Shown here: positions 1 to 64,000 of the stretch, piece by piece
Position numbering within the stretch: the stretch's first letter is position 1
How the letters are laid out: each line of letters opens with the position of its first letter
Origin: Halorhabdus sp. BNX81
GTDB taxonomy: Archaea > Halobacteriota > Halobacteria > Halobacteriales > Haloarculaceae
Length of the DNA: 64,000 nucleotides
Direction: 5' to 3'
Assembly (NCBI RefSeq): GCF_029229925.1
Contig: NZ_CP107254.1
Coordinates: 2,046,001 to 2,110,000 of the forward strand
Made by a program: the position numbers and the translations under genes
The notes under the pieces: model-generated
Told to the model about the DNA's origin: nothing
What the model saw: only the letters and a program-made list of their open reading frames with translations
Databases searched by the model: none

Positions 1-1300
1 GGACGAGCGTCCGGATGACGATGTTCATCGTCGCCCGGTCGTCGAAGCCGAAGATCCCGATGCTGCCCGTGTAGGGCCCTCTTCGAGTGGCCTCGAGTTC
101 GTCGATGATCGCCATCGTCCGTGGCTTGGGCGCGCCAGTGATCGTCCCGCCCGGGAACACCGCGCGGATCGCGTCGGCCAGGTCCTGATCGTCCCTGAGT
201 TGCCCCTCGACCAGCGAGACGAGATGCATCACCTCGGAGTAGCGATCCACCCGGCGGTACTCTTCGACATCGACGCTCCCGTACTCGCTGACCTTGCCCA
301 GGTCGTTGCGTTCGAGGTCGACCAGCATCGCGTGTTCGGCGCGTTCCTTCTCGTCGTCCCGGAGTTCCCTCTCCAGCCCGGCATCGGCGTCGGCCGTTCG
401 GCCGCGCGGCCGCGTCCCCGCGATCGGTTCGGTGACCAGCCGGTCGGCCTCGCGATGGAGGAGGAGTTCGGGACTGGCACTCACCAGGTCGGCGGCCGGG
501 AATTCCAGCAGCGCCGAGTACGGGGCCGGGTTGCCGATCCGGAGCGACTGGAAGGCCTCGACCGGGTGGACCGCCGCCGGCGCGGCCAACCGGTGGGAAA
601 TGTTCGCCTGAAAGGTGTCGCCCTCGTGAACGTACTCCTTGACGCGTTCGACGCGGTCGGTGAAGGCCTCCCGACCGGTGTCGCTCTCGAAGCGAACCGG
701 CCCCGTCGCCGACGGCTCTTCGACGCCGGGGTCGCCGTCGATGGCGCGGCCAGCCAGCTCCAGCGCGCGCTCGCGCCCACGCTCGAAAGCCGCGTCGGGA
801 TCGCCGTCGACCGTCGGACACGCCGTCACGCGGAGCGTCACCGGAGCCTGGGCGGGTTCCTCCCAGGCGACCAGCGTGTCGTAAACGGCCACCTGCAGGC
901 GTGGCAGGTCCCGGTCGCGCTCGGCCGAGCCGGGGAGCGCCTCGATCTCCCGGGCGATGTCGTAGGAGAGCCACCCGATGGCACCGCACGGATAGGGAAC
1001 GTCCGTCCCGGCGCGATGAAGGTGCTCCTCGCCGAGTCGATCGACGAGCCGTCCGATCGTGTCCTCGCCCGGGTCGACAGTCAGCCACTCGATGGGCTCG
1101 ACCCCGAAGTAACTCCAGCCCTCGGTGCCGCCGGTAGTTTCCAGCACACAGCCGCCGGTCGACCGGCGCGCGCGCCGGTAGGCTTCGTAGGGATCCGTGA
1201 CCGTGACGCGAGCCTCGACCGGGACGCGGTCGCCAGAATCCGCCCCGGCCGCACGTGCGCGGAACGTCGCCAGGTCGGTCACGAGTTCCGGGTCCGTCAT
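1..1300 (-). CDS. pabB: chorismate-binding synthase, component I (PabB/TrpE family), 3' end outside window
   Basis: Partial gene read from ATG at 1300 leftward off the window edge; about 433 residues are visible. It belongs to the anthranilate/aminodeoxychorismate synthase component I family, which aminates chorismate using ammonia from a glutaminase partner. Visible signatures are 'PIAGTRPRG', '[13 protein letters not shown]' and '[14 protein letters not shown]', which form the chorismate/Mg2+ site. The overall look resembles haloarchaeal aminodeoxychorismate synthases (folate or pterin precursor). However, the position that is Lys in classical PabB (PIKGT) is Ala here, as in TrpE, so anthranilate synthase is not excluded. 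A pabA or pabC neighbour beyond the left edge would settle this. An AT-rich stretch lies just upstream of the start. Confidence 0.8.
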
Positions 1301-1377
1301 TACACTCACACAGACGGAGGACTACTAATCGTGTTACGATCGGGGCACAACTCGCAAGACCGACTGCTGGCGAGTGC

Positions 1378-2043
1378 TCACTCGCCGGCCTGGTCGATCC
1401 AGCCCTCGACGCGCGAGAGCGCGATGCCCGTCGTCTCGGCGACGGCGTCGGCGTCCGCGGCAGCGAGTTCCCCCACGGTCTCGATGTCCGCCTCCGCGAG
1501 TCGCTCGGCGTAGGCCGGCCCGATCCCGTTGATCGACTGGACGTCTTCGGTACTCGCTGGCCCCGATGGTTCAGATGCCGACGCCACGGTGGCTTCATCC
1601 GAGTCGTCGTCCGTCGTCTCCGTCATCTCGTGCTCATCGGACGCTCCCGACTCGACAGACGTTTCGGATGTATCTGTTCCCACGTCACCGGGTTCGTCGG
1701 CGTCCGTCTGGACGGACTCGGCAGATTCAGCAGCGTCCACCTCGGCTGCTCCGTCCGGTTCGTCCGCATCCGACTCGACCGACGCATCGGATCCCTCGGC
1801 GTCCGACTCGGCGGAACGATCCGGCTCGTCTCCGTCCGCCTCGGCGTTGGTCGTGTCCACGCGCGACTCGCTGGTTGCGACCGCTCTGGTTCCCTTGACT
1901 GCATCCTCACTTTCGGTATCCGGTTCGTGCTCGACCGTGACGGCCACGTTCTCGGTTTCCCCCGCGTTCTGGCTTGGCATCTCGGTATCAGACTCCCCCG
2001 AGTTGAGACCGAGAAGTTCCTTGATCTGTTGGAAGAGTGCCAT
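1378..2043 (-). CDS. acidic protein with C-terminal helix-hairpin-helix domain
   Basis: About 221 residues. The N-terminus (MALFQQIKELLGL) is a short helix. Residues about 20-160 are a low-complexity, extremely acidic linker rich in Asp, Glu, Ser, Thr and Ala. The last 60 residues form a helix-hairpin-helix domain containing 'INGIGPAYAERLAEADIETV', like the C-terminal HhH units of archaeal topoisomerases and nuclease accessory proteins, which usually bind DNA non-specifically. ATG at 2043 is preferred over TTG at 2052 because it sits at the start of the conserved helix. It lies 24 bp upstream of the aroE stop on the same strand, so co-transcription with aroE is plausible. The specific function is unknown. 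Confidence 0.75.
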   Translation of the reverse strand: MALFQQIKELLGLNSGESDTEMPSQNAGETENVAVTVEHEPDTESEDAVKGTRAVATSESRVDTTNAEADGDEPDRSAESDAEGSDASVESDADEPDGAAEVDAAESAESVQTDADEPGDVGTDTSETSVESGASDEHEMTETTDDDSDEATVASASEPSGPASTEDVQSINGIGPAYAERLAEADIETVGELAAADADAVAETTGIALSRVEGWIDQAGE

Positions 2044-2067
2044 AGTCGTCAATACACACCCCAGGAC

Positions 2068-2865
2068 TTAAAGGCGTTCACGAAGTGCCTCGTTCATCTC
2101 CTCGACAGGAGCGTCTTGCCCACTCCAGCGCTCGAAGGCCTCGACGCCCTGGAACAGCAGCATCCAGGCACCATCGACGGTCGTCGCACCCGCCGCGGCC
2201 GCCTCGCGTAACAATCGCGTCTCGATCGGGCTGTAGACTGCATCGAGTACCGCCAGGTCGGCGTGCAGCGCCGTCGCGGGGACTGGCGATCGGTCCTCGT
2301 CCATCCCGACGCTCGTCGCGTTGACGAGGACGTCCGCGTCCGCCAGAAGCGAATCCAGCGAATCGAGGCCATGCCCGCTGGCACCCGGGACCTCCTCGGC
2401 GAGGGCGTGGGCCGTCTCGACGGTCCGGTTGGCGATCGCGACGTCCATGCCTTCGTCAGCGAGACCGAAGGCGATCGCGCGACCAGCCCCGCCCGCTCCG
2501 ACGACGACCGCCTGCCCGGAGAGTGCCACACCGTGACGTGTGAGCGCCCGCACGGCACCGATCGCGTCGGTGTTGTGCCCCGTCGGTTGATCACCGCTGA
2601 AGTCGATGGTGTTGACCGCGCCGATCCGCTCGGCCAGGTCGTCGACCGCGACCGCGTTGAGAACGTCCTGTTTGAACGGGATCGTCACGTTGAGTCCAGA
2701 GACGCCGAGGGTTTCGGCCGCCTCGACGGCCTCGCGTGCCGCGTCGACCGGTGGTTCGAAGGTGACGTATCGTGCGTCGATGCCGAGTTCGTCGTAGGCC
2801 GCCTCGTGCATTGGCGGCGACAGCGAGTGTTTCACGGGGTTGCCAAGGAGTCCGTACACGTCCAT
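2068..2865 (-). CDS. aroE: shikimate dehydrogenase
   Basis: 265 residues, normal for AroE. It catalyses NADPH-dependent reduction of 3-dehydroshikimate to shikimate in the aromatic amino acid pathway. The N-terminal substrate domain has '[17 protein letters not shown]' and '[13 protein letters not shown]', containing the catalytic Lys. The Asp of the catalytic pair is in '[13 protein letters not shown]'. The Rossmann domain has '[16 protein letters not shown]' and 'NRTVETA'. Start at ATG 2865 (MDVYGLLG) is chosen because the family begins there; an in-frame extension to 2973 has no family similarity. The chorismate-using synthase lies two genes downstream on the same strand, giving a small aromatic/folate cluster. 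Confidence 0.95.
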
Positions 2866-3004
2866 AGCGAGGGCGACGGCCGGGAGCGTCAAAACCACGA
2901 CGGTCGGCAGTGACGGCGTCGACCGGTGGCCCCTTGCGATGTCACTGTGTGACACGGGCACTCCACACCGCAAGACATTATTTTGGGAGGGCTAAGCACG
3001 CAGT

Positions 3005-4372
3005 GTGTCTCGTCTACGCCATCCGTTGACGGCAGTCGCCGCTGCACTGGTACTGACGCTGCCGTGGGTCGTCGTCGAACTGTCACGGCTCGCCGCTGGA
3101 CTCGACTGGATGCCGATCGACGCCGGGATCGCGCTCTCGACGGGCCCGACCGTCCTGGTGACCGGACTGGCCGTCGTCGGCGCGTCGTTCCTGCTCGCGT
3201 GGGGGGCCGAAACAGCCGAGAAGGACGTCCCCCGGGCGTTCGCCCTCGCCGTCCTCGCGGTCCTCGCCGTCGCCCCGGAGTACGCCGTCGACGCGCTGTA
3301 CGCCTGGGACGCCGGCGCGCAAGCCGGGACCACCGCGGGCGCGGAGGCCGGCAACCTCGCCATCGCGAACATGACCGGAGCCAACCGGATCCTGATCGGC
3401 CTGGGGTGGTCCGGGATCGCGTTGTTCACCGTCTATCGCGCCTACAAGGTTCGGGACGACAACGTCGAGAAGCGATCCGGCTTCCTCGCCGATGTCGTGA
3501 CGCTCGATAAGGCGCTGACGACCGAGATCACGTTCCTCTGGCTGGCGACGCTGTGGGCGTTTCTGGTCCCGCTCGGTGGCGGCATCGACCTGATCGACAC
3601 CGTCGTCCTCGTCGGCCTGTACGTGAGCTACATCCTGATTATCATTCGCTCCGGCATCGAAACCGAAGAAGAGCAGATCGGTGTCCCGGGCTATCTTCAA
3701 TCCTACCGCAAACCAAAGCGGATCGCGACCGTCCTCTCGCTGTTCATCTACTCGGGCGTCATGATCCTGATCGCCGTCGAACCGTTCGCCCACGGCCTCG
3801 AAAACCTCGGCCTGCAGTACGGCGTGCCGAAGTTCTTCATGATCCAGTGGATCGCCCCGCTGGCAAGCGAGTCACCCGAGTTGATTGTCGTCGTCTATCT
3901 CGTCAACAAAGCCCGATCCTCGGCCGGGTTCAACGCCCTGATCTCCTCGAAACTCAACCAGTGGACGCTGTTGATCGGGACGCTCGCGATCGTCTACTCG
4001 ATCGCGGCGGGCGGGGTCGGCGTCCTCGAATTCGACTATAAGCAGAGCCTGGAGATCTGGATCACGGCCGCCCAGTCGTTCTTCGCGCTGGCGATCCTGG
4101 TCAACTTCAACATCAGCCTCCGGGAGGCCGTCGCGTTGCTCGTGTTGTTCGTCAGCCAAGTGTTCGCCGAGTTCATGGTGTTGAACGTCCTTTCGCTGTC
4201 CCATCCCGAAGCACTCAGCCACCAGATCCTGCTCGGCTACACCGCCGTCTACCTCCTCATCGGGCTGGCGATGTTCGTCCGCCGCCGCAAGGCTGTCAAG
4301 GAGATGCTCGGCATGACCTACGAAGTAGTCCAGACGGCGTTCGGTCGCCGGAGCGACTTCGATATCGAGTAA
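3005..4372 (+). CDS. sodium/calcium exchanger (CaCA family) membrane protein
   Basis: 455 residues with about 11 predicted membrane helices. Two inverted alpha repeats are visible: one around residues 55-125 ('LLAWGAETAEKDVP', 'VAPEYAVDALYAW', 'NMTGANRILIGLGW') and one around 275-335 ('PLASESPELIVVVYLVN', 'NALISSKLNQWTLLIG'). The acidic residues flanked by Pro/Ser are the expected cation-binding positions of CaCA antiporters, which exchange Ca2+ for Na+ (or H+). GTG at 3005 is the likely start; an AT-rich TATA-like stretch (about 2974-2982) sits about 27 bp upstream, consistent with a leaderless transcript. It is divergent from aroE. Ion specificity cannot be read from the sequence. Confidence 0.88.
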   Translation: MSRLRHPLTAVAAALVLTLPWVVVELSRLAAGLDWMPIDAGIALSTGPTVLVTGLAVVGASFLLAWGAETAEKDVPRAFALAVLAVLAVAPEYAVDALYAWDAGAQAGTTAGAEAGNLAIANMTGANRILIGLGWSGIALFTVYRAYKVRDDNVEKRSGFLADVVTLDKALTTEITFLWLATLWAFLVPLGGGIDLIDTVVLVGLYVSYILIIIRSGIETEEEQIGVPGYLQSYRKPKRIATVLSLFIYSGVMILIAVEPFAHGLENLGLQYGVPKFFMIQWIAPLASESPELIVVVYLVNKARSSAGFNALISSKLNQWTLLIGTLAIVYSIAAGGVGVLEFDYKQSLEIWITAAQSFFALAILVNFNISLREAVALLVLFVSQVFAEFMVLNVLSLSHPEALSHQILLGYTAVYLLIGLAMFVRRRKAVKEMLGMTYEVVQTAFGRRSDFDIE

Positions 4373-4399
4373 AGTACCGCGCCCGAAGCAGGGCTATTC

Positions 4400-5752
4400 A
4401 TGATCGGCATCGTCGTCTCGACAGCTGATCGCGCCTCGGAACACATCCACGAGCACCTCCTGGAAGTGGCGGACTGGACGACGACCCGTGACGAAAGTCG
4501 ATCCCCTGGCGAGGGTGGTGGCGAGGTCTCCCGCACCGACGGCTTCGAAATGCGCGTCTTCGACGAATGGCACCTCGAGCTCGACGGCGTGGCCGCGGCC
4601 TTCGACGACCCCGATCTCGTCGTCTTCGCGTCCCGGCACTCCGGGGAGACCGGGCCACTGTTGACCGCCCACCACACCGGCAACTTCGGGCCGGCCGAGT
4701 ACGGCGGCGCGGACCGTGACCTCGCCCGCGCCGCACCGAACGCTCATAGCCGCGTCCTCGACGCGCTGGCCGAGCACGCGCCGGCAGGCTACGAGGTCGG
4801 CATGGAGTGCACCCACCACGGTCCGACCGAGGTTGGTTCCCCATCCATGTTCGTCGAGGTCGGCAGCGGTCCCGACCAGTGGGACGACCCCGACGCCGCC
4901 CGCGCGGTCGCACAGGCCATCCTCGACCTGCGGGGAGTCATGGCCGATGCGCCCCGAGAGGACGGCGAGGCAAGCGCCCGCCGACACCTCGTCGGGTTCG
5001 ACGGGAACCACTACGTTCCCCGGTTCGAGCGTATCGTCCGCGAGACTGACTGGGCCGTGGGCCACATCGCCGCTGACTGGGGACTGGACGAACTCGGCGA
5101 TCCACTCGAAAGCGAGGACGTGCTCCGGGCGGCCTTCGAGAAGAGCGCGGCCGAGTACGCCCTGATCGACGGTGATCGCCCGCGTCTCGAACGGGCGATC
5201 GACGACCTGGGATTCGAGATCGTCGGCGAGTCGTGGCTTCGAGCGGTCGAAGGCGTCCCGCTGCCCGTTGCCCGCCACGTCGAGAACCGGCTGGCAGCCA
5301 TCGACGACGGGCTTCGCTTCGGGGAGCCGGCTCGGGGATACGATGGGGCCTTCGAGATCGTCGACATCCCGGGCGAGCTGCTCGACGAGACACAGGGGAT
5401 CGACCGCGAGGCGACCCGGGAGGCCGTCGAGGGTGTCGCGCTCGCGTTCACCACCGAGCAAAGCGCCACGCTTGTCGGCGGTCGAGCCGCTGTTGTCGAC
5501 GGCGATGATAGAATTGCACTGGTCGAGGCGCTCGCGGACGTACTCCGCATGGACTACGACGAGGTGACGGTCGGGGACGATCGCGTCGTCGCGAGGAAAG
5601 AAGCCTTCGACCCCGGACTGGCCGCGGATGCTGGCGTCCCGGAGGGGCCGAAGTTCGGCAAGTTGGCGAGCGGGCAGGCCGTCGAGGTGGATGGCGAGCG
5701 TGTCGAACCCGGAGAAGTCAGTCGGGAGCGAGAAGCGACGTTCCCGGTCTGA
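4400..5752 (+). CDS. dtdA: D-aminoacyl-tRNA deacylase (archaeal/GEK1 type)
   Basis: 450 residues. The first 270 or so residues match the archaeal D-aminoacyl-tRNA deacylase (DTD2/GEK1), a Zn-dependent enzyme freeing tRNAs mischarged with D-amino acids. Visible landmarks are 'SRHSGETGPLLTAHHTGNFG', 'ECTHHGPTEVGSPSMFVEVG' and 'GFDGNHYVPRFERIV', with His and Asp residues expected in the metal site. Residues about 275-450 are a C-terminal extension beyond the core domain, rich in acidic residues and ending 'PKFGKLASGQAVEVDGERVE', a small beta-rich module. I believe haloarchaeal members commonly carry it. It follows the exchanger by 27 bp on the same strand, so an operon is possible. Confidence 0.88.
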   Translation: MIGIVVSTADRASEHIHEHLLEVADWTTTRDESRSPGEGGGEVSRTDGFEMRVFDEWHLELDGVAAAFDDPDLVVFASRHSGETGPLLTAHHTGNFGPAEYGGADRDLARAAPNAHSRVLDALAEHAPAGYEVGMECTHHGPTEVGSPSMFVEVGSGPDQWDDPDAARAVAQAILDLRGVMADAPREDGEASARRHLVGFDGNHYVPRFERIVRETDWAVGHIAADWGLDELGDPLESEDVLRAAFEKSAAEYALIDGDRPRLERAIDDLGFEIVGESWLRAVEGVPLPVARHVENRLAAIDDGLRFGEPARGYDGAFEIVDIPGELLDETQGIDREATREAVEGVALAFTTEQSATLVGGRAAVVDGDDRIALVEALADVLRMDYDEVTVGDDRVVARKEAFDPGLAADAGVPEGPKFGKLASGQAVEVDGERVEPGEVSREREATFPV

Positions 5753-5776
5753 TCTGACGAGCGGACAGTCGGCCAG

Positions 5777-6160
5777 TCACTCCTCGACGGCGTGGGCTTG
5801 CAGGGTCTCCAGTTCGATTTCTTCCAGCACTGTTTCGTTGGTCGCCTCGAGAACGACCGGCGGGGCGACGCCGGCTTCGTGGGCCTCCAGCCAGCGGCCG
5901 ACACAGAGACACCAGTGATCTTTGGGATTCACGCCCGGAAAGTCCAGTTGCGGCCGCGGCGTGACCAGATCGTTGCCCTGCGCGCGGGAGAACTCCAGAA
6001 AGTCCTGGGTCATTTTCGCACAAAGGTGGTGGGACCCGCGGTCGCCGGGGACTGCCGTACAGTGACCGTCGCGCTGGTAACCCGTCGAGAGTGTCTTGCT
6101 GCAGGGTTCGAGTGCCTCGCCCAGCACGTTGCGCTGGGCGTCGGGATCGCTCTGTGACAT
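5777..6160 (-). CDS. DUF2237 family protein
   Basis: 127 residues. It matches the DUF2237 family: 'NVLGEALEPCSKTLSTGYQR', 'DRGSHHLCAKMTQDFLEF', 'GNDLVTP' and 'GDHWCLC'-like 'KDHWCLCVGRWLEA', with conserved Cys, His and Trp positions that could bind metal. The biochemical role of the family is unknown. Start at ATG 6160 (MSQSDPDAQ) is chosen because upstream in-frame sequence is not conserved. It is convergent with dtdA, stops 24 bp apart. Confidence 0.85.
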   Translation of the reverse strand: MSQSDPDAQRNVLGEALEPCSKTLSTGYQRDGHCTAVPGDRGSHHLCAKMTQDFLEFSRAQGNDLVTPRPQLDFPGVNPKDHWCLCVGRWLEAHEAGVAPPVVLEATNETVLEEIELETLQAHAVEE

Positions 6161-6310
6161 ACCGGCGATTACCGCGAGTGGCGGGTAAAGCTTGGTTTCG
6201 AGTGGGAGTTTTGCAGTCATCCATACTGTCTCATTGGGTGAGGCGCTCCAGCAACCGTCATCAGTGCAATTGGCCATCTATGTCCAGGGATGGTCATCAC
6301 CCTGTCCGGG

Positions 6311-6330
6311 CTAGTGTGAAGGCACACTAG
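6311..6330. promoter_or_regulatory. inverted-repeat operator upstream of AbrB/PIN toxin-antitoxin pair
   Basis: Perfect 8-bp arms CTAGTGTG and CACACTAG separated by AAGG, ending 31 bp before the antitoxin ATG at 6362. An AT-rich TATA-like stretch (GTTTATC, 6331-6337) abuts the right arm. The position is what is expected for an autorepression site bound by the AbrB-type antitoxin or the antitoxin-toxin complex. The assignment as operator is inferred from position and symmetry. Confidence 0.6.
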
Positions 6331-6361
6331 GTTTATCAAGCGCCATCGCTTCCGTTCGTCT

Positions 6362-6613
6362 ATGAGCAGTGAGCAGATCAACTCCGAGAGCAAGGTCTCG
6401 GGGAACCAGGCGAACATTCCCGCTCAAATCCGGATGGAACTCGACATCGACGACGGTGACCGACTCCGCTGGCACCTCGAAGACGATGAGACGCTCCGCG
6501 TGGAAGTCGTCCAGCAACGAAGCGGCACGTTCAGTGACTTCGACGGCTACGAGGGCGATCAGACGACGACAGTCGAACGTGAACACGACTCGTGGGGCGT
6601 CACCGTCGAATAA
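6362..6613 (+). CDS. AbrB/SpoVT-type antitoxin
   Basis: 83 residues. Residues about 8-52 form a swapped-hairpin AbrB fold signature: 'KVSGNQANIPAQIRMELDID' followed by 'DGDRLRWHLEDDETLRVEVV'. The C-terminal 30 residues are acidic and probably wrap the toxin. The stop TAA (6611-6613) directly abuts the ATG of the PIN toxin at 6614, the usual antitoxin-first arrangement. It probably represses its own promoter through the palindrome at 6311-6330. Confidence 0.85.
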   Translation: MSSEQINSESKVSGNQANIPAQIRMELDIDDGDRLRWHLEDDETLRVEVVQQRSGTFSDFDGYEGDQTTTVEREHDSWGVTVE

Positions 6614-7048
6614 ATGCCTCGGGTACTCCTCGACACAAGCGTCCTCTTCGCGGCTGCCTACCGCCGTGACAGTGCACACGACGACGCGCTCCCCATTGTA
6701 CAGGGCATCGACAGTACAGCCCTTCCGGAAGCGGTAGTGCTCGACTACGTGCTCGCGGAGACGATGAACGGGCTGACGACACATGCCGGCCACGACGCTG
6801 CGACGGATTTTCTCGATCGGATCGAAGAAAACGCCCGGTTTCACATCGACTCACTGACGGCTGACGAGTTCGCAACGGCGAAAGCACTCTTTCGACAATA
6901 CAAGGCGTTCTCGCTCGTCGACGCCTGCATTGTCGCGTTCATGCGAGCCAATGGACGACAGTACCTCTACGCGTTCGACGACGACTTCGACGCCGCCGAG
7001 GACATCAGCCGTCTCGACACCGCGAACAACCCATATCAGCCGGAGTGA
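6614..7048 (+). CDS. PIN-domain ribonuclease toxin (VapC-like)
   Basis: 144 residues, typical VapC length. The PIN acidic residues are visible: Asp7 in 'RVLLDTSVLFAAA', Glu49 in 'YVLAETMNGL', Asp103 in 'FSLVDACIVAFM' and the late acidic run 'FDDDFD' at 121-126. Family members cleave tRNA or rRNA when freed from the antitoxin. It starts immediately after the antitoxin stop, so translation is coupled. It is convergent with thiC, with the 82-bp palindrome between them. Confidence 0.88.
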   Translation: MPRVLLDTSVLFAAAYRRDSAHDDALPIVQGIDSTALPEAVVLDYVLAETMNGLTTHAGHDAATDFLDRIEENARFHIDSLTADEFATAKALFRQYKAFSLVDACIVAFMRANGRQYLYAFDDDFDAAEDISRLDTANNPYQPE

Positions 7049-7159
7049 CTGAGACGCACTGGCTACAGCATGGCCCGAGAAGGAAGGGACAGTCCGTGAC
7101 TCGGTGGGTCTGTCGGGAACTACCTGCAAAAGATCAGTGGACGGCCAGACAGTCCTTTC

Positions 7160-7241
7160 ATACGGATTGCTCTCAGTCAGTACCATATCGACCGCCCGCA
7201 GTCGGGCGGTCGTCACGGTAAACAGTGAGAGCAATCCGTAT
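7160..7241. repeat. 82-bp palindrome with nested perfect hairpin
   Basis: Outer perfect 16-bp arms at 7160-7175 (ATACGGATTGCTCTCA) and 7226-7241. An inner perfect 10-bp stem lies at 7189-7198 and 7203-7212 (CGACCGCCCG) with loop CAGT. All share the same dyad axis at 7200/7201. Segments in between are only partly complementary. The right edge overlaps the first base of the thiC stop triplet (7241-7243). It could be a bidirectional terminator for the convergent PIN and thiC genes, or a miniature inverted-repeat or dispersed palindromic element. Confidence 0.8.
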
Positions 7242-8686
7242 CAGTCGTCGCCCGGCAAACCCTCGCCCCCGGCGTGGTCACACAACGCCTCGGGCACCGT
7301 GGGCAGGCCACTTGTATCGTGTTTGCCCGTCGGCGGCAGGTTGACGTCGGCTGCCGCCGAGTCTGCGAGATCAACATCGGCGTCCAGTCCCGCCATCTCC
7401 TCTCCCTCGCGGGCGTCCTGGTCGATCCGCATCGAGCAAAATTCCGCGCCACACATCGAGCAGTAGCGGGCGTCCTTGTAGTTGTCCTCCGATAGGGTCT
7501 GATCGTGGTACTCCTTAGCGCGGTCGGGGTCCAGCGCGAGGTTGAACTGCTCGTGCCAGTCGAAGTTGTACCGGGCTTCCGAGATGGCGTCGTCCCAGTC
7601 GCGTGCGCCCGGTTTCCCGGCCGCCACGTCGCCCGCATGAGCTGCGATCCGGTAGGCCGCCAGGCCGTCCCGGACGTCCTCGGCGTCGGGCAAACCGAGG
7701 TGCTCTTTGGGTGTGACGTAGCAGAGCATCGCCGCGCCGTGGCGGGCGGCCTCGGTCGCGCCGATCGCGCTCGTGATGTGGTCGTAGCCCGGTGCAACGT
7801 CGGTCACCAGCGGGCCCAGCAGGTAGAACGGCGCGCCGTCACAGACCTCCTGCTGGTGGCGGACGTGCTCGCCGATTTCGTCCAGCGGGACGTGGCCCGG
7901 CCCTTCGACCATGACCTGAACGCCCTGATCCTGGGCGCGCTGGGTCAGTTCGCCCAGCGTCTCCAGTTCCGCCAGCTGGGCGTCGTCGTTGGCGTCGGCG
8001 AGCGATCCGGGCCGCAGGCCGTCGCCGAGACTGATCGTCACGTCGTACTCGGCGAGGATCGCACAGATCTCGTCGAAATGGGTGTACAGGGGGTTCTGCT
8101 CGCCGTGATTTTCCATCCATTCGGCGAGGATCGACCCCCCACGGGAGACGATCCCGGTGATGCGACCGTCGGTCAGCGGGAGGTGTTCTTTGAGGACGCC
8201 GGCGTGGATGGTCTGGTAATCAGTCCCCTGAGCAGCCTGGGACTCGATCACGTCCAGGAGGAGGTCCGCCGTGAGATCCTCGGGCGATCCGGCCTGCTTT
8301 AGCGCCTCGTAGATCGGCACTGTCCCGAGCGGCACCGGCGAGTGTTCGATCTGGCCGGCGCGAAGTTCCGGAATGTCACCGCCCGTCGAGAGATCCATCA
8401 CCGTGTCCGCGCCGTATTCGACGGCCGTGTGGAGTTTCTCCCGTTCGGTTTCGATATCGCTTTCGGGTTCGCTGTTGCCGATGTTGGCGTTGATCTTCGT
8501 CGAAAAGTCCTTCCCGATGATCATCGGGTCGATCGACTCGTGCTCGTGGTTGTTCGGAATCACAGCCTCGCCCGCGGCGACCTTTTCGCGGACGTACTCG
8601 GGATCGCGGTTCTCTCGCTCGGCGACGCGCTCCATCGCCGGCGTGACCTCACCGTCGCGTGCGCGCTGTAGTTGTGTCGCCATCAT
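7241..8686 (-). CDS. thiC: phosphomethylpyrimidine synthase
   Basis: About 481 residues. ThiC is a radical-SAM enzyme that rearranges aminoimidazole ribotide to HMP phosphate for thiamine. Visible signatures are '[15 protein letters not shown]', '[14 protein letters not shown]', '[11 protein letters not shown]', '[13 protein letters not shown]', '[20 protein letters not shown]' and the C-terminal cluster motif '[14 protein letters not shown]' with the CxxC...C that binds the 4Fe-4S cluster. The C-terminal about 40 residues after the cluster are an acidic tail. Two adjacent ATGs (8686, 8683) are possible starts. A TATA box at 8711-8720 on this strand puts the transcript start at or next to the ATG, leaving no room for a TPP riboswitch leader. 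Confidence 0.96.
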
Positions 8687-8710
8687 CACGTGAACCGTGG
8701 TACTACTAGA

Positions 8711-8720
8711 TTATATAACC
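8711..8720 (-). promoter_or_regulatory. TATA box of thiC
   Basis: Minus-strand sequence GGTTATATAA centred about 29 bp upstream of the thiC ATG at 8686. It is embedded in a near-palindrome CTAG...CTAG. The spacing implies a leaderless mRNA, common in haloarchaea. Confidence 0.65.
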
Positions 8721-8815
8721 TAGTGATACGGCCTGCGACATGGAAGTCACCTTGATCGGGAAAACGGGGACAGAGCGAAACAGTCAGCAAGAAGGAGCTA
8801 AGAGAGGGCCCGGAG

Positions 8816-9397
8816 TTAGCTGCCAGTGTCGTACTTGTAGGTCGCCTCGTCGGGATCGATGCCGAAGTCCTCGGCCGACTCCTCGGGTTCGCTTGGCCCC
8901 TCGTTTTTCGCGGCAGCCTTGAACGCCTCCCGGAAACGCTGTGGCATGGCAAAGTCCTCGACAGTGAGTTCGACGGGCACGGCGTCCGGAAGGAGCGATT
9001 CGCGCTTGGTTTCGAGCCGGTCCTGCAACGACGGTGGGAGATCACTCGAATCGATGGGTTCGAAGCCGAACTTCCGGAGATATTCGGGTTCGTCGGTCAG
9101 CGAGTAGACGGTTTCGAAGTCCTGGTCGCTGGCCTCCTGGACCAACCGCTCGACGACGTGTGCGCCGATGCCCTGGCCACGCCAGGCCTCCAGGACGCCG
9201 ATGCTCGTGAGTTCACAGACATCGTCGTCTTCACCCTTGTGGATACGGATCCGACCGAAGCCTGTCCGGTCGTCGGTCTGTTCGTCGACTGCGATGACGT
9301 AATCGCGGGATCGAAAGGCCGTCTCGTCCAGGCCCATCTCCTCGATCCGGTCAAGCAGCCAGACTTCGTCTCGGTTTTTCGCGTCCCGGACGTACAT
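8816..9397 (-). CDS. GNAT-family N-acetyltransferase
   Basis: 193 residues. Residues about 1-125 are a GNAT fold: 'YVIAVDEQTDDRTGFGRIRI', then beta-4 'CELTSIGVLEAWRGQGIGAH' with the acetyl-CoA pyrophosphate loop RGQGIG, then 'VYSLTDEPEYLRKFGFEPID'. The C-terminal about 65 residues are a charged extension resembling other haloarchaeal members of the family. The acceptor substrate is not predictable. It lies between thiC and the zinc-finger gene on the same strand; the roughly 130-bp gap before thiC (8687-8815) holds only the thiC promoter. Confidence 0.85.
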   Translation of the reverse strand: MYVRDAKNRDEVWLLDRIEEMGLDETAFRSRDYVIAVDEQTDDRTGFGRIRIHKGEDDDVCELTSIGVLEAWRGQGIGAHVVERLVQEASDQDFETVYSLTDEPEYLRKFGFEPIDSSDLPPSLQDRLETKRESLLPDAVPVELTVEDFAMPQRFREAFKAAAKNEGPSEPEESAEDFGIDPDEATYKYDTGS

Positions 9398-9447
9398 AGA
9401 AAATGGTTACGCCGCCGCGGGCAAAAGTATTTGCAGCGAGATCGACC

Positions 9448-9756
9448 TCAGAAACTCCGCCCGTCGCCACCTTCCAGTCGGTCGACGACCTCTCGAATAT
9501 CGGCTTTCTCTTCGATGGTCTCCTTGACGTTCTCGCGATGGCGGACCTCGGCGGCGCTGGCGTCGTACGACCGGACATACTCGGCGCGAGTGTGCTCCTC
9601 GAAGGCGTGGCGAATGGCGAAATAGCCGTCCGGCAGGACCGTCCCACAGACCTCACACTCGACGCGATCGTGACCCGTCGACTGATGGACGATCAGATCT
9701 TCGACCCGGTCGAACGTCTCCCCACATCCCTCGATTGTGCACTCCCAGCGTGACAT
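9448..9756 (-). CDS. small C2H2 zinc-finger protein
   Basis: 103 residues. There are two finger-like units: 'WECTIEGCGETF' with downstream His pair 'HQSTGH' (residues about 4-29), and 'CEVCGTVLPDGYFAIRHAFE' with a following His (about 33-56). The rest is a charged helix. Start at ATG 9756 is supported by a TATA box 29 bp upstream (9781-9790, minus strand). The first finger has the Cys2His2 spacing of DNA- or RNA-binding fingers. No target can be named. Confidence 0.82.
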   Translation of the reverse strand: MSRWECTIEGCGETFDRVEDLIVHQSTGHDRVECEVCGTVLPDGYFAIRHAFEEHTRAEYVRSYDASAAEVRHRENVKETIEEKADIREVVDRLEGGDGRSF

Positions 9757-9780
9757 ACCCTGACGTATACCCGGAGAGTG

Positions 9781-9790
9781 GTATAAAAGC
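9781..9790 (-). promoter_or_regulatory. TATA box of the C2H2 zinc-finger gene
   Basis: Minus-strand GCTTTTATAC centred about 29 bp upstream of ATG 9756, giving a leaderless transcript and fixing the start of that gene. Confidence 0.6.
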
Positions 9791-9865
9791 ATCTCTTGAC
9801 GCCAGTCCACAGAGACGCGTCGCCGAACCAGAACGGATATCTTCGATGGCTGGTTATCGGACGCC

Positions 9866-10615
9866 GTGACTGCCGTCGATCCCCACGTCAAGGTCCTCGA
9901 CGAGGCGATCGTCCGGCGCGCCAAAGCCCGCGGCCTGGACGCGCTCGTCTATGCCCCCCACTTTCAGCGATTCGACGACATCAGAGCGAGGGCTGAACGC
10001 TTCTCCGACGACGAACTGCTTGTCGTCCCCGGCAGAGAGGTGTTCACGGGGTCGTGGCGCAATCGCCGGCACGTCCTCGCGATCGGCCTCCAAGCGCCCG
10101 TCCCGGACTTCATCACGCTCGAAGCGGCAATGAGAGAGTTCGATCGCCAGGGGGCGGCCGTCCTGATCCCCCACCCGTCCTTCCTCTCAGTCAGCCTCGG
10201 CTCGGAGCAGATCGAACAGTATCGTGACGTGATCGACGCCGTCGAGACGTACAATCCGAAATACTGGCCCCACCACGAGCGCCGCGCCGGGTCGATCGCC
10301 CGCGAGTTCGATCTGCCGGCCTTTGCCTCTTCGTACGCACATCTGCCAGGGACCGTTGGCGAGATCTGGACATCCTTCGACCGGGAGATCGACGACGCGA
10401 GCGACCTGGTCGATGCGCTCCGAGCCGGTGATCCCAGAGAACCGGCGCATCGAACCGGACTCACCCACTACGGCCGGCGAGCGATCGAGTTCTCACACCT
10501 CGGCTGGGAGAATTCCTGGGGGAAGATAGACCGAATCCTGCGCGCGGGAACGGAGCCGACACATCCCGAACAGCCGGCCTACGACGGTCGGTTCGACGAC
10601 GCCAGCGTCTACTGA
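9866..10615 (+). CDS. PHP-domain metal-dependent phosphoesterase-like protein
   Basis: 249 residues. The fold looks like a PHP domain: 'DPHVKVLDEAIVRRAKARGL' at the N-terminus in place of the usual D-x-H-x-H motif, 'VVPGREVFTG' (the Glu metal ligand region), 'AVLIPHPSFLS' (His) and 'AFASSYAHLPGTVG' near the C-terminus, where an 'S-D-A-H' is usual. Several canonical metal ligands are therefore altered: one N-terminal His is replaced and the late Asp reads Tyr. Start is GTG 9866; the nearby ATG at 9845 is out of frame. Substrate unknown. It diverges from the zinc-finger gene. Confidence 0.75.
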   Translation: MTAVDPHVKVLDEAIVRRAKARGLDALVYAPHFQRFDDIRARAERFSDDELLVVPGREVFTGSWRNRRHVLAIGLQAPVPDFITLEAAMREFDRQGAAVLIPHPSFLSVSLGSEQIEQYRDVIDAVETYNPKYWPHHERRAGSIAREFDLPAFASSYAHLPGTVGEIWTSFDREIDDASDLVDALRAGDPREPAHRTGLTHYGRRAIEFSHLGWENSWGKIDRILRAGTEPTHPEQPAYDGRFDDASVY

Positions 10616-10620
10616 ACGAC

Positions 10621-11109
10621 TCACGCCAGGCCGGCGGCCCGCAGCCCCTCCTCGAAGGCATACTGGGGGACTTCATAGACGATCGCCGCCGCGACCGCGA
10701 GTTCGAAGCCAGTCACGGCGAGCATCATGGCGTCGGCGTACTTGCTGTCGACCGGGACGCCGACCGGGAGGTTGAACTCCTCGTCGGTCAGCGGATACAG
10801 CAACGCGAGGCCGCGACGCGACCCCATGATGTCGAGCGCGAAGTGACTCAGGACGCCGATCCAGACGTACTCGAGGTTCCCGTGGTAGTACGGGTAGGCA
10901 CCGACGACCAGCGGGACGAACAGATTGTGCAGCGTCTTGCGGTGGCGACCGAAGGCCGTGTCGATGTCCGGGATCATCGCACCGAGGACCACCGGGACGA
11001 TGACGGCCGCGATCATCTCGAAGGTAGCCACGTCGCCGGCCGGTTCGAGGATGTATCCGAGGCCAATACTGAGAAGCAAGGCGTTGAGCACGTGTCCGCG
11101 CTTGTTCAT
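10621..11109 (-). CDS. membrane-bound metal-dependent hydrolase, YdjM/DUF457 family
   Basis: 162 residues. N-terminal 'MNKRGHVLNALLLSIGLGYI' carries the conserved early His. 'LGAMIPDIDTAFGRHRKTLH' is the family's D-x-D plus H-R-x-x-H signature, and 'SHFALDIMGSRRG' is the third motif. Four membrane segments are apparent. The family (YdjM) comprises inner-membrane predicted metal hydrolases of unknown substrate. ATG at 11109 was chosen because the upstream reading frame is not conserved. Its stop lies 5 bp from the PHP gene stop (convergent). Confidence 0.85.
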   Translation of the reverse strand: MNKRGHVLNALLLSIGLGYILEPAGDVATFEMIAAVIVPVVLGAMIPDIDTAFGRHRKTLHNLFVPLVVGAYPYYHGNLEYVWIGVLSHFALDIMGSRRGLALLYPLTDEEFNLPVGVPVDSKYADAMMLAVTGFELAVAAAIVYEVPQYAFEEGLRAAGLA

Positions 11110-11215
11110 CGACCGGAGCGACGTGGGCCGCCCCCGAAAGCGTTCCGTCTGCGGGTGGCGGCCGGCGGCCGTTCGCCGCCATATTTTTACACTAGTCTGT
11201 GATATTTTGGGGGGG

Positions 11216-11725
11216 ATGAACCGGCGAACGTACCTTTCGGCCGTCGGTGTCGGTGGGATCGCGAGCCTCGCAGGGTGTACGGGGATACTGGCCCCGGGCG
11301 AGGACGACGAGCGCGGCGAGGCGACGATGGTCGTCGAATCGGGCACGAACATGGTACTGTACCCCCATAGCCCGAAGGGGCAACCGCCACACCAAGTTCC
11401 AACCGACTACAATCACATCGCCGTGGCGAACCAGGACCCGGCGGGGAAGCCGCATGATTTCGAAGTGACAGTCACCGGGCCGCACGGAGAACTGTTCGAC
11501 GGGACGGTTCGTCTGGAAGGCCCAACAGACTTGTCGACAGGAATATTGTTCTTTGTCTCGAACGTCGGTGACTATCGGTGTGCAGTCACTGTCGGTGACG
11601 AGTCCATCGCCGAGACCTGGGCGGTCACTGACGAACGACTGTCCAGAGGTGGTGGGATCGGCATCATCTACGACGGTGACCTCTCCGTCAGCGGCGGTGT
11701 AAATCTCGCCGGGAGCGAAGAGTGA
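11216..11725 (+). CDS. Tat-exported lipoprotein
   Basis: 169 residues. The signal 'MNRRTYLSAVGVGGIASLAG' carries a twin Arg and ends in a lipobox (SLAGC, Cys20), so it is probably Tat-exported and lipid-anchored outside the membrane. The mature part (about 30-165) is a beta-sandwich-like sequence, 'HDFEVTVTGPHGELFDGTVR' and 'VGDYRCAVTVGDESIAETWA', reminiscent of small ligand-binding or cupredoxin-like domains, but no complete copper site is seen. Function unknown. An AT-rich stretch just upstream (about 11180-11187) may be its TATA box. Confidence 0.8.
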   Translation: MNRRTYLSAVGVGGIASLAGCTGILAPGEDDERGEATMVVESGTNMVLYPHSPKGQPPHQVPTDYNHIAVANQDPAGKPHDFEVTVTGPHGELFDGTVRLEGPTDLSTGILFFVSNVGDYRCAVTVGDESIAETWAVTDERLSRGGGIGIIYDGDLSVSGGVNLAGSEE

Positions 11726-11793
11726 ATACCGGGAACGCCCCGGCCGATCCCTCCCGATCCGTGTGAGCGTGACTACGCTCGTCTCTCGTCCGT

Positions 11794-12312
11794 CTAGACG
11801 CCGCCGGCTTCACAGGCCGAAAGCAGATCCGCGAGGGCCTGTTCGGCGATTTTTCGCTTGATCTCGGTCCGCGATCCGTCGAACTCGTACCGGCGGACCC
11901 GCGTTCCCGAGTCGCCGGTGTCCCACGGCGCGGCGTAGGCCACGCCGACGAAGACGGTGCCGACGGGTTTTTCATCAGTGCCGCCGGTCGGCCCGGCGAT
12001 ACCCGTCGTCGAGACGCCCCAGGTCACGTCCGCTCGGTCGCGAACACCCCCCGCCATCTGTCGGGCGACGGGTTCACTGACGGCCCCCTCCTCGTCGAGT
12101 GCTTCCCGGGAGACGGCCAGTTCCGTTCGCTTTGCGTCATAAGAGTAGGTTACCAGCGATCGGTCGAAGTAGTCACTCGACCCGGGTACGTCCGTCAGCA
12201 GGGATCCGATGAGCCCCCCGGTGCAGGATTCGGCGACTGCGACGGTTTCGTCGTGCTCCCGGAGCGCGGTCCCGAGGCGTTCCTGAATCGATCCGTCGGT
12301 GTCAGCTGTCAT
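11794..12312 (-). CDS. CinA C-terminal domain protein (nicotinamide-nucleotide amidase)
   Basis: 172 residues, the stand-alone amidase domain of CinA (PncC-type), which deamidates NMN to nicotinate mononucleotide. Signatures: 'VAVAESCTGGLIGSLLTDVP' with the catalytic Ser, 'GSSDYFDRSLVTYSYDAK', 'GVSTTGIAGPTGGTDEKPVG' and 'VFVGVAY'. Start ATG 12312 fits the family. A longer upstream reading frame exists only because it overlaps the antisense of the next gene. It lies downstream of the phosphotransferase gene on the same strand. Confidence 0.9.
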   Translation of the reverse strand: MTADTDGSIQERLGTALREHDETVAVAESCTGGLIGSLLTDVPGSSDYFDRSLVTYSYDAKRTELAVSREALDEEGAVSEPVARQMAGGVRDRADVTWGVSTTGIAGPTGGTDEKPVGTVFVGVAYAAPWDTGDSGTRVRRYEFDGSRTEIKRKIAEQALADLLSACEAGGV

Positions 12313-12376
12313 ACCTGAACCGTGGCCTTCCGGGGTGAAAAACGCACGTGCCGAGGCGCCGACCGGTCGATCGAAC

Positions 12377-13402
12377 TTACCGACCCTGGCGGTCGGTCTC
12401 AAGCGTCCGGGCGAGGTTCGTGAACTGCTCGCGGTAATACGCCTCGGCCCGGGTGCGGGCCAGCGGCGAGGCGTCACCGTAGATCGAGTCGAAGCCCGCC
12501 ATCCGCCAGACGAGTGTCGAAAACTGATAGAGGGGTTTGCAGGCATCATAGCCCTCATCGACAGCGAACTCCGTCTCGGTGCGATATCCCTCGTGGAGTT
12601 GCTCCCGTAACTGTTCACGCTCGTCCGGGTCGCGGAAGACCGAATCGATGAACAGGAGTTCGATCTGGGCGAGATTGTAGAGCGGATCGCCGGCCAGGGT
12701 CTTCTCCCAGTCGAGGACAGCCGAGATCTCGGGCCCATCGGGTTCGATCAGGAGGTTCCCCGGCCGGAAATCGTCGTGAACGAGTCGCGGAACGCCCTGC
12801 TGGGGGACGGCAGGGAGTCGATCGGCCAGGCGTTCGCGGGCGGTCGGCTGCAGATCCTCGAAGGTCGTCCCGCCAAGCTGGTCGATATGACCGTGGGTGA
12901 GCCCCTCGAAGTACTCCCGCCAATCCCACGAGAGGTCCCGAACGATGAGTCGACCGTCGTCCAGATCCAACCGTCCGTATCCTTCGAAGGCAATAGTCGA
13001 GTGCATGTCCCCCAGGATCTCACCGATTCGATACATGAGTTGACCCCGATCGTCGGCCGAAAGGCTCTCGAAGTGCTCATCGAGGTTGTCGCCGTGGATG
13101 CGTTCGGTGATGAAATACGGCGGGACGTCCTGTTCGGGTTCCTCCTTGAAGACGAGAATTCCGGGGAGGGGTACGTCGGTCCGGTCGGCGACGTACTCGT
13201 GGAGAAACGGCTCGACCGCAAACGTCGAATCGATCTCGGGGGCGAGTTTGACCACGACCTCGTAGGACTCGCCCTGGTACTCGACGGTGACGAAGTGACT
13301 ATCGGTCCGGGTGTCGCCCGGTGTCTCCTCGAAGGAGAACGACTCGTAGTCCGGCCCGGACTCCCCCAATATCGCTTCGATGATCTCGGCGGCCCCCGAC
13401 AC
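12377..13402 (-). CDS. APH-family small-molecule phosphotransferase
   Basis: 341 residues with an aminoglycoside-phosphotransferase/choline-kinase fold. The N-lobe Lys is in 'YEVVVKLAPE'. The catalytic loop is 'LVHDDFRPGNLLI' (His-Asp-Asp...Asn) and the metal Asp is in 'AVLDWEKTLAGDPLYNLAQI'. Members phosphorylate diverse small hydroxyl substrates; this one is chromosomal and not evidence of drug resistance. Start is GTG 13402, placed about 27 bp from a TATA box at 13422-13435. Substrate unknown. Confidence 0.87.
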   Translation of the reverse strand: MSGAAEIIEAILGESGPDYESFSFEETPGDTRTDSHFVTVEYQGESYEVVVKLAPEIDSTFAVEPFLHEYVADRTDVPLPGILVFKEEPEQDVPPYFITERIHGDNLDEHFESLSADDRGQLMYRIGEILGDMHSTIAFEGYGRLDLDDGRLIVRDLSWDWREYFEGLTHGHIDQLGGTTFEDLQPTARERLADRLPAVPQQGVPRLVHDDFRPGNLLIEPDGPEISAVLDWEKTLAGDPLYNLAQIELLFIDSVFRDPDEREQLREQLHEGYRTETEFAVDEGYDACKPLYQFSTLVWRMAGFDSIYGDASPLARTRAEAYYREQFTNLARTLETDRQGR

Positions 13403-13421
13403 AGGTGCCTATTGATTGGCA

Positions 13422-13435
13422 CACCCTATAAAAAT
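13422..13435 (-). promoter_or_regulatory. TATA box of the phosphotransferase gene
   Basis: Minus-strand TTTTTATAGGGTGT lies about 27 bp before GTG 13402, supporting that start and a leaderless mRNA. Confidence 0.6.
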
Positions 13436-13574
13436 CCCTATCGATGTCAATGAATGAGATTCAGTCCCGGGACGCCGACAACTGAACTATAAGCAGATCG
13501 ATCCCCGTATCGTCCGGCGAGGCGCTGCCCAAATCCGTGGGTTCAAACCCGACCGGGATCCAGTACCCGTATCG

Positions 13575-16016
13575 ATGGGCACGCGGGACGAAACCGACGC
13601 GGCCTGGCAAGAGGTGTTCGGGTTTGGCCAGCCCTACGACGATCAGGCCGACGCGATCGAGGCGGCGATCACAGCGGGTCGCCGAAGGGGTTTTCTCGCG
13701 ATGGAAGGCCCCTGCGGGACTGGCAAGACAATGGCTGCCCTCACCGCCGGCGCGACGCTCGTCCGCGAGGACGACTACGAGCGACTGCTCGTCGTGACGC
13801 CGGTCAAACAGCAACGCCGCCAGTTCGTCGCCGACCTCCGACAACTCAACGCTGGCCTGTCGGAACCACTCGCCGGCGTGGCGCTTGTCGGCAAACGCGA
13901 CCTCTGTCCCTATGGCCGCGAGGACGTCTTCCCGCCCGACGCCAGCGTCCACGATCGCTGTGAGGATCTCCGGGAGAACACGGCCGATCTCGTCGAGAGC
14001 AACGGATCGAGCGACGACCGCCCCGTCGCCGACGCCGTGATCCGCCCGCGGAACGACGACGTGTGGTGGGACCCACAGACGGGCAGCGACCTGGCGAAAG
14101 CCGCCCGACCCGGCGGGAGCGGCCAGCAGGCGATCGCCGGCACACTGTCGACCGCCGACGCGCAATCCCCCTATCGCCGCACCCAGCCGACCGCCCCCGA
14201 CGAGATCGGCGGCGAGGACCCGCCGCTTTACTGCCCCTTCGAGGCTGACTGGTACGCCCGCAACCGCGGCTCGCCGTTCGGCTTTTCCGCCGGCGAGAAG
14301 CACGTCGTCACTGCAGCGGAGTACCTGCCCGGAGCCGTCGAGCGCGGGACCTGTCCCCACCGGGCGATGCAGACACTCGTCGGGGCCGCCGACGTGGTGA
14401 TCGGCAACTACAACCACCTCTTCGACCCTGCTTCCAGGGGACTGATCGAAGGTATTCTCGACGAGCGGACGTTCGTGATCGTCGACGAGGCCCACCGCTT
14501 GGAGGAGCGCGTCCGGGACCTGCTGTCGGACCGACTCGGCCGCCAGACGATCGTCCAGGCGCGCAACGACTGTCATCAGTTGCTCTCGCTGGCCCGCCAG
14601 AGCGAGGATCACAAACGCGAGGTCCGGGCCCACCTCGGCAGCCAGGACGTGCCACTCGAGGCCGTCGAGCGTGCCCAGGATTTCTACGACGACCTGCTGG
14701 GCTGGCTCGACGATCGGATCGCGGAACATCTCGATAGCGAGGTAGGTCGAAATTGGCGGGCCGACGAGGGCGCGCTGCCGGAGCATAGTCTGGAAATCCC
14801 GCTACGCAATCCCGACGAGCCCGAACCCGACGAACTCACACGGTGGGCCGAACAGGCGGGTTACGACGGCGGCCTCTTTCGGCAACTCGATACGATCGGG
14901 CTGGCCGTCGAGGACGCGAGCGAGGAACTTGGTATCGGGCGGACGCCAGTCGTCGCCGCGGCGGGCGTGATCGCCAGCCGGTGGTGGGAGCGCGATCACG
15001 CGACGGCGTTCCGGGAGATCGAACTCGATCACTCCCCCCGCGACGACCAGCGCATCGAAGGCTGGCGATCGACCTACACCGCCGGGCTGACGCTGTTCGA
15101 TTGCTTGCCGGCGGAATCGCTCGCGTCGACGTTCGACGACGTGGGCGGGGGCATGCTGATGAGCGCGACGCTGGCCCCACTCGACGTGTTCACGCGCGTG
15201 GCCGGGCTGGACGCGCTGGCAGACGGAAACGAGGACACCAGCGAGCAACCCCCAGACCCAGCCCAGGACGACGGCCGTCCCGTCCTGACGCGCTCCTATG
15301 GCCTCTCCTTTCCGCCGGCGAACCGCGCCAGTTGGATCGTCGACGCGACGCCGTTCACCGCGCGAAATCGTGGTGACCCCGCAACGATGGAACCGCTTGG
15401 CAACGAGTGGAACTCGACCCGCGACGAGTACGCCCACGTCCTCCGGGCCATCGCGCGCAACCCGGGCAACGTCCTGATCGCGATGCCGAACTACCGCGAG
15501 GCGACCTGGGCCGGCGCGTATCTCGATGACACGGTCGAGAAGCCCGTCCTCGTCGACGAGAGTTCCAGCAACGAGGCGACCGAGGATCTCAAAGGCGAGT
15601 TCTTCGCCGGCGAGGGGAAAGTACTGGTCACGAGCACGCGGGGCACGCTCACGGAGGGCGTCGACTACGACGGCGCGAAGTTGCGAGCGGCGGCGGTCGT
15701 CGGTGTCCCCTTAGTCAACATCGGCTCGCCCCGTGTCCGGGCGGTCCAACGCGCCTACGGCGACGTCTTCGGCGAGGACCACGCCTTCGAGTACGCGCTG
15801 ACGATCCCCGCGGTCAGACGCGCCCGGCAGGCGATCGGTCGAGTCATTCGCGGAGCTGAGGAGGTGGGCGTCCGGGCGCTGGTCGGGGCACGGTACACGC
15901 CCGACGCCCGGCATTCGGTCTACGGCTACCTCTCGCCGGCCGAACGCGAGGAGTTCGTGACGATGAGTCCGGAGTTCCTGCCGGACCAGATCGATCGGTT
16001 CTGGGCGGATCGGTGA
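13575..16016 (+). CDS. XPD/Rad3-like ATP-dependent DNA helicase
   Basis: 813 residues, superfamily 2. Walker A is 'MEGPCGTGKTMAA' near residue 48. Four Cys that could hold the XPD-type 4Fe-4S cluster are in 'RDLCPYGRED', 'HDRCEDL', 'YCPFEADW' and 'GTCPHRAM'. The DEAH box is 'FVIVDEAHRLEERV'. C-terminal motifs include 'VLVTSTRGTLTEGVDYDG' and 'RRARQAIGRVIRGAEEVG' (motif VI). The family unwinds DNA 5'-3' in repair. The C-terminal 30 codons are duplicated 775 bp downstream (see the pseudogene at 16702). It diverges from the phosphotransferase gene. Confidence 0.92.
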   Translation: MGTRDETDAAWQEVFGFGQPYDDQADAIEAAITAGRRRGFLAMEGPCGTGKTMAALTAGATLVREDDYERLLVVTPVKQQRRQFVADLRQLNAGLSEPLAGVALVGKRDLCPYGREDVFPPDASVHDRCEDLRENTADLVESNGSSDDRPVADAVIRPRNDDVWWDPQTGSDLAKAARPGGSGQQAIAGTLSTADAQSPYRRTQPTAPDEIGGEDPPLYCPFEADWYARNRGSPFGFSAGEKHVVTAAEYLPGAVERGTCPHRAMQTLVGAADVVIGNYNHLFDPASRGLIEGILDERTFVIVDEAHRLEERVRDLLSDRLGRQTIVQARNDCHQLLSLARQSEDHKREVRAHLGSQDVPLEAVERAQDFYDDLLGWLDDRIAEHLDSEVGRNWRADEGALPEHSLEIPLRNPDEPEPDELTRWAEQAGYDGGLFRQLDTIGLAVEDASEELGIGRTPVVAAAGVIASRWWERDHATAFREIELDHSPRDDQRIEGWRSTYTAGLTLFDCLPAESLASTFDDVGGGMLMSATLAPLDVFTRVAGLDALADGNEDTSEQPPDPAQDDGRPVLTRSYGLSFPPANRASWIVDATPFTARNRGDPATMEPLGNEWNSTRDEYAHVLRAIARNPGNVLIAMPNYREATWAGAYLDDTVEKPVLVDESSSNEATEDLKGEFFAGEGKVLVTSTRGTLTEGVDYDGAKLRAAAVVGVPLVNIGSPRVRAVQRAYGDVFGEDHAFEYALTIPAVRRARQAIGRVIRGAEEVGVRALVGARYTPDARHSVYGYLSPAEREEFVTMSPEFLPDQIDRFWADR

Positions 16017-16034
16017 CTTGGCGATCGCTGCTCT
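15927..16034 (+). repeat. direct repeat, copy 1: helicase 3' end
   Basis: The last about 90 bp of the helicase gene plus about 18 bp beyond its stop. The same sequence recurs at 16702-16809 with a constant offset of 775 and, by eye, 6-8 differences in about 105 bp. Confidence 0.9.
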
Positions 16035-16186
16035 TGCCGAATGGTTTCAAACCAAAGCGTCTCAGACAACGCTCCGTATGGCTGTCTACCTGGGCCTGGT
16101 CGAGAGTGTCGTGTGAGATACACGGCGTATATCTTGCACCGGTTGTTGCGCAAATCTCAGTGATCGAATCGTTACAGACAGGGGGG

Positions 16187-16612
16187 CTAGGTTTCAGTGA
16201 GTGCCGAGAGATCCACTCGGCAAGTCGTGTAGTACGATGAGGGAGTGCCGTCCGCTTGAATCACTACATGAGCGCTTCCGAAACATTGGTTCGTCTGAAT
16301 GGTCACCTGCTTAGTTTCATTACGTGCAGTATAGCGGATTTCAAAGGTCTCGAGGCCAGTAGGGGACGCTCTGTCAGTGTTGTAGACCTCTTGCTCTTCG
16401 CCGGGGTCAACCTCATAACGCTGATTGTGAACGGTTTCGCCCGTTGCGTTTCGGACAACCGTAATGTCAATTGTTGCGCTCTCGCTGCCAAGGTTCTCGA
16501 GATACACTGGATGATCTGAGTGCGTATGTTCCCCGTCGGGAGTCCCCACACAGCCAGTCACGAGTAGTACCACTGCGAAAGCGCAAAACGCCCCCAGCAA
16601 GTGATCACGCAT
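16187..16612 (-). CDS. small secreted lipoprotein
   Basis: 141 residues. A hydrophobic signal (residues 1-20) ends in the lipobox 'LLVTGC', so the mature protein is probably lipid-anchored outside the cell. The mature part resembles a beta-sandwich domain: 'YLENLGSESATIDITVVRN', 'YEVDPGEEQEVYNTD'. Two Cys in the last 35 residues could form a disulfide. No function is recognised. It is the only gene between two copies of the helicase 3' end and runs opposite to it. Its base composition is lower in GC than its neighbours, suggesting recent acquisition. Confidence 0.75.
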   Translation of the reverse strand: MRDHLLGAFCAFAVVLLVTGCVGTPDGEHTHSDHPVYLENLGSESATIDITVVRNATGETVHNQRYEVDPGEEQEVYNTDRASPTGLETFEIRYTARNETKQVTIQTNQCFGSAHVVIQADGTPSSYYTTCRVDLSALTET

Positions 16613-16701
16613 TACTCACCCATATAGTACTCAGTATGAATACCTTCTGTTGAATAATCACGTTCGCGCTAACAGCTTCGTCAGCTACGTCTACCTGCAT
16701 G

Positions 16702-16809
16702 TATCTCTCGCCGGCCGAGCGCGAGGAGTTCGTGACGATGAGTCCGGAGTTCCTGCCCGACCAGATCGATCGGTTCTGGGCGGAGCGGTGAGTCGGCGAT
16801 CGCTGCGTT
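16702..16809 (+). pseudogene. detached duplicate of the helicase 3' end
   Basis: Copy 2 of the repeat at 15927-16034. From the ATG overlapping its left edge (16699-16701) it reads 30 codons, nearly identical to the helicase C-terminus ('FVTMSPEFLPDQIDRFWAER'), ending at TGA 16789-16791. The homology continues beyond the stop (GGCGATCGCTGC). It lacks everything upstream, so it cannot make a helicase. Similarity of both coding and downstream bases shows a DNA duplication rather than chance. Confidence 0.9.
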
Positions 16810-16830
16810 CAGTCGTCCAACACACCTAAG

Positions 16831-17142
16831 ATGGTAGATCTATCGTCTTTCGGTATGCCCCAGCTGACGAGATGGATCGAGGAGTTCTTTTATGCGTATC
16901 TGTACGGGGACTGGGAATCCGTCTCTCACGGTCTCTGGGTGTACGGCCACCTGTCAATCCTCCTCGCCACTGCGCTTGTCGGGTATACGTTCGCCCGACA
17001 ACGATACCTGTTGACGCTGCTTGTGCTCCCGTTTCCCCTTGTGTACTTCTACAAGCGTCATCAAAAAGCCCGAACGTACAAGGTTCAGTCGGACACGCCG
17101 ATCGAACCCGGTGAGGATTACGATCCGAACGAACACCGCTGA
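16831..17142 (+). CDS. small membrane protein, unknown
   Basis: 103 residues with two likely membrane segments (about 39-57 and 60-75) separated by 'ARQRY', and a hydrophilic tail ending 'PGEDYDPNEHR'. ATG 16831 and ATG 16855 are both possible starts. It lies just after the detached helicase tail and before the MazF remnant. No family recognised. Confidence 0.6.
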   Translation: MVDLSSFGMPQLTRWIEEFFYAYLYGDWESVSHGLWVYGHLSILLATALVGYTFARQRYLLTLLVLPFPLVYFYKRHQKARTYKVQSDTPIEPGEDYDPNEHR

Positions 17143-17522
17143 AGCGCTCTCGGAATGCCGTGCCGTCCGTGTACATCTCGATCCCGATCGGATTCACCAA
17201 AACTGCACCGCAGCAACTCATGCACCGTTCGATACCATCTCACGGCACGTAGTCAGTGCGATCGATCAAATCTCGACGAGGCCCAGGCTGTATTCGAGTG
17301 CGGTATCCACCTCGCTCATGCGCTCGTCCGGGATCGAGCCGAGGTTCTCACGGATCCGATGTTCGATCGAGATCGTCCGAATCATACTCCAAGCGCGACC
17401 GAGTATATACTCGAATTCAGGCGTCGAACTCACGGTGGTGAGTACTGGACAGCAGACGAAGTCGACCCGTACGCGCGTCCCACGACCGGGAAGTTCGTAA
17501 GGCCGGGCGGGAAACACCGTCC
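17143..17522. other. 380-bp region between the membrane protein and ArsA genes
   Basis: Apart from the MazF-like remnant at 17266-17385, I see no intact gene. A perfect palindrome GAGTATATACTC at 17401-17412 looks like a TATA-type site, but its distance to the ArsA start (over 110 bp) makes a role there doubtful. Confidence 0.6.
17266..17385 (-). pseudogene. 3' remnant of a MazF/PemK-type toxin gene
   Basis: Thirty-nine codons reading 'MIRTISIEHRIRENLGSIPD' then 'ERMSEVDTALEYSLGL', the typical C-terminal helix-turn of MazF/PemK endoribonuclease toxins (R-T-x-x...G-x-x-x-x-E-x-M-x-E-V-D-x-A-L-x-x-S-L-G-L). The N-terminal RNase core is missing upstream, where the frame continues without similarity. 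No antitoxin gene is left. The call rests on memory of the family pattern. Confidence 0.55.
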
Positions 17523-18560
17523 ATGAACGATATCGACGTGGAGCCTGTCGAGGAGATCGACGAGTCGGTCGTCCCGAGCGGGATCGAGGGGCCGGAGTAC
17601 GTCCTCTACGGTGGAAAAGGCGGCGTCGGCAAGACGACGATGGCGGCGGCAACGGCACTCGCGAGCGCCCGTGACGGCACCTCGACGCTGGTCGTCTCGA
17701 CGGACCCCGCCCACTCGCTGTCGGATACACTGGAGACCGACATCCCAGCCGAGCCGGCCCAGATCCGCGAGGACATGCCGCTGTACGCCGCCGAGATCGA
17801 CCCCGAGGCTGCGCTGGGTGACGACCCGCTGGGCCTGGAGGGCGGCGGCCTCGGCGGTCTCGGGGATCTGCTTGGCGAGGACGTCACGGACCCCTTCACC
17901 AACGCGATGCCCGGCACGGACGAAGCGGCTGCAATTCGACTGCTCATCCGGTATCTCGACGACGAGCGCTTCGATCGGGTCGTGGTCGACACGGCCCCCA
18001 CCGGTCACACCCTCCGGCTGCTCGAACTCCCCGAAGTCATGGACACGATGGTCGGGAAGCTCCTCTCGTTCCGCGAGCGCCTGAGCGGAATGATGGGCAC
18101 GATCACCGGGATGTTCGGCGACGCCGACGAGGAGGACATCGAGGAGGGTCTCGACGATCTGCGCGTCCTCCGGGAGCGGATCGAACGACTCCGATCGATC
18201 CTCCAGGACCCTGCGAAAACGGACTTCCGCGTGGTCATGGTCCCCGAGGAGTTGAGCGTCATGGAGTCCGAGCGTCTCCTTGAGCGACTCGCTGCCTTCG
18301 ACATTCCCGTCGGCACTATCGTGGTCAACCGAGTCATGGAGGATCTGGCTGACGTCGCTGACGTCGACGCCGACTGGTACGTCTCGCCGAACCTGGAGAC
18401 GTGTGAGTTCTGCCAGCGTCGCTGGGACGTCCAGCAGCAGGCACTACAGCGCTCCCAGGACGTCTTCCGTGGCCACGACGTCCGGCGGGTGCCGCTGTTC
18501 GCCGACGAGGTCCGCGGCGAGCAATTGCTGCGGGTCGTCTCTGCCTGTCTCGAAGAGTAG
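17523..18560 (+). CDS. ArsA/Get3-family ATPase
   Basis: 345 residues. The deviant Walker A 'GGKGGVGKTT' is at about 30-39, switch I 'STDPAHSLSDTLET' follows, and switch II is 'VVVDTAPTGHTLRLLELPEV'. 'MVGKLLSFRERLSG' follows as in Get3 homologues. A Cys pair near residue 300 ('CEFCQRR') resembles the CxxC that dimerises Get3 through zinc. Archaeal members are thought to handle tail-anchored membrane proteins or metalloid efflux. No arsB is adjacent and the arsenic-like genes are 30 kb away, so a Get3-like role is the better guess. Confidence 0.88.
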   Translation: MNDIDVEPVEEIDESVVPSGIEGPEYVLYGGKGGVGKTTMAAATALASARDGTSTLVVSTDPAHSLSDTLETDIPAEPAQIREDMPLYAAEIDPEAALGDDPLGLEGGGLGGLGDLLGEDVTDPFTNAMPGTDEAAAIRLLIRYLDDERFDRVVVDTAPTGHTLRLLELPEVMDTMVGKLLSFRERLSGMMGTITGMFGDADEEDIEEGLDDLRVLRERIERLRSILQDPAKTDFRVVMVPEELSVMESERLLERLAAFDIPVGTIVVNRVMEDLADVADVDADWYVSPNLETCEFCQRRWDVQQQALQRSQDVFRGHDVRRVPLFADEVRGEQLLRVVSACLEE

Positions 18561-18640
18561 CTGGCCGCGTCGTCGTTTGATCCGCTTCTCTGTGACCTCT
18601 AGTGACAACATCCAAACCGGCCCCCGACCAACTGCCAACG

Positions 18641-19339
18641 ATGGAGCCAAATCTGCTGGAAACACTTGATGGACAGGTTGCCCTCGTGACGGGAGCGAAT
18701 CGGGGCATCGGTCGCGAGATCGCCAGCGGTCTCGTCGAACTCGACGCGACGGTCTACGGCGGCGTCCGTGATCCGACGGCGGCCCTTCCGGACGGTGTCG
18801 AGGCTGTCGAGATCGACGTAACAGCGGAATCCATGGTCGAAAGCGCGGTCGAGGAGGTAGTCACCGCCGGCGGCCAGTTGGACGTCCTCGTCAACAACGC
18901 GGGCGTCGGCGGGGCCGGAGCGGGTATCGAAGACATCGACAGCGAGGACTTCGATCGAATCCTGGACGTGAACCTCCGCGGGCCGTCGCTGTTGAGCAAG
19001 TACGCGCTCCCGCACTTGCTGGAGACGGACGCCCCACGGATCGTGAACGTCTCCTCCGGCGTAGGCATCCTCGCCGACCCGATCGAGTCCGAAATGCCGG
19101 CCTATCGGATCTCGAAGGCCGGCATCAACGCGTTGACGGTCTCGCTAGATCAGACGTACGGCGAAGACGGACTCATCGCCAATTCCGTCGATCCCGGCTG
19201 GGTGGCGACCGACCTCGGCGGTGAGGAAGCCCCGCGCGAGCCCGAGAAAGGGGCCGAGACGCCGATCTGGCTGTCGCGCTTCGGTCCGGGATCGCCGAGC
19301 GGCCTCTTCTGGAAAGACAGGCAGGTCATCGACTTCTGA
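18641..19339 (+). CDS. short-chain dehydrogenase/reductase (SDR)
   Basis: 232 residues, classical SDR. NAD(P) motif 'VALVTGANRGIG' at about 13-24, 'VLVNNAGVGGAG' in the middle, catalytic Ser in 'IVNVSSGVG' and Tyr-x3-Lys in 'PAYRISKAGINAL'. It ends 'SGLFWKDRQVIDF', a tail used by a group of haloarchaeal SDRs. ATG 18641 is preferred to the in-frame GTG at 18602. The last about 50 bp plus some sequence after the stop recur at 20434-20494. Substrate unknown. Confidence 0.9.
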   Translation: MEPNLLETLDGQVALVTGANRGIGREIASGLVELDATVYGGVRDPTAALPDGVEAVEIDVTAESMVESAVEEVVTAGGQLDVLVNNAGVGGAGAGIEDIDSEDFDRILDVNLRGPSLLSKYALPHLLETDAPRIVNVSSGVGILADPIESEMPAYRISKAGINALTVSLDQTYGEDGLIANSVDPGWVATDLGGEEAPREPEKGAETPIWLSRFGPGSPSGLFWKDRQVIDF

Positions 19340-19350
19340 GCGAGCGGGAA
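19290..19350 (+). repeat. direct repeat, copy 1: SDR gene tail
   Basis: End of the SDR gene and about 11 bp after its stop. The second copy is at 20434-20494 (offset 1144), about 82% identical by eye, including an identical 22-base run around 'CAGGTCATCGACTTCTGAG'. Confidence 0.85.
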
Positions 19351-19413
19351 ACGGTCCGTCGTCTGCCCTTCGATTCGTGGTTGAAAGCGACGAAGAAGAC
19401 GACAGAGTCTGTG

Positions 19414-19926
19414 TCATGGCTCTTCAAGCAGCGAGCGAGCGCGCTGGACGTAGCTATTGGCGTCCCAGCTCCGGGCGTCACTGATCTCGTCGAGGAGCCC
19501 CTCTGCAGCCGTCGACGATAGCTGCCCGGACCGAACGAGAACCGAAAGCAGCGTCGGGGTCGTCACGAGCCGGGTATCGGCGAGCGACGCGTGGATCAGC
19601 CCGAGCTGGTTGAACTCGTCACAGAGGAACAGCGCCGCGTCGAGGTCGTTCGCGAGCGTGACGGCGGCGTTCTCGCCGTCATCGAGCGGGAACTCGGCGT
19701 CAAGATCGACCGACTGCGTCTCGAACGCGCCAGTCCGATCGAGGACGGCCGTAGCCGCCCGACCGTGCTCGTCATCGTAGGCGGCGATCTCTCGGAGTTC
19801 GTCGACGACGGCTGTCGGGACGACGACCGCGTATCGATCCAGTGACAGCGCGAGTGGATCGGGATCCGCTTTCGCCACGATTCCGAGGCTGACGAGTGCG
19901 GAGGCATCGGCGACGAGGACCGACAT
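19414..19926 (-). CDS. PIN-domain toxin-like protein (cassette X)
   Basis: 170 residues. 'MSVLVADASALVSLGIV' has the first PIN Asp at residue 7. 'VVVPTAVVDELREIA' has the second acidic position. 'LDDGENAAVTLANDLDAALF' and 'LCDEFNQLGL' resemble the PIN/DUF3368 core with its acidic D/E residues. The C-terminus resembles the 'LLSVLVRSGQLS' helix of the same group. Its start (19926) is immediately adjacent to the upstream antitoxin stop (19927), the expected toxin-antitoxin order. Probably an RNase toxin. Confidence 0.78.
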   Translation of the reverse strand: MSVLVADASALVSLGIVAKADPDPLALSLDRYAVVVPTAVVDELREIAAYDDEHGRAATAVLDRTGAFETQSVDLDAEFPLDDGENAAVTLANDLDAALFLCDEFNQLGLIHASLADTRLVTTPTLLSVLVRSGQLSSTAAEGLLDEISDARSWDANSYVQRARSLLEEP

Positions 19927-20229
19927 CTATGCGTCCGCGACCTCGTCGACGAAGTCCTGATCGAGTTGCTGTTTCAACACCCGGAGGTTCGCAGCCTCTT
20001 CGGCACCGACGAGTGCTTTGAGCTGGTCGAAAGAGATCTCGTCGTCGTAGTAGGCGGCCGCGATCTCCTGGGTGAGCGCGTCGTCGTGCGTCGCGTCCTG
20101 CAGGTACTCCCGGAGCGCCGTCACGAGAATGTCCGTCCGGTCCTCGCCGAGAACGTCCGCGAGCGCATCCGTCCGATCGACGAGTCGATGTGGCGCTCTG
20201 AACTGGACGCGCTTCTTGTCGCTGCTCAT
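19927..20229 (-). CDS. ribbon-helix-helix antitoxin-like protein (cassette X)
   Basis: 100 residues. The N-terminal 'KKRVQFRAPHRLVDRTDALA' followed by 'EDRTDILVTALREYL' has the beta-strand plus two-helix pattern of ribbon-helix-helix repressors. The C-terminal half, 'YYDDEISFDQLKALVGAEEA', resembles the UPF0175-type partner region of PIN toxins. ATG 20229 (MSSDKK) is favoured over an upstream in-frame start. The stop and the PIN start are contiguous, so the two are co-translated. Confidence 0.78.
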   Translation of the reverse strand: MSSDKKRVQFRAPHRLVDRTDALADVLGEDRTDILVTALREYLQDATHDDALTQEIAAAYYDDEISFDQLKALVGAEEAANLRVLKQQLDQDFVDEVADA

Positions 20230-20272
20230 TATGTGTACAATGTGAGCCAAGCCACTTAGCGTTTGAGGTGAG

Positions 20273-20427
20273 TCACGCCTCGATCACGAACACCCGCAGA
20301 TCGTTGACGTTAGTCCCCGTCGGCCAAGTCTCGATCACCGCGTCGGATTCCTCGAGCGCCGGTAGCGCGTCGTTCTCCAGCAGTGCCGCCCGCCCACGCT
20401 GTGGGTTTGAGAGCGTCTCGCCGTCGA
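20273..20427 (-). pseudogene. detached 3' fragment of the glycerate kinase gene
   Basis: It encodes 'DGETLSNPQRGRAALLEND' ... 'GTNVNDLRVFVIEA', then TGA at 20273-20275. It is a second copy of the last about 150 bp of the glycerate 2-kinase gene (21736-21890), with about 17 differences over 152 bp by eye, mostly at third positions plus a few replacements (G to D, G to W). The 5' side breaks at about 20428, where it meets the SDR tail fragment head-to-head. Confidence 0.92.
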
Positions 20428-20433
20428 AGAAAT

Positions 20434-20494
20434 GATCACCAGGCGGACTGTTCTGGACGGACAAGCAGGTCATCGACTTCTGAGCGATCGGCAA
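20434..20494 (+). pseudogene. detached 3' fragment of the SDR gene
   Basis: In frame it reads 'SPGGLFWTDKQVIDF' then TGA 20481-20483, versus 'SPSGLFWKDRQVIDF' in the intact SDR gene at 18641-19339. Offset from the intact copy is exactly 1144. It abuts the kinase fragment within about 6 bp, so two gene tails that normally face each other across an intergenic region are here joined by their broken ends. Confidence 0.88.
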
Positions 20495-20590
20495 ACCAGA
20501 CGTCGACTGCCAACAATGTCTTGTGATGATTCAGTCATTCACCTGCTATCCCGGAACCCTTAATACGCTATACATAGAACATGGATAGTG

Positions 20591-21157
20591 ATGTCAACCG
20601 AGCACCGCCTCGCCGACGCTACCGATCCGGAAGCGACGGTCGGTAATCTTCTCACTTACGCGGAGTTGCTCAACACGCCGAAACTGGCGCGACTCTACGT
20701 CTACGTGCTCCGGAACGGCCCCGTCGCGATAGAGACCGTCAAAGACGATCTCGAGTTGCCACACTCGACGACCTACAAGTATGTGGGCGAACTCGAGGAG
20801 ATGGGCGTCCTCACTCGCCACGAGGAGGCGACGCCGACGACGATCGAGGTCGAACCGATCCGACTGACGATGGAGACTGATCACGGCGATGTCGTGGTAA
20901 CGCCCGTCCTCGTCGACGCGATCGCTCGACAGCATGACACCGAGGACATCCGCGTGTTCGTCGAGCGCCAGGGGATCCCGAAACTCGCCGCCGCGTTGCA
21001 CTACACGCTGCGCGTGATGGACGGCGACCTCACCCAGCGCACCGCCGCCAACAAACTCGATGTCCATCCGGTCGAGGGGATGACCGTGATCACTGCGCTT
21101 CAGGACGTCGTCGAGGCGGCCGAAGCCTACGATCCGTATCTGGACACTGGCGAGTGA
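20591..21157 (+). CDS. winged-helix DNA-binding protein, antitoxin-like (cassette Y)
   Basis: 188 residues. Residues about 20-80 form a winged helix: 'NTPKLARLYVYVLRNGPVAI', 'LELPHSTTYKYVGELEEMGV', 'LTRHEEATPTTIEVEPI'. The C-terminal half is helical. ATG 20591 preferred (GTG 20588 in frame). An AT-rich promoter stretch is about 20560-20580. Its stop TGA (21155-21157) overlaps the ATG (21157) of the PIN gene, so they are translationally coupled. I recall such HTH-PIN pairs in haloarchaea; an antitoxin role is inferred. Confidence 0.78.
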   Translation: MSTEHRLADATDPEATVGNLLTYAELLNTPKLARLYVYVLRNGPVAIETVKDDLELPHSTTYKYVGELEEMGVLTRHEEATPTTIEVEPIRLTMETDHGDVVVTPVLVDAIARQHDTEDIRVFVERQGIPKLAAALHYTLRVMDGDLTQRTAANKLDVHPVEGMTVITALQDVVEAAEAYDPYLDTGE

Positions 21158-21702
21158 TGTCCGGGGAGCAGATTCCTCGCGGGAGTACCGCGGTCATCGA
21201 CAGCAGCGTGCTCTTCGCGATGGGCGGGCCGTCGAACGCGAAATACCAGGCCTTCGAGCGGTTCGTGACACGCCAAAACATCGAGGTTCGGATCCCCGAC
21301 CACGTCGCCGAAGAACTCGGCGAGAGTCCGGACGCATATGTCTATCAGCGCGATCGCTTGCAGGCAGCTAAGAATGCCGGATGGCTCGAGCGTGGTATCG
21401 TAGATTTCTCGAATCCGGACGTCTCCAACGTCGTCGATCGCACGCGAACGCGGATGGATCGCCTGTCGGACGACGACGTCACGGAGGACGAGATCGAGAA
21501 GGCGGATACCGTACTCGCAGGACTCGCATATCAGTACGCGACAGAGGAGTCAGACCACGTGGCCGTGCTAGTGAGCGATACACTGGCTGAACAGGCGATC
21601 GGTGACGTCCTGGACGCTTCGGGAGTGGGTGATAGGGTGACGGTGGTGGAGGGGCGAGAACTAGTAAACGAACTTGAGAACCAATCCGTCGACGAAAGAT
21701 GA
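21157..21702 (+). CDS. PIN-domain protein (cassette Y)
   Basis: 181 residues. PIN signatures: 'STAVIDSSVLFAMGGPSNAK' with Asp15, 'RIPDHVAEELGESPDAY' with the second acidic site, 'EIEKADTVLAGLAYQY' with Asp, and 'VAVLVSDTLAEQAIGDVL' with the last Asp. It is longer than an ordinary VapC. It overlaps the upstream winged-helix gene by one base (TGATG). Probable RNase toxin of a two-gene module different from the RHH-PIN pair in cassette X. Confidence 0.8.
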   Translation: MSGEQIPRGSTAVIDSSVLFAMGGPSNAKYQAFERFVTRQNIEVRIPDHVAEELGESPDAYVYQRDRLQAAKNAGWLERGIVDFSNPDVSNVVDRTRTRMDRLSDDDVTEDEIEKADTVLAGLAYQYATEESDHVAVLVSDTLAEQAIGDVLDASGVGDRVTVVEGRELVNELENQSVDER

Positions 21703-21735
21703 GTCGGCCGCTATCGACGGCTGTGCCTCGCCGAT

Positions 21736-23058
21736 CTACGCTTCGATCACGAACACCCGCAGATCGTTGACATTCGTCCCCGTCGGCCCGGTCTCGATCA
21801 CGGCACCTGACTCTTCGAGCGCCGGTAGCGCGTCGTTTTCCAGCAGTGCGGCCCGCCCGCGCTGGGGGTTCGAGAGCATCTCGCCGTCGACGATCGCACC
21901 CGCGACCTCGGTCCCGCCGTCCGCGCCGTCGGTGTCGACGCTGGCGCAGACCACCGTTTCGGGCTGTTCGACGGCGACCCGGAGCGCGAACTCCAGGTTG
22001 GGACCGCCGTCGCCGTTGCCCATGACGGTGACCGTGGTCTCGCCGCCCGACAGCAGGACGGCTGGCGGTTCGACGGGAGTCCCGGTGGCCGCACACTCCT
22101 CGGCGATGGCGAGCCCCGAGAGCGCGGCCTCGGTCGCCTCGCCACGGATCCGCGAGGAGAGGACCAGCGGTTCGTAGCCGGCTTTCGCCGCGGCGTCCCG
22201 CGCCGCCGCGAGTGCGGTCCAGGCGTCGGCGAGGACGTGGTTGTCGACGTGGCCGAGAACGTCTGAATCGCCGGCAGGAGTCTCTGCGCGCTCGCCGGCC
22301 GCGCCGGCTTCGAGGTGCTCGCGGACCACCGCGGGGACAGCCACGTCGTAGCGATCCAGGATTTCGAGGGCGTCGTCGTAAGTCGTCGCGTCGGGTGCGG
22401 TCGGCCCGCTGGCGATCACGCCGGGGTCGTCGCCGACGACGTCCGAGAACAGGAGGCCGACAACTGTCGCCGGGGCTGCTGCCCTGGCCAGCCCGCCGCC
22501 CTTGATCGCCGAGCAGTGCTTGCGCACGGCGTTGATCTCGCGGATCGACGCGCCGCTCTCGACGAGTTCCTCGGTGGTGGCCTGGAGGTCGACGAGCGTG
22601 ATCTCGCCGGCGGGCAACGCCAGCAGCGCGCTCCCGCCGCCGGTGATCGGCGCGAGAACGAGCGTTCCCTCGCCGAGTCCCTTGGCCCGCTGGAAGACCC
22701 GCCGGGCACCCTCCAGACTATCCGTGTCGGGGATCGGATGGCTTCCCGCGACTGTCTCGACGGTGTCAGTCGCAACTGGTTTCGTCGAGACGACGAGTCC
22801 ACGGTCGAGGTAGTCTTCGAGGTGACGTTCGAGTTCGCGGGTGACTACGTCGGCGGCCTTCCCGCCGCCGAGGACGACCACCGAGTCGTAGGCCCCGAGG
22901 TCGTACTCGCTGCCAGCGACGGTCAGGACGCCTCCCTCGACCGAGAGTGCCTCCCGGAGGACCGCCTTCGGGGTCGCAGCCTCGATCCCGGCCTCGATGC
23001 AAGACAGGGCGACGTCGTGGGCCGGCGTCGCCGCCAGCCGATCGCGGTCGTCGATCAT
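21736..23058 (-). CDS. gckA: glycerate 2-kinase (MOFRL/DUF4147 family)
   Basis: 440 residues. It phosphorylates D-glycerate to 2-phosphoglycerate. Family features: 'VVLGGGKAADVV', 'GSHPIPDTDSLEGARRVF', 'APITGGGSALLALPAGEITL', 'INAVRKHCSAIKGGGLA' with the catalytic Lys, 'LLFSDVVGDDPGVIASGPTA', and the C-terminal MOFRL region 'SVDTDGADGGTEVAGAIVDG'. The ATG (23056-23058) overlaps the TGA of the upstream SDR gene (ATGA), so the two are coupled. Its last 150 bp exist again at 20273-20427. Confidence 0.92.
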   Translation of the reverse strand: MIDDRDRLAATPAHDVALSCIEAGIEAATPKAVLREALSVEGGVLTVAGSEYDLGAYDSVVVLGGGKAADVVTRELERHLEDYLDRGLVVSTKPVATDTVETVAGSHPIPDTDSLEGARRVFQRAKGLGEGTLVLAPITGGGSALLALPAGEITLVDLQATTEELVESGASIREINAVRKHCSAIKGGGLARAAAPATVVGLLFSDVVGDDPGVIASGPTAPDATTYDDALEILDRYDVAVPAVVREHLEAGAAGERAETPAGDSDVLGHVDNHVLADAWTALAAARDAAAKAGYEPLVLSSRIRGEATEAALSGLAIAEECAATGTPVEPPAVLLSGGETTVTVMGNGDGGPNLEFALRVAVEQPETVVCASVDTDGADGGTEVAGAIVDGEMLSNPQRGRAALLENDALPALEESGAVIETGPTGTNVNDLRVFVIEA

Positions 23059-23891
23059 CGCCCGAGGCCCGCGACGCGCTGGAACAGGCCGAAGGCGGCG
23101 TCGCGCCAGTGATCGGGCAGGTACCGGAGCGCGAGGATCAGTTTCGCGCCGTTCCCCACCGCGTAGCGCGGATCGGGATCGGTCATCGCCGCAGCGTCGT
23201 AGATCACCGTTGCGACGTCCGCCGGTGGGATTCCGAAGACGCCGTCGTACTCGATCGCCCGGCGATCGTCCTGGGCCTCGTAGATCCCGTCGTACGCGCC
23301 CGACTGTTCGAGACGCTCGCGGCTCGCGTCGGTCCGGTCGGCAAACGACGTCTCGACGACGCCCGGTTCGACGACGACCACGTCGACGCCGTGGGAATCG
23401 ACCTCGGCCCGGAGCGAATCGCTCATCGCCTCCAGGGCGAACTTCGAGGCCGCATAGGCTCCCATGCCAGGGACGGCGAGCCGACCCTGGAGGCTTGAGA
23501 CGTTGACGATCGTCCCCTCCGCTTGTTCGCGCATGTGCGGCAGAACCGCTCGGATCAGGCGGTGCGGACCGTAGAGATTGACGTCGAACTGGTCCTCGAG
23601 GGCATCGGTCGGGACGTCCTCGATCGGGCCGAACTGACCGGTGCCCGCGTTGTTGACCAGGCAGTCGATCCGGCCTTCTTCGTCGATGATCCGGTCGACG
23701 ACCCGCTCGACAGCGCGGGCGTTCGTGACGTCCAGGGCGGCCGTCTTCGCGCCGGCGTCGGCGAGGTCGGCAATATCGTCGGTGTCACGGGCGGTCGCGT
23801 AGACCGTCCAGTCCTCTTCGAGGAATCGCTCGGCGCTCGCCCGGCCGATTCCCGAGGAACAGCCGGTGATGAGGGCGATGTGGTCTTCCAT
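23055..23891 (-). CDS. short-chain dehydrogenase/reductase coupled to glycerate kinase
   Basis: 278 residues. NAD(P) motif 'IALITGCSSGIG' at residues 5-16, 'DCLVNNAGTGQFGP', catalytic Ser in 'IVNVSSLQG' and Tyr-x3-Lys in 'GAYAASKFALEAM'. The extended C-terminus ('LALRYLPDHWRDAAF') resembles the SDR5-like oxidoreductases with about 280 residues. Its stop overlaps the glycerate kinase start, so the substrate could be related, but nothing in the sequence proves this. Confidence 0.9.
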   Translation of the reverse strand: MEDHIALITGCSSGIGRASAERFLEEDWTVYATARDTDDIADLADAGAKTAALDVTNARAVERVVDRIIDEEGRIDCLVNNAGTGQFGPIEDVPTDALEDQFDVNLYGPHRLIRAVLPHMREQAEGTIVNVSSLQGRLAVPGMGAYAASKFALEAMSDSLRAEVDSHGVDVVVVEPGVVETSFADRTDASRERLEQSGAYDGIYEAQDDRRAIEYDGVFGIPPADVATVIYDAAAMTDPDPRYAVGNGAKLILALRYLPDHWRDAAFGLFQRVAGLGR

Positions 23892-23970
23892 ACCGACCGC
23901 GAGGAGTGCCGAGAAGTAAGCCCTGGCGGTCGATCAGCGGTGGTGTTTAGGTGAACGAGTCGTGGTTGGG

Positions 23971-24214
23971 AACAGCCGGAAAGCCCCGAGCGGCTCCGGT
24001 CGAAGCCCTCGCTGCGCTCCTCACTCCGTTGCGGTGCTAGCGTCGGCCGTCTTCCCGGAGCCGCTCGCCCCTTTCAGTCCACCCATGCCGGCTGACCAAC
24101 CGGTCTCGGGTGGGACTGAAAGGGGCCGCGCTCTCAGCAAGCCCCGACGACGCAAGCACCCACTGGAGCGCAGCGAGTCGCGGCAGCTGAGAGCGCGGGG
24201 GCTTTCTGGCTGTT
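23971..24214 (+). ncRNA. candidate structured element: flush four-way junction with loop-loop pairing
   Basis: Four helices meet with no unpaired base between them. P1 is 23971-23986 with 24199-24214 (16 bp, one G-U at 23978/24207). P2 is 23987-23999 with 24055-24067 (13 bp). P3 is 24068-24080 with 24113-24125 (13 bp, extended by ACCC/GGGT over a bulge). P4 is 24126-24138 with 24186-24198 (13 bp). In addition 24009-24020 in the P2 loop is perfectly complementary to 24165-24176 in the P4 loop (12 bp). The G-U pair forms only in RNA from the plus strand. It may be an RNA gene, or the folded end of a non-autonomous mobile element; I recall similar intergenic sequences in other haloarchaea. Confidence 0.6.
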
Positions 24215-24277
24215 GCAAGCGATCCCTGCTAAAGTCAACACGCCCCAATCAGCGGTTCGGAGTTGTCGACCGTGTGG

Positions 24278-25087
24278 TCACGCCTCGCCGCCTTGGCGTT
24301 TCAGCCGATCTGCCTCGCGGTCGGCCAACCGCGTCGGCTCGGGCAGTTTGTACCCGGCCGCACACTGACTCACGAGGTCGGCGGTCGTCGCCGCGCTCAC
24401 GCGGTGGCCGGGGCTGACGTACAGCGGATTGATCGACGTCGAGCCCGACTGGTACTGGCGCGTCTGGACGGCATGCCCGATGACGGTTCCGAGCTCAGCA
24501 GTCTCGACCGTCTCGTCGGCCTCGATCGGGATGCGTGCGCCTTCCGGCAGTCGGTCGGGGATCGACTCGGCAGGGGTGCCACACAGGAGGTTCTTGGCGA
24601 CGCCGATGGCAGGAACGTCCACCATGACGCCGATGTGCGTCGCCAGCCCCGCCTCCCGAAAGTGAATGCGGCCGCTGCCGTCGACGACGAGCAAGTCAGG
24701 TTCGACGGCGAGAGTCGACAGTGCCGCGAGGATCGCCCCGCCCTCGCGGAAACTCAGCAATCCAGGAATGTAGGGGATCTCGGTGTCGACGACCGCGTAC
24801 GCCCGATCGACGACACGCCCGTCCTGTAGGGCGACGACAGCGCTGAGGGCTCGATCGCCATCGTCGAGAAACGCCTGATCGACGCCCGCGACGATCGGGC
24901 TGTCGCCGGTGAGTCGGTGCTGATCATCGTCCCCGAGATCGACTGGTGAATCGAATTCGATCGCCGAGGGATCGAAAGCGAAGTCGTCCTCGAAGAGGGC
25001 AACGTCGGCGATTTCGCGCTGTAAGGCTTCCATCTCGTCGCGGGAGAGCGAGGGATCGGGGACGAACTCGGGCCAAACGGAGTCCAT
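24278..25087 (-). CDS. nfi: endonuclease V
   Basis: 269 residues. Endonuclease V nicks DNA (or RNA) next to deaminated bases such as inosine. Landmarks: 'PIVAGVDQAFLDDGDRALSA' with the first Asp ligand, 'TEIPYIPGLLSFREGGAIL' with the conserved Glu, 'LLVVDGSGRIHFREAGLATH' with the metal-binding Asp, and 'GVAKNLLCGTP' with the catalytic Lys. The His of the usual D-G-x-G-x-x-H-P motif is present, with Phe in place of Pro. ATG 25087. It lies just 3 bp from the rhomboid gene stop on the same strand. Confidence 0.92.
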   Translation of the reverse strand: MDSVWPEFVPDPSLSRDEMEALQREIADVALFEDDFAFDPSAIEFDSPVDLGDDDQHRLTGDSPIVAGVDQAFLDDGDRALSAVVALQDGRVVDRAYAVVDTEIPYIPGLLSFREGGAILAALSTLAVEPDLLVVDGSGRIHFREAGLATHIGVMVDVPAIGVAKNLLCGTPAESIPDRLPEGARIPIEADETVETAELGTVIGHAVQTRQYQSGSTSINPLYVSPGHRVSAATTADLVSQCAAGYKLPEPTRLADREADRLKRQGGEA

Positions 25088-25090
25088 TGC

Positions 25091-26080
25091 TCAGAACGGC
25101 CCGCGGCCACCCGGGCCGCCGGGGCCGCCCGGACCGCCGGGGCCGCCGGGGCCGCGACCGCCGCCGAGTTGGAGTTGGTTCGGGACCCGGATCCGATCGC
25201 GGACGTGCTGGCCGTAGGCGAGCCCGATCGCGAGGCCGATCAGGTGAGCGGCGTTGGCAACGCCCTGGCCGCCCGCACCGAACATCCCGAGGACGTTCAT
25301 CGCGACCAAGCCGATCGTCACCAGCCAGATCGGGACGGGGAAAATGAAGTACACGTACACTCGGAGACTGGGGTTGAGGATGGTCAAGACGCCCATGATC
25401 GCGATGGCTGCACCCGACGCGCCGACGACTCCACCAGGGAAGTACCCGACCGCCGCTGCGGACGGTATCCCCTGATAGAGTTGAATGAGGACCTGTCCAA
25501 GCCCGGCAAGCGCGCCGCTAGAGAGGAACAGGAGCGTGAAGTCCCGCGAGCCGATGTAGTCCTCGACTAGCCGTCCAAAGAAGAAGATCACGATACTGTT
25601 GAATGCAATGTGTGCGAATCCCCCGTGTGAAAGTACCGACGTGAACCACGTCCAGACGTATTCGGGATGCTGTGGAGCCAGGACGAAAATCGATCGATAC
25701 AACTCCGAAGAAAGCGTTGCAACCTGAAGGTTGGGCGTCCCAATCGCCACGGTGGCAACGAGAAACTGAAAGAGAAAGGTAATCCACATCAGCCCGAGGA
25801 ACACGTACGTCATATTCCCACGGAAATACGCCAGCGGGCCGCCGGGCCCCGTGTCGATCCCGATCCGATCGAGGAGACTCTTCGAAGAACTCGGATCGCT
25901 GCCCGCCGAGACGCTGTCGTCGAACCCGCTGTCGAAGACCCCTTCGGGGTCACCCCAGTCGTCCAGTCCCGGACAGTCGTGGTTCTCCGGGAGGCGATGT
26001 TCCGAGCAGAACGTTCCCCCGCAGTGATTGCAGTGATACGGCATATTCATCTCCGTGCCGCACACGTCACAGGTCGTCAT
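25091..26080 (-). CDS. rhomboid family intramembrane serine protease with N-terminal AN1-type zinc finger
   Basis: 329 residues. Residues 1-37 form a zinc finger with the AN1 Cys/His spacing ('CDVCGTEMNMPYHCNHCGG', 'CSEHRLPENHDCPG'). A Ser/Asp linker follows. Six membrane helices from about residue 90 contain 'SHGGFAHIAFNSIVIFF', catalytic Ser in 'GGVVGASGAAIAIMG' and catalytic His in 'NAAHLIGLAIGLAYG'. The C-terminal 20 residues are a Gly/Pro-rich tail (repeated GGPGGPGG). It cleaves membrane-embedded substrates; the cytosolic zinc finger may recruit a partner. ATG 26080 was chosen since it starts the finger. Confidence 0.9.
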   Translation of the reverse strand: MTTCDVCGTEMNMPYHCNHCGGTFCSEHRLPENHDCPGLDDWGDPEGVFDSGFDDSVSAGSDPSSSKSLLDRIGIDTGPGGPLAYFRGNMTYVFLGLMWITFLFQFLVATVAIGTPNLQVATLSSELYRSIFVLAPQHPEYVWTWFTSVLSHGGFAHIAFNSIVIFFFGRLVEDYIGSRDFTLLFLSSGALAGLGQVLIQLYQGIPSAAAVGYFPGGVVGASGAAIAIMGVLTILNPSLRVYVYFIFPVPIWLVTIGLVAMNVLGMFGAGGQGVANAAHLIGLAIGLAYGQHVRDRIRVPNQLQLGGGRGPGGPGGPGGPGGPGGRGPF

Positions 26081-26297
26081 TGCCGGTGGGTAACGGACCC
26101 TGCGGCAAAGAGATTGTGCTTGCCCCGATTGCAGTCCTCTCCCACTCAAACCGCAGTTCGGAAGCCGATTTGTCTAGTCACCATCCCGTAGAACCACCTG
26201 GGCTGGCAAGGGCCAACGGGCACACCCGAATTAGTATCTATAACATCCATAAAAGAAAACAATTTAATGCGACAAACAGCATTGTGCGTGTGAAGCG

Positions 26298-28046
26298 ATG
26301 CCACAGAATAGCAACGCGGACGGGGGGCGAAACGGGAACGCAGAACGGGGAGCAACCGATACGAGGGGCGGGCGAGCGACGACGCGACGCCGTGCCCTCG
26401 CGCTGGCGGGGACTGGGCTGGTTTCCGGCCTGGTCGGAACCGCGCTCGGGGCCGACCACGACGCAGTCGTCTACGACACCAACGGTCAGTTCATCGCGGA
26501 AAACGGTGGACAGGAAGTGTATGCCGGGGACGATTACATCGACGCGATCCAGGCCGCCCTCGACAGTCTTACACCCGGTCGGAGGACGAAGGAAAAGGTC
26601 AGAGTCGACGCGACGGGGAGCACCGGCACCGCCTCGGGTCTCCGGGCAGTGGATCTGCCGAGTTACACCATTCTGGACATCCCCGGCTCGATCGACGTCA
26701 ACGACACCGGGGAGCCGTGGATCATCCCGGCTCGGGCACAGAACGCCGAGGAAGTCGAGATCCAGCGGTTCAACGTCACGGGAAATCCACGCTATGGAAT
26801 CCGGATCTCTCACTGCGACGGCGTGGTCATCGACGACGTCACGATGGACCTCTCGGGCGGGCTGGGCATCCGGATCGACGGCCGGAACGGGCCCGACACG
26901 ACGAACGTCACGCTCAACAGCGCCGACATCAACGGGTCGGGGACCCACGCCGTCGAGACCTACGGCGTCGACGGGCTCGACATCGGGACAGTCAGGGCAA
27001 CGGACATCGATTCCGGTTGTGGACTGCTGTTGAACGACACCTCGAACGCGACGGTCGATTTCGTGGACGCGACGCGGTGTGACCAGGGCGGCGGCTACGC
27101 CGGCTTCCGGTGTGCGAACGACGCCGGGCCGAACATCACCGTCAACAGCGTCGACGCGACTGACTGTGGACGCGGCATCTTCACAGTGTCGGGCAGCAGC
27201 GGTATCGAGATCCACGACGTCACCCTTGAGGGCAACGGCGGGAACCTGATTCAGGACACCCGGGAGACGGTCATCGACGGCGGCACGATCACCAACACGG
27301 GAAGTGCTGGGATCCGGCTGGATTCCCGCAGCAGTGACCAACATCCATACACCCGAAACGTCACCGTCCGGAACCTGACTATCCGGGACAACGCGGGCTA
27401 TGGCGTCTACGAAACCGGGCCCGACACCGAAGGGAACGCGATCGTCAACAACGCCTTCTGTGACAACGGGTCGGGAGCCATCGAAACCTACGCGGGTAAC
27501 ACGACGGTCCGCGGGAACACGGACTGCGGTGGCGGTGGTACTGGCGGAGACAGTGGCGGTGGTACTGGTGGGGACAGTGGCAGTGGGGGGGACAATGGCA
27601 GCGACAGTGCCGGCCCCATCAGTGACGGCACCTACCAGATCACGAACCTAAACAGTGGCAAACTCCTAGAGGTCGCCAACGCCGAGACGGCTGACGGGGC
27701 CAACATCCGGCAGTACGGGGACACCGGCCATCCCTGTCAACACTGGAACGTGACGGCCAACGGGGACAGGACCTACCGGCTCACGAACGTAAACAGCGGC
27801 AAGCTTCTGGAAGTCGCCAACGCCGACACCAGCGACGGCGCGAACGTTCGACAGTACGGGGACACCGGCCATCCCTGCCAAGACTGGAACGTTATCGACA
27901 ACGGCGACAGTACGTACCGTCTGGAGAACGCCAATAGTGGCTCGGTCGCGGATGTCGACGGTGCATCAAGCGAGGACGGGGCGAACGTCCTGCAGTGGCC
28001 CTGGCACGGCGGCGACAATCAGCGCTGGACCTTCGAGGGAGTCTGA
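26298..28046 (+). CDS. secreted parallel beta-helix protein with C-terminal ricin-type lectin domain
   Basis: 582 residues. A Tat signal lies at about 25-52: 'TTRRRALALAGTGLVSG' ending at 'GTALGA'. Residues about 60-410 are right-handed beta-helix repeats ('TNVTLNSADINGSG', 'NITVNSVDATDCGRG', 'TRNVTVRNLTIRDNAGYG'), as in pectate lyases and other polysaccharide lyases. A Gly/Ser/Asp linker spans about 414-440, then a ricin B-like (CBM13) beta-trefoil at 443-582 with repeats of 'SGKLLEVANA.T.DGANVRQYG'. Likely a secreted polysaccharide-active enzyme. Its lectin DNA is duplicated in the next gene; the 3-bp gap suggests one operon. Confidence 0.87.
   Translation: MPQNSNADGGRNGNAERGATDTRGGRATTRRRALALAGTGLVSGLVGTALGADHDAVVYDTNGQFIAENGGQEVYAGDDYIDAIQAALDSLTPGRRTKEKVRVDATGSTGTASGLRAVDLPSYTILDIPGSIDVNDTGEPWIIPARAQNAEEVEIQRFNVTGNPRYGIRISHCDGVVIDDVTMDLSGGLGIRIDGRNGPDTTNVTLNSADINGSGTHAVETYGVDGLDIGTVRATDIDSGCGLLLNDTSNATVDFVDATRCDQGGGYAGFRCANDAGPNITVNSVDATDCGRGIFTVSGSSGIEIHDVTLEGNGGNLIQDTRETVIDGGTITNTGSAGIRLDSRSSDQHPYTRNVTVRNLTIRDNAGYGVYETGPDTEGNAIVNNAFCDNGSGAIETYAGNTTVRGNTDCGGGGTGGDSGGGTGGDSGSGGDNGSDSAGPISDGTYQITNLNSGKLLEVANAETADGANIRQYGDTGHPCQHWNVTANGDRTYRLTNVNSGKLLEVANADTSDGANVRQYGDTGHPCQDWNVIDNGDSTYRLENANSGSVADVDGASSEDGANVLQWPWHGGDNQRWTFEGV
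27628..28046 (+). repeat. duplicated lectin-module DNA, copy 1
   Basis: Encodes the ricin-type domain at the end of the beta-helix protein. Aligns without gaps to 29212-29630 at offset 1584, very high identity in the last 200 bp. Within each copy there are further short tandem units of about 140 bp (the trefoil subdomains). Confidence 0.85.
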
Positions 28047-28049
28047 TCG

Positions 28050-29630
28050 ATGGACGAACTCGAGGGGAGGCGATGTCCGAGCCGGCGACGCGTCCTGAAA
28101 ACGATCGGTGCGGGAGCAGTCGGGGCCTGCACCCTGGCTCTGGGGGGTGCCGTGACGGCCGACGATAGCCCGGACCACTATCACAATCCAGTGGGTCCGA
28201 TCGGCTTCGGGGATGTCACCGCAATCCAGGCCGACGACGGGACCTATTACGTCTACGGGACGGAGACGCCCAATGACGTCGTCCCCATCGCCACGTCCAA
28301 CGACCTCGTGAACTGGTCGTACGTCGGCGCCGCGCTACCGGATCACCCCGACTGGCGGGACGACCCCGACGCCGGCGTCTGGGCGCCCGACATCAACGAC
28401 TACAACGGCCAGTACCACCTCTACTACTCCTACTCGACCTGGGGGAGTCAGAACAATCCCGGTATCGGGCTGGCAACGTCCCCGACGCCCGACGGTCCCT
28501 TCACCGATCAGGGTCCGGTGTTCCGCGCCGAGGACCTGGGGATGACTAACTGCATCGACCCGGAGTTTCGGGTCGTCGACGGGACGCCGTACATGGTGTG
28601 GGGGAGCTGGTACGGCATCCACGGCGTCGAACTCACCGGCGACGGCCGCGATTACGTCCCGGGAACGACGTTCCACCTGGCGGGCAACATGCGCGAAGGC
28701 GGGATGATCGTCGAGGCGAACGGCTACTACTATCTGTTCTACTCCACCGGCGACTGCTGTGACGGTGCCGACAGCACCTACGCCGTCGAGGTCGGCCGGG
28801 CAGAGTCGTTTACCGGGCCGTACTACAACCAGAACGGCACCGACCTGCGGGATCTGAACGAACACCACAGCGGCGTCTCGGTGCTCGAAGGCACCGGCCA
28901 GTTCATCGGCCCCGGCCACAACACGGCGATTCAGGACGACGCCGGCGACTGGTGGATGCTCTATCACGTCGAAGCGACCAGCGACCTGGAGGAACGCCAG
29001 CTGATGATCGACCGGCTCCAGTGGGACGAGAATGACTGGCCGGTCGTCGCCTGTGACGGCACCCCGAGCAGCCAGAGCCCGATGCCGGCGAGCGGCGAAT
29101 ACCCGTGTGGCGTTGGCGGGGGCAACAGCGGTGGTTCCGACAGTGGCGACGACGGTACCGGCGGTGGCTCCGACAGCACCGACGGCCCGGACAGCGGTGC
29201 CATCGACGAGGGAACCTACCGAATCACGAACGTTAACAGCGGCAAGCTGCTGGAAGTCGCCGTCGCCGGGACAGCCGACGGGGCCAACGTTCGCCAGTAC
29301 GGCGACACCGGCCATCCCTGTCAGGACTGGGAGGTAACCCAAAACGGGGATGGCACGTATCGGATTACGAACGCACACAGCGGCAAGCTCCTGGAGGTCG
29401 CGAATGCCGACACTGCCGACGGCGCGAACGTCCGCCAGTACGGAGACACCGGTCACCCCTGTCAGGACTGGAATCCTATCGACAACGGCGACGGCACGTA
29501 CCGTCTGGAAAATGCGAACAGCGGCTCGGTGGCAGACGTCGAGAACGCATCAAGCGAGGACGGGGCAAACGTCCTGCAGTGGCCCTGGCACGGCGGCGAC
29601 AATCAGCGGTGGCGATTCAACTCGATCTGA
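28050..29630 (+). CDS. secreted GH43-family glycosidase with ricin-type lectin domain
   Basis: 526 residues. Tat signal at 1-38 ('SRRRVLKTIGAGAVGACTLA'). Residues about 45-350 are a five-bladed beta-propeller of glycoside hydrolase family 43: base Asp in 'IGFGDVTAIQADDG', Asp in 'TNCIDPEFRVVDG', acid Glu in 'NMREGGMIVEANG'. 'STGDCCDGADSTYAVEVG' matches the second GH43 in this window. Such enzymes release arabinose or xylose from plant polymers. A Ser/Gly/Asp linker (352-385) leads to a ricin-type lectin at 387-526. Co-directional with the beta-helix gene 3 bp upstream. Confidence 0.92.
   Translation: MDELEGRRCPSRRRVLKTIGAGAVGACTLALGGAVTADDSPDHYHNPVGPIGFGDVTAIQADDGTYYVYGTETPNDVVPIATSNDLVNWSYVGAALPDHPDWRDDPDAGVWAPDINDYNGQYHLYYSYSTWGSQNNPGIGLATSPTPDGPFTDQGPVFRAEDLGMTNCIDPEFRVVDGTPYMVWGSWYGIHGVELTGDGRDYVPGTTFHLAGNMREGGMIVEANGYYYLFYSTGDCCDGADSTYAVEVGRAESFTGPYYNQNGTDLRDLNEHHSGVSVLEGTGQFIGPGHNTAIQDDAGDWWMLYHVEATSDLEERQLMIDRLQWDENDWPVVACDGTPSSQSPMPASGEYPCGVGGGNSGGSDSGDDGTGGGSDSTDGPDSGAIDEGTYRITNVNSGKLLEVAVAGTADGANVRQYGDTGHPCQDWEVTQNGDGTYRITNAHSGKLLEVANADTADGANVRQYGDTGHPCQDWNPIDNGDGTYRLENANSGSVADVENASSEDGANVLQWPWHGGDNQRWRFNSI
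29212..29630 (+). repeat. duplicated lectin-module DNA, copy 2
   Basis: Second copy of the repeat at 27628-28046 (offset 1584), here forming the C-terminus of the GH43 enzyme. Both copies end exactly at their stop codons. Confidence 0.85.
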
Positions 29631-29729
29631 GGCCGCGATCCACGCTACGGACGATCCGCGGGGACTCCAGCTGAACGTCCCAGCCGCCACGAGCGGGGAT
29701 TTTTGTCCGTCGGCCCCGGACGAACAGCC

Positions 29730-30179
29730 GTGCACGAGTACGAACGCAAACAGCTTCTCGAACGTGTCGAGCGCGAGGGCGCGACCGTGGGCGCGACGAT
29801 CCCCGACACGATCGAGATCGACGGCGAATCCCTCGATCTTTCGGCGTTCGTCTTCGAAACCAGACGCCAGGAGACCATCCCGGCCGACCACCGCGAGCGG
29901 GTCGAGGCTGTCAAGACCAAACTCCGGCAGGAGCGGAATCGACGGATCGAGCGGCTCGAATCGGGTGACCTGAGTTACGAACAGGGCGAGGACCTCGCCG
30001 ATTCGATCGTGGGGATCGACCGGGCGCTGGAGGCGCTCGAATCCCTCGAATCCGAAGACATCGAGGCTGAGAAGCAAGCCGCCAGGACCGCCGATCGAAA
30101 GCGCTGGATGCGCTTCATCCAGCAGGCACTGGGCAAAGACGGCGAGTCGGGCGACCGGCGGGCGCGGGGTGGCCCATGA
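29730..30179 (+). CDS. conserved haloarchaeal protein coupled to polX
   Basis: 149 residues from GTG 29730 (MHEYERKQ). It is almost entirely helical and charged: 'LLERVEREGATVGATIPDTI', 'KLRQERNRRIERLESGDLSY', 'SIVGIDRALEALESLES'. I believe it corresponds to a small haloarchaeal DUF (DUF5788), not certain. Its stop TGA (30177-30179) overlaps the polX ATG (30176), so the two are translationally coupled, which suggests a role with PolX. Confidence 0.75.
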   Translation: MHEYERKQLLERVEREGATVGATIPDTIEIDGESLDLSAFVFETRRQETIPADHRERVEAVKTKLRQERNRRIERLESGDLSYEQGEDLADSIVGIDRALEALESLESEDIEAEKQAARTADRKRWMRFIQQALGKDGESGDRRARGGP

Positions 30180-31918
30180 CGGAAAACGCCGAACTCGCCG
30201 CTCGTCTCGAGGAATTCGCCGACCTGCTGGACGCCAAAGACGTCGAATACAAACCACGCGCCTATCGCCGGGCGGCCGAGAACGTCGCCGAATATCCCGG
30301 GGACGTGGTCGATCTCGCCGAAGACGGGGTCGAGGCAGTCCAGGAAATCGACCGCGTCGGCGAGGCGATCGCCGACAAGCTCGTCGAGTACGTCGAGACC
30401 GGCGCGATCGAGGAACTCGAGGATCTGCGGGCGGAACTCCCCGTCGAGATGGACGCGCTGACGAGCGTCGAGGGCGTCGGGCCGAAGACCGTCGGCACGC
30501 TCTATGAGGCACTCGGAATCCAAACCCTCGACGACCTGGAGGCGGCCGCCGAGGCGGGGGAGATCCAGAACGTCTCGGGGTTCGGGGCGAAGACAGAGCA
30601 GAACATCCTCGATGGGATCGATTTCGCCAGAGAAGCCCACGAACGCCAGTTGCTGGGCGAGGCCCGGCCGCGGGGCGAGCGCGTGCGCGAGTACCTACGA
30701 GCGGTGGAGGCCGTCCAGCAATGTGAACTCGGCGGGTCGCTTCGCCGCTGGAAACCGACGATCGGCGATGTGGATGCGCTGGTCGCAAGCACCGAGGGTC
30801 CGGCCGTGGTCGAAGCATTCACCGACTGGGAGGGGACCGACCGGGTGATCGAAGCCGGCGACCAGAAGGCCAGCGTCCGGTCGGGGGGCGTCCGGATCGA
30901 CCTCAGAGTGGTCGATCCAGCCGAATTCGGCGCGGCGTTGCAGTACTTCACCGGAAGCAAGGACCACAACGTCGACCTGCGCAACCGGGCGATCGATCGG
31001 GATCTCAAACTCAACGAGTACGGCGTCTTCGATATTTCGGCTGTGGAGGGGGAGGTAGACGATCAGCGGGCTGGCGAGCGCGTCGCCGGCGAGTCAGAGG
31101 CCGAGGTCTACGGCGCACTCGATCTGCCCTGGATCCCGCCGGAGTTACGTGAGAACCGTGGTGAGATCGCGGCCGCAGACGCGGGTGAGCTACCAGAGCT
31201 GATCGAGACGGACGAGATCCGCGGCGACCTCCACGTCCACACGGAATGGTCGGACGGCAACAACACGATCGACGAGATGGCCGCGGCTGCCGCCGAACGG
31301 GGCGATGAGTACGTCTGCATCACCGATCACGCCACCGGGCCGGGCATGGTCGGCGGCGTCGGGCTCTCGGACGACGAACTCCGCGAGCAGCGCGAGGCGA
31401 TCGCGGCGGTCGACGAGGCGCGTGACGACATCACCGTCCTCGCCGGTGTCGAAGCAAATATCGATGCCGACGGCAGAATCTCTGTCGGTGACGAGGTGCT
31501 CGAAACGCTGGATCTGGTCGTCGCCTCGCCACACGCCGGTCTCGACGGCGACGGAACCGACCGCCTGATCGAAGCCGCACGCCACCCCGCAGTGGACGTG
31601 ATCGGTCATCCGACGGGGCGACAGCTCAACCGCCGCCCCGGGCTCGACGTGGACGTTTCCGCCGTGGCCGAGGTGGCGGCCGAAAACGACACGGCGCTGG
31701 AGGTCAACGCCAACCCGCATCGGCTCGATCTCGAAGGGAGCCAGGTCAAACGGGCGATCGACGCGGGGGCGACGATCGCGATCGACACCGACGCCCATCG
31801 ACCTGAAGCCCTCGATTACCGGCGCTTTGGCGTCCACACCGCCCGACGCGGTTGGGCGGAAGACGCAAACGTACTCAATGCTCGATCGAAAGCCGATCTT
31901 CGGGCGTTTCTCGACTGA
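30176..31918 (+). CDS. polX: DNA polymerase X family with PHP exonuclease domain
   Basis: 580 residues, normal for bacterial/archaeal PolX. An N-terminal HhH region 'AYRRAAENVAEYPGDVVDLA' and 'VEGVGPKTVGTLYEALGI' is followed by the polymerase palm with 'LGGSLRRWKPTIGDVDALVA' (catalytic Asp pair) and 'GGVRIDLRVVD' (third Asp). The C-terminal PHP domain (about 340-575) has 'GDLHVHTEWSDGNNTIDEM', 'CITDHATGPGM', 'AGVEANIDADG', 'ASPHAG' and 'IDTDAH', with the His and Asp ligands of a 3'-5' exonuclease intact. It works in base-excision repair gap filling. Confidence 0.95.
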   Translation: MTENAELAARLEEFADLLDAKDVEYKPRAYRRAAENVAEYPGDVVDLAEDGVEAVQEIDRVGEAIADKLVEYVETGAIEELEDLRAELPVEMDALTSVEGVGPKTVGTLYEALGIQTLDDLEAAAEAGEIQNVSGFGAKTEQNILDGIDFAREAHERQLLGEARPRGERVREYLRAVEAVQQCELGGSLRRWKPTIGDVDALVASTEGPAVVEAFTDWEGTDRVIEAGDQKASVRSGGVRIDLRVVDPAEFGAALQYFTGSKDHNVDLRNRAIDRDLKLNEYGVFDISAVEGEVDDQRAGERVAGESEAEVYGALDLPWIPPELRENRGEIAAADAGELPELIETDEIRGDLHVHTEWSDGNNTIDEMAAAAAERGDEYVCITDHATGPGMVGGVGLSDDELREQREAIAAVDEARDDITVLAGVEANIDADGRISVGDEVLETLDLVVASPHAGLDGDGTDRLIEAARHPAVDVIGHPTGRQLNRRPGLDVDVSAVAEVAAENDTALEVNANPHRLDLEGSQVKRAIDAGATIAIDTDAHRPEALDYRRFGVHTARRGWAEDANVLNARSKADLRAFLD

Positions 31919-31977
31919 GACCGGACGGTCGCAGAAAGAGGGTTGAAAATGCCAGAAAGCAGCGTCCTACAGGGCAG

Positions 31978-33537
31978 TTACGCTTCGTCGAGGATATCCT
32001 GGGCGGACTCGATCGCGGCGCTGTTGGCTGCGAAGCAGTCTTCCAGCGCGGGGTACAGCGACTCGTAGATCTCGTAGTACTCGTCGTAGACGCGAGTGTG
32101 CTGATCGATCGGTTCGACGCTGTCGACGATGTCGACCGCCTGTTCGGTTGCGTCCGCGACGCTGTCGTAGACGTCAGCGCCGACGCCGGCCAGCAGTGCC
32201 GACCCGTAGGCCGGCCCCTCGTCGACGTTCGGCGTCAGGATCTCCGCGTCGAAGATGTCAGCCTGGATCTGCTTCCACAGCGGGCTCTTCGCGCCGCCGC
32301 CGGCCGCCTTCAGCTGCCCGGTGTCGACACCGAGGTCGTCACGGACGATCCGGAAGGAGTCTCGCAGGCCGTAGGTGACGCCCTCGAGCACCGACCGGAC
32401 AATGTGGGATTTGTCGTGGCGGGTCGAAAGCCCGAAGAAGGCACCGCGGGCGTCGGCGTCGCGGTGTGGCGTCCGCTCGCCGTTGAGGTACGGCAGGAAG
32501 ATGAGCCCTTCCGAACCAGGATCGACAGTCGCGGCTTCGTCGGTCAGCACCTCGAAGGTATCTTTGCCGAGTTGGTCGGCGACGACCTCCTCGGGCCCGC
32601 CGAGCGTCTCCGAGAACCAGCTGAACGCACCGCCGGCCGAGAGCATCACACCCATGACGTGCCACGTGTCGGGGACGGCATGACAGAACGTATGCACCCG
32701 TCCCTCGGGATCGGTCCGCTCGTCATCGGTCGCGACGAAGATGACCCCCGAGGTGCCGATCGAACCCCAGACGTCGCCGTCCCCGACGACGCCCGAGCCG
32801 ACGGCACCGGCCGCGTTGTCGCCGGCTCCCGCAACGACAGGGGTTCCAGCCGGCAGCCCCGTCCGCTCGGCAACGGCGTCCGTGATTGCGCCAGTGACTT
32901 CCGGCGACTCGTAGACCTCGGGGAGGAGGTCCCGCGAGATATCCAGTTCGTCGAGGATCTCGGGCGACCAGTCGCGCTCGCCGACGTCGAGCAGCAGCGT
33001 CCCGGAGGCGTCGCTGACGTCCGTCGCGAACGCCTCGGTCAGTTTGTACCGGATGTAGTCTTTCGGCAGCAGGATCGTCTCGGTCTGGTCGTAGACCTCG
33101 GGTTCGTGCTCCTGCACCCAGAGAATCTTCGGCGCAGTGAAGCCCTCGAACGGCGGGTTCGAGGCGAGTTCGATGATCCGATCCTCGCCGACGCGCTCCT
33201 CGATCTCGTCACACTGAGCCGACGTTCGCGTGTCGTTCCAGAGGATCGCCGGGCGCAGGACCTCACCCTCGTCGTCGAGAAATACCGAGCCGTGCATCTG
33301 GCCGGTGAGTCCCAGTGCCTCGACGTCTTCCGGATCGACGGCCGGCTCGGCCAGGACCCCGCTGATCGCGTCGATCGTTGCGTCCCACCAGTCGGCGGGG
33401 TCCTGCTCGGCCCATCCCACTTCGGGGTGATGGAGCGGGTACTCCTCGGTCGCCGTCGCGACGACCTCGCCCTCGGCATCGGTGACGAGTACCTTCACGC
33501 CGGACGTCCCCAGATCGAGTCCCATCAAAAGGCTCAT
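31978..33537 (-). CDS. xylB: xylulokinase
   Basis: 519 residues, FGGY kinase family. It phosphorylates D-xylulose to xylulose 5-phosphate. 'MGLDLGTSGVKVLVTD' is the N-terminal phosphate-binding loop and 'GLTGQMHGSVFLDDEG' is the xylulokinase-specific region. The catalytic Asp is in 'VVAGAGDNAAGAVGSG' and the C-terminal ATP motif is 'KAAGGGAKSPLWKQIQADI'. Xylose isomerase is three kilobases away on the other strand, giving the bacterial-type XylA/XylB route. The promoter region upstream contains a TATA-like CATTTAA near 33570 and the inverted repeat at 33582-33593. Confidence 0.94.
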   Translation of the reverse strand: MSLLMGLDLGTSGVKVLVTDAEGEVVATATEEYPLHHPEVGWAEQDPADWWDATIDAISGVLAEPAVDPEDVEALGLTGQMHGSVFLDDEGEVLRPAILWNDTRTSAQCDEIEERVGEDRIIELASNPPFEGFTAPKILWVQEHEPEVYDQTETILLPKDYIRYKLTEAFATDVSDASGTLLLDVGERDWSPEILDELDISRDLLPEVYESPEVTGAITDAVAERTGLPAGTPVVAGAGDNAAGAVGSGVVGDGDVWGSIGTSGVIFVATDDERTDPEGRVHTFCHAVPDTWHVMGVMLSAGGAFSWFSETLGGPEEVVADQLGKDTFEVLTDEAATVDPGSEGLIFLPYLNGERTPHRDADARGAFFGLSTRHDKSHIVRSVLEGVTYGLRDSFRIVRDDLGVDTGQLKAAGGGAKSPLWKQIQADIFDAEILTPNVDEGPAYGSALLAGVGADVYDSVADATEQAVDIVDSVEPIDQHTRVYDEYYEIYESLYPALEDCFAANSAAIESAQDILDEA

Positions 33538-33581
33538 TGTACGTGTGTGTACTCGCTATTTCTAGGGTTAAATGTTGCTGT

Positions 33582-33593
33582 TCACCGTGGTGA
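33582..33593. promoter_or_regulatory. inverted repeat upstream of xylB TATA
   Basis: TCACC-GT-GGTGA, 45-56 bp upstream of the xylB start and just upstream of a TATA-like CATTTAA on the minus strand. Candidate regulator site, from position only. I did not find the same motif upstream of xylA. Confidence 0.3.
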
Positions 33594-33717
33594 GCACTTC
33601 GGCGCGAATCACAATTCGGGAAGAGAGCGGGTCACAGCCGACGAGCTTGGCGTGGGAAAACGGGCGTCAAAACGAGACCATCACGTCGAAAACGATTCGA
33701 TCGGTTACAGCCGAGCC

Positions 33718-35694
33718 TTACTCCCCTGGACCTTCCCCGTCACGTGGACCGGTCGGGAAGTAGAACTCGTGTTCGGACTGGGTTTCGAAGCGATCGAGCA
33801 CGTCGTGCAGCGGCCCGGCGTAGCGGATGAGGTCATCGGCCCGCTGTGAGACCTCGTTGAGTTCCGCGGCCTGTTCCTCGGCCGCACCCGCGACGCTCTC
33901 GGACTCCTCGAGAGTCTCTTCCGCGAGATCGACGACCTCGGCCACCGTCCGAGCGACTTCGTCGATCTGGGCAAGTTGGTCTTCGAAGTCGATGTCCGGG
34001 TGTTCGGCGGCGAACTCGTCCAGCCGCGCGGAGATAGCGTCGATCTCCTTGGAGATCTCCTGGAGCCGTTCCTGCTGTTCGTAGGCGTCGTCGGAGATCC
34101 GCTGGACCGAGTCGGCCACTTGCTCTGAGGCTTCCTGGACGCTGTCCGAGGAGTTGAGGACGATCTCACCGGCGTCTTCGACCTCATCGGCGAAGCTCTT
34201 GAGCTGGCCCGTGGTCTTTTCGAGTTCGTCGATCATCTCGTTGAACTCGCTGGCGATCCGGTCCATCGCCTCGTTCTCCCCGTCGATCTCCATCCGAGCG
34301 GTGAGGTCGCCGGCCGCACACTGTTCCATGGTCTGGCTGTACTCCTCGGCTTTCTCCTGGAGATACTCGTTCATCTCCATGGCCTCGGCACGGGAGACCT
34401 CGGCCTCCTTGCGGGCCTGTTCGGCCTCGTTGATCTGCTCGCGGAGCGCATCCCGCATGTTGTCGAAGCCATCGTACAGCCGGCCGATCGAGTCGATCCG
34501 CGTCGAGTGGATCGGGACGTCGAGGTTCCCCTCCTCGATCTCCTCGGCCTTCCGCCGGAGGCGATCGACGGAACTCGCCGTCGAGTAGCCGAGGATCGCC
34601 CCAACGCCACCGATCATGATCGCTGCCAGGATAGTGACGATCTGACCCCACCGGGAGATGGTCTGGACGAACCCGAACAGATCGCTGGTCGGGGCGTGTG
34701 TGACGATCGTCCACGGCGGGTCGATCACCTCACCGTCGACGGAAGCGTACCCGACAGCGTACGGTTCATCCAGCACGGCCGGATCGTTCTCGATGATCCG
34801 GACGCCACTGGTTCGCTGCTGGCCGTCGGCGGGTGCAGCCATCGCTCGCCGGATCGTCTCCTCGTTGCCGTAGGTCCCGAGAATGTTCGACTCCACACCG
34901 TCCGCATTGGTGCGGGTGTCAGCTTGCACGGCATTGTCGACGTTGACTACCTGCGAGAAGTGGGTGCTGGCGTCGCCTTCGGTCAGCCCCTGGCTCTCGA
35001 TCGCCTTGGCCAGGTCCCCAACGCGGAACTCCATGTAGAGGTATCGGTTGGCGACGTTGTGTTCGACGCGTTTGATGAAGCCGACGACCGGCTCCCCCGA
35101 GACATCATACACTTCGGTCATCCGGACCTGCGGATAGTCCTCGATACCCACCTGAAGATTACTCAGCCATGGATGGGTTGTCTCCGCGACCGGGATGGTC
35201 TGTGACTGGAGCAGTCCCCGGTTGACTTCCTCGATGGTGTCACCCGTATACTGCATGGCGAGGATCTCGGTGCCGTTGTCCGGCGAGAGGAGGTAGATCG
35301 CGTGTGACCCGTTGGACACCTCCGAGAACAACGGCCGGGCCAGCTGTCGATTGAGCGTCCCGGTATCGGACTTATCAGCCCCCAATCCGTCGTTGGTCGA
35401 GGCGAGATCGACTGTCACAGCGTTGCGTTGAATCCATTGCTCGACGATCGACGCCTGCTGTGAGGCGAGACGCTCGTACTCCGCCCGCGTGTCGTCTTCG
35501 ACTTGATCAGCCAATGCCCCCGTTGCCGTGAACCCGATTCCCGCAAGAATCAGGCCCATGATGACGAGAACCAGGGCAAATTTGAGTGCGAACCGCTTCC
35601 TGATGACGTCAGGAACGACCGTCGCCAGGATGCGGCCTATCGCACCACTCTCCGGTTCGTCACCGTTTGCTTCGATGTCTGGATCGTTACTCAT
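33718..35694 (-). CDS. transducer-like membrane protein (Cache-HAMP) lacking the signalling tip
   Basis: 658 residues. Membrane helix 1 is about 34-57 ('FALVLVIMGLILAGIGF'), then an extracellular Cache-type sensor (about 60-340; 'IYLLSPDNGTEILAMQYTGD', 'YAVGYASVDGEVIDPPWTIV'), membrane helix 2 about 343-365, HAMP domains, and coiled coil. The coiled coil has normal transducer ends ('DDAYEQQERLQEISKEIDAI' and 'AAEEQAAELNEVSQRADDL'). The hairpin tip that binds CheA/CheW in all methyl-accepting proteins (E-I-A-x-Q-T-N-x-L-A-L-N) is absent. It lies between xylB and xylA, so a pentose or other sugar sensor is conceivable. Confidence 0.85.
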   Translation of the reverse strand: MSNDPDIEANGDEPESGAIGRILATVVPDVIRKRFALKFALVLVIMGLILAGIGFTATGALADQVEDDTRAEYERLASQQASIVEQWIQRNAVTVDLASTNDGLGADKSDTGTLNRQLARPLFSEVSNGSHAIYLLSPDNGTEILAMQYTGDTIEEVNRGLLQSQTIPVAETTHPWLSNLQVGIEDYPQVRMTEVYDVSGEPVVGFIKRVEHNVANRYLYMEFRVGDLAKAIESQGLTEGDASTHFSQVVNVDNAVQADTRTNADGVESNILGTYGNEETIRRAMAAPADGQQRTSGVRIIENDPAVLDEPYAVGYASVDGEVIDPPWTIVTHAPTSDLFGFVQTISRWGQIVTILAAIMIGGVGAILGYSTASSVDRLRRKAEEIEEGNLDVPIHSTRIDSIGRLYDGFDNMRDALREQINEAEQARKEAEVSRAEAMEMNEYLQEKAEEYSQTMEQCAAGDLTARMEIDGENEAMDRIASEFNEMIDELEKTTGQLKSFADEVEDAGEIVLNSSDSVQEASEQVADSVQRISDDAYEQQERLQEISKEIDAISARLDEFAAEHPDIDFEDQLAQIDEVARTVAEVVDLAEETLEESESVAGAAEEQAAELNEVSQRADDLIRYAGPLHDVLDRFETQSEHEFYFPTGPRDGEGPGE

Positions 35695-36044
35695 AGTTTG
35701 TCAAAAGCGACCTGTTGTGTATCGATTATGCCAGTCGTATTCATTGTTTTTATTTCTCGACAACAGTTCCGTTATCGGTATCGATAGCTTCGGGTTCCGG
35801 GCCACCGATAAAAAAGAGTCGGGGGCGAATTCAGTATGTGAGGATTCATGCCCAGAAACACGGCAAGAGTCCTCTCCCAGCCGGTCATGGGTTCAGGATG
35901 GCCCCGAAGGCACTATCGTGACAGATACGCTCGGCGATCGCTCACAGAACACGGTCAGACAGCCAGCAGCCGAGGAGTACCGCAATCTTCAAGTGGTTAC
36001 TGAGCGCATTTTTAGCGTGTCTGTCCTACGACACAGGTGATATC
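35695..36044. other. 350-bp divergent intergenic region between transducer and xylA
   Basis: No gene seen. The left side holds AT-rich transducer promoter sequence (about 35730-35760). The right side has a TATA-like CATTTTTAGC at 36007-36016, about 33 bp before the xylA ATG. GTGTCTGTCCTACGACACA at 36017-36035 has imperfect dyad symmetry and could be an operator. Confidence 0.5.
36007..36016 (+). promoter_or_regulatory. TATA box of xylA
   Basis: CATTTTTAGC centred about 33 bp before ATG 36045, implying a very short leader. Confidence 0.5.
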
Positions 36045-37361
36045 ATGAGCGAATACTTCCCAGAAATCGACGAGATTACGTACGAGGGACCGGGCTCGGA
36101 AGACCCGCTTTCCTTTAGCTATTATGAACCGGATCGAGAAATCGGCGAAAAAACGATGGCGGAGCACCTGCGATTCTCGGTGGCCTACTGGCACACCCTC
36201 ACCGAGGACGGGTCCGACCCGTTCGGCACGGGGACGATGCAGCGGCCGTGGGACGATATCGACGATCCCATGGAGAAGGCCCACGCCCGGGTCGACGCCG
36301 CCTTCGAGTTCTTCGAGAAACTCGGCGTCCCGTACTTCTGTTTCCACGATCGAGACATCGCCCCCAAGGGCGAGGATCTGGCCGAGTCCAACCAAAATCT
36401 CGACGAGATCGTCGATCACGTCGAGGAGAAGATGGACGAGACGGGGGTCGAGCTGCTGTGGGGCACCTCCCAGCTGTTCATGGAGGAGAAGTTCATGCAC
36501 GGCGCGGCGACCTCACCGAACCCCGATGTCTTCGCCCACGCGGCCGGGCAGGTCAAGAAAGCGATGGAAGTCACCGAGCGCCTCGGCGGCGAGAACTTCG
36601 TCTTCTGGGGCGGCCGGGAGGGCTACAAGACGCTGCTGAACAGCGACATGGGCCGGGAACTGGACAACATGGGCCGGTTCTTCCGGATGGCGGCCGACTA
36701 CGCCGACGACATCGGCTTCGACGGCCAGTTGCTCATCGAGCCCAAACCCAAGGAACCCACGAAACACCAGTACGACTTCGACGCCGCGAACGTCATGGCG
36801 TTCCTGCGTGAGCACGGCCTGGAGGACCGCTTCAGCCTCAATCTGGAAGCCAACCACGCGACCCTCGCCGGCCACACCTTCCGGCACGAACTCCAGTACG
36901 CCCGGATCAACGACGCGCTGGGCAGCGTCGACGCCAACCAGGGCGACAAACTCATCGGCTGGGACACCGACGAGTTCCCGACCGACGTCTACATGACGAC
37001 CCTGGCGATGTACGAGATTCTGGAGAACGACGGGCTCGCGCCAGGCGGCCTCAACTTCGACGCGAAGGTCCGACGCGAATCCTTCGAGCCGGTCGACCTC
37101 TTCTATGGCCACGTCGTCGGCATGGACACCTTCGCCCGCGGGCTCGAAGTCGCCCACGAACTCCGCGAGGACGGCGTCTTCGAGGAGGTCATCGACGACC
37201 GGTACGGCTACGACGAAGGAATCGGTGCCGAGATCGCCGCCGAGTCGACGGACTTCGAAGCGCTCGCCGACTACGCGCTGGACAACGACGGTATCGAACT
37301 GGAGTCGGGTCGTCAGGAGAAACTCAAGTCGGTCCTCAACCGCTACATCCTCGAATCCTGA
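36045..37361 (+). CDS. xylA: xylose isomerase
   Basis: 438 residues, class II bacterial size. It converts D-xylose to D-xylulose. Signatures: '[17 protein letters not shown]', '[15 protein letters not shown]' with catalytic His, '[18 protein letters not shown]', '[20 protein letters not shown]' with Glu/Lys ligands, '[17 protein letters not shown]', '[20 protein letters not shown]' and '[20 protein letters not shown]'. Most characterised haloarchaea oxidise xylose instead, so this gene and xylB were probably acquired from bacteria by a Halorhabdus-like ancestor. Start ATG 36045. Confidence 0.96.
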
Positions 37362-37490
37362 GCGGGCGCGGGCAAACCACGCGGTTTTCGCCCGAGCGGA
37401 GCGGTCGGTCGTCGACCGAAGGGGCTTCGGTTCGCCGAGACAGATGCGGCGAGGGCAACACTTTAGTGTATTTTGTGCGATGACGCATAT

Positions 37491-37949
37491 ATGGAACGAG
37501 CACTTGTCGTCGTCGACGACACTGAAGCGAGTGACGAGTTACTCCGGAAAGCGGGCGAGATCGCGGAAGGGGTCGGTGCGAAACTGTACCTCTTTGGGAC
37601 GCTTGACCCCGAGGAGTTCGACGAGGCCCGGGAAACCCTCGATACGATCGGCGAGGTCGAGAACACGTCCTACACCGATTCGGACATCCTGAAAACAGTT
37701 CACAACTCGCTGAACGAAACCATCGAGGCGGTCTTCGATGGGACCGAGTTTGAATACGAGACCGTCGGGGCGGTCGCCGGCGAAGGCGACCGCGCCTCGA
37801 AAGTCATCGAGGCCGCCGAGAAGTTCGAATGTGAGCACATCTTCCTGTCGGGCCGAAAGCGCTCGCCGACCGGGAAGGCGCTGTTCGGTGATACGGTCCA
37901 GTCCGTGCTGCTCGACTTCGACGGCGAAGTCACCGTCAACCTCCAGTAA
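37491..37949 (+). CDS. universal stress protein (UspA family)
   Basis: 152 residues. 'RALVVVDDTEASDELLRKAG' gives the first strand and Asp. The nucleotide-binding signature near the end, 'LSGRKRSPTGKALFGDTVQS', follows the G-x2-G-x9-G-S/T type loop with conservative changes. 'GEGDRASKVIEAAEKFECEH' precedes it. The insert 'NTSYTDSDILKTVHNSLNET' is longer than in typical UspA. ATG 37491 is favoured by an AT-rich promoter (about 37461-37473). Located 130 bp after xylA, same strand; a role in pentose growth is not demonstrated. Confidence 0.87.
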   Translation: MERALVVVDDTEASDELLRKAGEIAEGVGAKLYLFGTLDPEEFDEARETLDTIGEVENTSYTDSDILKTVHNSLNETIEAVFDGTEFEYETVGAVAGEGDRASKVIEAAEKFECEHIFLSGRKRSPTGKALFGDTVQSVLLDFDGEVTVNLQ

Positions 37950-38197
37950 CGACCGTCGGTTCCCCTTTTTTGCCGCCGTGTCTCAGTCCTGAGCGAGGAG
38001 CCGGTCGTCCGATCCGACGCTGCGTGGTGAGTTTCAGTGGCGTACAAGCACCATCCACTGAGGACGATGCGGCGGCGAACTGATTGTATGGCGGTCCGGG
38101 ACAGCTATGAGGAGTAGCGGACGCGACAAAGCGTGTGACGAACTGACCACTGCCGCAGCCCAAACGTTGATTGGGCTCTCGGGAGCACGGACTCCCT

Positions 38198-39592
38198 ATG
38201 CGTACGCCCTCCAGACGGTCGTTGCTCGCGAGTCTCGGTGCGGCCGCCAGTGGACTCGCCGGCTGTACGAGCGAGGATCCCACGCCAACCACGACCGAAA
38301 CGAACACCCGAGCGTCAACCGAAACGAGCACCGGGACGCGGAGTCGGACACCGCGGGCGACGGGATCGACCACGGAGCCGCCGACCAAGACGACCGAATC
38401 GGCGGACGACTTCCCGATGACTGGCCGGCCGGGTGGCGTCGAGGCCTTCGACGACGTGCTTCCGGGCTTTCTGGAACAGTGGGGGATTCCAGGGGCGACA
38501 GTGGCGGTGATGGACGGGGAGCGACTCGTGTTTACCCGCGGATACGGGACGGTCGGTCCTGACAGCGACGACGCGGTCCATCCGGACGCCCTGTTCCGTC
38601 TCGGAAGCCTCTCGAAGCCGATCACTGCCGTGTCCGTGCTTGATCTCGTCGAGAAGGGAGAGCTATCACTCGACGATCGGGCCGTCGAGATTCTCGCTGA
38701 ACTGGTCCCCGAAGACGGACCGGTGGACCCACGCGTCGAAGCGATCACGGTCCGACAGCTGCTGACACACACGGCCGGTTGGAGCACGGAGCCCGTCGGC
38801 TTCGATCCGGTCTTCGCACCGATCCAGGTGGCCAAAGCCCAAGAGACCGAACCACCAGCCAGCGCCGAGACGACGGTCGAGTTCATGCTGAGTCAGGAAC
38901 TCGGCGCGGACCCCGGGACGACCTTCGAGTACTCGAACGTCGGGTATTGCATCCTGGGCCGAATCATCGAAGCCGTGACGGGGAAGCAGTACGAGCGCCA
39001 CGTGCGTGGGGCGATCCTCTCCTCGCTCGGTGCGGGCGACATGGCGATCGGCGCGACCCGGAAGGAGAATCTGCGGGAAGGGCAAGTCCGCTACCGGAGT
39101 CACGGCACGACCGAGTCCCCGTTTTCGGGCGAGGGGACCGTTCCGCGTCCGTATGGCGCTGGTGTGTTGAACGAGGCCCTGGACGCAAACGGCGGATGGG
39201 TCGGTTCCGCCCCTGACCTCCTGCGGTTCGTCCGCGGTATCGACGGACTGGAGGGTGTGCCGGACGTGCTGAGCGCCGAGACGAAAGCGACGATGCTCGC
39301 CCGGCCGGACGTAAGTCGCTGGGCGGGAGCCAGCCAGTACTACGGCCAGGGATGGTATGTCACTCCAGGAGAAGGCGGGCCGCTCCTCTGGCACAACGGG
39401 TCCCTCCCCGGCAGTTACGCGTTCCTGGCTCACGACCGAGGGTCGGGTCGGACGCTCGTCGGCTTGTTCAACGGCCGATCGCCGGACTCACTCTTCGGGC
39501 AGTTCAACGTCGCCGCCCAGCGAACGCTGCTCGGGGCAGCCGGTGCGGTCGAATCCTGGCCGGATCGTGACCACTTCACTGCTGACAGCTGA
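38198..39592 (+). CDS. secreted serine hydrolase, beta-lactamase class C/DD-peptidase fold
   Basis: 464 residues. Tat lipoprotein signal 'PSRRSLLASLGAAASGLAG' with Cys at the lipobox, then a Thr/Glu/Ser-rich linker to about residue 75. Core motifs: S-x-x-K in 'FRLGSLSKPITAVSVLDL', the Tyr motif 'TFEYSNVGYCILGRII', and 'LLWHNGSLPGSYAF' (H-x-G) near the C-terminus. Substrates of this superfamily include esters, lactams and peptides. In an archaeon without peptidoglycan, an esterase or peptidase function is likelier than beta-lactam hydrolysis. ATG 38198 starts the signal peptide. Confidence 0.88.
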   Translation: MRTPSRRSLLASLGAAASGLAGCTSEDPTPTTTETNTRASTETSTGTRSRTPRATGSTTEPPTKTTESADDFPMTGRPGGVEAFDDVLPGFLEQWGIPGATVAVMDGERLVFTRGYGTVGPDSDDAVHPDALFRLGSLSKPITAVSVLDLVEKGELSLDDRAVEILAELVPEDGPVDPRVEAITVRQLLTHTAGWSTEPVGFDPVFAPIQVAKAQETEPPASAETTVEFMLSQELGADPGTTFEYSNVGYCILGRIIEAVTGKQYERHVRGAILSSLGAGDMAIGATRKENLREGQVRYRSHGTTESPFSGEGTVPRPYGAGVLNEALDANGGWVGSAPDLLRFVRGIDGLEGVPDVLSAETKATMLARPDVSRWAGASQYYGQGWYVTPGEGGPLLWHNGSLPGSYAFLAHDRGSGRTLVGLFNGRSPDSLFGQFNVAAQRTLLGAAGAVESWPDRDHFTADS

Positions 39593-39673
39593 CCCGGCCA
39601 TCACGGACACCGAAACCCCCGGTGGGAACGGTATCGAAGGGTATTTAGACCACGACAGTTGAACTATTTCTTC

Positions 39674-41176
39674 GTGGACGATTCCGGGCCGCAGACGAAC
39701 GTGACGGAAGGGGGACTACTCCGCCCCATGCTCGACATCGCGTGGCCGCTGGTGGTCTTTCAGTTGCTGAACGTCGCGTACAACGTGACGGATACCATCT
39801 GGCTGGGGCACTTTTCGGCCGACGCGGTCGGAGCATTGAGTATCGCGTGGCCGCTGGTGTTCCTGTTCATTTCGATCGCCGGCGGGTTCAACTCCGCGGG
39901 CGCGATCCTGGTTGCGCAGTACACCGGCGCGGACAGCGAGGGCTCGGCGGGCAAGGTCACGGGGAACCAGCTCACCTTCGTCATCGGGATGGCCGTCGTC
40001 CTCGGCATCCTCGGCTTTCTGCTCTCGGACCATCTGCTCGCGCTGTTGCCCTCGAGTGCGGGCACTTCCGAGCGGATCATCCCGATGGCCAACGACTACA
40101 TGGAGGTCTTCTACCTGGGATTGCCGTTCCTGTTCACGTTTTTCGTCTTCTCGACGGTCATGCGCGGGTACGGCGACACGAAGACGCCGATGTACGTCAT
40201 GGCCGGCAGCGTCGGGCTCAACCTGGTGATCGACCCGATCCTCATCTTCGGGTTCGCCGGCAACCCGCTGTTCGCGCCGCCGGGACTCGACGTGATCGGC
40301 GCGAGGCTGGCCGAGATGACTGCCTTCGGCGGGTTCGGGATCCAGGGGGCCGCCATCGCCACCATCTCCTCGCGTGGGCTGGCAGCGGTCGTCGGCATCG
40401 GCCTGCTGTTCTTTGGCGGATACGGCCCCGACGTCCGGGTCCACCACCTTCGTCCTGATCTCGACGTCATCCGGAAGATCGTCGACCTCGGCCTCCCGAC
40501 GACGGCCGAGCAGTCGGCGGCGGCGCTGGGCCAGATCACGATGACCGCGATGGTATCGATGTTCTCACCCGCGGTCGTGGCGGCCTACGGCCTGACCAAC
40601 CGGATCGGGACCATCGTCTTCCTCCCGTCGATGGGGCTGGGCCGGGCGACCAACACGATGGTCGGCCAGAACCTCGGGGCCGAAAAGCCCGACCGTGCCG
40701 AGCGGGCCACCTGGGTCGCCGCGAAGGCCGCCGTCGCCGTCCTCCTGATCGCGGCGGTCGTGGCCTTCGTCTTCCCCGAGGCGATCGTCGGCGTCTTCCT
40801 GGGGACGGGCACCGAGGAGGCGGCGATCACGCTTGCGTTCGCCGCGACGTATCTCCAGGTCAGGGCCGTCGAGTTCGGCTTTATGGGCGTCTTCCAGGTC
40901 ATCCTCGGGGCGTTCCGCGGCGCGGGCAACACCCGGACGGCGATGGTCCTCTCGATCATCGCGCTGTGGCTCGGCCGCGTCCCGCTAGTGTATCTGCTGG
41001 CGGTCAACCCCGGGTTCCTGGGTGAGCTAGGGATCTGGATCGGGTTCGCCGCCGGCGACATCATCGGCGGGATCGTCGCCGTCCTCTGGTTCACTCGCGG
41101 GACCTGGAAGCAGGCCGTCATCGAAGAGCGCGGGGCGGACACCGGGCCCCCGGCCGACGCGATCGAGACGGACTGA
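39674..41176 (+). CDS. MATE-family efflux transporter
   Basis: About 500 residues with 12 membrane helices. MATE landmarks: 'PLVVFQLLNVAYNVTDTIWL', 'SIAGGFNSAGAILVAQYTGA', 'MRGYGDTKTPMYVMAGSVGL', 'PTTAEQSAAALGQITMTAM' and 'VILGAFRGAGNTRTAM'. It exports drugs or metabolites in exchange for Na+ or H+. Start GTG 39674 fits a TATA-like TATTTAG at 39642-39648; TTG 39659 is an alternative. Substrate not predictable. Confidence 0.9.
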   Translation: MDDSGPQTNVTEGGLLRPMLDIAWPLVVFQLLNVAYNVTDTIWLGHFSADAVGALSIAWPLVFLFISIAGGFNSAGAILVAQYTGADSEGSAGKVTGNQLTFVIGMAVVLGILGFLLSDHLLALLPSSAGTSERIIPMANDYMEVFYLGLPFLFTFFVFSTVMRGYGDTKTPMYVMAGSVGLNLVIDPILIFGFAGNPLFAPPGLDVIGARLAEMTAFGGFGIQGAAIATISSRGLAAVVGIGLLFFGGYGPDVRVHHLRPDLDVIRKIVDLGLPTTAEQSAAALGQITMTAMVSMFSPAVVAAYGLTNRIGTIVFLPSMGLGRATNTMVGQNLGAEKPDRAERATWVAAKAAVAVLLIAAVVAFVFPEAIVGVFLGTGTEEAAITLAFAATYLQVRAVEFGFMGVFQVILGAFRGAGNTRTAMVLSIIALWLGRVPLVYLLAVNPGFLGELGIWIGFAAGDIIGGIVAVLWFTRGTWKQAVIEERGADTGPPADAIETD

Positions 41177-41294
41177 CCGGACCCGGCTGTCAACTCGGTT
41201 GTGCCGGGTCGACCATCTGGAACAGACACTGCCCGGAGAACGCTGTCGAACAGAGAGCGTGACATTAATCTCGGTCGGGTCGCAGTGTAGGATC

Positions 41295-44200
41295 ATGGGA
41301 ACCAGTAACCAGGTCGGACCCGGCGTGCCGGACGGTATCGATCCGGCCGCCGACAGTCGGGCCACGTACGACTACGTCAGCGACGACGTGCAACGGCCAG
41401 GCCTCGTAAGTGACCTGGAGGAACGCATCGAGGGGGACGTTCGCTTCGACGAGTACTCCCGACAACTGTATGCGACCGACGCCAGCGCCTACGAGGTACT
41501 TCCGGTCGGCGTCGTCTTCCCGCGGTCGACGGCCGACGTCGCGAGCGTCGTCGAGTACTGCGCCGCTCGGGAGATCCCGGTCCTGCCACGGGGTGGCGGC
41601 ACGAGCCTCGCCGGCCAGACGGTCAACGAGGCCGTCGTCCTGGATTTCACCCGCTACATGGACAGCGTGCTCGAAACGGATCCTGACGCTGCCCGGGCAC
41701 GCGTCCAGGCCGGGACCTACATCGGCGATATGAACGCGGCCTTCGCCGAGCACGATCTGAAGTTCGCGCCCGACCCTGCCTACGGCGATAAGAGCGCGGT
41801 CGCGGGCGCGATCGGCAACAACTCGACCGGCTCACATTCACTGAAGTACGGCAAAACCGACGCCTACGTCGAATCCTGTGAGGTCGTCCTCGCCGACGGC
41901 ACCGTCACGGAATTCGGCGAAGTGACGCTGTCGGAACTCAAAGACCGCGCGGACCCGGACGGCGATCTCGAAGCACAGATCCACGCCGAAGTCGCCCGGA
42001 TCCTGGACGAAAAGACCGACACCATCGACGAGGTCTTCCCGGACCTGAAGCGGAACGTCTCGGGATACAATCTCGACCGACTCGTCGAGGAGGCCGAGGA
42101 CGGCTCGGTCAACCTCGCCCGGTTGCTGGCCGGCAGCGAGGGAACCCTTGCAATCATCACCGAGGCCGAGGTCTCCCTGGAGGCAGTGCCCGAAACGAAA
42201 TCGATCGCGCTGTTGGCGTACGAGGACCTCATCGACGCCATGGAGGACGTCTCGATCATCCTCGAACACGACCCCTCCGCGCTCGAAGTGCTCGACGACA
42301 CGCTGCTGGAACTCGCGGGCAAGACCGAGGAGTTCGGGCCGCTGGTCGCCGAAATGGTGCCAGAGGGCACCGGCGCGATGTTGCTGGTGGAGTTCTACGC
42401 CGACAGCGACGAGGAGGGCAAACAGAAGGTCGCCGACCTGATCGCCGATCGAGTGCCTGACGGTGAGAGCGAGCTGGATCCGAGCGAGGGGGCAAGCGAG
42501 ATTACGGACGACCCGCACTTCGCCTTCCACGCCCAGGAGGCCCACGCGGACGACGAACGCAAGCGCTTCTGGAAACTCCGCAAGAGCGGGAACCCGATTC
42601 TCCTGGGTCGGACGACCGACGAGAAACACATCAGCTTCATCGAGGACACCGCCGTCCCGCCGGAGAACCTCCCCGAGTACGTCGCCGACTTCCAGGACCT
42701 GCTGGAAGACGTCGGCACCTTCGCGGCCTTCTACGCGCACGCGGGCCCAGGCTGTCTCCATATCCGGCCGCTGGTGAACACAAAGACCACCGAGGGCATG
42801 GAACAGTTCGAGGCCATCGCCGAGGGCGCGACCGACCTCGTCGTCGAGTACGGCGGCAGCGTCTCGGGCGAGCACGGCGACGGCCGCGCCCGCTCGCAGT
42901 TCAACCGCAAGCTGTACGGCGACGACCTCTGGGAGACCTTCGAGGAACTGAAGACCGCCTTCGACCCCGACTGGCTGCTCAACCCGGGTAACATCTGTGG
43001 CGATCACGATATGACCGAGAACCTCCGGTTCAGTCCGGAGTACGACTTCGAACTCGGGTTCGATCCCGTTCTCGAATGGGACAACGACAACGGCATGCAG
43101 GGCATGGTCGAACTCTGTCACGGCTGTGGCGGCTGTCGGGGCCCACAGGACACCACCGGCGGCGTGATGTGTCCGACGTTCCGGGCGAGCGAGGAGGAGA
43201 TCACCTCGACGCGCGGCCGGGCGAACATGCTCCGGCAGGCCATGAGCGGCGACCTCCCCGAGGACGTGACCGACGAGGAGTTCATGACGGAGGTGCTCGA
43301 CCTCTGTGTCGGGTGTAAAGGCTGTGCGAAGGACTGCCCGAGCGAGGTCGACATGGCCAAGCTCAAGGCGGAAGTCACCCACCAGTATCACCAGGAACAC
43401 GGCTCGAGTCTCCGGGACAAGATCTTCGCCAACGTCGACCGTCTGTTCCCGCTGGGCAGTGCCCTCGCGCCCCTCTCGAACTATGCACAGCGGCTGCCGG
43501 GCCGCCGCGCGATCCAGGAGAAAGTACTCGGAATCGCCCGCGAGCGAGACTTCCCGACGTTCTACCGGGAGACGTTCGTCGACTGGTTCGCGGGTCACGA
43601 GCCCCAGGTTTCGGCGGCCGAAGCCGACCGGAAGGTGCTGTTGTTCCCCGACTCGTTCTCGAACTACAACCGACCACAGGCAGGCAAAGCCGCGGTGCGT
43701 GTTCTCGAAGCGGCGGGCGTCCACGTCGACGTCCCGAACGATGTCACCGACAGCGGCCGGGCAGCCAACTCGAAAGGCTTTCTCGACAAGGCCGGCGAAC
43801 ACGCTCGCGAGAACGTCGACGCGCTCGCCCCCCGGGTCGAGGACGGCTGGGACGTCGTCAGCGTCGAGCCCTCGGTCGCCGTGATGTTCCAGCTCGACTA
43901 CCTCGATCTCCTCTCCGGTCCGGACGTCGAGACGGTCGCGAACAACACCTACGGCATCTTCGAATACCTCGACACCCACGGTCTCGTCGACGACCTCGAC
44001 GTGACCGCGGCGGATCGGCCGCTGACCTACCACGGCCATTGCCACCAGAAGGCCATCAAAAAGGACCACTACACCGAAAATGTCCTCGAAACGGCCGGGT
44101 TTACCGTCGACGCACTGGACAGTAGCTGCTGTGGGATGGCAGGTTCGTTCGGCTACGAGGCCGAGCACTACTCGCTTAGCCAGTCCATGGCCGACATTCT

Positions 44201-44342
44201 CCTCGATCAGGTCCGGGACAGTTCGGGCGAGCGTGTCATCGCCCCCGGTGCCTCGTGTCGCCACCAGATCGGCGAACACGAGCAAGCAAGCGACGATCCA
44301 CCCCACCCGGTCGAGGTACTTGCCGAGAACCTAGACGGCTGA
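41295..44342 (+). CDS. fused FAD-linked and iron-sulfur dehydrogenase (D-lactate/glycolate type)
   Basis: 1015 residues, a fusion of a GlcD-like FAD subunit and a GlcF-like Fe-S subunit. FAD domain: 'RGGGTSLAGQTVNEAVVLDF', 'AVAGAIGNNSTGSHSLKYGK', 'GSEGTLAIITEAEVSLE'. The C-terminal oxidase cap has 'GSVSGEHGDGRARSQF'. From about residue 600 come two ferredoxin Cys clusters ('CHGCGGCRGPQ' with 'MCPTF', and 'CVGCKGCAKDCPSEVDM') and two CCG-type units ('YHGHCHQKAIK', 'SSCCGMAGSFGYE'). It oxidises D-2-hydroxy acids at the membrane and passes electrons to quinone. ATG 41295 is chosen over an upstream start. Confidence 0.92.
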   Translation: MGTSNQVGPGVPDGIDPAADSRATYDYVSDDVQRPGLVSDLEERIEGDVRFDEYSRQLYATDASAYEVLPVGVVFPRSTADVASVVEYCAAREIPVLPRGGGTSLAGQTVNEAVVLDFTRYMDSVLETDPDAARARVQAGTYIGDMNAAFAEHDLKFAPDPAYGDKSAVAGAIGNNSTGSHSLKYGKTDAYVESCEVVLADGTVTEFGEVTLSELKDRADPDGDLEAQIHAEVARILDEKTDTIDEVFPDLKRNVSGYNLDRLVEEAEDGSVNLARLLAGSEGTLAIITEAEVSLEAVPETKSIALLAYEDLIDAMEDVSIILEHDPSALEVLDDTLLELAGKTEEFGPLVAEMVPEGTGAMLLVEFYADSDEEGKQKVADLIADRVPDGESELDPSEGASEITDDPHFAFHAQEAHADDERKRFWKLRKSGNPILLGRTTDEKHISFIEDTAVPPENLPEYVADFQDLLEDVGTFAAFYAHAGPGCLHIRPLVNTKTTEGMEQFEAIAEGATDLVVEYGGSVSGEHGDGRARSQFNRKLYGDDLWETFEELKTAFDPDWLLNPGNICGDHDMTENLRFSPEYDFELGFDPVLEWDNDNGMQGMVELCHGCGGCRGPQDTTGGVMCPTFRASEEEITSTRGRANMLRQAMSGDLPEDVTDEEFMTEVLDLCVGCKGCAKDCPSEVDMAKLKAEVTHQYHQEHGSSLRDKIFANVDRLFPLGSALAPLSNYAQRLPGRRAIQEKVLGIARERDFPTFYRETFVDWFAGHEPQVSAAEADRKVLLFPDSFSNYNRPQAGKAAVRVLEAAGVHVDVPNDVTDSGRAANSKGFLDKAGEHARENVDALAPRVEDGWDVVSVEPSVAVMFQLDYLDLLSGPDVETVANNTYGIFEYLDTHGLVDDLDVTAADRPLTYHGHCHQKAIKKDHYTENVLETAGFTVDALDSSCCGMAGSFGYEAEHYSLSQSMADILLDQVRDSSGERVIAPGASCRHQIGEHEQASDDPPHPVEVLAENLDG

Positions 44343-44473
44343 CAATACCGGAATCGTATCCGACGAGAGGAGTCGAGACGCCGGGAATCGAAGAGTTGCC
44401 GGTTGCGTGCGTCGCTCCCGTCTCCGGGTGAGACACAGTGTTTTTATGCTGTCGTAGGGTCAGTTTGAGGTAG

Positions 44474-45820
44474 ATGTCCAGACGGGCAGCGACAGTTGGG
44501 TATTTGTTGGTGATCGTCGGTCTGGCAGTCCCGATGGTCGCAGCAGGTGGCCAGCTTGCGGTTGGTTCCGGCCCATCGGTAAGTCTATCTGATGGGCCAG
44601 CGCTGGGCGGTGACCGCCCGGCCCAGCAGACCCCGTTCGCCCTCGGAAGCGACCGGTTCGACCGGACGCTGTTCGAGATCACGGTCTACGAGAACCAGTC
44701 GGCCCGATGGCGGTTTCAGTACACCCAGCGCCTGGCGAACGATAGCGAAGAGACGAATTTCAAAGCCTACGCGGCCGACTTTCGCGAGAACGAGACCGAC
44801 CTCTACCGGCAGTTCGTTGCCTATGGTGACGAACTCGCCCGGACCGGCACGAACGTTACCGGACGGCAGATGAACGCCACCGGGTTTGCACGTGACGCCC
44901 GCATGGGAACGCTTGACCAACTTGGCATCGTCGAGATGTCGTTCACGTGGACGAACTTCGCCCAGCAGGAGGCGGATGGCGTTCTCGTCAGCGATGTCTT
45001 CGAGGGCGGGTTGGCCATCCGGTCGGAGCAGCGACTCCGCATCGTCGCCGGGCCGACGCTCACCCTCGACAGTGTCGACCCGCTCCCGTCGAATACATCC
45101 GTCCAAGCACTGGCCGGCGAAGATTCCGTCGAGTGGGTCGGCGAGTACTCCTTTGCGGATCAGCGGCCGCGGGTCGCCTTCCGTCCCACGGCGGAAACCA
45201 CGACCGAACCAGGGGTCGTGACGACGAGCGACGGATCGGAGACGACACTCACGGACCGGACGACGAACGAGCGGACAGCGACGACCGACCCGTCGGACTC
45301 GACGACCGCGAGTCCGGAAACCGACGCGACCGGGACCACAGCCGCCAGCGGTGGGGCGTTCGGTGGCCTCGGACTCGGCGGCATGCTCGTCGGTCTCGGA
45401 GCGATTACACTCGTCGTGGTCGTCGCGACCTGGCGAAGCGGCATTTTCGACGTGAGTGAACGAGATAGCCCCGCTACCGGCGGTGATGCCAACGGTGGAG
45501 CCGGCTCCGGTAGCCAGTCTCAGGGCGGCCAAACTGCTTCGACAGCCGGATCGGAGGGACCAGCGGTCAGCGAGACAGCACTGCTGAGTGACGACGATCG
45601 GGTTCGCCAGCTACTCGAGGACAACGGTGGCCGGATGAAACAGACGAAGATCGTCGAGGCGACCGAGTGGTCGAAATCCAAAGTGAGTATGCTACTCTCC
45701 GAGATGGAAGACGACGGCGAGATCACGAAGCTTCGGGTCGGTCGGGAAAACATCGTGAGTCTTCCCGGTGACGAGCCCGCAGCTGCGGGGTCACCGTTCG
45801 ACGATCCCGACGACGAGTGA
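44474..45820 (+). CDS. membrane-anchored winged-helix regulator with extracytoplasmic domain
   Basis: 448 residues. An N-terminal signal/anchor helix is at 8-24. The outside domain (about 45-240) is beta-rich with several N-glycosylation-type sites. A Thr/Ser-rich stretch lies at 245-290, a second membrane helix at about 292-315 ('GLGLGGMLVGLGAITLVVVV'), a Gly/Ser linker, and a C-terminal winged helix ('GGRMKQTKIVEATEWSKSKV', 'LLSEMEDDGEITKLRVGREN'). The topology is a sensor outside and DNA-binding domain inside, a haloarchaeal one-component design. ATG 44474 fits a TATA-like TTTTTATGC about 30 bp upstream. Signal and targets unknown. Confidence 0.82.
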   Translation: MSRRAATVGYLLVIVGLAVPMVAAGGQLAVGSGPSVSLSDGPALGGDRPAQQTPFALGSDRFDRTLFEITVYENQSARWRFQYTQRLANDSEETNFKAYAADFRENETDLYRQFVAYGDELARTGTNVTGRQMNATGFARDARMGTLDQLGIVEMSFTWTNFAQQEADGVLVSDVFEGGLAIRSEQRLRIVAGPTLTLDSVDPLPSNTSVQALAGEDSVEWVGEYSFADQRPRVAFRPTAETTTEPGVVTTSDGSETTLTDRTTNERTATTDPSDSTTASPETDATGTTAASGGAFGGLGLGGMLVGLGAITLVVVVATWRSGIFDVSERDSPATGGDANGGAGSGSQSQGGQTASTAGSEGPAVSETALLSDDDRVRQLLEDNGGRMKQTKIVEATEWSKSKVSMLLSEMEDDGEITKLRVGRENIVSLPGDEPAAAGSPFDDPDDE

Positions 45821-45902
45821 GTCCCGGATTGCCGTGGGAGCGGCTGGCGTAATCGATCGAAAGCGGAACCGTTAAACCCGTTTCATCGCAACGGTAGAGT
45901 AC

Positions 45903-45977
45903 GCTCCGGTGGTGTAGTCCGGCCAATCATCTTGCCCTCTCACGGCAAGGACCAGGGTTCAAATCCCTGCCGGAGCA
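45903..45977 (+). tRNA. tRNA-Glu (anticodon CTC)
   Basis: 75 nt. Acceptor GCTCCGG pairs with CCGGAGC, discriminator A. The anticodon stem TTGCC/GGCAA holds loop CTCTCAC with anticodon CTC. The T arm is AGGGTTCAAATCCCT. No CCA is encoded. A degenerate copy of its 3' half lies downstream (46064-46138). Confidence 0.97.
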
Positions 45978-46274
45978 CTTTGCTGCGAACAAATTCGTGA
46001 GCAGCAATGCTCGATTTGGATTTGAAGTAGAGAAGTCGCGCGCAGCGAAGCGAGCACGTCTGGGCGTGGTTCAAATTCCGATCGACAGCGTCGATCGGCG
46101 TTCGCGGATTCGGAGAATCCGCTCACTCCCTGCCGGAGTCCTCGTGAGCGAAGCGAACGAGGGGTCGGAGACGAACAGCGAGAGTCTCCCGGTACACTTC
46201 TGTCGCTCGCAATGTCGCGAGCGACGAATGCGGCCGGGGGAGTACTTTTCACAACGCGTTCCCAACCAGACGGT
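45978..46274. other. 297-bp region after tRNA-Glu with hairpins
   Basis: No gene. Besides the broken tRNA tail it holds hairpins including TCGCTCGC-AATGT-CGCGAGCGA (about 46203-46224). It ends with an AT-rich promoter-like stretch before the gene at 46275. Confidence 0.6.
46064..46138 (+). pseudogene. interrupted copy of the tRNA-Glu 3' end
   Basis: 'GTGGTTCAAATTCC' (46066-46079) resembles the T-loop half and 'CCCTGCCGGAG' (46128-46138) is identical to the acceptor end of tRNA-Glu (45966-45975 region). The 48 bp between them contain two perfect hairpins (GATCGAC-AGC-GTCGATC at 46080-46096; GCGGATTC-GGA-GAATCCGC at 46104-46122). This looks like a duplicated tRNA 3' end disrupted by a small insertion. 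Confidence 0.6.
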
Positions 46275-46808
46275 ATGGAACACGAAGCGACCATCGAGGG
46301 CGTGGGCGTCGGTGTGGGGGACGAAGGTGCGGGGGCACCTGTGGTCTTGCTACGTGCCCGCGAGCAATTGGTCCCCATCTTCGTCAGTGGCGATCAGGCC
46401 CAGTCGATGCAACTCGCCATCGAGAACGAACCGTTTGAGCGCCCGCTCACCCACGATCTGTTGATCGAAATGATCTCCGAATTCGGCGCGGCCATCGACC
46501 GGGTCCGGATCGACGACCTCTCTGATGGCACCTTCTATGCGAAGGTCGACGCCGAACAGTACGTCGAGGGCAACCGCAAGAACGCGGTCTTCGACGCCCG
46601 GCCGAGCGACGGGATCGCGATTGCCCTTCGGGAGGACTGCCCGGTCGTCGTGAGCGACGAAGTGATCGACGAGGCCGGTCGACCCCCCGAGGCGTTCGAA
46701 CCGGACGACGACGAGGACATCGGCCCCGACACCGATCCGAACCCCTTCGAGGACCCCTCCTTCGAGGCTGGCGACGATTTCGACGACTCCGAGGACATGG
46801 ACTTCTGA
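46275..46808 (+). CDS. bifunctional nuclease-like protein (DUF151)
   Basis: 177 residues. The DUF151 core is 'PVVLLRAREQLVPIFVSGDQ', 'IENEPFERPLTHDLLIEMI', 'VRIDDLSDGTFYAKV' and 'VFDARPSDGIAIALREDCPV'. Plant and Thermotoga relatives show nuclease or stress roles. The C-terminal about 45 residues are a very acidic haloarchaeal tail. ATG 46275 (MEHEATIEG) is preferred to an upstream in-frame start. It lies downstream of tRNA-Glu. Confidence 0.88.
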   Translation: MEHEATIEGVGVGVGDEGAGAPVVLLRAREQLVPIFVSGDQAQSMQLAIENEPFERPLTHDLLIEMISEFGAAIDRVRIDDLSDGTFYAKVDAEQYVEGNRKNAVFDARPSDGIAIALREDCPVVVSDEVIDEAGRPPEAFEPDDDEDIGPDTDPNPFEDPSFEAGDDFDDSEDMDF

Positions 46809-46939
46809 GTTCGCCGCCGACGCCCACCCTCGTCGATCCCGTTTGCGATGGCCCTTCCTTTGGGGACCGTTCGACTTCGTTTTGATTTGCTTTGAAATCG
46901 GAAGCCATATATTCCGGAGTCATTCTAATACAGTTTGAA

Positions 46940-48100
46940 ATGGCATCGGAGATCGGCCTCCTCGTCGAGGTGGTCCAAGCGGGGATCGACGAGACGTTGT
47001 CGTATTTGACGTTGCACGTCATCACGTGTCTGGTGCCAGCCTTCTTCATCGCCGGCGGGATCTCGGCAGTGTTGTCGGACCATTTCGTCACGAAGTACCT
47101 CAGCGGTGATGCCCCCAAGCTACAGGCGTACTCCATCGCATCGGTCTCGGGTATCGCGCTGGCCGTCTGTAGCTGTACGATCCTGCCGATGTTCGCCGGG
47201 TTGTACAGGAAGGGGGCGGGGATCGGTCCCGCGACGGCCTTTCTGTTCTCGGGGCCGGCGATCAACGTGCTGGCAGTCGTGTTCACCGCGAGCGCACTCA
47301 GCCTCCCGCTGGGCGGCGCGCGAGCGTTTTTCGCGGTAACCATGGCCGCCGCGATCGGGTTGACGATGGCGTTTGTCTTCGGCAGTGGTGAGGACAGCGA
47401 GCGCGCAGACGCGAAGCCGGCGATGACCGACGGGGGGCACGTGCCCGACCGTCGGCCGACGTGGGTGACGGCCGGCTTCTTCGGCAGCCAGGTCGCGATC
47501 CTCCTGATCGCTGCCACGGGATTGCTCTCGTGGGCGGTCAAGGCACCGCTGCTCGTGCCGCTTTTCGCCCTGTTGGGCTATCTGCTCTGGACGAAGTTCG
47601 ATCGGGAAGTGATCGAGGAGTGGCTCCAGGAGACGTGGTTCTTCACGCGGACGATCTTCCCGCTGTTGCTCGCCGGGACGTTCGTCATCGGGATCGTCGG
47701 CGCGATCGCGGCGATCGCCCAGGGGTTGGGCCCGCTGGAGACGATCACGCGAGGTGGCGAGACGTTCGTCGCCCACCAGGTCGCGCCCGGCCTGCTCACG
47801 AAGAGAATCTTCGGGGAGACGACCCTCCTCTCGGCCGGCCTCGGCTCGGTCATCGGCGCGATCCTGTACATGCCGACGCTGCTGGAAGTGCCGATCGTCG
47901 GCTCGCTCTTTGGCTACACGCAAGGGCTGATGGCCGACGGGCCGGCGCTGGCGCTGTTGCTGGCCGGTCCGTCGCTGTCGCTGCCGAACATGCTCGTCAT
48001 CTGGAAAACCATCGGCACGAAGCGGACGGCATTTTATCTCGCTCTCGTGATCGTCGCCGCCACGGCGGCGGGCCTGCTCTGGGGACTGCTACTGGTGTAA
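46940..48100 (+). CDS. ArsP/YraQ-type permease (DUF318)
   Basis: 386 residues, about 10 membrane helices in two halves. Each half has the family's core: 'CSCTILPMFAGLYRKGAG' and 'SGPAINVLAVVFTASAL' in the first, 'MPTLLEVPIVGSLFGYTQG' and 'LLLAGPSLSLPNMLVI' in the second. The C-S-C motif is usual for this family, whose members (ArsP) export organoarsenicals. The next two genes are a redox-active small thioredoxin-like protein and an ArsR-type repressor, which supports a metalloid or thiol-metal export role. Start ATG 46940 after an AT-rich promoter with CATATATT near 46907. Confidence 0.88.
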   Translation: MASEIGLLVEVVQAGIDETLSYLTLHVITCLVPAFFIAGGISAVLSDHFVTKYLSGDAPKLQAYSIASVSGIALAVCSCTILPMFAGLYRKGAGIGPATAFLFSGPAINVLAVVFTASALSLPLGGARAFFAVTMAAAIGLTMAFVFGSGEDSERADAKPAMTDGGHVPDRRPTWVTAGFFGSQVAILLIAATGLLSWAVKAPLLVPLFALLGYLLWTKFDREVIEEWLQETWFFTRTIFPLLLAGTFVIGIVGAIAAIAQGLGPLETITRGGETFVAHQVAPGLLTKRIFGETTLLSAGLGSVIGAILYMPTLLEVPIVGSLFGYTQGLMADGPALALLLAGPSLSLPNMLVIWKTIGTKRTAFYLALVIVAATAAGLLWGLLLV

Positions 48101-48138
48101 CGTATCGAAAGCAACCGAAAACAGGACCAGACACAACC

Positions 48139-48381
48139 ATGAAAATCGAAGTCATCGGCCCTGGCTGCCCCAGGTGCCAGAAAACGGAACAGCGCGTCAA
48201 GCAAGCCCTCGAACAAATCGACGGGGGCATCGAGGCAACCGTCGAGAAGGTCGACGCACAGATGGAGATCATCGACCGCGGCGTGATGCATACACCGGCA
48301 GTCGCCGTCGACGGCGAGATCAAGACCGAGGGCGAGATTCCGGACGTCGAGCAACTGGTCGGGATCTTCCGGTCCTCGTAG
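48139..48381 (+). CDS. small thioredoxin-like protein (redox-active disulfide)
   Basis: 80 residues. 'MKIEVIGPGCPRCQKTEQRV' carries a CPRC redox site; 'GVMHTPAVAVDGEIKTEGEI' is the cis-Pro loop. It matches the TM0996/MTH895 group of small glutaredoxin-like proteins often next to DUF318 permeases. It follows the permease by 38 bp and precedes ArsR by 84 bp, all on one strand. Confidence 0.9.
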   Translation: MKIEVIGPGCPRCQKTEQRVKQALEQIDGGIEATVEKVDAQMEIIDRGVMHTPAVAVDGEIKTEGEIPDVEQLVGIFRSS

Positions 48382-48465
48382 TTCGATCATCCGGGAAGGC
48401 ATCCGTCGTGTCCTGCCGCCGCAGATACTGATTTGTGTCTGGATCCCGTGGACCTACGTACGCGA

Positions 48466-48801
48466 ATGGCATCCCAATCGAACGACTACCGGGTCGCGCC
48501 GGAGACGATGGCCGACCTGGAATCGGTTCTCGAACGGGGCGACCTCGAAGTGGCCCTGGAGATCTTCGAGGCGCTGTCGGACGAGCGCCGTCTGAAGGTC
48601 ATGCGACTGCTTGCTGAGTCGGAGCTCTGTGTCTGTGATCTGGTCGCCCTCTTCGATATCGAATACTCCAAACTCTCCTATCACCTCAAAGTGCTGAAAG
48701 AATCGGGGCTCGTGACGGCCGATCGCGACGGCAATTACGTGACCTACCAACCGACCGAGTGTGGGAACGAGGTCATCGACGTGATCGAGCAGTTCGAGTG
48801 A
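48466..48801 (+). CDS. arsR: ArsR/SmtB-family metalloregulator
   Basis: 111 residues. Winged helix 'ALSDERRLKVMRLLAESELC' then 'VCDLVALFDIEYSKLSYHLK' and 'GLVTADRDGNYVTYQPTE'. The 'ELCVCDL' on the recognition-helix approach is the alpha-3 type Cys metal/metalloid-binding motif of ArsR, so it probably senses As(III) or Sb(III) and represses the operon it sits in. ATG 48466 is favoured over an upstream in-frame GTG/TTG. Confidence 0.9.
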   Translation: MASQSNDYRVAPETMADLESVLERGDLEVALEIFEALSDERRLKVMRLLAESELCVCDLVALFDIEYSKLSYHLKVLKESGLVTADRDGNYVTYQPTECGNEVIDVIEQFE

Positions 48802-48849
48802 GAGGGGGTCGATCGGACAAGCGACGCAACCGGGGAATCACCGCGATTC

Positions 48850-49695
48850 TCAGTACGTCTCGAACGCGTCATCGGGTTCCTGGTTCGGCTCAGATCGGTC
48901 GGCGAGATCGTCGATCACCCGTAGTGAGCCGACTGTCAGGACGAAGCCGACCGGAACCACGACCGCCAGTCCGAGGACGACGCCGACGACCGAGGAGTTC
49001 ATCACGAACGGCGTCGCGACGAGAGACAGGATGCCGACGAGTACGAAGTGGGCAAGTGCCCAGACAGCGTAGTCGCTTTCGGACACTGCGAGACGATAGC
49101 TCCGCTGCAGAGCGGGTATCGCTTCAAGATTCGCGACTGGAACGAGGAACCAGGAACCCCAGAACAGGTAGCCGACGGCGAGCATCAGCGGAATCGTCAC
49201 CAGCAGCATCAGGGGAACGGCGAAGGCGAGCACAAAAACGACCAAGCCGGCTCCGAAAATCACCAGCGACAACCCGACGTACGTCAGCGCGTACGCACGG
49301 ACGTTCGCGAGAAAGTCGTACCCACCACGTCGCCGGAACGCCTGGATACTGCCGAGATAGCCGGCGGTGAGCACTCCATAGAGGAGAAAAGAGAGAACGG
49401 AGCCGAACACCACGATGACCAGTGAAGACGACGGATCGACAACGCCGATCGGTGCCACACCGCCCGTGACCGGGTCGGGGGTGTCCACGAACGTCCACAG
49501 GTCGCCGATCGGTGCCGGAAAGGCGAATTTGACGCCGGCGGAACTTCCAGACCCTCGATCGAGGACCATCCGCAGATCACCGACGCTCAGCAACGTCACG
49601 AGCGTCGGTACCGCGAGCAAGACGGGAAGTTGTCTGAGTCGCTTGAGGCCTTCCTCGAGTGCGTCGCCAACGTCGGTCGTGTCGGCCCCCGACAT
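48850..49695 (-). CDS. multi-pass membrane protein (DUF4013-like)
   Basis: 281 residues. 'ALEEGLKRLRQLPVLLAVPT' precedes a hydrophobic helix. Further segments include 'SLVIVVFGSVLSFLLYGVLT', 'GAGLVVFVLAFAVPLMLLVT' and 'VVGVVLGLAVVVPVGFVLTV'. Six or so membrane helices overall, with a short acidic tail. It resembles haloarchaeal DUF4013-type proteins of unknown function. It faces the ArsR gene tail-to-tail and lies downstream of the arsenate-reductase-like gene on the same strand. Confidence 0.75.
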   Translation of the reverse strand: MSGADTTDVGDALEEGLKRLRQLPVLLAVPTLVTLLSVGDLRMVLDRGSGSSAGVKFAFPAPIGDLWTFVDTPDPVTGGVAPIGVVDPSSSLVIVVFGSVLSFLLYGVLTAGYLGSIQAFRRRGGYDFLANVRAYALTYVGLSLVIFGAGLVVFVLAFAVPLMLLVTIPLMLAVGYLFWGSWFLVPVANLEAIPALQRSYRLAVSESDYAVWALAHFVLVGILSLVATPFVMNSSVVGVVLGLAVVVPVGFVLTVGSLRVIDDLADRSEPNQEPDDAFETY

Positions 49696-49819
49696 CGGCG
49701 TCCGGCTCGAACTGGGCTGTCGATCGCTGGAGGGCATTGTCGAAAGCGGCACGCGCCATCGAGGAGTATCTTTCCACTTCGATGACTGGTCCGACGGCCG
49801 CTCCCACCATAGAAAGCGG

Positions 49820-50245
49820 CTACTCGACAGCCCCGAACAGTTCCTCGAAAAGCGCGGTGACGCGTCCCTCGACCTCGTCGCGGATCTCCCGAACGCGCGC
49901 CGGGTCTTGGCCGTCAGGATCAGCCAGCGCCCAGTCGCGAACCTCGACGTCAGCATCGAGTTCCAGCGTCGAACAGCCCATCGTCGCCACGAGGTCACAG
50001 TCGTTCAACGCCGCGGTCGAGAGCTCCCGTGGCTCCCGGTCCGAGAGATCGATATCGATCTCGGCCATCGTCTCGACGACTCCGTCGTGGACTGAATCGG
50101 CTGGATCGGTCCCTCCGGTGACGATCTCCACCTCGTCTTCGAGTCCCCGACGGTCGCGCTCGCGCTCGGCGAAGGCCGTCGACATCTGGCTGCGGCCCGC
50201 GTTCTGGACGCAAACGAATCCCAGCTTCGTGGTCTCTCCCGTCAT
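49820..50245 (-). CDS. arsC: arsenate reductase / low-molecular-weight phosphatase family
   Basis: 141 residues. The catalytic P-loop C-x5-R is 'CVQNAGRS' (Cys12 to Arg18). A second Cys pair, Cys83 and Cys91 in 'NDCDLVATMGC', matches the relay cysteines of thioredoxin-coupled ArsC, which ordinary phosphatases lack; the general acid Asp is in 'WALADPDGQDPARV'. It likely reduces arsenate to arsenite. Its distance to the ArsR operon is small, so this belongs to the same metalloid locus though on the other strand. Confidence 0.88.
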   Translation of the reverse strand: MTGETTKLGFVCVQNAGRSQMSTAFAERERDRRGLEDEVEIVTGGTDPADSVHDGVVETMAEIDIDLSDREPRELSTAALNDCDLVATMGCSTLELDADVEVRDWALADPDGQDPARVREIRDEVEGRVTALFEELFGAVE

Positions 50246-50328
50246 TGACCGGGGGAAGTGGCCCGTCGGAGGAGTAGCTTTCTATGACGGCTATATAGGG
50301 CTCGATAGTCGGCCTGGCACTCGCGACA

Positions 50329-50841
50329 TCACTCGGGGACCGCCGGCAGTTCGATCGGTGCTTCGAGCACTGCCGAAAGCGCGTCGGCCGCACCGACGAG
50401 TGTCGACTCCGCCGGTTCCGTGAGTAGATCGTCACTGTTCCAGGCATACTGGATCGTCCAGTCAGGATCGACGACGAAGGCCGCCCGTTTCGGAACGCCA
50501 GCGTGACCGCGAAAGTCCTCGTGGACGATGTCGTAGGCGTCGGCGATCGTGGCGTGCAGGTCCGACAGTAGCGGGATCTCGATATCTCGCGTCTCGGCGT
50601 ATTCCTCGTGAGCGAAGAGGCTATCCGAAGAAATGGCCCACACCACGAGATCATCCCGGTCGAGCCACTCGCCGGCGGCGACGAGATCGGGCGTGATCGT
50701 CGGCACGAAATCGACCGGATACCACAGCAAAAGCGCCGCGCGCCCATCCCGGAGAGAATCCATCAGATTGTAATATTCCGGCTGGCCGTTGACGATTCCT
50801 GGCAAGGAGAAGTCCGGGGCCGTGGCTCCGTCCTCGATCAT
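50329..50841 (-). CDS. AhpC/TSA-fold redoxin without cysteine
   Basis: 170 residues. The thioredoxin-fold order of peroxiredoxins is present: 'GATAPDFSLPGIVNGQPEYY', 'AALLLWYPVDFVPTITPDL', 'VVWAISSDSLFAHEEYAE', 'PLLSDLHATIADAYDI', 'PKRAAFVVDPDWTIQYAW'. The loop that should read P-x-x-x-x-C has Ile (VPTITP), and the whole protein has no Cys at all, so peroxidase activity is not expected. ATG 50841 (MIEDGATAP) is chosen. It is downstream of a promoter near 50860 and upstream of arsC. Confidence 0.85.
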   Translation of the reverse strand: MIEDGATAPDFSLPGIVNGQPEYYNLMDSLRDGRAALLLWYPVDFVPTITPDLVAAGEWLDRDDLVVWAISSDSLFAHEEYAETRDIEIPLLSDLHATIADAYDIVHEDFRGHAGVPKRAAFVVDPDWTIQYAWNSDDLLTEPAESTLVGAADALSAVLEAPIELPAVPE

Positions 50842-51008
50842 GGTATTCGCTCGTCGGAGCACCGTTAAGAGCGTGGTGCTCGATACACCAGGATGGCTGT
50901 GTTGAACGCAGAATGCAGAGAGCCAGCCAACGCTCGGTTCTGACGATACAGTGTTCAGTTGAACCACCAGAACAGGTATTATGTATTACTGACAATGCAC
51001 ACATACTC

Positions 51009-51593
51009 ATGGACCGCCGCAAGTTTCTCGCTGGCGCAGGTCTCAGCCTCTCAGCCACGGTGAGTGGCTGTATCGGACCGGATGGTCCCCCTGTCCGGAC
51101 TACCAAAGACGACAGCGAGATCAGCGGTGGTACCGAAAGCGACGACGGACCCGACACGCCAGTGCTGACGGGATTCGACGTAAGCGAGCAGTCGGTGACC
51201 GTCGACCTGAACGACTGGCGATACGAACCCGGCGGGGTGTTTCTCGGTAGTCGCGACGCCGCACTGAAGTACTTTGGCGACACCACTGCCAAGACGTACG
51301 TCGAGGACACGGATTTCGAGAACGGGGAACGACTCGTATACGTCCGTGCGGTCGCTCGCCAGACGTGTTACGAACTCCGTTTGAACAATGACCCCCAGAT
51401 GACCGATGGCGCGGTGTCGTTCTCGGTCGGGATCAACCGTACGTCCCCCACCGATGAGCCCTGCGGTGACGCGATGACGGCGATCGCAACGTTGCTACGA
51501 CTGTCTTTCGATCCAGGAGGTCCACCCGCAGACGTGGTGTCGGTCTCGGTAGCTGGTGAGTCGGAAGCGCTTCGGCTGGAAGTCGAAACGTAA
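51009..51593 (+). CDS. secreted lipoprotein of unknown function
   Basis: 194 residues. Tat signal with RR ('MDRRKFLAGAGLSLSATVSG') and lipobox Cys ('VSGC'). The mature part is beta-rich: 'SEQSVTVDLNDWRYEPGGVF', 'YVRAVARQTCYELRLNN', 'SVGINRTSPTDEPCGDAM'. Two further Cys may form a disulfide. No family recognised. Start at ATG 51009 coincides with the signal; AT-rich sequence about 50980-50990 may be the promoter. Confidence 0.78.
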   Translation: MDRRKFLAGAGLSLSATVSGCIGPDGPPVRTTKDDSEISGGTESDDGPDTPVLTGFDVSEQSVTVDLNDWRYEPGGVFLGSRDAALKYFGDTTAKTYVEDTDFENGERLVYVRAVARQTCYELRLNNDPQMTDGAVSFSVGINRTSPTDEPCGDAMTAIATLLRLSFDPGGPPADVVSVSVAGESEALRLEVET

Positions 51594-51657
51594 GTGGTTG
51601 GCCCGATCCCGGCCCGAAACCGCAACGGTTTCGATGCTGCCGGTTCATCTCTCCCCC

Positions 51658-52332
51658 ATGTACGAGGCCGTCGTCTTCGACAACGACGGCGTGCTGATGG
51701 AGTTGACGGAGATGGCCCTCCACCGGCGCGCTGCCCGCGACGCCTTCGAAGCCGTCGGCGTCGCCGACCCTGCCGAAGAGCACGTCGAGGCGATGAGCAT
51801 CGGCGTCACCGTCCCGAAACTGGACGCCGTCTGTGAGCACTACGATCTCGAACCCGACCGGTTTTGGCACGAACGAGACAGCCACATGTCCCGCCGCCAG
51901 CAGGACGCCATTCGCCGCGGGGAAAAGGGCGTCTACGACGACGTCACGGCCCTGGCTGCGCTGGATCGACCCGCCGGAATCGTGAGTTCCAACCAGCAGG
52001 CGACCGTCGATTTCGGGCTCGACGCGTTTGATCTTGCCCGGCACTTCGAGACAGTCTACGGTCGGGAACCCACCGTCGAGAGCCTCCGGCGCAAGAAACC
52101 CGCGCCCTACTATCTCGAAGCGGCACTCGCAGACCTCGGGACGACGGACGCGCTGTACATCGGCGACAGCGAGACCGACGTCGAAGCAGCCCACGCGGCC
52201 GGGATCGACGCGGCGTTCGTCCGCCGCCCCCACCGCGCTGGCGAGAACCTGTCGGTCACACCCGAGTACGAGATCGACGGCCTCGCGGCCGTGCCACGGA
52301 TTCTCGAGGGCGAACTGCCGGCGAGTGATTGA
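51658..52332 (+). CDS. HAD-superfamily hydrolase
   Basis: 224 residues. Nucleophile motif 'VVFDNDGVLME' at residues about 5-15, motif II Ser/Thr in 'PAGIVSSNQQATVDFGL', motif III Lys in 'LRRKKPAPYYLEAAL', motif IV 'ALYIGDSETDVEAAHAAGID'. The helical cap between residues 16 and 85 makes it a phosphoglycolate-phosphatase-like member. Its substrate cannot be told. ATG 51658 selected because it starts the conserved strand; the neighbouring lipoprotein lies upstream. Confidence 0.9.
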   Translation: MYEAVVFDNDGVLMELTEMALHRRAARDAFEAVGVADPAEEHVEAMSIGVTVPKLDAVCEHYDLEPDRFWHERDSHMSRRQQDAIRRGEKGVYDDVTALAALDRPAGIVSSNQQATVDFGLDAFDLARHFETVYGREPTVESLRRKKPAPYYLEAALADLGTTDALYIGDSETDVEAAHAAGIDAAFVRRPHRAGENLSVTPEYEIDGLAAVPRILEGELPASD

Positions 52333-52349
52333 GAGACGCCCGGGAAAAG

Positions 52350-52673
52350 TCAGGCACTGCCGGAGACCAGATGCAGACCGACGATGCCGACGACGATCGT
52401 CCCGATGAAGAAGATTCGCGCGAGCGTCGCCGGTTCGTCGAAGAGGACGATCCCCAGCGACGCCGTCCCGACGGCCCCGATCCCGGTCCAGACTGCGTAG
52501 GCCGTCCCCACGGGGAGTTCTTTGACGGCCTGGGCGAGCAACACCATGCTGATCACGAGCGCGACGGCTGTCCCAAGGGTCGGCAACGGTTTCGACAGGC
52601 CGTCGGAGTACTCGAGGCCGATCGCCCACGCGATCTCGAACAGCCCGGCCACGAACAGGATCCACCAGGACAT
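52350..52673 (-). CDS. small multidrug resistance (SMR) family transporter
   Basis: 107 residues, four membrane helices. 'WWILFVAGLFEIAWAIGLEY' carries the essential Glu of SMR proteins. 'PVGTAYAVWTGIGAVGTASL' is the family signature in the third helix. Gdx/SugE-like (guanidinium) exporters have this pattern, including the conserved tail 'IGTIVVGIVGLHLVSG'. Start ATG 52673 or 52676. It is convergent with the HAD gene, stops 18 bp apart. Confidence 0.9.
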   Translation of the reverse strand: MSWWILFVAGLFEIAWAIGLEYSDGLSKPLPTLGTAVALVISMVLLAQAVKELPVGTAYAVWTGIGAVGTASLGIVLFDEPATLARIFFIGTIVVGIVGLHLVSGSA

Positions 52674-52848
52674 CATCGCCCAAATAGGCCACTCCGGGAG
52701 ATGAACGTGGTGGTCTCGGCTATGAATTTGAAACAGAGAGGCGCTGCTGGCGAGTCGTCGAAGCAGGCATCGCGGCGCTTCGCGCCGAGATCCGAAGATA
52801 CAGTAGAGTAAAGTGATTATCCTTCGAAAAGAGGGACGGAAACACAGG

Positions 52849-53277
52849 ATGCGCTGGGCATGCACGCGCTGTGGAACACTCCATACACAAAACCCGAACG
52901 AATGTCGAAACTGTGGTCACTCTATTTTGGAGCCCATGAGCAGTGAATCGATCAATGATATCTCGAGTGGAGTCGGGCAGCCAGACAGTATCGACCCCGA
53001 AGAGATTTCGAGTATGGGAACGACGCCGACGCCCGACTATGACAGTAGTCCCGACGTGGCCCCCGACGGGTCGCTCGTTGATGACTCCCCAGCTGAGGAC
53101 GGCGACCCACCGAAAGGACAACGCGGATATTTGAAACACGTAGCCGAATTCGTCCGAGCGATATGGAATACGCTACGCGCAACGGTCAGAGCACCCTTCG
53201 CCGTGCTGTGGCGCTATCTCCTGCCGTTGCTCGCTTTTGCTCTCGTATTCGGAGTGGTTGCGTATCTCACCCTTTAA
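52849..53277 (+). CDS. zinc-ribbon membrane-tail protein
   Basis: 142 residues. A zinc ribbon at 1-24 has two CxxC pairs ('CTRCGTLHTQNPNECRNCGH'). An acidic, Pro/Ser/Asp-rich linker of about 75 residues follows, then a basic amphipathic stretch and one C-terminal membrane helix ('LLPLLAFALVFGVVAYLTL'). The topology suggests a tail-anchored protein with a cytosolic zinc ribbon. Function unknown. Start ATG 52849 chosen over an upstream start because it begins the ribbon. Confidence 0.78.
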   Translation: MRWACTRCGTLHTQNPNECRNCGHSILEPMSSESINDISSGVGQPDSIDPEEISSMGTTPTPDYDSSPDVAPDGSLVDDSPAEDGDPPKGQRGYLKHVAEFVRAIWNTLRATVRAPFAVLWRYLLPLLAFALVFGVVAYLTL

Positions 53278-53325
53278 ATCGCAAAGGAGTATCCGAACTC
53301 GAAATCAACCTGGGAAATTGAGCAT

Positions 53326-53369
53326 ACGGCAGCCGTAGGCTGCCGTTTCACTGCTGGCTTCGCCAGCAG
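53326..53369. terminator. hairpin pair after the zinc-ribbon gene
   Basis: Stem 1: 9 bp (ACGGCAGCC/GGCTGCCGT, 53326-53346). Stem 2: 8 bp (CTGCTGGC/GCCAGCAG, 53351-53369) followed by GTGTTTTT. It lies between convergent genes and suits a terminator. Archaeal termination mostly needs only the T-run, so the stems may act as 3' ends or be decorative. Confidence 0.5.
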
Positions 53370-53394
53370 GTGTTTTTGGCCGAGCTTTTTGCGA

Positions 53395-53438
53395 GGAGGG
53401 TTCCCACAGCGAGCCGCAGGCTCGCGAGGAAACCCTCC
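53395..53438. terminator. hairpin near cimA end
   Basis: Outer stem GGAGGGTT/AACCCTCC at 53395-53402 and 53431-53438, inner stem GCGAGCC/GGCTCGC at 53409-53415 and 53419-53425. Located between the convergent zinc-ribbon and cimA genes, just after the cimA stop on its strand. Confidence 0.45.
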
Positions 53439-53459
53439 GAAGTAAAAAGGTCGTGGCCT

Positions 53460-55031
53460 CTAGTCGTCAGCGACGAGGGGCTCGGTCTCCGTCTCGACTA
53501 ACCGGTCGATGGCCTCGACCATGGCCTCGACGGAGGCCCGGGTGATGTCAGCGTCGCTTCTGGCGACCGTGACCGAGCGGTCGCCGCGGGACATCTCGAC
53601 CTCGACGGTGACGACGGCGTCGGTCTGGCCGGTGATGGCGTCGACGTGGTAGGAGTCGAGACTCCAGTCGACGTCGTGACCGAGAGCGGCCTCGACGGCG
53701 TTCATCGCGGCGTCGACGGGGCCGTCGCCGACCGAGGCTTCGGTGCGTTCGACGCCGTCGACCAGTAGGCGGATGCTCGCGGTCGGGGTGCCGCTGCCGG
53801 CGACCGTGTTCAGGTCGACGAGTTCGATCCGGCGCTCGCGCTCGCGGTCCTGGACGTCCTCGGCGATGGCGAGCAGGTCGGCGTCGGTGACGCGCTTGTC
53901 GCGCTCGCCGAGGTCCTTGACGCGCTCGAAGACGGCGTCGAGTTCGTCGTCGGTGACGTCGACGTCGTGCTCGGCGAGCGCCGCGGCCACGCCGGCCCGG
54001 CCGGCGTGTTTGCCCAGCGCGAGCCGGCGTTCCCGGCCCACTTTTTCGGGTGGGTACGGTTCGTACATCGACTCGTCCTTGAGGGTGCCGTCGGTGTGGA
54101 TGCCGCTCTCGTGGGTGAAGGCGTTCTCGCCGACGACGGCCTTGTTCGGGGCCAGCGGGATGCCGGTCTTGTTGGCGATGAGCTGGGCGAGGTCGTGGAC
54201 CTGCGTGAGGTCCATCGTCTCGACGCCGTAGCCGTGATCTAAGGCGATGGCGACCTCCTCTAAGGCGACGTTGCCGGCCCGCTCGCCGATGCCGTTGATC
54301 GTCCCGTGGACGAGGTCGGCACCCGCCGCCAGCGAGACCAGGGCGTTGGTGACCGCAAGCCCGAGGTCGTCGTGAGTGTGGGTGCTCGTCGGCCCGAGGT
54401 CGGCCAGCCGCGAGACGGCGTCCAACGTCCGGTCGGGCGTCGCGTGGCCGACGGTGTCGGCGTAACAGACCCGATCCGCGCCGGCCTCGAGGGCCTCGCC
54501 CATGAGTGCCTCGAGGAAATCGAGATCGGCCCGGGAGCCGTCCTCGCCGATCACCTCGACCCAGAGGTCGTGGTCAGTCGCGTACTCCACAAGAACTGCG
54601 GTGTCGGCGATGACGTCCTCGCGGGTCGTCCCGATCTTGTCCTCGATGTGGCGGTCGCTCGCCGGGACGACCAGGTGGACGCCGTCCACGCCCGTCTCCA
54701 GGGCGAGGTCGACGTCACTCTCGACGTTCCGGGCGAAGCTCGTGACCGTCGCGTCGAGATCGAGATCCGTCACGCGGCGGATGGTCTCGCGTTCACCCGG
54801 CCCGGTAACGGCGCTGCCGGCCTCGATCACGTCGATGCCGGCGGCGTCGAGTTCGCGGGCGATATGTGCTTTCTCCGCGGGCGACAGCGATACCCCGGGT
54901 GCCTGTTCACCGTCTCGAAGCGTCGTATCGAGCAGCCCGACGTCCGAGAGCGATTCGAGTGGCTCGGTCGCCGGGTGCTCGCCGAACAATCCTGGCAAAA
55001 TTCGGTCCTCGCTACGCGGGGAGAATTTCAC
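53460..55031 (-). CDS. cimA: (R)-citramalate synthase (or 2-isopropylmalate synthase)
   Basis: 523 residues. HMGL-like TIM barrel: 'VGLLDTTLRDGEQAPGVSLS' (metal and catalytic Arg/Asp), 'DGVHLVVPASDRHIEDKI' and 'STHTHDDLGLAVTNALVSLA'. 'HGTINGIGERAGNVALEEVA' and 'GENAFTHESGIHTDG' follow. The C-terminal regulatory LeuA dimer domain begins about residue 385. The order and wording closely match archaeal CimA (as in Methanocaldococcus), which joins pyruvate and acetyl-CoA for isoleucine. Start GTG 55031 is not certain; a short leader upstream contains a hairpin (GCCGCAAGGCGAC region). Confidence 0.85.
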   Translation of the reverse strand: MKFSPRSEDRILPGLFGEHPATEPLESLSDVGLLDTTLRDGEQAPGVSLSPAEKAHIARELDAAGIDVIEAGSAVTGPGERETIRRVTDLDLDATVTSFARNVESDVDLALETGVDGVHLVVPASDRHIEDKIGTTREDVIADTAVLVEYATDHDLWVEVIGEDGSRADLDFLEALMGEALEAGADRVCYADTVGHATPDRTLDAVSRLADLGPTSTHTHDDLGLAVTNALVSLAAGADLVHGTINGIGERAGNVALEEVAIALDHGYGVETMDLTQVHDLAQLIANKTGIPLAPNKAVVGENAFTHESGIHTDGTLKDESMYEPYPPEKVGRERRLALGKHAGRAGVAAALAEHDVDVTDDELDAVFERVKDLGERDKRVTDADLLAIAEDVQDRERERRIELVDLNTVAGSGTPTASIRLLVDGVERTEASVGDGPVDAAMNAVEAALGHDVDWSLDSYHVDAITGQTDAVVTVEVEMSRGDRSVTVARSDADITRASVEAMVEAIDRLVETETEPLVADD

Positions 55032-55162
55032 GCCCAGTCGCCTTGCGGCGACTTCCTCTATCCTCGCTCGTCGGGTGTTCCGACATTGTAACCTGAGAAA
55101 TGTGCTCGACGTTCATGAAGATATTGATCCCGGAACGACACAGACTCCCACAGGTAGCCACG

Positions 55163-55537
55163 TTAGCCCGTAGAGTCGTCCTCGCCCTCGACGACGACGA
55201 CCCGATCGCCTGCCTCGACGCCATCGGCCGCGTCGGGCGGTAACTCGATGACGCAATCGGCACGTGCCAGCCCGAACCCGATCCAGGGGCGGAGAGTCTT
55301 CACCTGCCGGACGCGCTCGTCTTCGAGCCAGAGGACGTCAAGCGGCGTGCGGACGAACAACATGTCGATGTCCCGCCGGCCCGGGTGACTGAACTCGAAC
55401 ACAAGCGCGTAGTGCTCCGGAATCGATCGGCGAAACCGGAGCCCCCGGAACTTGGCCCAGAGCCCCTCGGCCACCTCGACGTCACTCGCCAGCGTTCGAG
55501 TCCCGTCGCCCTCGGCAGGCTCGTGTACGACGCGCAT
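55163..55537 (-). CDS. DUF192 family protein
   Basis: 124 residues. DUF192 core: 'EVAEGLWAKFRGLRFRRSIP', 'ALVFEFSHPGRRDIDMLFVR', 'LDVLWLEDERVRQVKTLRPW' and 'CVIELPPDAADGVEAGDRVV'. The family is widespread and mostly uncharacterised, often with a signal peptide, which is absent here. ATG 55537. It lies 131 bp from the cimA start, on the same strand. Confidence 0.9.
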   Translation of the reverse strand: MRVVHEPAEGDGTRTLASDVEVAEGLWAKFRGLRFRRSIPEHYALVFEFSHPGRRDIDMLFVRTPLDVLWLEDERVRQVKTLRPWIGFGLARADCVIELPPDAADGVEAGDRVVVVEGEDDSTG

Positions 55538-55675
55538 ACCCGATGGTCGGACAGGCGGCGAATAACGTTGGGGGTTCGACGGGGGCCGAATACCGCCGAG
55601 GGATAGTCAATCGGAGTGCGCTTCCCACCCGGAACCGGCCGTGGCGGTTTTGACCCTCGGCACAAAGGTGAACAC

Positions 55676-56287
55676 ATGGAGAAGACGGACGCGGGGACAA
55701 CAGTCGGTGTCGAAGACCCCTACGCGTACGTCGACCGCTGTGATCACTGTACCGACGACGGCCGGTGTCGCTTCGCCGTCGAACGCGGCGACGTCGACCC
55801 CGAGTTCGCCGACGAGTTGAGCGCCCGGGACTTCCGATGTCCCGTCGTCGGTGACCCCCAAGAGTCCGGACTGGCCGGCCCGTGGGAGTGGAGTGATTGT
55901 CGACACATGCGGGCGCGAAACCGCGATCGGAAATGTGCACGATGTGGGCTCGAAGAGCGACGATCCGCCCATACTGAGGACCGGCCCTTGCTGGAAGAGC
56001 ACCATCTCTCGTACGCTGGGGATGGCAATCAATCCGCGAACGCACAGCAAAACGGGCCGAGCGAACCGGTCGATGCGGACGGACTGACCCACGAGATCAC
56101 GATCTACCTCTGTCGGTGGTGTCACGCGAAGGTCCACGATTCCTGGGCGAGTATCGAGGACCCGGCGTCGCCCGATCCGGAAGCGATCGCAGCCCGGGAA
56201 GCTCGTCGGAGTCGAGAGCACGCGGAGTTGGGCTTCGAGTCCGCGGCCGAACGTGTCAATGAAGATTCTGAACTGTCCGGCCGATGA
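55676..56287 (+). CDS. HNH-like Cys-rich protein
   Basis: 203 residues. N-terminal 'DRCDHCTDDGRCRFAVERG' has several Cys. Further on, 'KCARCGLEERRSAHTEDRPL' is followed by 'LEEHHLSYAGDG' and 'IYLCRWCHAKVHDSWASIED', matching the Cys-rich ribs and His-His motif of HNH nucleases ('H-H' then 'C-x2-C-H...H'). Possibly a DNA-binding or nuclease protein specific to haloarchaea. Start ATG 55676; a longer upstream frame is less likely. Convergent genes flank it. Nuclease activity not shown. Confidence 0.75.
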   Translation: MEKTDAGTTVGVEDPYAYVDRCDHCTDDGRCRFAVERGDVDPEFADELSARDFRCPVVGDPQESGLAGPWEWSDCRHMRARNRDRKCARCGLEERRSAHTEDRPLLEEHHLSYAGDGNQSANAQQNGPSEPVDADGLTHEITIYLCRWCHAKVHDSWASIEDPASPDPEAIAAREARRSREHAELGFESAAERVNEDSELSGR

Positions 56288-56392
56288 ATCAACCCGCAAG
56301 ACAGTCCCCGATCTCTACACCACAATTATCACGTCCGATAATAGAGAGGTTATCCCTAAGTAGCCAATTCGAGAACACAAAATACCGATAGC

Positions 56393-57448
56393 ATGGCCGT
56401 CACGAAACGGGCACTGGGAACAAATTACGTGACTGGGACGGGGATCCTGCTGTGTGGGCTGTTCGTCCCACTGCTGAGCGTGAATGGAATCACCCCGCCG
56501 GCACTGGTCGTCGGTGGGCTCGGAATCGTCGCGGCAGCCACACTGGCGAGTTCGGGCTATTGGCTCGGCCGAGTCGGCCTGGCGGGCGACCAGATCTGGC
56601 GGATCGCGATTCACGCCGGACTGGGGATCGGCATCGTCACGCTCGGGTGTCTCATGGTCTTCGCGCTCGCGCAGGGTTCGGATCCGGGGGCATCAACAGC
56701 AACGTTGCTCGTGAGTTCCATCGCCCTCGGCGGGACGGGCGGCGCAGTGGCCGGGACGATCCGGGAGTTCGATCGCTCGACGACGACGCTTACCCAGAGC
56801 ACCGAGGTGCTCTCGCGGGTACTCCGACACAACCTCCGGAATGACATGACGATCATCCTCGGGCAGATCGATCAACTCGACGGCGACGCGGACGCATCCC
56901 GGAAACCGAGACGCACGATTCGGACTGCCGTCGACGACATCGCCTCACTCTCCGAGAAGGCTCGGCTGGTCGAGCTCGCGGTCATGCGTGAGGAACGCCA
57001 GTGCCACCCCGTCGACGCGGTCGGGTGTGTGAGAGCGGGGGTCGAAACGACGCGAGCCGACGACGACGACGTCGACGTCAAGACGGACCTCCCCGAGACG
57101 GCATGGGTCCGAGCCGACTGGATGCTCGAAATCGCCATCGAAAACGTCCTCCGGACTGTCCGGGCACGCGGTGACGACACGATGGTTTCGGTCAGCGTCG
57201 ATCGGACCGACACCGGACGGGTATCGATCCGGATCGTCGACGTCGATGGCCACCTCGAGCCCCCGGAAATCCAAACACTGATCGCCGGTACCGAAACACC
57301 CCTCCAGCACAGCGAGGGACTGGATCTGTGGATCGTCCGGTGGATCGTCCGAGGATACGGTGGATCGATCAGTGTCGAAAACGGCGACACGTGCGCTGTC
57401 ACGCTCCGATTGCATCGAACGATGCCAGTCCAGTTTGGCGATCGATAG
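56393..57448 (+). CDS. membrane sensor histidine kinase-like protein
   Basis: 351 residues. Three to four membrane helices at 8-125, then the H-box 'VLSRVLRHNLRNDMTIILGQ' with the phosphorylatable His, and a HATPase domain ('AIENVLRTVRARGDDTMVSV', 'HSEGLDLWIVRWIVRGYGGS'). The N-box reads 'EIAIENVL', and the G2 region 'GLDLW' is only loosely conserved. Haloarchaeal kinases of this type have the 'RHNLRN' H-box. The sensor seems to be the membrane part itself. No response regulator is adjacent. ATG 56393. Confidence 0.85.
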   Translation: MAVTKRALGTNYVTGTGILLCGLFVPLLSVNGITPPALVVGGLGIVAAATLASSGYWLGRVGLAGDQIWRIAIHAGLGIGIVTLGCLMVFALAQGSDPGASTATLLVSSIALGGTGGAVAGTIREFDRSTTTLTQSTEVLSRVLRHNLRNDMTIILGQIDQLDGDADASRKPRRTIRTAVDDIASLSEKARLVELAVMREERQCHPVDAVGCVRAGVETTRADDDDVDVKTDLPETAWVRADWMLEIAIENVLRTVRARGDDTMVSVSVDRTDTGRVSIRIVDVDGHLEPPEIQTLIAGTETPLQHSEGLDLWIVRWIVRGYGGSISVENGDTCAVTLRLHRTMPVQFGDR

Positions 57449-57475
57449 GACCGGAAACCGTGGCCGCGTTTCCGG

Positions 57476-57487
57476 GGATATATATCC
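57476..57487 (+). promoter_or_regulatory. TATA box of guaA (symmetrical)
   Basis: GGATATATATCC, a perfect 12-bp palindrome centred about 27 bp before ATG 57509. Leaderless transcript expected. Confidence 0.65.
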
Positions 57488-57508
57488 ACTTCTCCGTTAG
57501 CCCCGCGC

Positions 57509-58057
57509 ATGACTCGCATCGACGTGATCGACAACCACGGCCAATTTACCCACCTCGAACAGCGGGCACTCCGGGATCTGGGGGTTGACGTCTCGCTGGT
57601 GGACAACACCACGCCCCCGGGTGACATCGACGCCGACGGGCTTGTCCTCTCGGGCGGGCCGTCGATGGATCGCATCGGCAACAGCCCGGCGTATCTCGAC
57701 CTCGACGTCCCGGTCCTCGGCATCTGTCTCGGCATGCAGATCATGGCGGCCGAACTCGACGGGGTAGTCGGCGAAGGCGACTACGGCGGCTACGCCGACG
57801 TGACCGTCGAAATCCTCGACGAGGCCGACCCCCTGATCGGCTCGCTTGCACCCGAAACGCGCGTCTGGGCCAGCCACGCCGACGAAGTCACCCAGGTCCC
57901 GACCGGCTTCGAGCGAACCGCGACCTCCGACGTCTGTGGCGTCGAGGCGATGAGTGACACGGACCGCGATCTCTACGGCGTCCAGTGGCACCCGGAAGTC
58001 GCCCACACCGAGGAGGGCGAGGCAGTCTTCGAGAACTTTCGGGCTCTCTGTGAGTGA
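57509..58057 (+). CDS. guaA: GMP synthase glutaminase subunit A
   Basis: 182 residues, the stand-alone class I glutaminase subunit that archaea use for GMP synthesis, feeding ammonia to the separate ATP-pyrophosphatase subunit. Landmarks: 'LVLSGGPSMDRIGNSPAYL', catalytic Cys in 'VLGICLGMQIMAAEL', and His/Glu in 'YGVQWHPEVAHTEEGEAVF'. A TATA box is directly upstream. The ATPase subunit gene is not in the window. Confidence 0.95.
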   Translation: MTRIDVIDNHGQFTHLEQRALRDLGVDVSLVDNTTPPGDIDADGLVLSGGPSMDRIGNSPAYLDLDVPVLGICLGMQIMAAELDGVVGEGDYGGYADVTVEILDEADPLIGSLAPETRVWASHADEVTQVPTGFERTATSDVCGVEAMSDTDRDLYGVQWHPEVAHTEEGEAVFENFRALCE

Positions 58058-58217
58058 GTACCCCATTGTCGCAGCGACCACAATCGACGAGCGTCAAAAC
58101 GGGTAGGGTTCTGCGTCCGAACCGCGTCCACGCCGCACTCTCAGTCACAGACCCCATTAGTGTAATTCTAATTTTAATAAGGAAAACCATTTGTAGGTAG
58201 GCGGTGTCTGCCGGTGT

Positions 58218-60293
58218 ATGACGGCGGGGGATGACACGCACACGCTGAATCGACGTCACGTACTCAAATCGATCGGGGTTGGGGCGCTCGGTACCACGGG
58301 GATACTCGGGGCGTCCGGGTCAGTGATAGCTGACAACGACGGAGCGTACTACTCGAATCCGCTGTACGGCCCGGACTTCGCGGATCCCACGATCCACCGT
58401 GCGGACGACGGGACATGGTGGGCGTACGCCTCGAACATGAGCTATATCAACGACGCCGACGAGGAGTTGGTACCGATTCTCTCCTCGCCGGATCTCGTCA
58501 ACTGGACGTACGAAGGCGAAGCGTTCAACTCCCGGCCTGGCTGGCTGTATGGGTCGATCTGGGCACCCGACGTCCACTACCACGACGGCCAGTGGGTGCT
58601 GTTCTATGCCCTCTGGCCGCGCGGAGACGACGACAGTCAGGTGCCAGGAATCGGCGTGGCCACGGCAAACACGCCCGATGGCCCATTCACGGACCATGGG
58701 GAGATCCTCTCCAACCCGGATCACCCCTATCCTGGCAACACGATCGACCCGTACTTCGCCTATCACAACGGGACACCGTACCTCTTTTGGGCTAACTTTG
58801 CTGGCATTAACGTGGTGGAACTCACCGAGGACCTGCAGGACTACCAGCCCGGGACCTTCGATCAGATCGCCGGAAGCGCCTACGAGGGGCCGGCAATCTT
58901 CCAGCGGGGTGACTACTGGTACGTCTTTGGCTCCACCGGCGATTGCTGTGATGGGTTCGACAGCACGTACGAGGTCGAGGTCGGTCGATCGGAGAACCTC
59001 CTCGGACCATACCACGACCGGAACGGCACCCCGATGCTCGAGCGTAACGAGTGGAACGCGGGGCCGACTCACCTCGGGGACAACGATCGCTTCGTCGGGC
59101 CAGGCCACGGTGACGTGACGGTCGACGACGACGGCACCTACTGGTTCGTCTATCACGCTTACGACACCGAGGGACCGGAGTTCGTCGACAACGGCTGGCC
59201 GCCGGCACGGCAGCTGTTCGTCGATCCGATCCAATGGGAGGACGGGTGGCCCATCATCGGCTGTGACGGAACGCCGTCCAGCGAGATGGCCGTCCCCGGC
59301 GAAGGAGGCTACTGCAGTGGCGGTGACGACGGGACTGGTGATGGCGGTGGCGATGGGACAGATGACGGAAACGAGACGTGGACCGACACCGACGATCCGT
59401 ACTACTCGACGCTCGTCAGTGATCTCACGGGATACAACCTCCCCAGCGCGGGCCAGTTCGTCAATGGCAACGAGGAGGCGACGGTCTGGGACACCTACGA
59501 GATCGACGGCGGCAACGCCGACCGCCTCGAGCGGTCGTCACTGGCGGTCGGTGACGAGGTGCCGTTCTCGGAGGCGGCCCGCTTCGAGGTGACCGAACCA
59601 CCGGAGAACCCGTGGGAGATCACCCTCAAGTCCATCGGCGAGCGCGAACTGGAGCGCGGGCAAGTCCTCCTCGGTATCGCGTACATGCGCACGCCCGAAG
59701 AGGAGGCCTCGGTGACCTACAAGTCGACGGCGTCGGCCAATACACCGGACAACTACGTGACCAGGGCCCAACCGCCACTGGATACCGAGTGGCAGCGGTA
59801 TTACTTCCCGATCGAGTTCGGCGTTTCGGCCGCCCCTGGCGAGTGGTGGACCGAGATCTGGCTCGGCGCAGCGGCCCAGACGGTCGACATCGGCGGCCTC
59901 GCAGTGATCGACTTCGGCCAGGGGGTGCGAGCCGACGACCTTCCAGTCTGGGAAGATCCCGGAGAGGCGGCGGTCGAAACCGATGACGGCACCGATACGG
60001 TCACGCCCGGCGAGAGCGAGGATGAGCAAGATGACGACGAAGCCGGCGAGAGCGAGGGGACGCCGCCCGGTGAGCTGGCCGGCGGCGAGGGACCATCCCA
60101 GGATCTGGATAGAGATGGGCTGCACGAAGACGTCGACGGGGATGGCACCGTCGACGTCAGCGATGTCCGGTCGCTGTTGACCAACTGCAACAGCGAGATG
60201 GTCCAGAAAAACGCCGACGCCTACGACTTCGACGGCGACGAAGGCGTCGACATCGGTGACGTATTCGCGCTGTACCGGCGCATCCACCAGTAA
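58218..60293 (+). CDS. secreted GH43 glycosidase with C-terminal dockerin-like tandem
   Basis: 691 residues. A Tat signal (1-40, 'NRRHVLKSIGVGALGTTGI') directs export. GH43 propeller at about 45-365: Asp in 'PDFADPTIHRADDG', Asp in 'GNTIDPYFAYHNG', Glu in 'SAYEGPAIFQRGD', like arabinanases and xylosidases. A linker leads to a beta-sandwich, CBM-like region at about 395-580. After an acidic linker, residues 629-691 have two Ca2+-loop repeats ('DRDGLHEDVDGDGTVDVSDV', 'DAYDFDGDEGVDIGDVFALY') of type I dockerin. The dockerin may bind a cohesin elsewhere or simply calcium. Strong homology to the GH43 of the lectin pair. Confidence 0.92.
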   Translation: MTAGDDTHTLNRRHVLKSIGVGALGTTGILGASGSVIADNDGAYYSNPLYGPDFADPTIHRADDGTWWAYASNMSYINDADEELVPILSSPDLVNWTYEGEAFNSRPGWLYGSIWAPDVHYHDGQWVLFYALWPRGDDDSQVPGIGVATANTPDGPFTDHGEILSNPDHPYPGNTIDPYFAYHNGTPYLFWANFAGINVVELTEDLQDYQPGTFDQIAGSAYEGPAIFQRGDYWYVFGSTGDCCDGFDSTYEVEVGRSENLLGPYHDRNGTPMLERNEWNAGPTHLGDNDRFVGPGHGDVTVDDDGTYWFVYHAYDTEGPEFVDNGWPPARQLFVDPIQWEDGWPIIGCDGTPSSEMAVPGEGGYCSGGDDGTGDGGGDGTDDGNETWTDTDDPYYSTLVSDLTGYNLPSAGQFVNGNEEATVWDTYEIDGGNADRLERSSLAVGDEVPFSEAARFEVTEPPENPWEITLKSIGERELERGQVLLGIAYMRTPEEEASVTYKSTASANTPDNYVTRAQPPLDTEWQRYYFPIEFGVSAAPGEWWTEIWLGAAAQTVDIGGLAVIDFGQGVRADDLPVWEDPGEAAVETDDGTDTVTPGESEDEQDDDEAGESEGTPPGELAGGEGPSQDLDRDGLHEDVDGDGTVDVSDVRSLLTNCNSEMVQKNADAYDFDGDEGVDIGDVFALYRRIHQ

Positions 60294-60377
60294 CATCACG
60301 GAGACACCGATATTTCAGACCCCGAGTGAGACACAGTCAGGTACTTTTAACCCCTGTCGGGAAAACCATCAGTTGGA

Positions 60378-62234
60378 ATGACGACGACGCAGGGCAATCT
60401 CGCCGGCCTCTCGCGATATATCTTCCGTGCTCCGCGGTGGTACTCCAGCATCGGCTTTGCGCTTCTCATCGCCGCCATCGTGGGCGTCGCGGCCTTCGAC
60501 TCGCGATACGTTCTCGAGGACGCCTGGCAGGGGATCTTCTACATCGGACTGCCGACGCTCGCGGCCGGGGTGCTGACGCCACCGGTCGATCGGTTGATCG
60601 GCGGCCAGTTGACGCCGAGCCGGGCGTCGCTGCTCGCACTCGGCTGTGAGTTGCTCGTCATTGCGATCATGACCAGTGCAAGTCTCGTGGCCGCGCTGAC
60701 GCCACTCGGACAGATCTTCGTCTTCGACGCCCTGGTTTTCTCCCTTGCAGCCATCTTCGCCGTCCGACTGCTGATCGTCATGGCCGTCTCACGCCATCGG
60801 CTGGCCGTCGCGGCGATCCCGGCGAGTATCCAGACCCTCGCCGCTGCCGTGTTGCTGTTCGTCTACAGCGGGACGATGCGGTACCTGGAAGTCGGCGGCC
60901 CCCTCGCCAGATCGTACCTCTCGCGACCCGAACAGGCCCCACCCGAGTTACTCGTGATTCTCCCGAGTGACTTCCTCGTGTTGGCGCTTCTCTGTGGTAT
61001 CTATGCGATCGCCGTCTGGCTGTTCCTCGTCGTGATCGACTGGCCCTGGCGGCGGAGTCTCGGCGTCAGTGCCCTGGATTTCCTCGAGGGCTTCATCGGA
61101 CACATCGCGGAGGGATCGAACGAACTCGAAGAGTTCTTCGAGGAGATCGGCGAGGAAGCACTCGTACCGGTAAGTGTCCTCGTGTTTCGTCGCCCCGACG
61201 GCGACGAGAAGGCGCGGTTCGTCCTGCCGATGATCCATCCCGGACCGATGGGTGAGATCGGCGGCGGAAACCTGCCAAAGCGGATCGCCGAAGAGGCCGA
61301 CGGCCTCGGATTCCCGCCCCACGCCACGGCCGGACACGACTTCAATCTCGTGACCGAAGGGGAAGTCGAGACGATCCTTGACGCCGCCGAGCGGGCCCAC
61401 GACCGTATCGCGTATGCAGAGACGGCGACGCCGGGCGAGCGCCTCCAGGAGGGTGATGCGACGCTCACCGGCCAGGCGTTCGGCGACCACGCGCTCGCGA
61501 CCGTCACCTACTCGCCCGGGTACGCCGACGACATCGAGTACGCTGTCGGGCTCTCGGCCGCCGCCGAAGCCCGGAACGGCCACCTCTCGGAAGTGATGCT
61601 CGTCGACGCCCACAACTGCAACAACGGTCTCGAAGGCCAGAACCTGGGCCACGTCGTCCCCGGCGGAGAGCGATCGTTCGACCTGATCCACGGGGCGGAC
61701 CGCCTGGGCGATCGCCTCGAAGCGGCCAAGCAGGGAACGCTTCGCCTCGGGACGGCCCACGACGAGACGCCCTGGGAACCCGAAGACGGGATCGGCCCGC
61801 TCGGTGTCCGTGTGGCTGTCGTGGCAGTCGACGGGCAAACGACGGCCTACGTCCTGGTCGACGGCAACAACATGGAACCCGGTCTCCGGGAGGCGATCGT
61901 CGACACTGTCGACCAGGTTGATCTACTGGAGGTGATGACCTCGGACACCCACGTCGTCAACACAGTCGAAGCTGAAAACCAGGTCGGTGACGAGATTCCA
62001 GGCGACGAATTGATCGACGTGATCGACACGCTGGTCGGGGACGCCCTCGACGACCTCGAACCCGTCGAGGCCGGGATGGCCAGCGAAAAAGCCAAAGTGA
62101 CGGTCTTCGGGACGGATCGAACCGAAACGCTTGCAAGCACCGCCAACGCCGTCGTCTCGATGGGCGGCGCGCTCGCCGGCATGTTCACCTTTGCGGTCGT
62201 CACGATCAGTCTCCTGCTGTTCCTCCTGACGTGA
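60378..62234 (+). CDS. DUF2070 family membrane protein
   Basis: 618 residues. The N-terminal half (1-225) has about seven membrane helices; the C-terminal half is a soluble domain with conserved His, Asp and Glu ('FVLPMIHPGPMGEIGGGNLP', 'LGHVVPGGERSFDLIHGADR', 'ALLVDGNNMEPGLREAIV'-like), then one final helix. DUF2070 is a haloarchaeal/archaeal family of unknown function. The histidine-rich conserved patches suggest a metal-dependent hydrolase, by inference. ATG 60378 with an upstream AT-rich stretch. It is followed by tRNA-Ser on the other strand. Confidence 0.9.
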   Translation: MTTTQGNLAGLSRYIFRAPRWYSSIGFALLIAAIVGVAAFDSRYVLEDAWQGIFYIGLPTLAAGVLTPPVDRLIGGQLTPSRASLLALGCELLVIAIMTSASLVAALTPLGQIFVFDALVFSLAAIFAVRLLIVMAVSRHRLAVAAIPASIQTLAAAVLLFVYSGTMRYLEVGGPLARSYLSRPEQAPPELLVILPSDFLVLALLCGIYAIAVWLFLVVIDWPWRRSLGVSALDFLEGFIGHIAEGSNELEEFFEEIGEEALVPVSVLVFRRPDGDEKARFVLPMIHPGPMGEIGGGNLPKRIAEEADGLGFPPHATAGHDFNLVTEGEVETILDAAERAHDRIAYAETATPGERLQEGDATLTGQAFGDHALATVTYSPGYADDIEYAVGLSAAAEARNGHLSEVMLVDAHNCNNGLEGQNLGHVVPGGERSFDLIHGADRLGDRLEAAKQGTLRLGTAHDETPWEPEDGIGPLGVRVAVVAVDGQTTAYVLVDGNNMEPGLREAIVDTVDQVDLLEVMTSDTHVVNTVEAENQVGDEIPGDELIDVIDTLVGDALDDLEPVEAGMASEKAKVTVFGTDRTETLASTANAVVSMGGALAGMFTFAVVTISLLLFLLT

Positions 62235-62274
62235 GCGACGGAGCGCTTCGCTCGGCAGGTTGTGGCGAGAAAAA

Positions 62275-62359
62275 CGCCGAGGGAGCGATTTGAACGCTCG
62301 AGTCCGTGAGGACACCTGCTCTCGAGGCAGGCGCCTTGGCCAGGCTAGGCTACCTCGGC
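62275..62359 (-). tRNA. tRNA-Ser (anticodon CGA)
   Basis: 85 nt, class II with a long variable arm. Acceptor GCCGAGG pairs with CCTCGGC, discriminator G. Anticodon stem CCTGC/GCAGG with loop CTCGAGA gives anticodon CGA (Ser UCG). The variable arm is about 15 nt and the T arm GAGCG-TTCAAAT-CGCTC. No CCA is encoded. Confidence 0.97.
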
Positions 62360-62485
62360 TTACCCTCCGGTAGTTCGGGTCCGTGTTTATCGGTTTCGAT
62401 CTGGACGCACCACGGCAGGCCGCCGCCGGCGATCCCGACAGGCCCCACCACGAAAACTAAGGGCGCGTGGAGCGATCATCGGTCC

Positions 62486-63433
62486 ATGGATGTCTCCGAG
62501 GCGAGCGATACGTGTACCCGGCTGCTGGACGAACTCGAATCGGCGATCATCACCGATCAGGAGTTCCTCGAAACGGTCTTTCTCGGCGTGCTCGGTCGCG
62601 GGCACGTCCTGCTCGAAGACGTGCCCGGCACGGGCAAGACGCTGACTGCCCGAAGTCTCGCGGAGGCGCTCGGCCTCTCCTTTTCGCGCGTCCAGTTCAC
62701 CCCGGACCTGCTCCCGACTGACGTCACCGGGACTCACATCTACAACGAGCGCGATCGGACCTTCGAGTTCAGCGAAGGCCCGATCTTCGCCAACGTCGTC
62801 CTGGCCGACGAGATCAACCGTGCCCCGCCGAAAACCCAGTCGGCGCTGCTGGAAGCCATGGAGGAGGGACAGGTCACCGCCGGCGGCGACACCTACCAAC
62901 TCCCGGATCCGTTCTTCGTCATCGCGACCCAGAACCCCGTCGAGATGGAAGGAACCTTCGAGTTGCCCGAAGCCCAGGTGGACCGCTTTGCGATCAAAGC
63001 GACGATGGGCTACCCCGAACTCGACGGCGAAGTCGAACTCCTCCGACGACGGGCCGGTCGCGACGACCAGAGCCCCTCGGTCGAGACGGTGCTCGACGCC
63101 GAATCGGTAACGGCGCTCCGGCAGGTTCCCGAAACGATCCGGGTCGAGGAGGACTTGCTGGAATACATGGCGGAAATCACGCGGGCGACACGCGAACACC
63201 GCCACGTCGAGGTCGGCGTCTCGCCGCGTGGCACCCAGCGGTTGTTCGAGATCGTGCGGGCGCGAGCGACGATTTCGGGCCGGGAGTACGTCACGCCGGA
63301 CGACGTCAAGCGGGTCGCCCGGCCGGCACTGGCCCACCGGCTAGTACTCACGCCCGACGCCAGAGTCGACGAAGTGCCCAAAACAGCCGTGATCGACCGG
63401 GTTCTCGAAGACGTTCCCGTCCCGACGGTCTGA
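62486..63433 (+). CDS. MoxR-family AAA+ ATPase
   Basis: 315 residues. Walker A 'LLEDVPGTGKTLTARSL', Walker B 'NVVLADEINRAPPKTQSALL', sensor 1 'FVIATQNPVEMEGTFELPEA', sensor 2 in 'GVSPRGTQRLFEIVRARATI'. MoxR proteins act as chaperones with DUF58/VWA partners, and a DUF58 3' end is at 63926-64000 on the opposite strand. ATG 62486. Co-regulated with them in many haloarchaea. Confidence 0.95.
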   Translation: MDVSEASDTCTRLLDELESAIITDQEFLETVFLGVLGRGHVLLEDVPGTGKTLTARSLAEALGLSFSRVQFTPDLLPTDVTGTHIYNERDRTFEFSEGPIFANVVLADEINRAPPKTQSALLEAMEEGQVTAGGDTYQLPDPFFVIATQNPVEMEGTFELPEAQVDRFAIKATMGYPELDGEVELLRRRAGRDDQSPSVETVLDAESVTALRQVPETIRVEEDLLEYMAEITRATREHRHVEVGVSPRGTQRLFEIVRARATISGREYVTPDDVKRVARPALAHRLVLTPDARVDEVPKTAVIDRVLEDVPVPTV

Positions 63434-63434
63434 C

Positions 63435-63926
63435 TCAGGCACGCATCGCGAGCAACACCAGCCCACCGCCCCCGAGGAAGGCGACGAGCGCGACGAGGGG
63501 CTGACCGCCGGTCGAGACCAGAAACGTCCCGTAGACGAGCACCATGGCGACCGCGCCGACGAACGTCGAGCCAGCCCCATGGATGACGATCGAGCGGACC
63601 ATCGTGGCATCGGATCCGAGTTGGCGGGTCACGTTGATCGATTGCTCGCCGATATCCCACCCCAGGACGGCCCCGAGAATCCCGACGAGCAACAGCCCCG
63701 GCGAGAGCGAGGCCGCGCCGGCGAATACGACCGCGGCGAACTGCAAGAGGGCACCGAGCCCGAGTACGCGCTGGGAGCCGCGTGCGGTCCCGACGACGGC
63801 GATCAGGCCACCGGCGAACGCAAGCAGACCGGCAGACGGAACGAGGGACAGGGCCAGGGCGGCGATTGTGACCGCCCCGCCGGTCAACAGAAGGGCAAAC
63901 CGGGGTGGGCGGATCGCTTCATCCAT
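63435..63926 (-). CDS. small membrane protein of the DUF58/MoxR neighbourhood
   Basis: 163 residues, five or so membrane helices ('RFALLLTGGAVTIAALALSL', 'VLGLGALLQFAAVVFAGAAS', 'LVALVAFLGGGGLVLLAMRA') and a soluble loop 'GEQSINVTRQLGSDATMVRS'. It resembles the haloarchaeal DUF7519 type. Start ATG 63924-63926 overlaps the preceding gene's stop (TGATG), so it is coupled to it. Its stop lies 2 bp from the MoxR gene stop (convergent). Confidence 0.82.
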   Translation of the reverse strand: MDEAIRPPRFALLLTGGAVTIAALALSLVPSAGLLAFAGGLIAVVGTARGSQRVLGLGALLQFAAVVFAGAASLSPGLLLVGILGAVLGWDIGEQSINVTRQLGSDATMVRSIVIHGAGSTFVGAVAMVLVYGTFLVSTGGQPLVALVAFLGGGGLVLLAMRA

Positions 63927-64000
63927 CACGACCACCGCCGTCCAGCGTTCGTCAGCGCAAGCGCGAGCGATTCGTCGCGGTCCCAGTCGACCACGCGAAC
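63926..64000 (-). CDS. 3' end of a DUF58-family protein gene (cut by window edge)
   Basis: 24 in-frame codons on the minus strand end 'VVDWDRDESLALALTNAGRR' before TGA 63926-63928. The V-V-D-W-D pattern is the C-terminal end of DUF58 proteins, the usual partner of MoxR ATPases. Only the tail is in the window, so the identification rests on this short stretch and on neighbours. Confidence 0.6.
   Translation of the reverse strand, partial: VRVVDWDRDESLALALTNAGRRWS

What the first reader, a model, noticed from the sequence alone, without database searches (positions are those of the whole stretch)
23971..24214. Flush four-way junction with kissing loops
Four helices of 13-16 bp close on one another with no unpaired nucleotides at the junction, and the loops of two arms contain a perfect 12-bp match. 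One base pair in P1 is G-U only in plus-strand RNA, which argues for an RNA rather than a purely DNA cruciform. The element lies in a 386-bp gap between an SDR gene and endonuclease V. I recall similar sequences, with the motif GGGACTGAAAGGGGC, in intergenic regions of many haloarchaea, but I know of no assigned function. It may be an RNA gene or the structured core of a non-autonomous mobile element.
Basis: partly seen in the sequence, partly recalled or inferred. Interest (0 to 1): 0.78.

Follow-up and report, generated by a model that had tools for sequence, protein, structure and literature searches.

The report
Mobile hairpin-module repeat of haloarchaea
The folded sequence is not a single-copy RNA gene but one old copy of a short transposon-like repeat, spread through salt-loving archaea, whose hairpin pieces keep near-perfect base pairing while being swapped and flipped between copies; what the hairpins do is still unknown.

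Summary
The four-way fold is real: flush junction, z = -10.6 on the plus strand and -11.7 on the minus strand. It is one of about 15 copies in this genome and occurs class-wide in Halobacteria (69 of 145 genomes), not in other classes of the phylum that were sampled. The window copy is the core of a 307-bp IS6-type MITE (23939-24245). Its ends match IS6/IS240 elements of congeners, it has an 8-bp target duplication (CGATCAGC/CAATCAGC; perfect in a sister species), and a congener has the empty site. The core is an inverted pair of a ~100-bp hairpin module that also occurs singly and in copies without recognisable IS6 ends. Module stems covary very strongly (score 0.81 against 0.20 in shuffles). 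Pairing is almost strictly Watson-Crick (G-U about 1%, against 14% in SRP RNA of the same genomes), which favours maintenance as DNA. At orthologous loci the core was inverted in place, a module was replaced by one found at another locus, and small palindromes appeared in loops. The kissing contact shows no coevolution, and the G-U pair cited for RNA is a derived mutation. Flanks carry an unexplained, replicated 3-nt periodicity. The exchange enzyme and the function of the core are unknown.

The parts
23931..23938 (.). left target-site duplication CGATCAGC
   Evidence: same 8 bp on both sides in sister species G006; single CGATCAGCGGT in the empty site of G001
24246..24253 (.). right target-site duplication CAATCAGC (one mutation)
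23939..24245 (.). whole IS6-type MITE (307 bp)
   Evidence: decayed ends GGTGGTGTTTAG / AACACGCCC; sister copies have GGCGGTGTTTAGTTTAGC as in IS6/IS240 elements of congeners
23939..23970 (.). left outer arm / decayed terminal inverted repeat
24215..24245 (.). right outer arm / decayed terminal inverted repeat
23971..23987 (.). P1 5' arm (AACAGCCGGAAAGCCCC)
   Evidence: P1 positions covary among 93 copies
24198..24214 (.). P1 3' arm (GGGGCTTTCTGGCTGTT)
23979..24077 (+). left hairpin module (GAAAGCCCC-P2-loop-P2'-GCCCCTTTCAG)
   Evidence: module alignment A1; exact-pattern match
23988..23999 (.). P2 5' arm
   Evidence: covariation
24055..24066 (.). P2 3' arm
   Evidence: covariation
24067..24126 (.). 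P3 hairpin (GCCCCTTTCAGTCCACCC...GGGTGGGACTGAAAGGGGC), near-invariant centre
   Evidence: near-invariant columns; exact P3 pattern in 120 stretches of haloarchaeal genomes
24116..24206 (-). right hairpin module, inverted copy
24127..24138 (.). P4 5' arm
24186..24197 (.). P4 3' arm
   Evidence: test
24165..24177 (.). loop-4 partner stretch

Best explanation
The element is a non-autonomous transposable element (MITE) of IS6/IS240 type. Its core is an inverted pair of a class-wide ~100-bp hairpin module. Shown by sequence comparison: it inserted with an 8-bp target duplication using IS6-type terminal repeats; the core is built of modules that also occur singly and in copies without recognisable IS6 ends; the module stems stay almost perfectly Watson-Crick paired while their sequences change completely; and modules are replaced, flipped and extended by small palindromes in place. 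Inferred: an IS6 transposase supplied in trans moved it (this genome now has none). The palindromes extrude as cruciforms or fold as single-stranded DNA hairpins during replication, which makes them sites of template switching and recombination between copies; this keeps the arms complementary and shuffles modules, as in bacterial mosaic palindromic repeats. The nearly invariant GAAAGCCCC / GCCCCTTTCAGTCCC borders and internal-loop sequences imply a sequence-specific binding protein, not identified here.
For: Copies: about 15 places in the own genome, 41 of 59 relatives, 69 of 145 class genomes, none in the 85 genomes from other classes of the phylum. Mobility: target duplications GAAAGAAT, CACCGGAT, TCCTCGAT and CGATCAGC; orthologous filled site in G006, empty site in G001, element also absent from the locus in G002-G005; IS6/IS240 (PF13610) elements of ~690 bp in congeners with the same ends and 8-bp duplications. 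Structure: P2 96.5% paired, 292 double changes, covariation score 0.81 against 0.20 shuffled and at most 0.08 when slid. DNA-like pairing: G-T 8 and A-C 13 of 897 cells, 18 and 73 of 2970, 6 and 11 of 902 in an independent set, against 14% G-U in haloarchaeal SRP RNA. Dynamics: core inverted in place between L035 and L279 (module identities 95% and, against L269, 98% only when flipped) and left module replaced in L269; that module also sits at the L037/L271 locus; palindrome inserts in loops with no other change in the core (L033/L265).
Against: Many copies have no recognisable IS6 ends, so IS6 transposition cannot explain the whole family. No exchange enzyme is identified: the own genome has neither IS6 nor Y1 transposase. 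A strand asymmetry of mismatches (A-C over G-T) hints at selection on one strand in the first data set, although it did not replicate clearly. Near-invariant border and loop sequences are more than a passive palindrome needs.
Confidence: 0.72

Rival explanations
1. Structured RNA gene or RNA element: the four-way junction works as one ~240-nt RNA held by kissing loops.
For: Very stable fold; strong covariation; conserved internal-loop sequences across the class.
Against: Same fold on both strands; G-U about 1% against 14% in SRP RNA; no kissing coevolution; single modules and empty arms exist; core flipped in place; target duplications; no Rfam family reaches its threshold.
Confidence: 0.08
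2. Each hairpin module is the unit of function as an RNA read outward from P3 on the strand opposite to the module orientation; the dimer encodes two such RNAs divergently.
For: A-C mismatches exceed G-T 73 to 18 in module orientation, that is, G-U is better tolerated on the opposite strand; monomers exist.
Against: Independent genomes give 11 to 6, and 6 to 6 without the last pair; total G-U stays near 1-2.5%; no promoter or transcript evidence was available.
Confidence: 0.1
3. The module is a REP/REPIN-like single-strand DNA hairpin moved by a HUH (Y1) transposase in trans.
For: Hairpin with conserved internal loops and conserved borders, occurring singly and as inverted pairs, like REPs and REPINs; module replacement at one locus.
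Against: No Y1 transposase in the own genome G000 nor in module-rich G075, and Y1 genes are common in module-poor genomes; no REP-type tetranucleotide tag was sought or seen.
Confidence: 0.1
4. The structure is neutral: palindromes are perfected by template switching and gene conversion and have no function beyond being carried by MITEs.
For: Strict Watson-Crick pairing with few mismatches of either kind; flips, exchanges and palindrome inserts are what replication of palindromes can produce.
Against: Border and loop sequences are nearly invariant over the whole class; between G000 and G006 the window core differs by about 3% while the outer arms differ by roughly a quarter (counted by eye on the alignment).
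Confidence: 0.2

Closest known systems
MITEs of haloarchaea mobilised by transposases in trans (Dyall-Smith et al. 2011, PMC3119063)
   Same: Short, non-coding, terminal inverted repeats shared only at the ends with an IS, target duplication of the matching length
   Different: Core is a modular double hairpin shared class-wide and found with and without IS6 ends
SMR-A small mobile repeats of Haloquadratum (PMC3119063)
   Same: About 110 bp, prominent inverted ends, many copies, seen inside palindromes of other elements
BIMEs / REPINs with RAYT transposases (PMC2817692)
   Same: Mosaic of short palindromic modules, single or in inverted pairs, many intergenic copies (works like)
   Different: Modules ~100 nt with several internal loops; no Y1/RAYT link found; REP tags not tested
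PATEs (palindrome-associated transposable elements, IS605-related)
   Same: Palindromes, no coding capacity
   Different: Window copy has terminal inverted repeats and a target duplication

Membership tests
IS6/IS240-type MITE | terminal inverted repeats matching an IS6 element | tested here: met
   Sister copies have GGCGGTGTTTAGTTTAGC / GGCGGTGTTTAGTTAAGC ends as in PF13610 elements L247, L252, L263; the window's own ends are decayed
IS6/IS240-type MITE | 8-bp target duplication and empty site | tested here: met
   (perfect in G006, one mismatch in the window; single copy in G001); for others
IS6/IS240-type MITE | no transposase gene of its own | tested here: met
   307 bp, too short; PF13610 absent from the own genome
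Structured RNA gene | G-U pairs used in covarying helices on the transcribed strand | tested here: not met
   G-U 0.7-2.5% on either strand against 14% in the SRP RNA control
Structured RNA gene | member of a described RNA family | tested here: not met
   no Rfam match at gathering threshold; only mir-4436 far below threshold, E 0.24
Structured RNA gene | a transcript | not testable with these tools
   no expression data
Kissing-loop tertiary contact | loop partners coevolve within an element | tested here: not met
   within-element complementarity 10.15 against 10.67 for re-paired loops
REP/REPIN (RAYT-dependent) | cognate Y1 transposase in the host | tested here: not met
   none in the own genome G000 or module-rich G075; past presence not excluded
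SMR-A | sequence match to HqIRS42/43/55 | not tested
   element sequences are in supplements that could not be read

The most novel reading that the evidence does not exclude
Haloarchaea carry a class-wide system of exchangeable DNA hairpin modules, with invariant borders, variable but perfectly paired stems and conserved internal loops, shuffled between loci by a dedicated and still unknown recombinase acting on folded single-stranded DNA. It would be an archaeal counterpart of integron cassettes or REPINs that hitch-hikes in IS6 and other MITEs. The 3-nt periodic arms beside the modules would be part of its recognition site.
Probability: 0.2. Interest if true: 0.85.

Novelty: new variant of a known kind. 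Interest (0 to 1): 0.58.

Why it matters
It turns a 'possible RNA gene' into an example of a DNA-level structured repeat whose compensatory changes mimic an RNA. That is a warning for covariance-based RNA discovery, with a simple discriminator: G-U frequency on both strands against a known RNA from the same genomes. It also exposes a widespread, apparently undescribed haloarchaeal repeat with module exchange, in-place inversion and class-wide border sequences, which makes the question of which protein recognises it directly testable.

Tried and rejected
Single RNA with kissing loops: rejected by both-strand folding, low G-U and the re-pairing test. Coding explanation of the 3-nt flank periodicity: codon position 3 is not GC-rich, stop codons are not clearly depleted and module lengths break any frame. 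HUH/Y1 link: not supported. P3-only inversion at L040/L270: weak (71% flipped against 64% direct), not claimed. Second outer-end type with CTAG: the fixed phase is real, but some CTAGs are stop codons of neighbouring genes; a separate CTAG transposon family is not established. Empty site for copies without IS6 ends: L036 and L040 loci gave no clean boundary. Phages: no match; plasmids: partial, mostly unannotated matches in 28 records. Literature: no paper on this repeat with the border sequence (only chance matches in unrelated papers).

Full report
Observation. The 244-nt stretch 23971-24214 folds as described: P1 17 bp, P2 12, P3 18 with one bulge, P4 12, closing flush (z -10.6). The minus strand gives the same architecture with z -11.7, so stability gives no strand. 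No Rfam family matches at threshold.

It is a repeat. A search of the own genome finds about 15 places with related DNA, and 41 of 59 related genomes have matches. A named-genome scan for the P3 palindrome returned 120 stretches; the 80 listed records are haloarchaeal (Haloarcula, Halonotius, Haloterrigena, Natronococcus, Halobacterium and others). An exact module pattern occurs in 69 of 145 class genomes, with no hit of the reversed control pattern, and in none of the 85 genomes from other classes of the phylum.

It is transposed. The best-preserved sister copies (L031-L033) have outer repeats GGCGGTGTTTAGTTTAGC... and 8-bp duplications GAAAGAAT, CACCGGAT and TCCTCGAT (read). At the window locus, G006 has the same insertion with a perfect duplication CGATCAGC; the window has CGATCAGC/CAATCAGC; G001 has the single uninterrupted site, and G002-G005 lack the element. 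The element is therefore 23939-24245, and the insertion predates the G000/G006 split. IS6/IS240-family elements (PF13610, about 690 bp) in congeners carry these ends and 8-bp duplications. The own genome has no PF13610 gene now. A second IS6-type end (GTGTTCAGATAAG) bounds ~209-bp elements with a single module. IS6-type ends lie at a fixed 35 nt from the core in several genera, but most dimer copies have no recognisable IS6 ends.

Anatomy. The four-way core is two inverted copies of one hairpin module: GAAAGCCCC - stem - internal loops with CTCGCTGCG...GTGCTTGCGTCG - variable tip - stem - GCCCCTTTCAGTCCC (alignment A1). Modules occur alone and in inverted pairs, and arms can be missing (L089, L093, L077, L087). 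The loop complementarity read as kissing follows from the two loops being inverted copies; re-pairing loops between elements gives equal or higher complementarity. The P1 G-U is a derived change; sister copies keep A-T.

Structure is kept, and apparently as DNA. P2 across 75 modules is 96.5% paired with up to four pair types per position and 292 double changes; covariation score 0.81 against 0.197 in shuffles and at most 0.08 with slid partners. P1 also covaries at its variable positions. G-T and A-C mismatches are both rare: 8 and 13 of 897, 18 and 73 of 2970, 6 and 11 of 902 in an independent set of 82 modules. Haloarchaeal SRP RNA, treated with the same procedure, shows 14% G-U in variable pairs (its MAFFT alignment is imperfect, so this is a rough yardstick). 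Strict pairing almost without G-U points to DNA. The A-C excess in the first set, equal to G-U tolerance on the opposite strand, is a hint of a functional strand that did not clearly replicate.

Dynamics. At one orthologous locus in three congeners, gene-side flanks are nearly identical, yet the core of L279 is inverted relative to L035, and L269 has its left module replaced by one that also resides at the L037/L271 locus. L033 and L265 are identical through the core except for palindrome-bearing inserts in the loops. L040/L270/L280 is a mosaic in which outer arms, P3 and P2 tip group the three genomes differently. Between the window and G006 the core differs by about 3% while the outer arms differ by about a quarter (counted by eye).

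Interpretation. Shown: mobile IS6-type MITE; modular inverted-dimer core; class-wide conservation with compensatory change; in-place inversion, module replacement and palindrome gain or loss. Inferred: IS6 transposase in trans; cruciform or hairpin formation and template switching as the motor of exchange; a sequence-specific binder of the borders. Unknown: the enzyme, the advantage, and how copies without IS6 ends spread.

Compared with the known. It works like mosaic palindromic repeats (BIME/REPIN) and sits in haloarchaeal MITEs of the kind described in PMC3119063. It meets the IS6-type MITE criteria. It does not meet the RNA-gene criteria that could be tested, and no Y1 enzyme is present in the own genome. 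The relation to SMR-A elements could not be tested. No paper on this repeat turned up in the searched library, which covers only open-licence full text.

Noticed in passing
flanks of 93 dimers in L076-L195 and of 82 independent modules in L323-L382, 11-47 nt outside GAAAG: Phase-locked 3-nt periodicity: on the strand reading toward the element every third base avoids C (8-15% against ~28%) and favours G; it is not host-like coding and fades by ~50 nt. CTAG sits in one phase in 52 of 59 cases. Replicated in independent genomes and in single-module copies; unexplained.
   Followed up: partly
L034, L032, L033, L229, L266, L280 (module loops): Small perfect palindromes, often two per ~55-bp insert (for example TCCGCTC-hairpin-TCGCGCGTG-hairpin-CGC), inserted at fixed points of the module loops, with variable hairpin stems.
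   Followed up: partly
G150, G010, G120, G137, G141, G030, G106, G161, G073: A second kind of hairpin between the same GAAAGCCCC/GCCCCTTTCAG borders, with conserved GACATATCC...GGATAGNGGTC and apparently covarying helices.
   Followed up: no
L099 1500-1683: 45-bp tandem repeat of AACAGCCAGAAAGCCCCG plus spacer directly beside the core; related solo repeats beside L131, L132, L134 and L104.
   Followed up: no
L039 (own genome 118680-119460): One dimer element with ends TAGTGA...GAAGTACTA nested inside another IS6-type copy; L043 has the same ends.
   Followed up: no
window 55020-55072: leuA-Halobacteria RNA (RF03001) on the minus strand above threshold.
   Followed up: no

Follow-up and report, generated by a model that had tools for sequence, protein, structure and literature searches.

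The window, a stretch of 64,000 nucleotides from the archaeon Halorhabdus sp. BNX81, carries a transducer gene between the xylose genes xylB and xylA (Table 1). The host genome is a single contig of 2.83 Mb. The transducer gene and xylB share a strand and are 180 bp apart; xylA is divergent from the transducer gene across 350 bp. The same locus has been described in Halorhabdus utahensis, where Huta_2444 and Huta_2445 lie between xylA and xylB and are named as putative methyl-accepting chemotaxis proteins (PMC8551123). H. utahensis has two transducer genes at the xyl locus and the window has one; in its passages on these genes, that paper does not mention a missing tip. The same source gives xylA and xylB of H. 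utahensis as constitutive, with transcript sizes that fit single genes (PMC8551123), leaving coregulation of the tip-less gene with the xyl genes unsupported. No recognizable remnant of a second tandem tip-less copy was found in the window, where the best match had an E value of only 0.82. A binding lipoprotein gene, present beside some other members of the family, is absent next to the tip-less gene of the window.

Several other genes of the locus deserve mention. A GH43 glycosidase, encoded four genes from the tip-less gene, has ricin-type lectin repeats and a leader that by eye resembles a TAT signal. The gene for a DUF5788 protein overlaps by 4 bp the start of a gene for a PolX-type polymerase with a PHP domain, and this pair is retained in other Halorhabdus regions. 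The universal stress protein gene directly behind xylA is found near tip-less genes in other Halorhabdus regions as well.

Table 1. Genes of the xylose locus and segments of the tip-less transducer, in window coordinates
Feature	Position	Strand	Basis or remark
GH43 glycosidase	28050-29630	+	
DUF5788 protein	29703-30179	+	
xylB, xylulokinase	31978..33537	-	NCBIfam TIGR01312; neighbor of tip-less gene
Tip-less transducer gene, 658 aa	33718..35694	-	Single ORF, ATG start, no internal stop
Conserved C-terminal motif, residues 641-650 (E-H-E-F-Y-F in window protein)	33745..33774	-	Alignments
C-side coil, residues 571-634	33793..33984	-	Alignment and AlphaFold2 model
Most conserved segment, residues 601-612, former second methylation helix (E606, E607, Q608, family-specific E611)	33859..33894	-	Conservation profile
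Turn in place of tip, residues 565-570	33985..34002	-	Model; flanking 561-590 poorly conserved
N-side coil of shortened hairpin, residues 501-564	34003..34194	-	Alignment and AlphaFold2 model
HAMP 2, residues 453-500 (approximate)	34195..34338	-	Second Pfam HAMP stretch and conservation
HAMP 1, residues 373-425 (approximate; Pfam 370-419)	34420..34578	-	Pfam
Second membrane helix, residues 346-372 (approximate)	34579..34659	-	Helix 336-387 in model and sequence by eye
Extracytoplasmic double-Cache sensor, residues 60-345	34660..35517	-	AlphaFold2 model and Foldseek; borders approximate
xylA, xylose isomerase	36045..37361	+	NCBIfam TIGR02630; neighbor of tip-less gene
Universal stress protein	37473-37949	+	

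Architecture of the tip-less transducer

Chemoreceptors are thought to act by controlling CheA through one conserved tip. The initial annotation of the locus described a protein with a Cache-like sensor, two membrane helices, HAMP, and normal coiled-coil ends joined directly where the tip should be. A Pfam scan finds two HAMP stretches in the window protein, with nothing else above the cutoff and no match to the MCPsignal family PF00015; the NCBIfam matches all fall far under their cutoffs. A search of the window's own genome with PF00015 recovers ordinary receptors elsewhere and none at the tip-less gene. Both membrane helices are seen by eye and in the AlphaFold2 model. The assignment of the sensor can be refined from Cache-like to double Cache by its fold, which Foldseek groups with the double-Cache domains of the chemoreceptors PctA, PctB, PctC, Mlp24, and TlpC. 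When 43 family members were scanned with Pfam, HAMP was found in all 43, dCache_1 in 14, and MCPsignal PF00015 in 3 (best E 0.0063).

When aligned with four ordinary receptors encoded in its own genome, the window protein lacks ~160 residues around the tip, bearing out the proposed loss of the tip. Related genera have this deletion too: it is present in 38/38 aligned tip-less sequences, that of the window included. By hand count the loss is asymmetric, with ~74 residues gone before the tip glutamate and ~90 after it. The N-side coil is retained as far as the first methylation helix, and the C-side cut falls before the second. The AlphaFold2 model was built from 43 sequences (the window protein and 42 loci) and has a mean pLDDT of 77.8 and a pTM of 0.53; in it, a long helix (473–564) and a return helix (571–634) are closed by a six-residue turn, with pLDDT mostly 81–88 across the hairpin block. 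The window protein is thus predicted to end in a short closed hairpin: the flanking coils are kept, as first described, and it is only their strictly direct joining that gives way to a short turn. Since the tip is absent, ordinary coupling to CheA and CheW is not possible, and this part of the initial annotation holds.

Conservation is distributed unevenly along the protein. Among 43 members, mean pairwise identity reaches 0.69 for the HAMP linker and 0.67 for both HAMP 2 and the C coil, compared with 0.55 for the N coil, 0.32 for the surroundings of the turn, and 0.26 for the sensor. The best-conserved stretch of 12 residues, 601–612, scores 0.96 in tip-less proteins compared with 0.80 in ordinary receptors; residues 523–540, which lie opposite, are also highly conserved, and the score falls to ~0.5 across 547–594. 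Within the best-conserved segment, E606 and E607 are each found in 44/46 tip-less proteins and Q608 in 46/46. Methylation sites were scored with the strict ten-residue consensus, which is present in 40/41 ordinary receptors and in 0/43 tip-less members. The segment on the second helix fails this consensus because residue 611, at the tenth position, is an invariant glutamate specific to the family. The modification surface is thus kept in an altered form. Among the aligned proteins, only the tip-less ones conserve the C-terminal motif.

A haloarchaeal family beside sugar genes

Homologues are found in 7/7 genomes of the genus Halorhabdus and in 69/146 genomes of the window's family, the latter counted as whole-protein matches at E <= 1e-60, a criterion in which absence of the tip in each match has no part. 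An order-wide profile search of 392 genomes gave full-span matches only in the window's family, among the matches listed (E to ~1e-80), and those listed from other families of the order were longer ordinary receptors matching mainly across the HAMP and N-side part. A scan of 84,980 species required exact peptide patterns, and its counts are lower bounds; it recovered at least 54 loci, 52 of the tip-less type and all of these haloarchaeal, with the remaining two being an ordinary Halorhabdus receptor (L172) and a distant Alkalibacillus protein (L173). Alignment A3 took in 42 of the 52 tip-less-type loci, and the start codons of some homologues are guesses.

The window protein shares common descent with the haloarchaeal transducers. 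A tree was built on 297 columns from tip-less proteins (46) and tip-bearing ones (25), with L004 chosen by the analyst as outgroup. In it, the tip-less proteins form one clade on a long stem, with support of 0.81, which is good but not decisive. Comparison of the window gene with its two orthologues gives dN/dS values of 0.04–0.09 in the cytoplasmic half and 0.12–0.14 in the sensor, and the cytoplasmic half is under strong purifying selection. Two other Halorhabdus genomes have tandem tip-less pairs at the xylA–xylB locus (L080 and L081), where the window has a single copy. Within each of the two pairs, both of which were examined, the sensors are 47–48% identical and the cytoplasmic halves 94–96%. 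The near identity of the cytoplasmic halves, together with a low synonymous distance (0.21–0.30), suggests that gene conversion keeps the output half uniform. Diverged sensors on near-identical cytoplasmic halves indicate that different sensors feed one kept output module.

The surroundings of the family were examined in 41 regions (the window and 40 others), several of which are orthologous and so not independent. Genes in the regions were called with a custom codon score and named by eye, with Pfam, or with NCBIfam. The neighbor sets omit four near-duplicates (L085, L087, L090, and L118), and the by-eye reading excludes L093, L100, and L104, the central gene of L100 being a putative tip-less transducer. 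Frequent neighbors are MalK-type ABC operons with IclR regulators, KDG kinase together with pyruvate kinase and ROK glucokinase, KDPG aldolase, and, in Halorhabdus, xylA with xylB. In several regions, a binding lipoprotein gene overlaps the tip-less gene or lies 2 bp off it. For tested examples, NCBIfam confirms KDG kinase (518 bits, cutoff 440), xylose isomerase, xylulokinase, and KDPG aldolase. A KDG kinase over the cutoff coexists with a tip-less gene in 55 genomes; the two lie <= 6 kb apart in 38 of these, which span five genera.

Pfam tallies cover 131/145 near genes (two on each side) and 140/142 distant genes (five or more places away). Near genes include PfkB (9), SBP_bac_1 (7), pyruvate kinase (6), Peripla_BP_6 (6), the MalK-type OB domain (6), IclR HTH (5), and FGGY_N (4). 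Distant genes include FGGY_C (8), FGGY_N (6), ABC_tran (4), and SBP_bac_1 (4), so sugar genes occur in the distal set too. The 25 families listed for that set (down to 2 members) do not include PfkB, pyruvate kinase, Peripla_BP_6, or IclR. No sugar link is visible in seven regions (L083, L085, L092, L099, L101, L111, and L112). Ordinary receptor genes lie inside regions L083, L085, L099, L115, and L122, and no other chemotaxis genes were recognized by eye among the inspected neighbors. In L115 (8183–12334, from a Halovenus-like genome), a full-length relative that has the tip comes immediately after the tip-less gene.

These transducers form a monophyletic haloarchaeal family that has lost the CheA/CheW-binding tip, has kept the sensor, the HAMPs, and a short hairpin, and recurs beside genes for sugar uptake and breakdown. 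The sugar link first proposed from the window is general to the family and extends beyond xylose. The family has in common with ordinary Htr and methyl-accepting chemotaxis proteins the sensor, membrane helices, HAMPs, coil flanks, and ancestry; unlike them, it has no tip and no strict methylation consensus, and its conservation peaks at 601–612 with a trough at the site of the tip. It is a chemoreceptor-derived family that fails two defining features of methyl-accepting chemotaxis proteins, the tip and the methylation consensus.

Possible outputs without the tip

Loss of the tip in proteins that are nevertheless under strong selection means that they probably signal in some other way. CheA (PF02895) is found in 98/146 genomes of the window's family, and the tip-less gene occurs almost only alongside it: 66 of the 69 carrier genomes have CheA, compared with 32 of the 77 genomes without the tip-less gene (Fisher p 4e-13, uncorrected for descent). 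The three carriers that lack CheA are assemblies that are 89, 71, and 88% complete. At the level of genera the contrast is weak, with CheA in 10/10 genera that have members and in 8/12 that do not, and the association is confounded by phylogeny. Twelve genomes have a KDG kinase over the cutoff but no CheA, and only one of these, an incomplete assembly, has the tip-less gene.

A naturally truncated transducer is already known in the haloarchaea. HtrM, the transducer of sensory rhodopsin SRM in Haloarcula marismortui, is described as being without the tip and the methyl-accepting domain, and an SRM–HtrM fusion expressed in H. salinarum lowered both phototaxis responses, for which the authors propose competition for CheB or CheR (PMC6450946). 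As characterized in that account, HtrM resembles the tip-less family in being a haloarchaeal transducer with membrane helices and a HAMP and without the CheA/CheW-binding tip, and it differs in its single HAMP, its pairing with a rhodopsin, and its lack of a methyl-accepting region (PMC6450946). The tip-less family, by comparison, has two HAMPs, retains both coil flanks, carries a double-Cache sensor, and has sugar genes as neighbors.

Modulation of chemotaxis is favored because members track CheA and because HtrM offers a precedent. The explanation we tentatively prefer is that the protein is a sugar-linked sensor, uncoupled from CheA, that tunes taxis through the surface of its old methylation helices. 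A sugar-related ligand would be sensed by the double Cache directly or via a neighboring binding lipoprotein, and the tip-less transducer itself would not drive CheA. It would instead offer chemotaxis proteins a surface that lies at the former methylation helices (522–540 and 601–612) and depends on ligand; the receptor-modifying enzymes CheR, CheB, or CheD would be the most plausible partners. While sugar is present, the response of tip-bearing receptors would be tuned or attenuated, as truncated HtrM does for phototaxis. Given that the strict methylation consensus is missing, modification of the tip-less protein by CheR or CheB is not assured.

Sensing through a lipoprotein would recall BasB/BasT and CosB/CosT of Halobacterium salinarum, where the binding lipoproteins are reported to copurify with the transducers (PMC3579733). 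Some tip-less members similarly adjoin a binding lipoprotein gene (Peripla_BP_6 by Pfam), and the window gene does not. BasT and CosT carry the tip, unlike the tip-less family.

A wider formulation, whose chances fall just short of even, leaves the partner less constrained. The receptor family would predate the divergence of several haloarchaeal genera and would have been uncoupled from the chemotaxis kinase in one step, with the methylation-helix surface serving as its output. Sugar sensing would then enter the chemotaxis network or sugar metabolism via receptor-modification enzymes or another partner, not CheA, as a kinase-independent chemoreceptor output. No description of tip-less transducers in sugar loci was found in the open-licence literature searched. 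The family amounts to a natural experiment in which the tip has been lost, the rest is strongly selected, and many sensors sit on one shared output module. It makes testable whether the methylation-helix region signals alone and how haloarchaea couple sugar use to behavior. Annotations of methyl-accepting chemotaxis proteins in sugar loci may refer to proteins that are neither methyl-accepting nor CheA-coupled.

An output to metabolism or transport is only slightly less likely than modulation of chemotaxis. The receptor would have left chemotaxis, and the part running from the HAMPs to the hairpin, along with the C-terminal motif, would bind a transporter, a sugar kinase, or a regulator and adjust sugar uptake or breakdown. 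The proximity of KDG kinase in five genera agrees with such an output, as do neighbors that include MalK-type ABC operons with IclR, pyruvate kinase, KDPG aldolase, xylA and xylB, and binding lipoproteins; so do the loss of both the tip and the strict methylation pattern and a C-terminal motif confined to tip-less proteins. However, no single gene neighbors every member, and any dedicated partner would thus have to be encoded elsewhere, and the farther genes of the same regions are partly sugar genes too. The constitutive xylA and xylB of H. utahensis (PMC8551123) also sit poorly with this output, as does the near confinement of members to genomes with CheA. The initial annotation had suggested a sugar-sensing receptor with another output; co-occurrence with CheA and conservation of the former methylation segment, the best-conserved part of the protein, point back toward chemotaxis.

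The possibility that the protein is a dominant-negative or mixed-dimer partner, also raised at the outset, is improbable. It would pair with a tip-bearing chain via the membrane helices, HAMPs, and coils, and spoil or bias that receptor. Retention of the coil flanks and HAMPs is compatible with such pairing, as is the co-occurrence with CheA, and the L115 tandem of a tip-less gene and a full-length relative supports it directly, but this is the only such tandem noticed, and direct support goes no further. The coil lengths differ by ~74 and ~90 residues on the two sides, which would make a poor fit in a mixed four-helix bundle, and the trimer contacts that receptor tips make are absent along with the tip.

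That the gene is a nonsignaling relic, a recent deletion or pseudogene, or an assembly error is suggested only by loss of the defining domain and can be dismissed given the intact ORF, the identical deletion in every aligned tip-less homologue across the family, their grouping in one clade, and the low dN/dS of the cytoplasmic half.

A split receptor, with a separate soluble tip protein as obligate partner, was also considered and rejected: among the 20 listed genomes that have no soluble match, 15 carry the tip-less gene. Soluble receptors of ~300 residues that have the tip intact and are without a sensor, membrane helix, or HAMP do exist in this group. One of them (L180) is encoded in the window's own genome at contig positions 425972–426790 on the + strand, and this type is found in 55/146 family genomes at E <= 1e-80, with the last seven matches being longer proteins. 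A second class of soluble receptors is represented by L175, L179, L188, L189, L191, L198, and L203.
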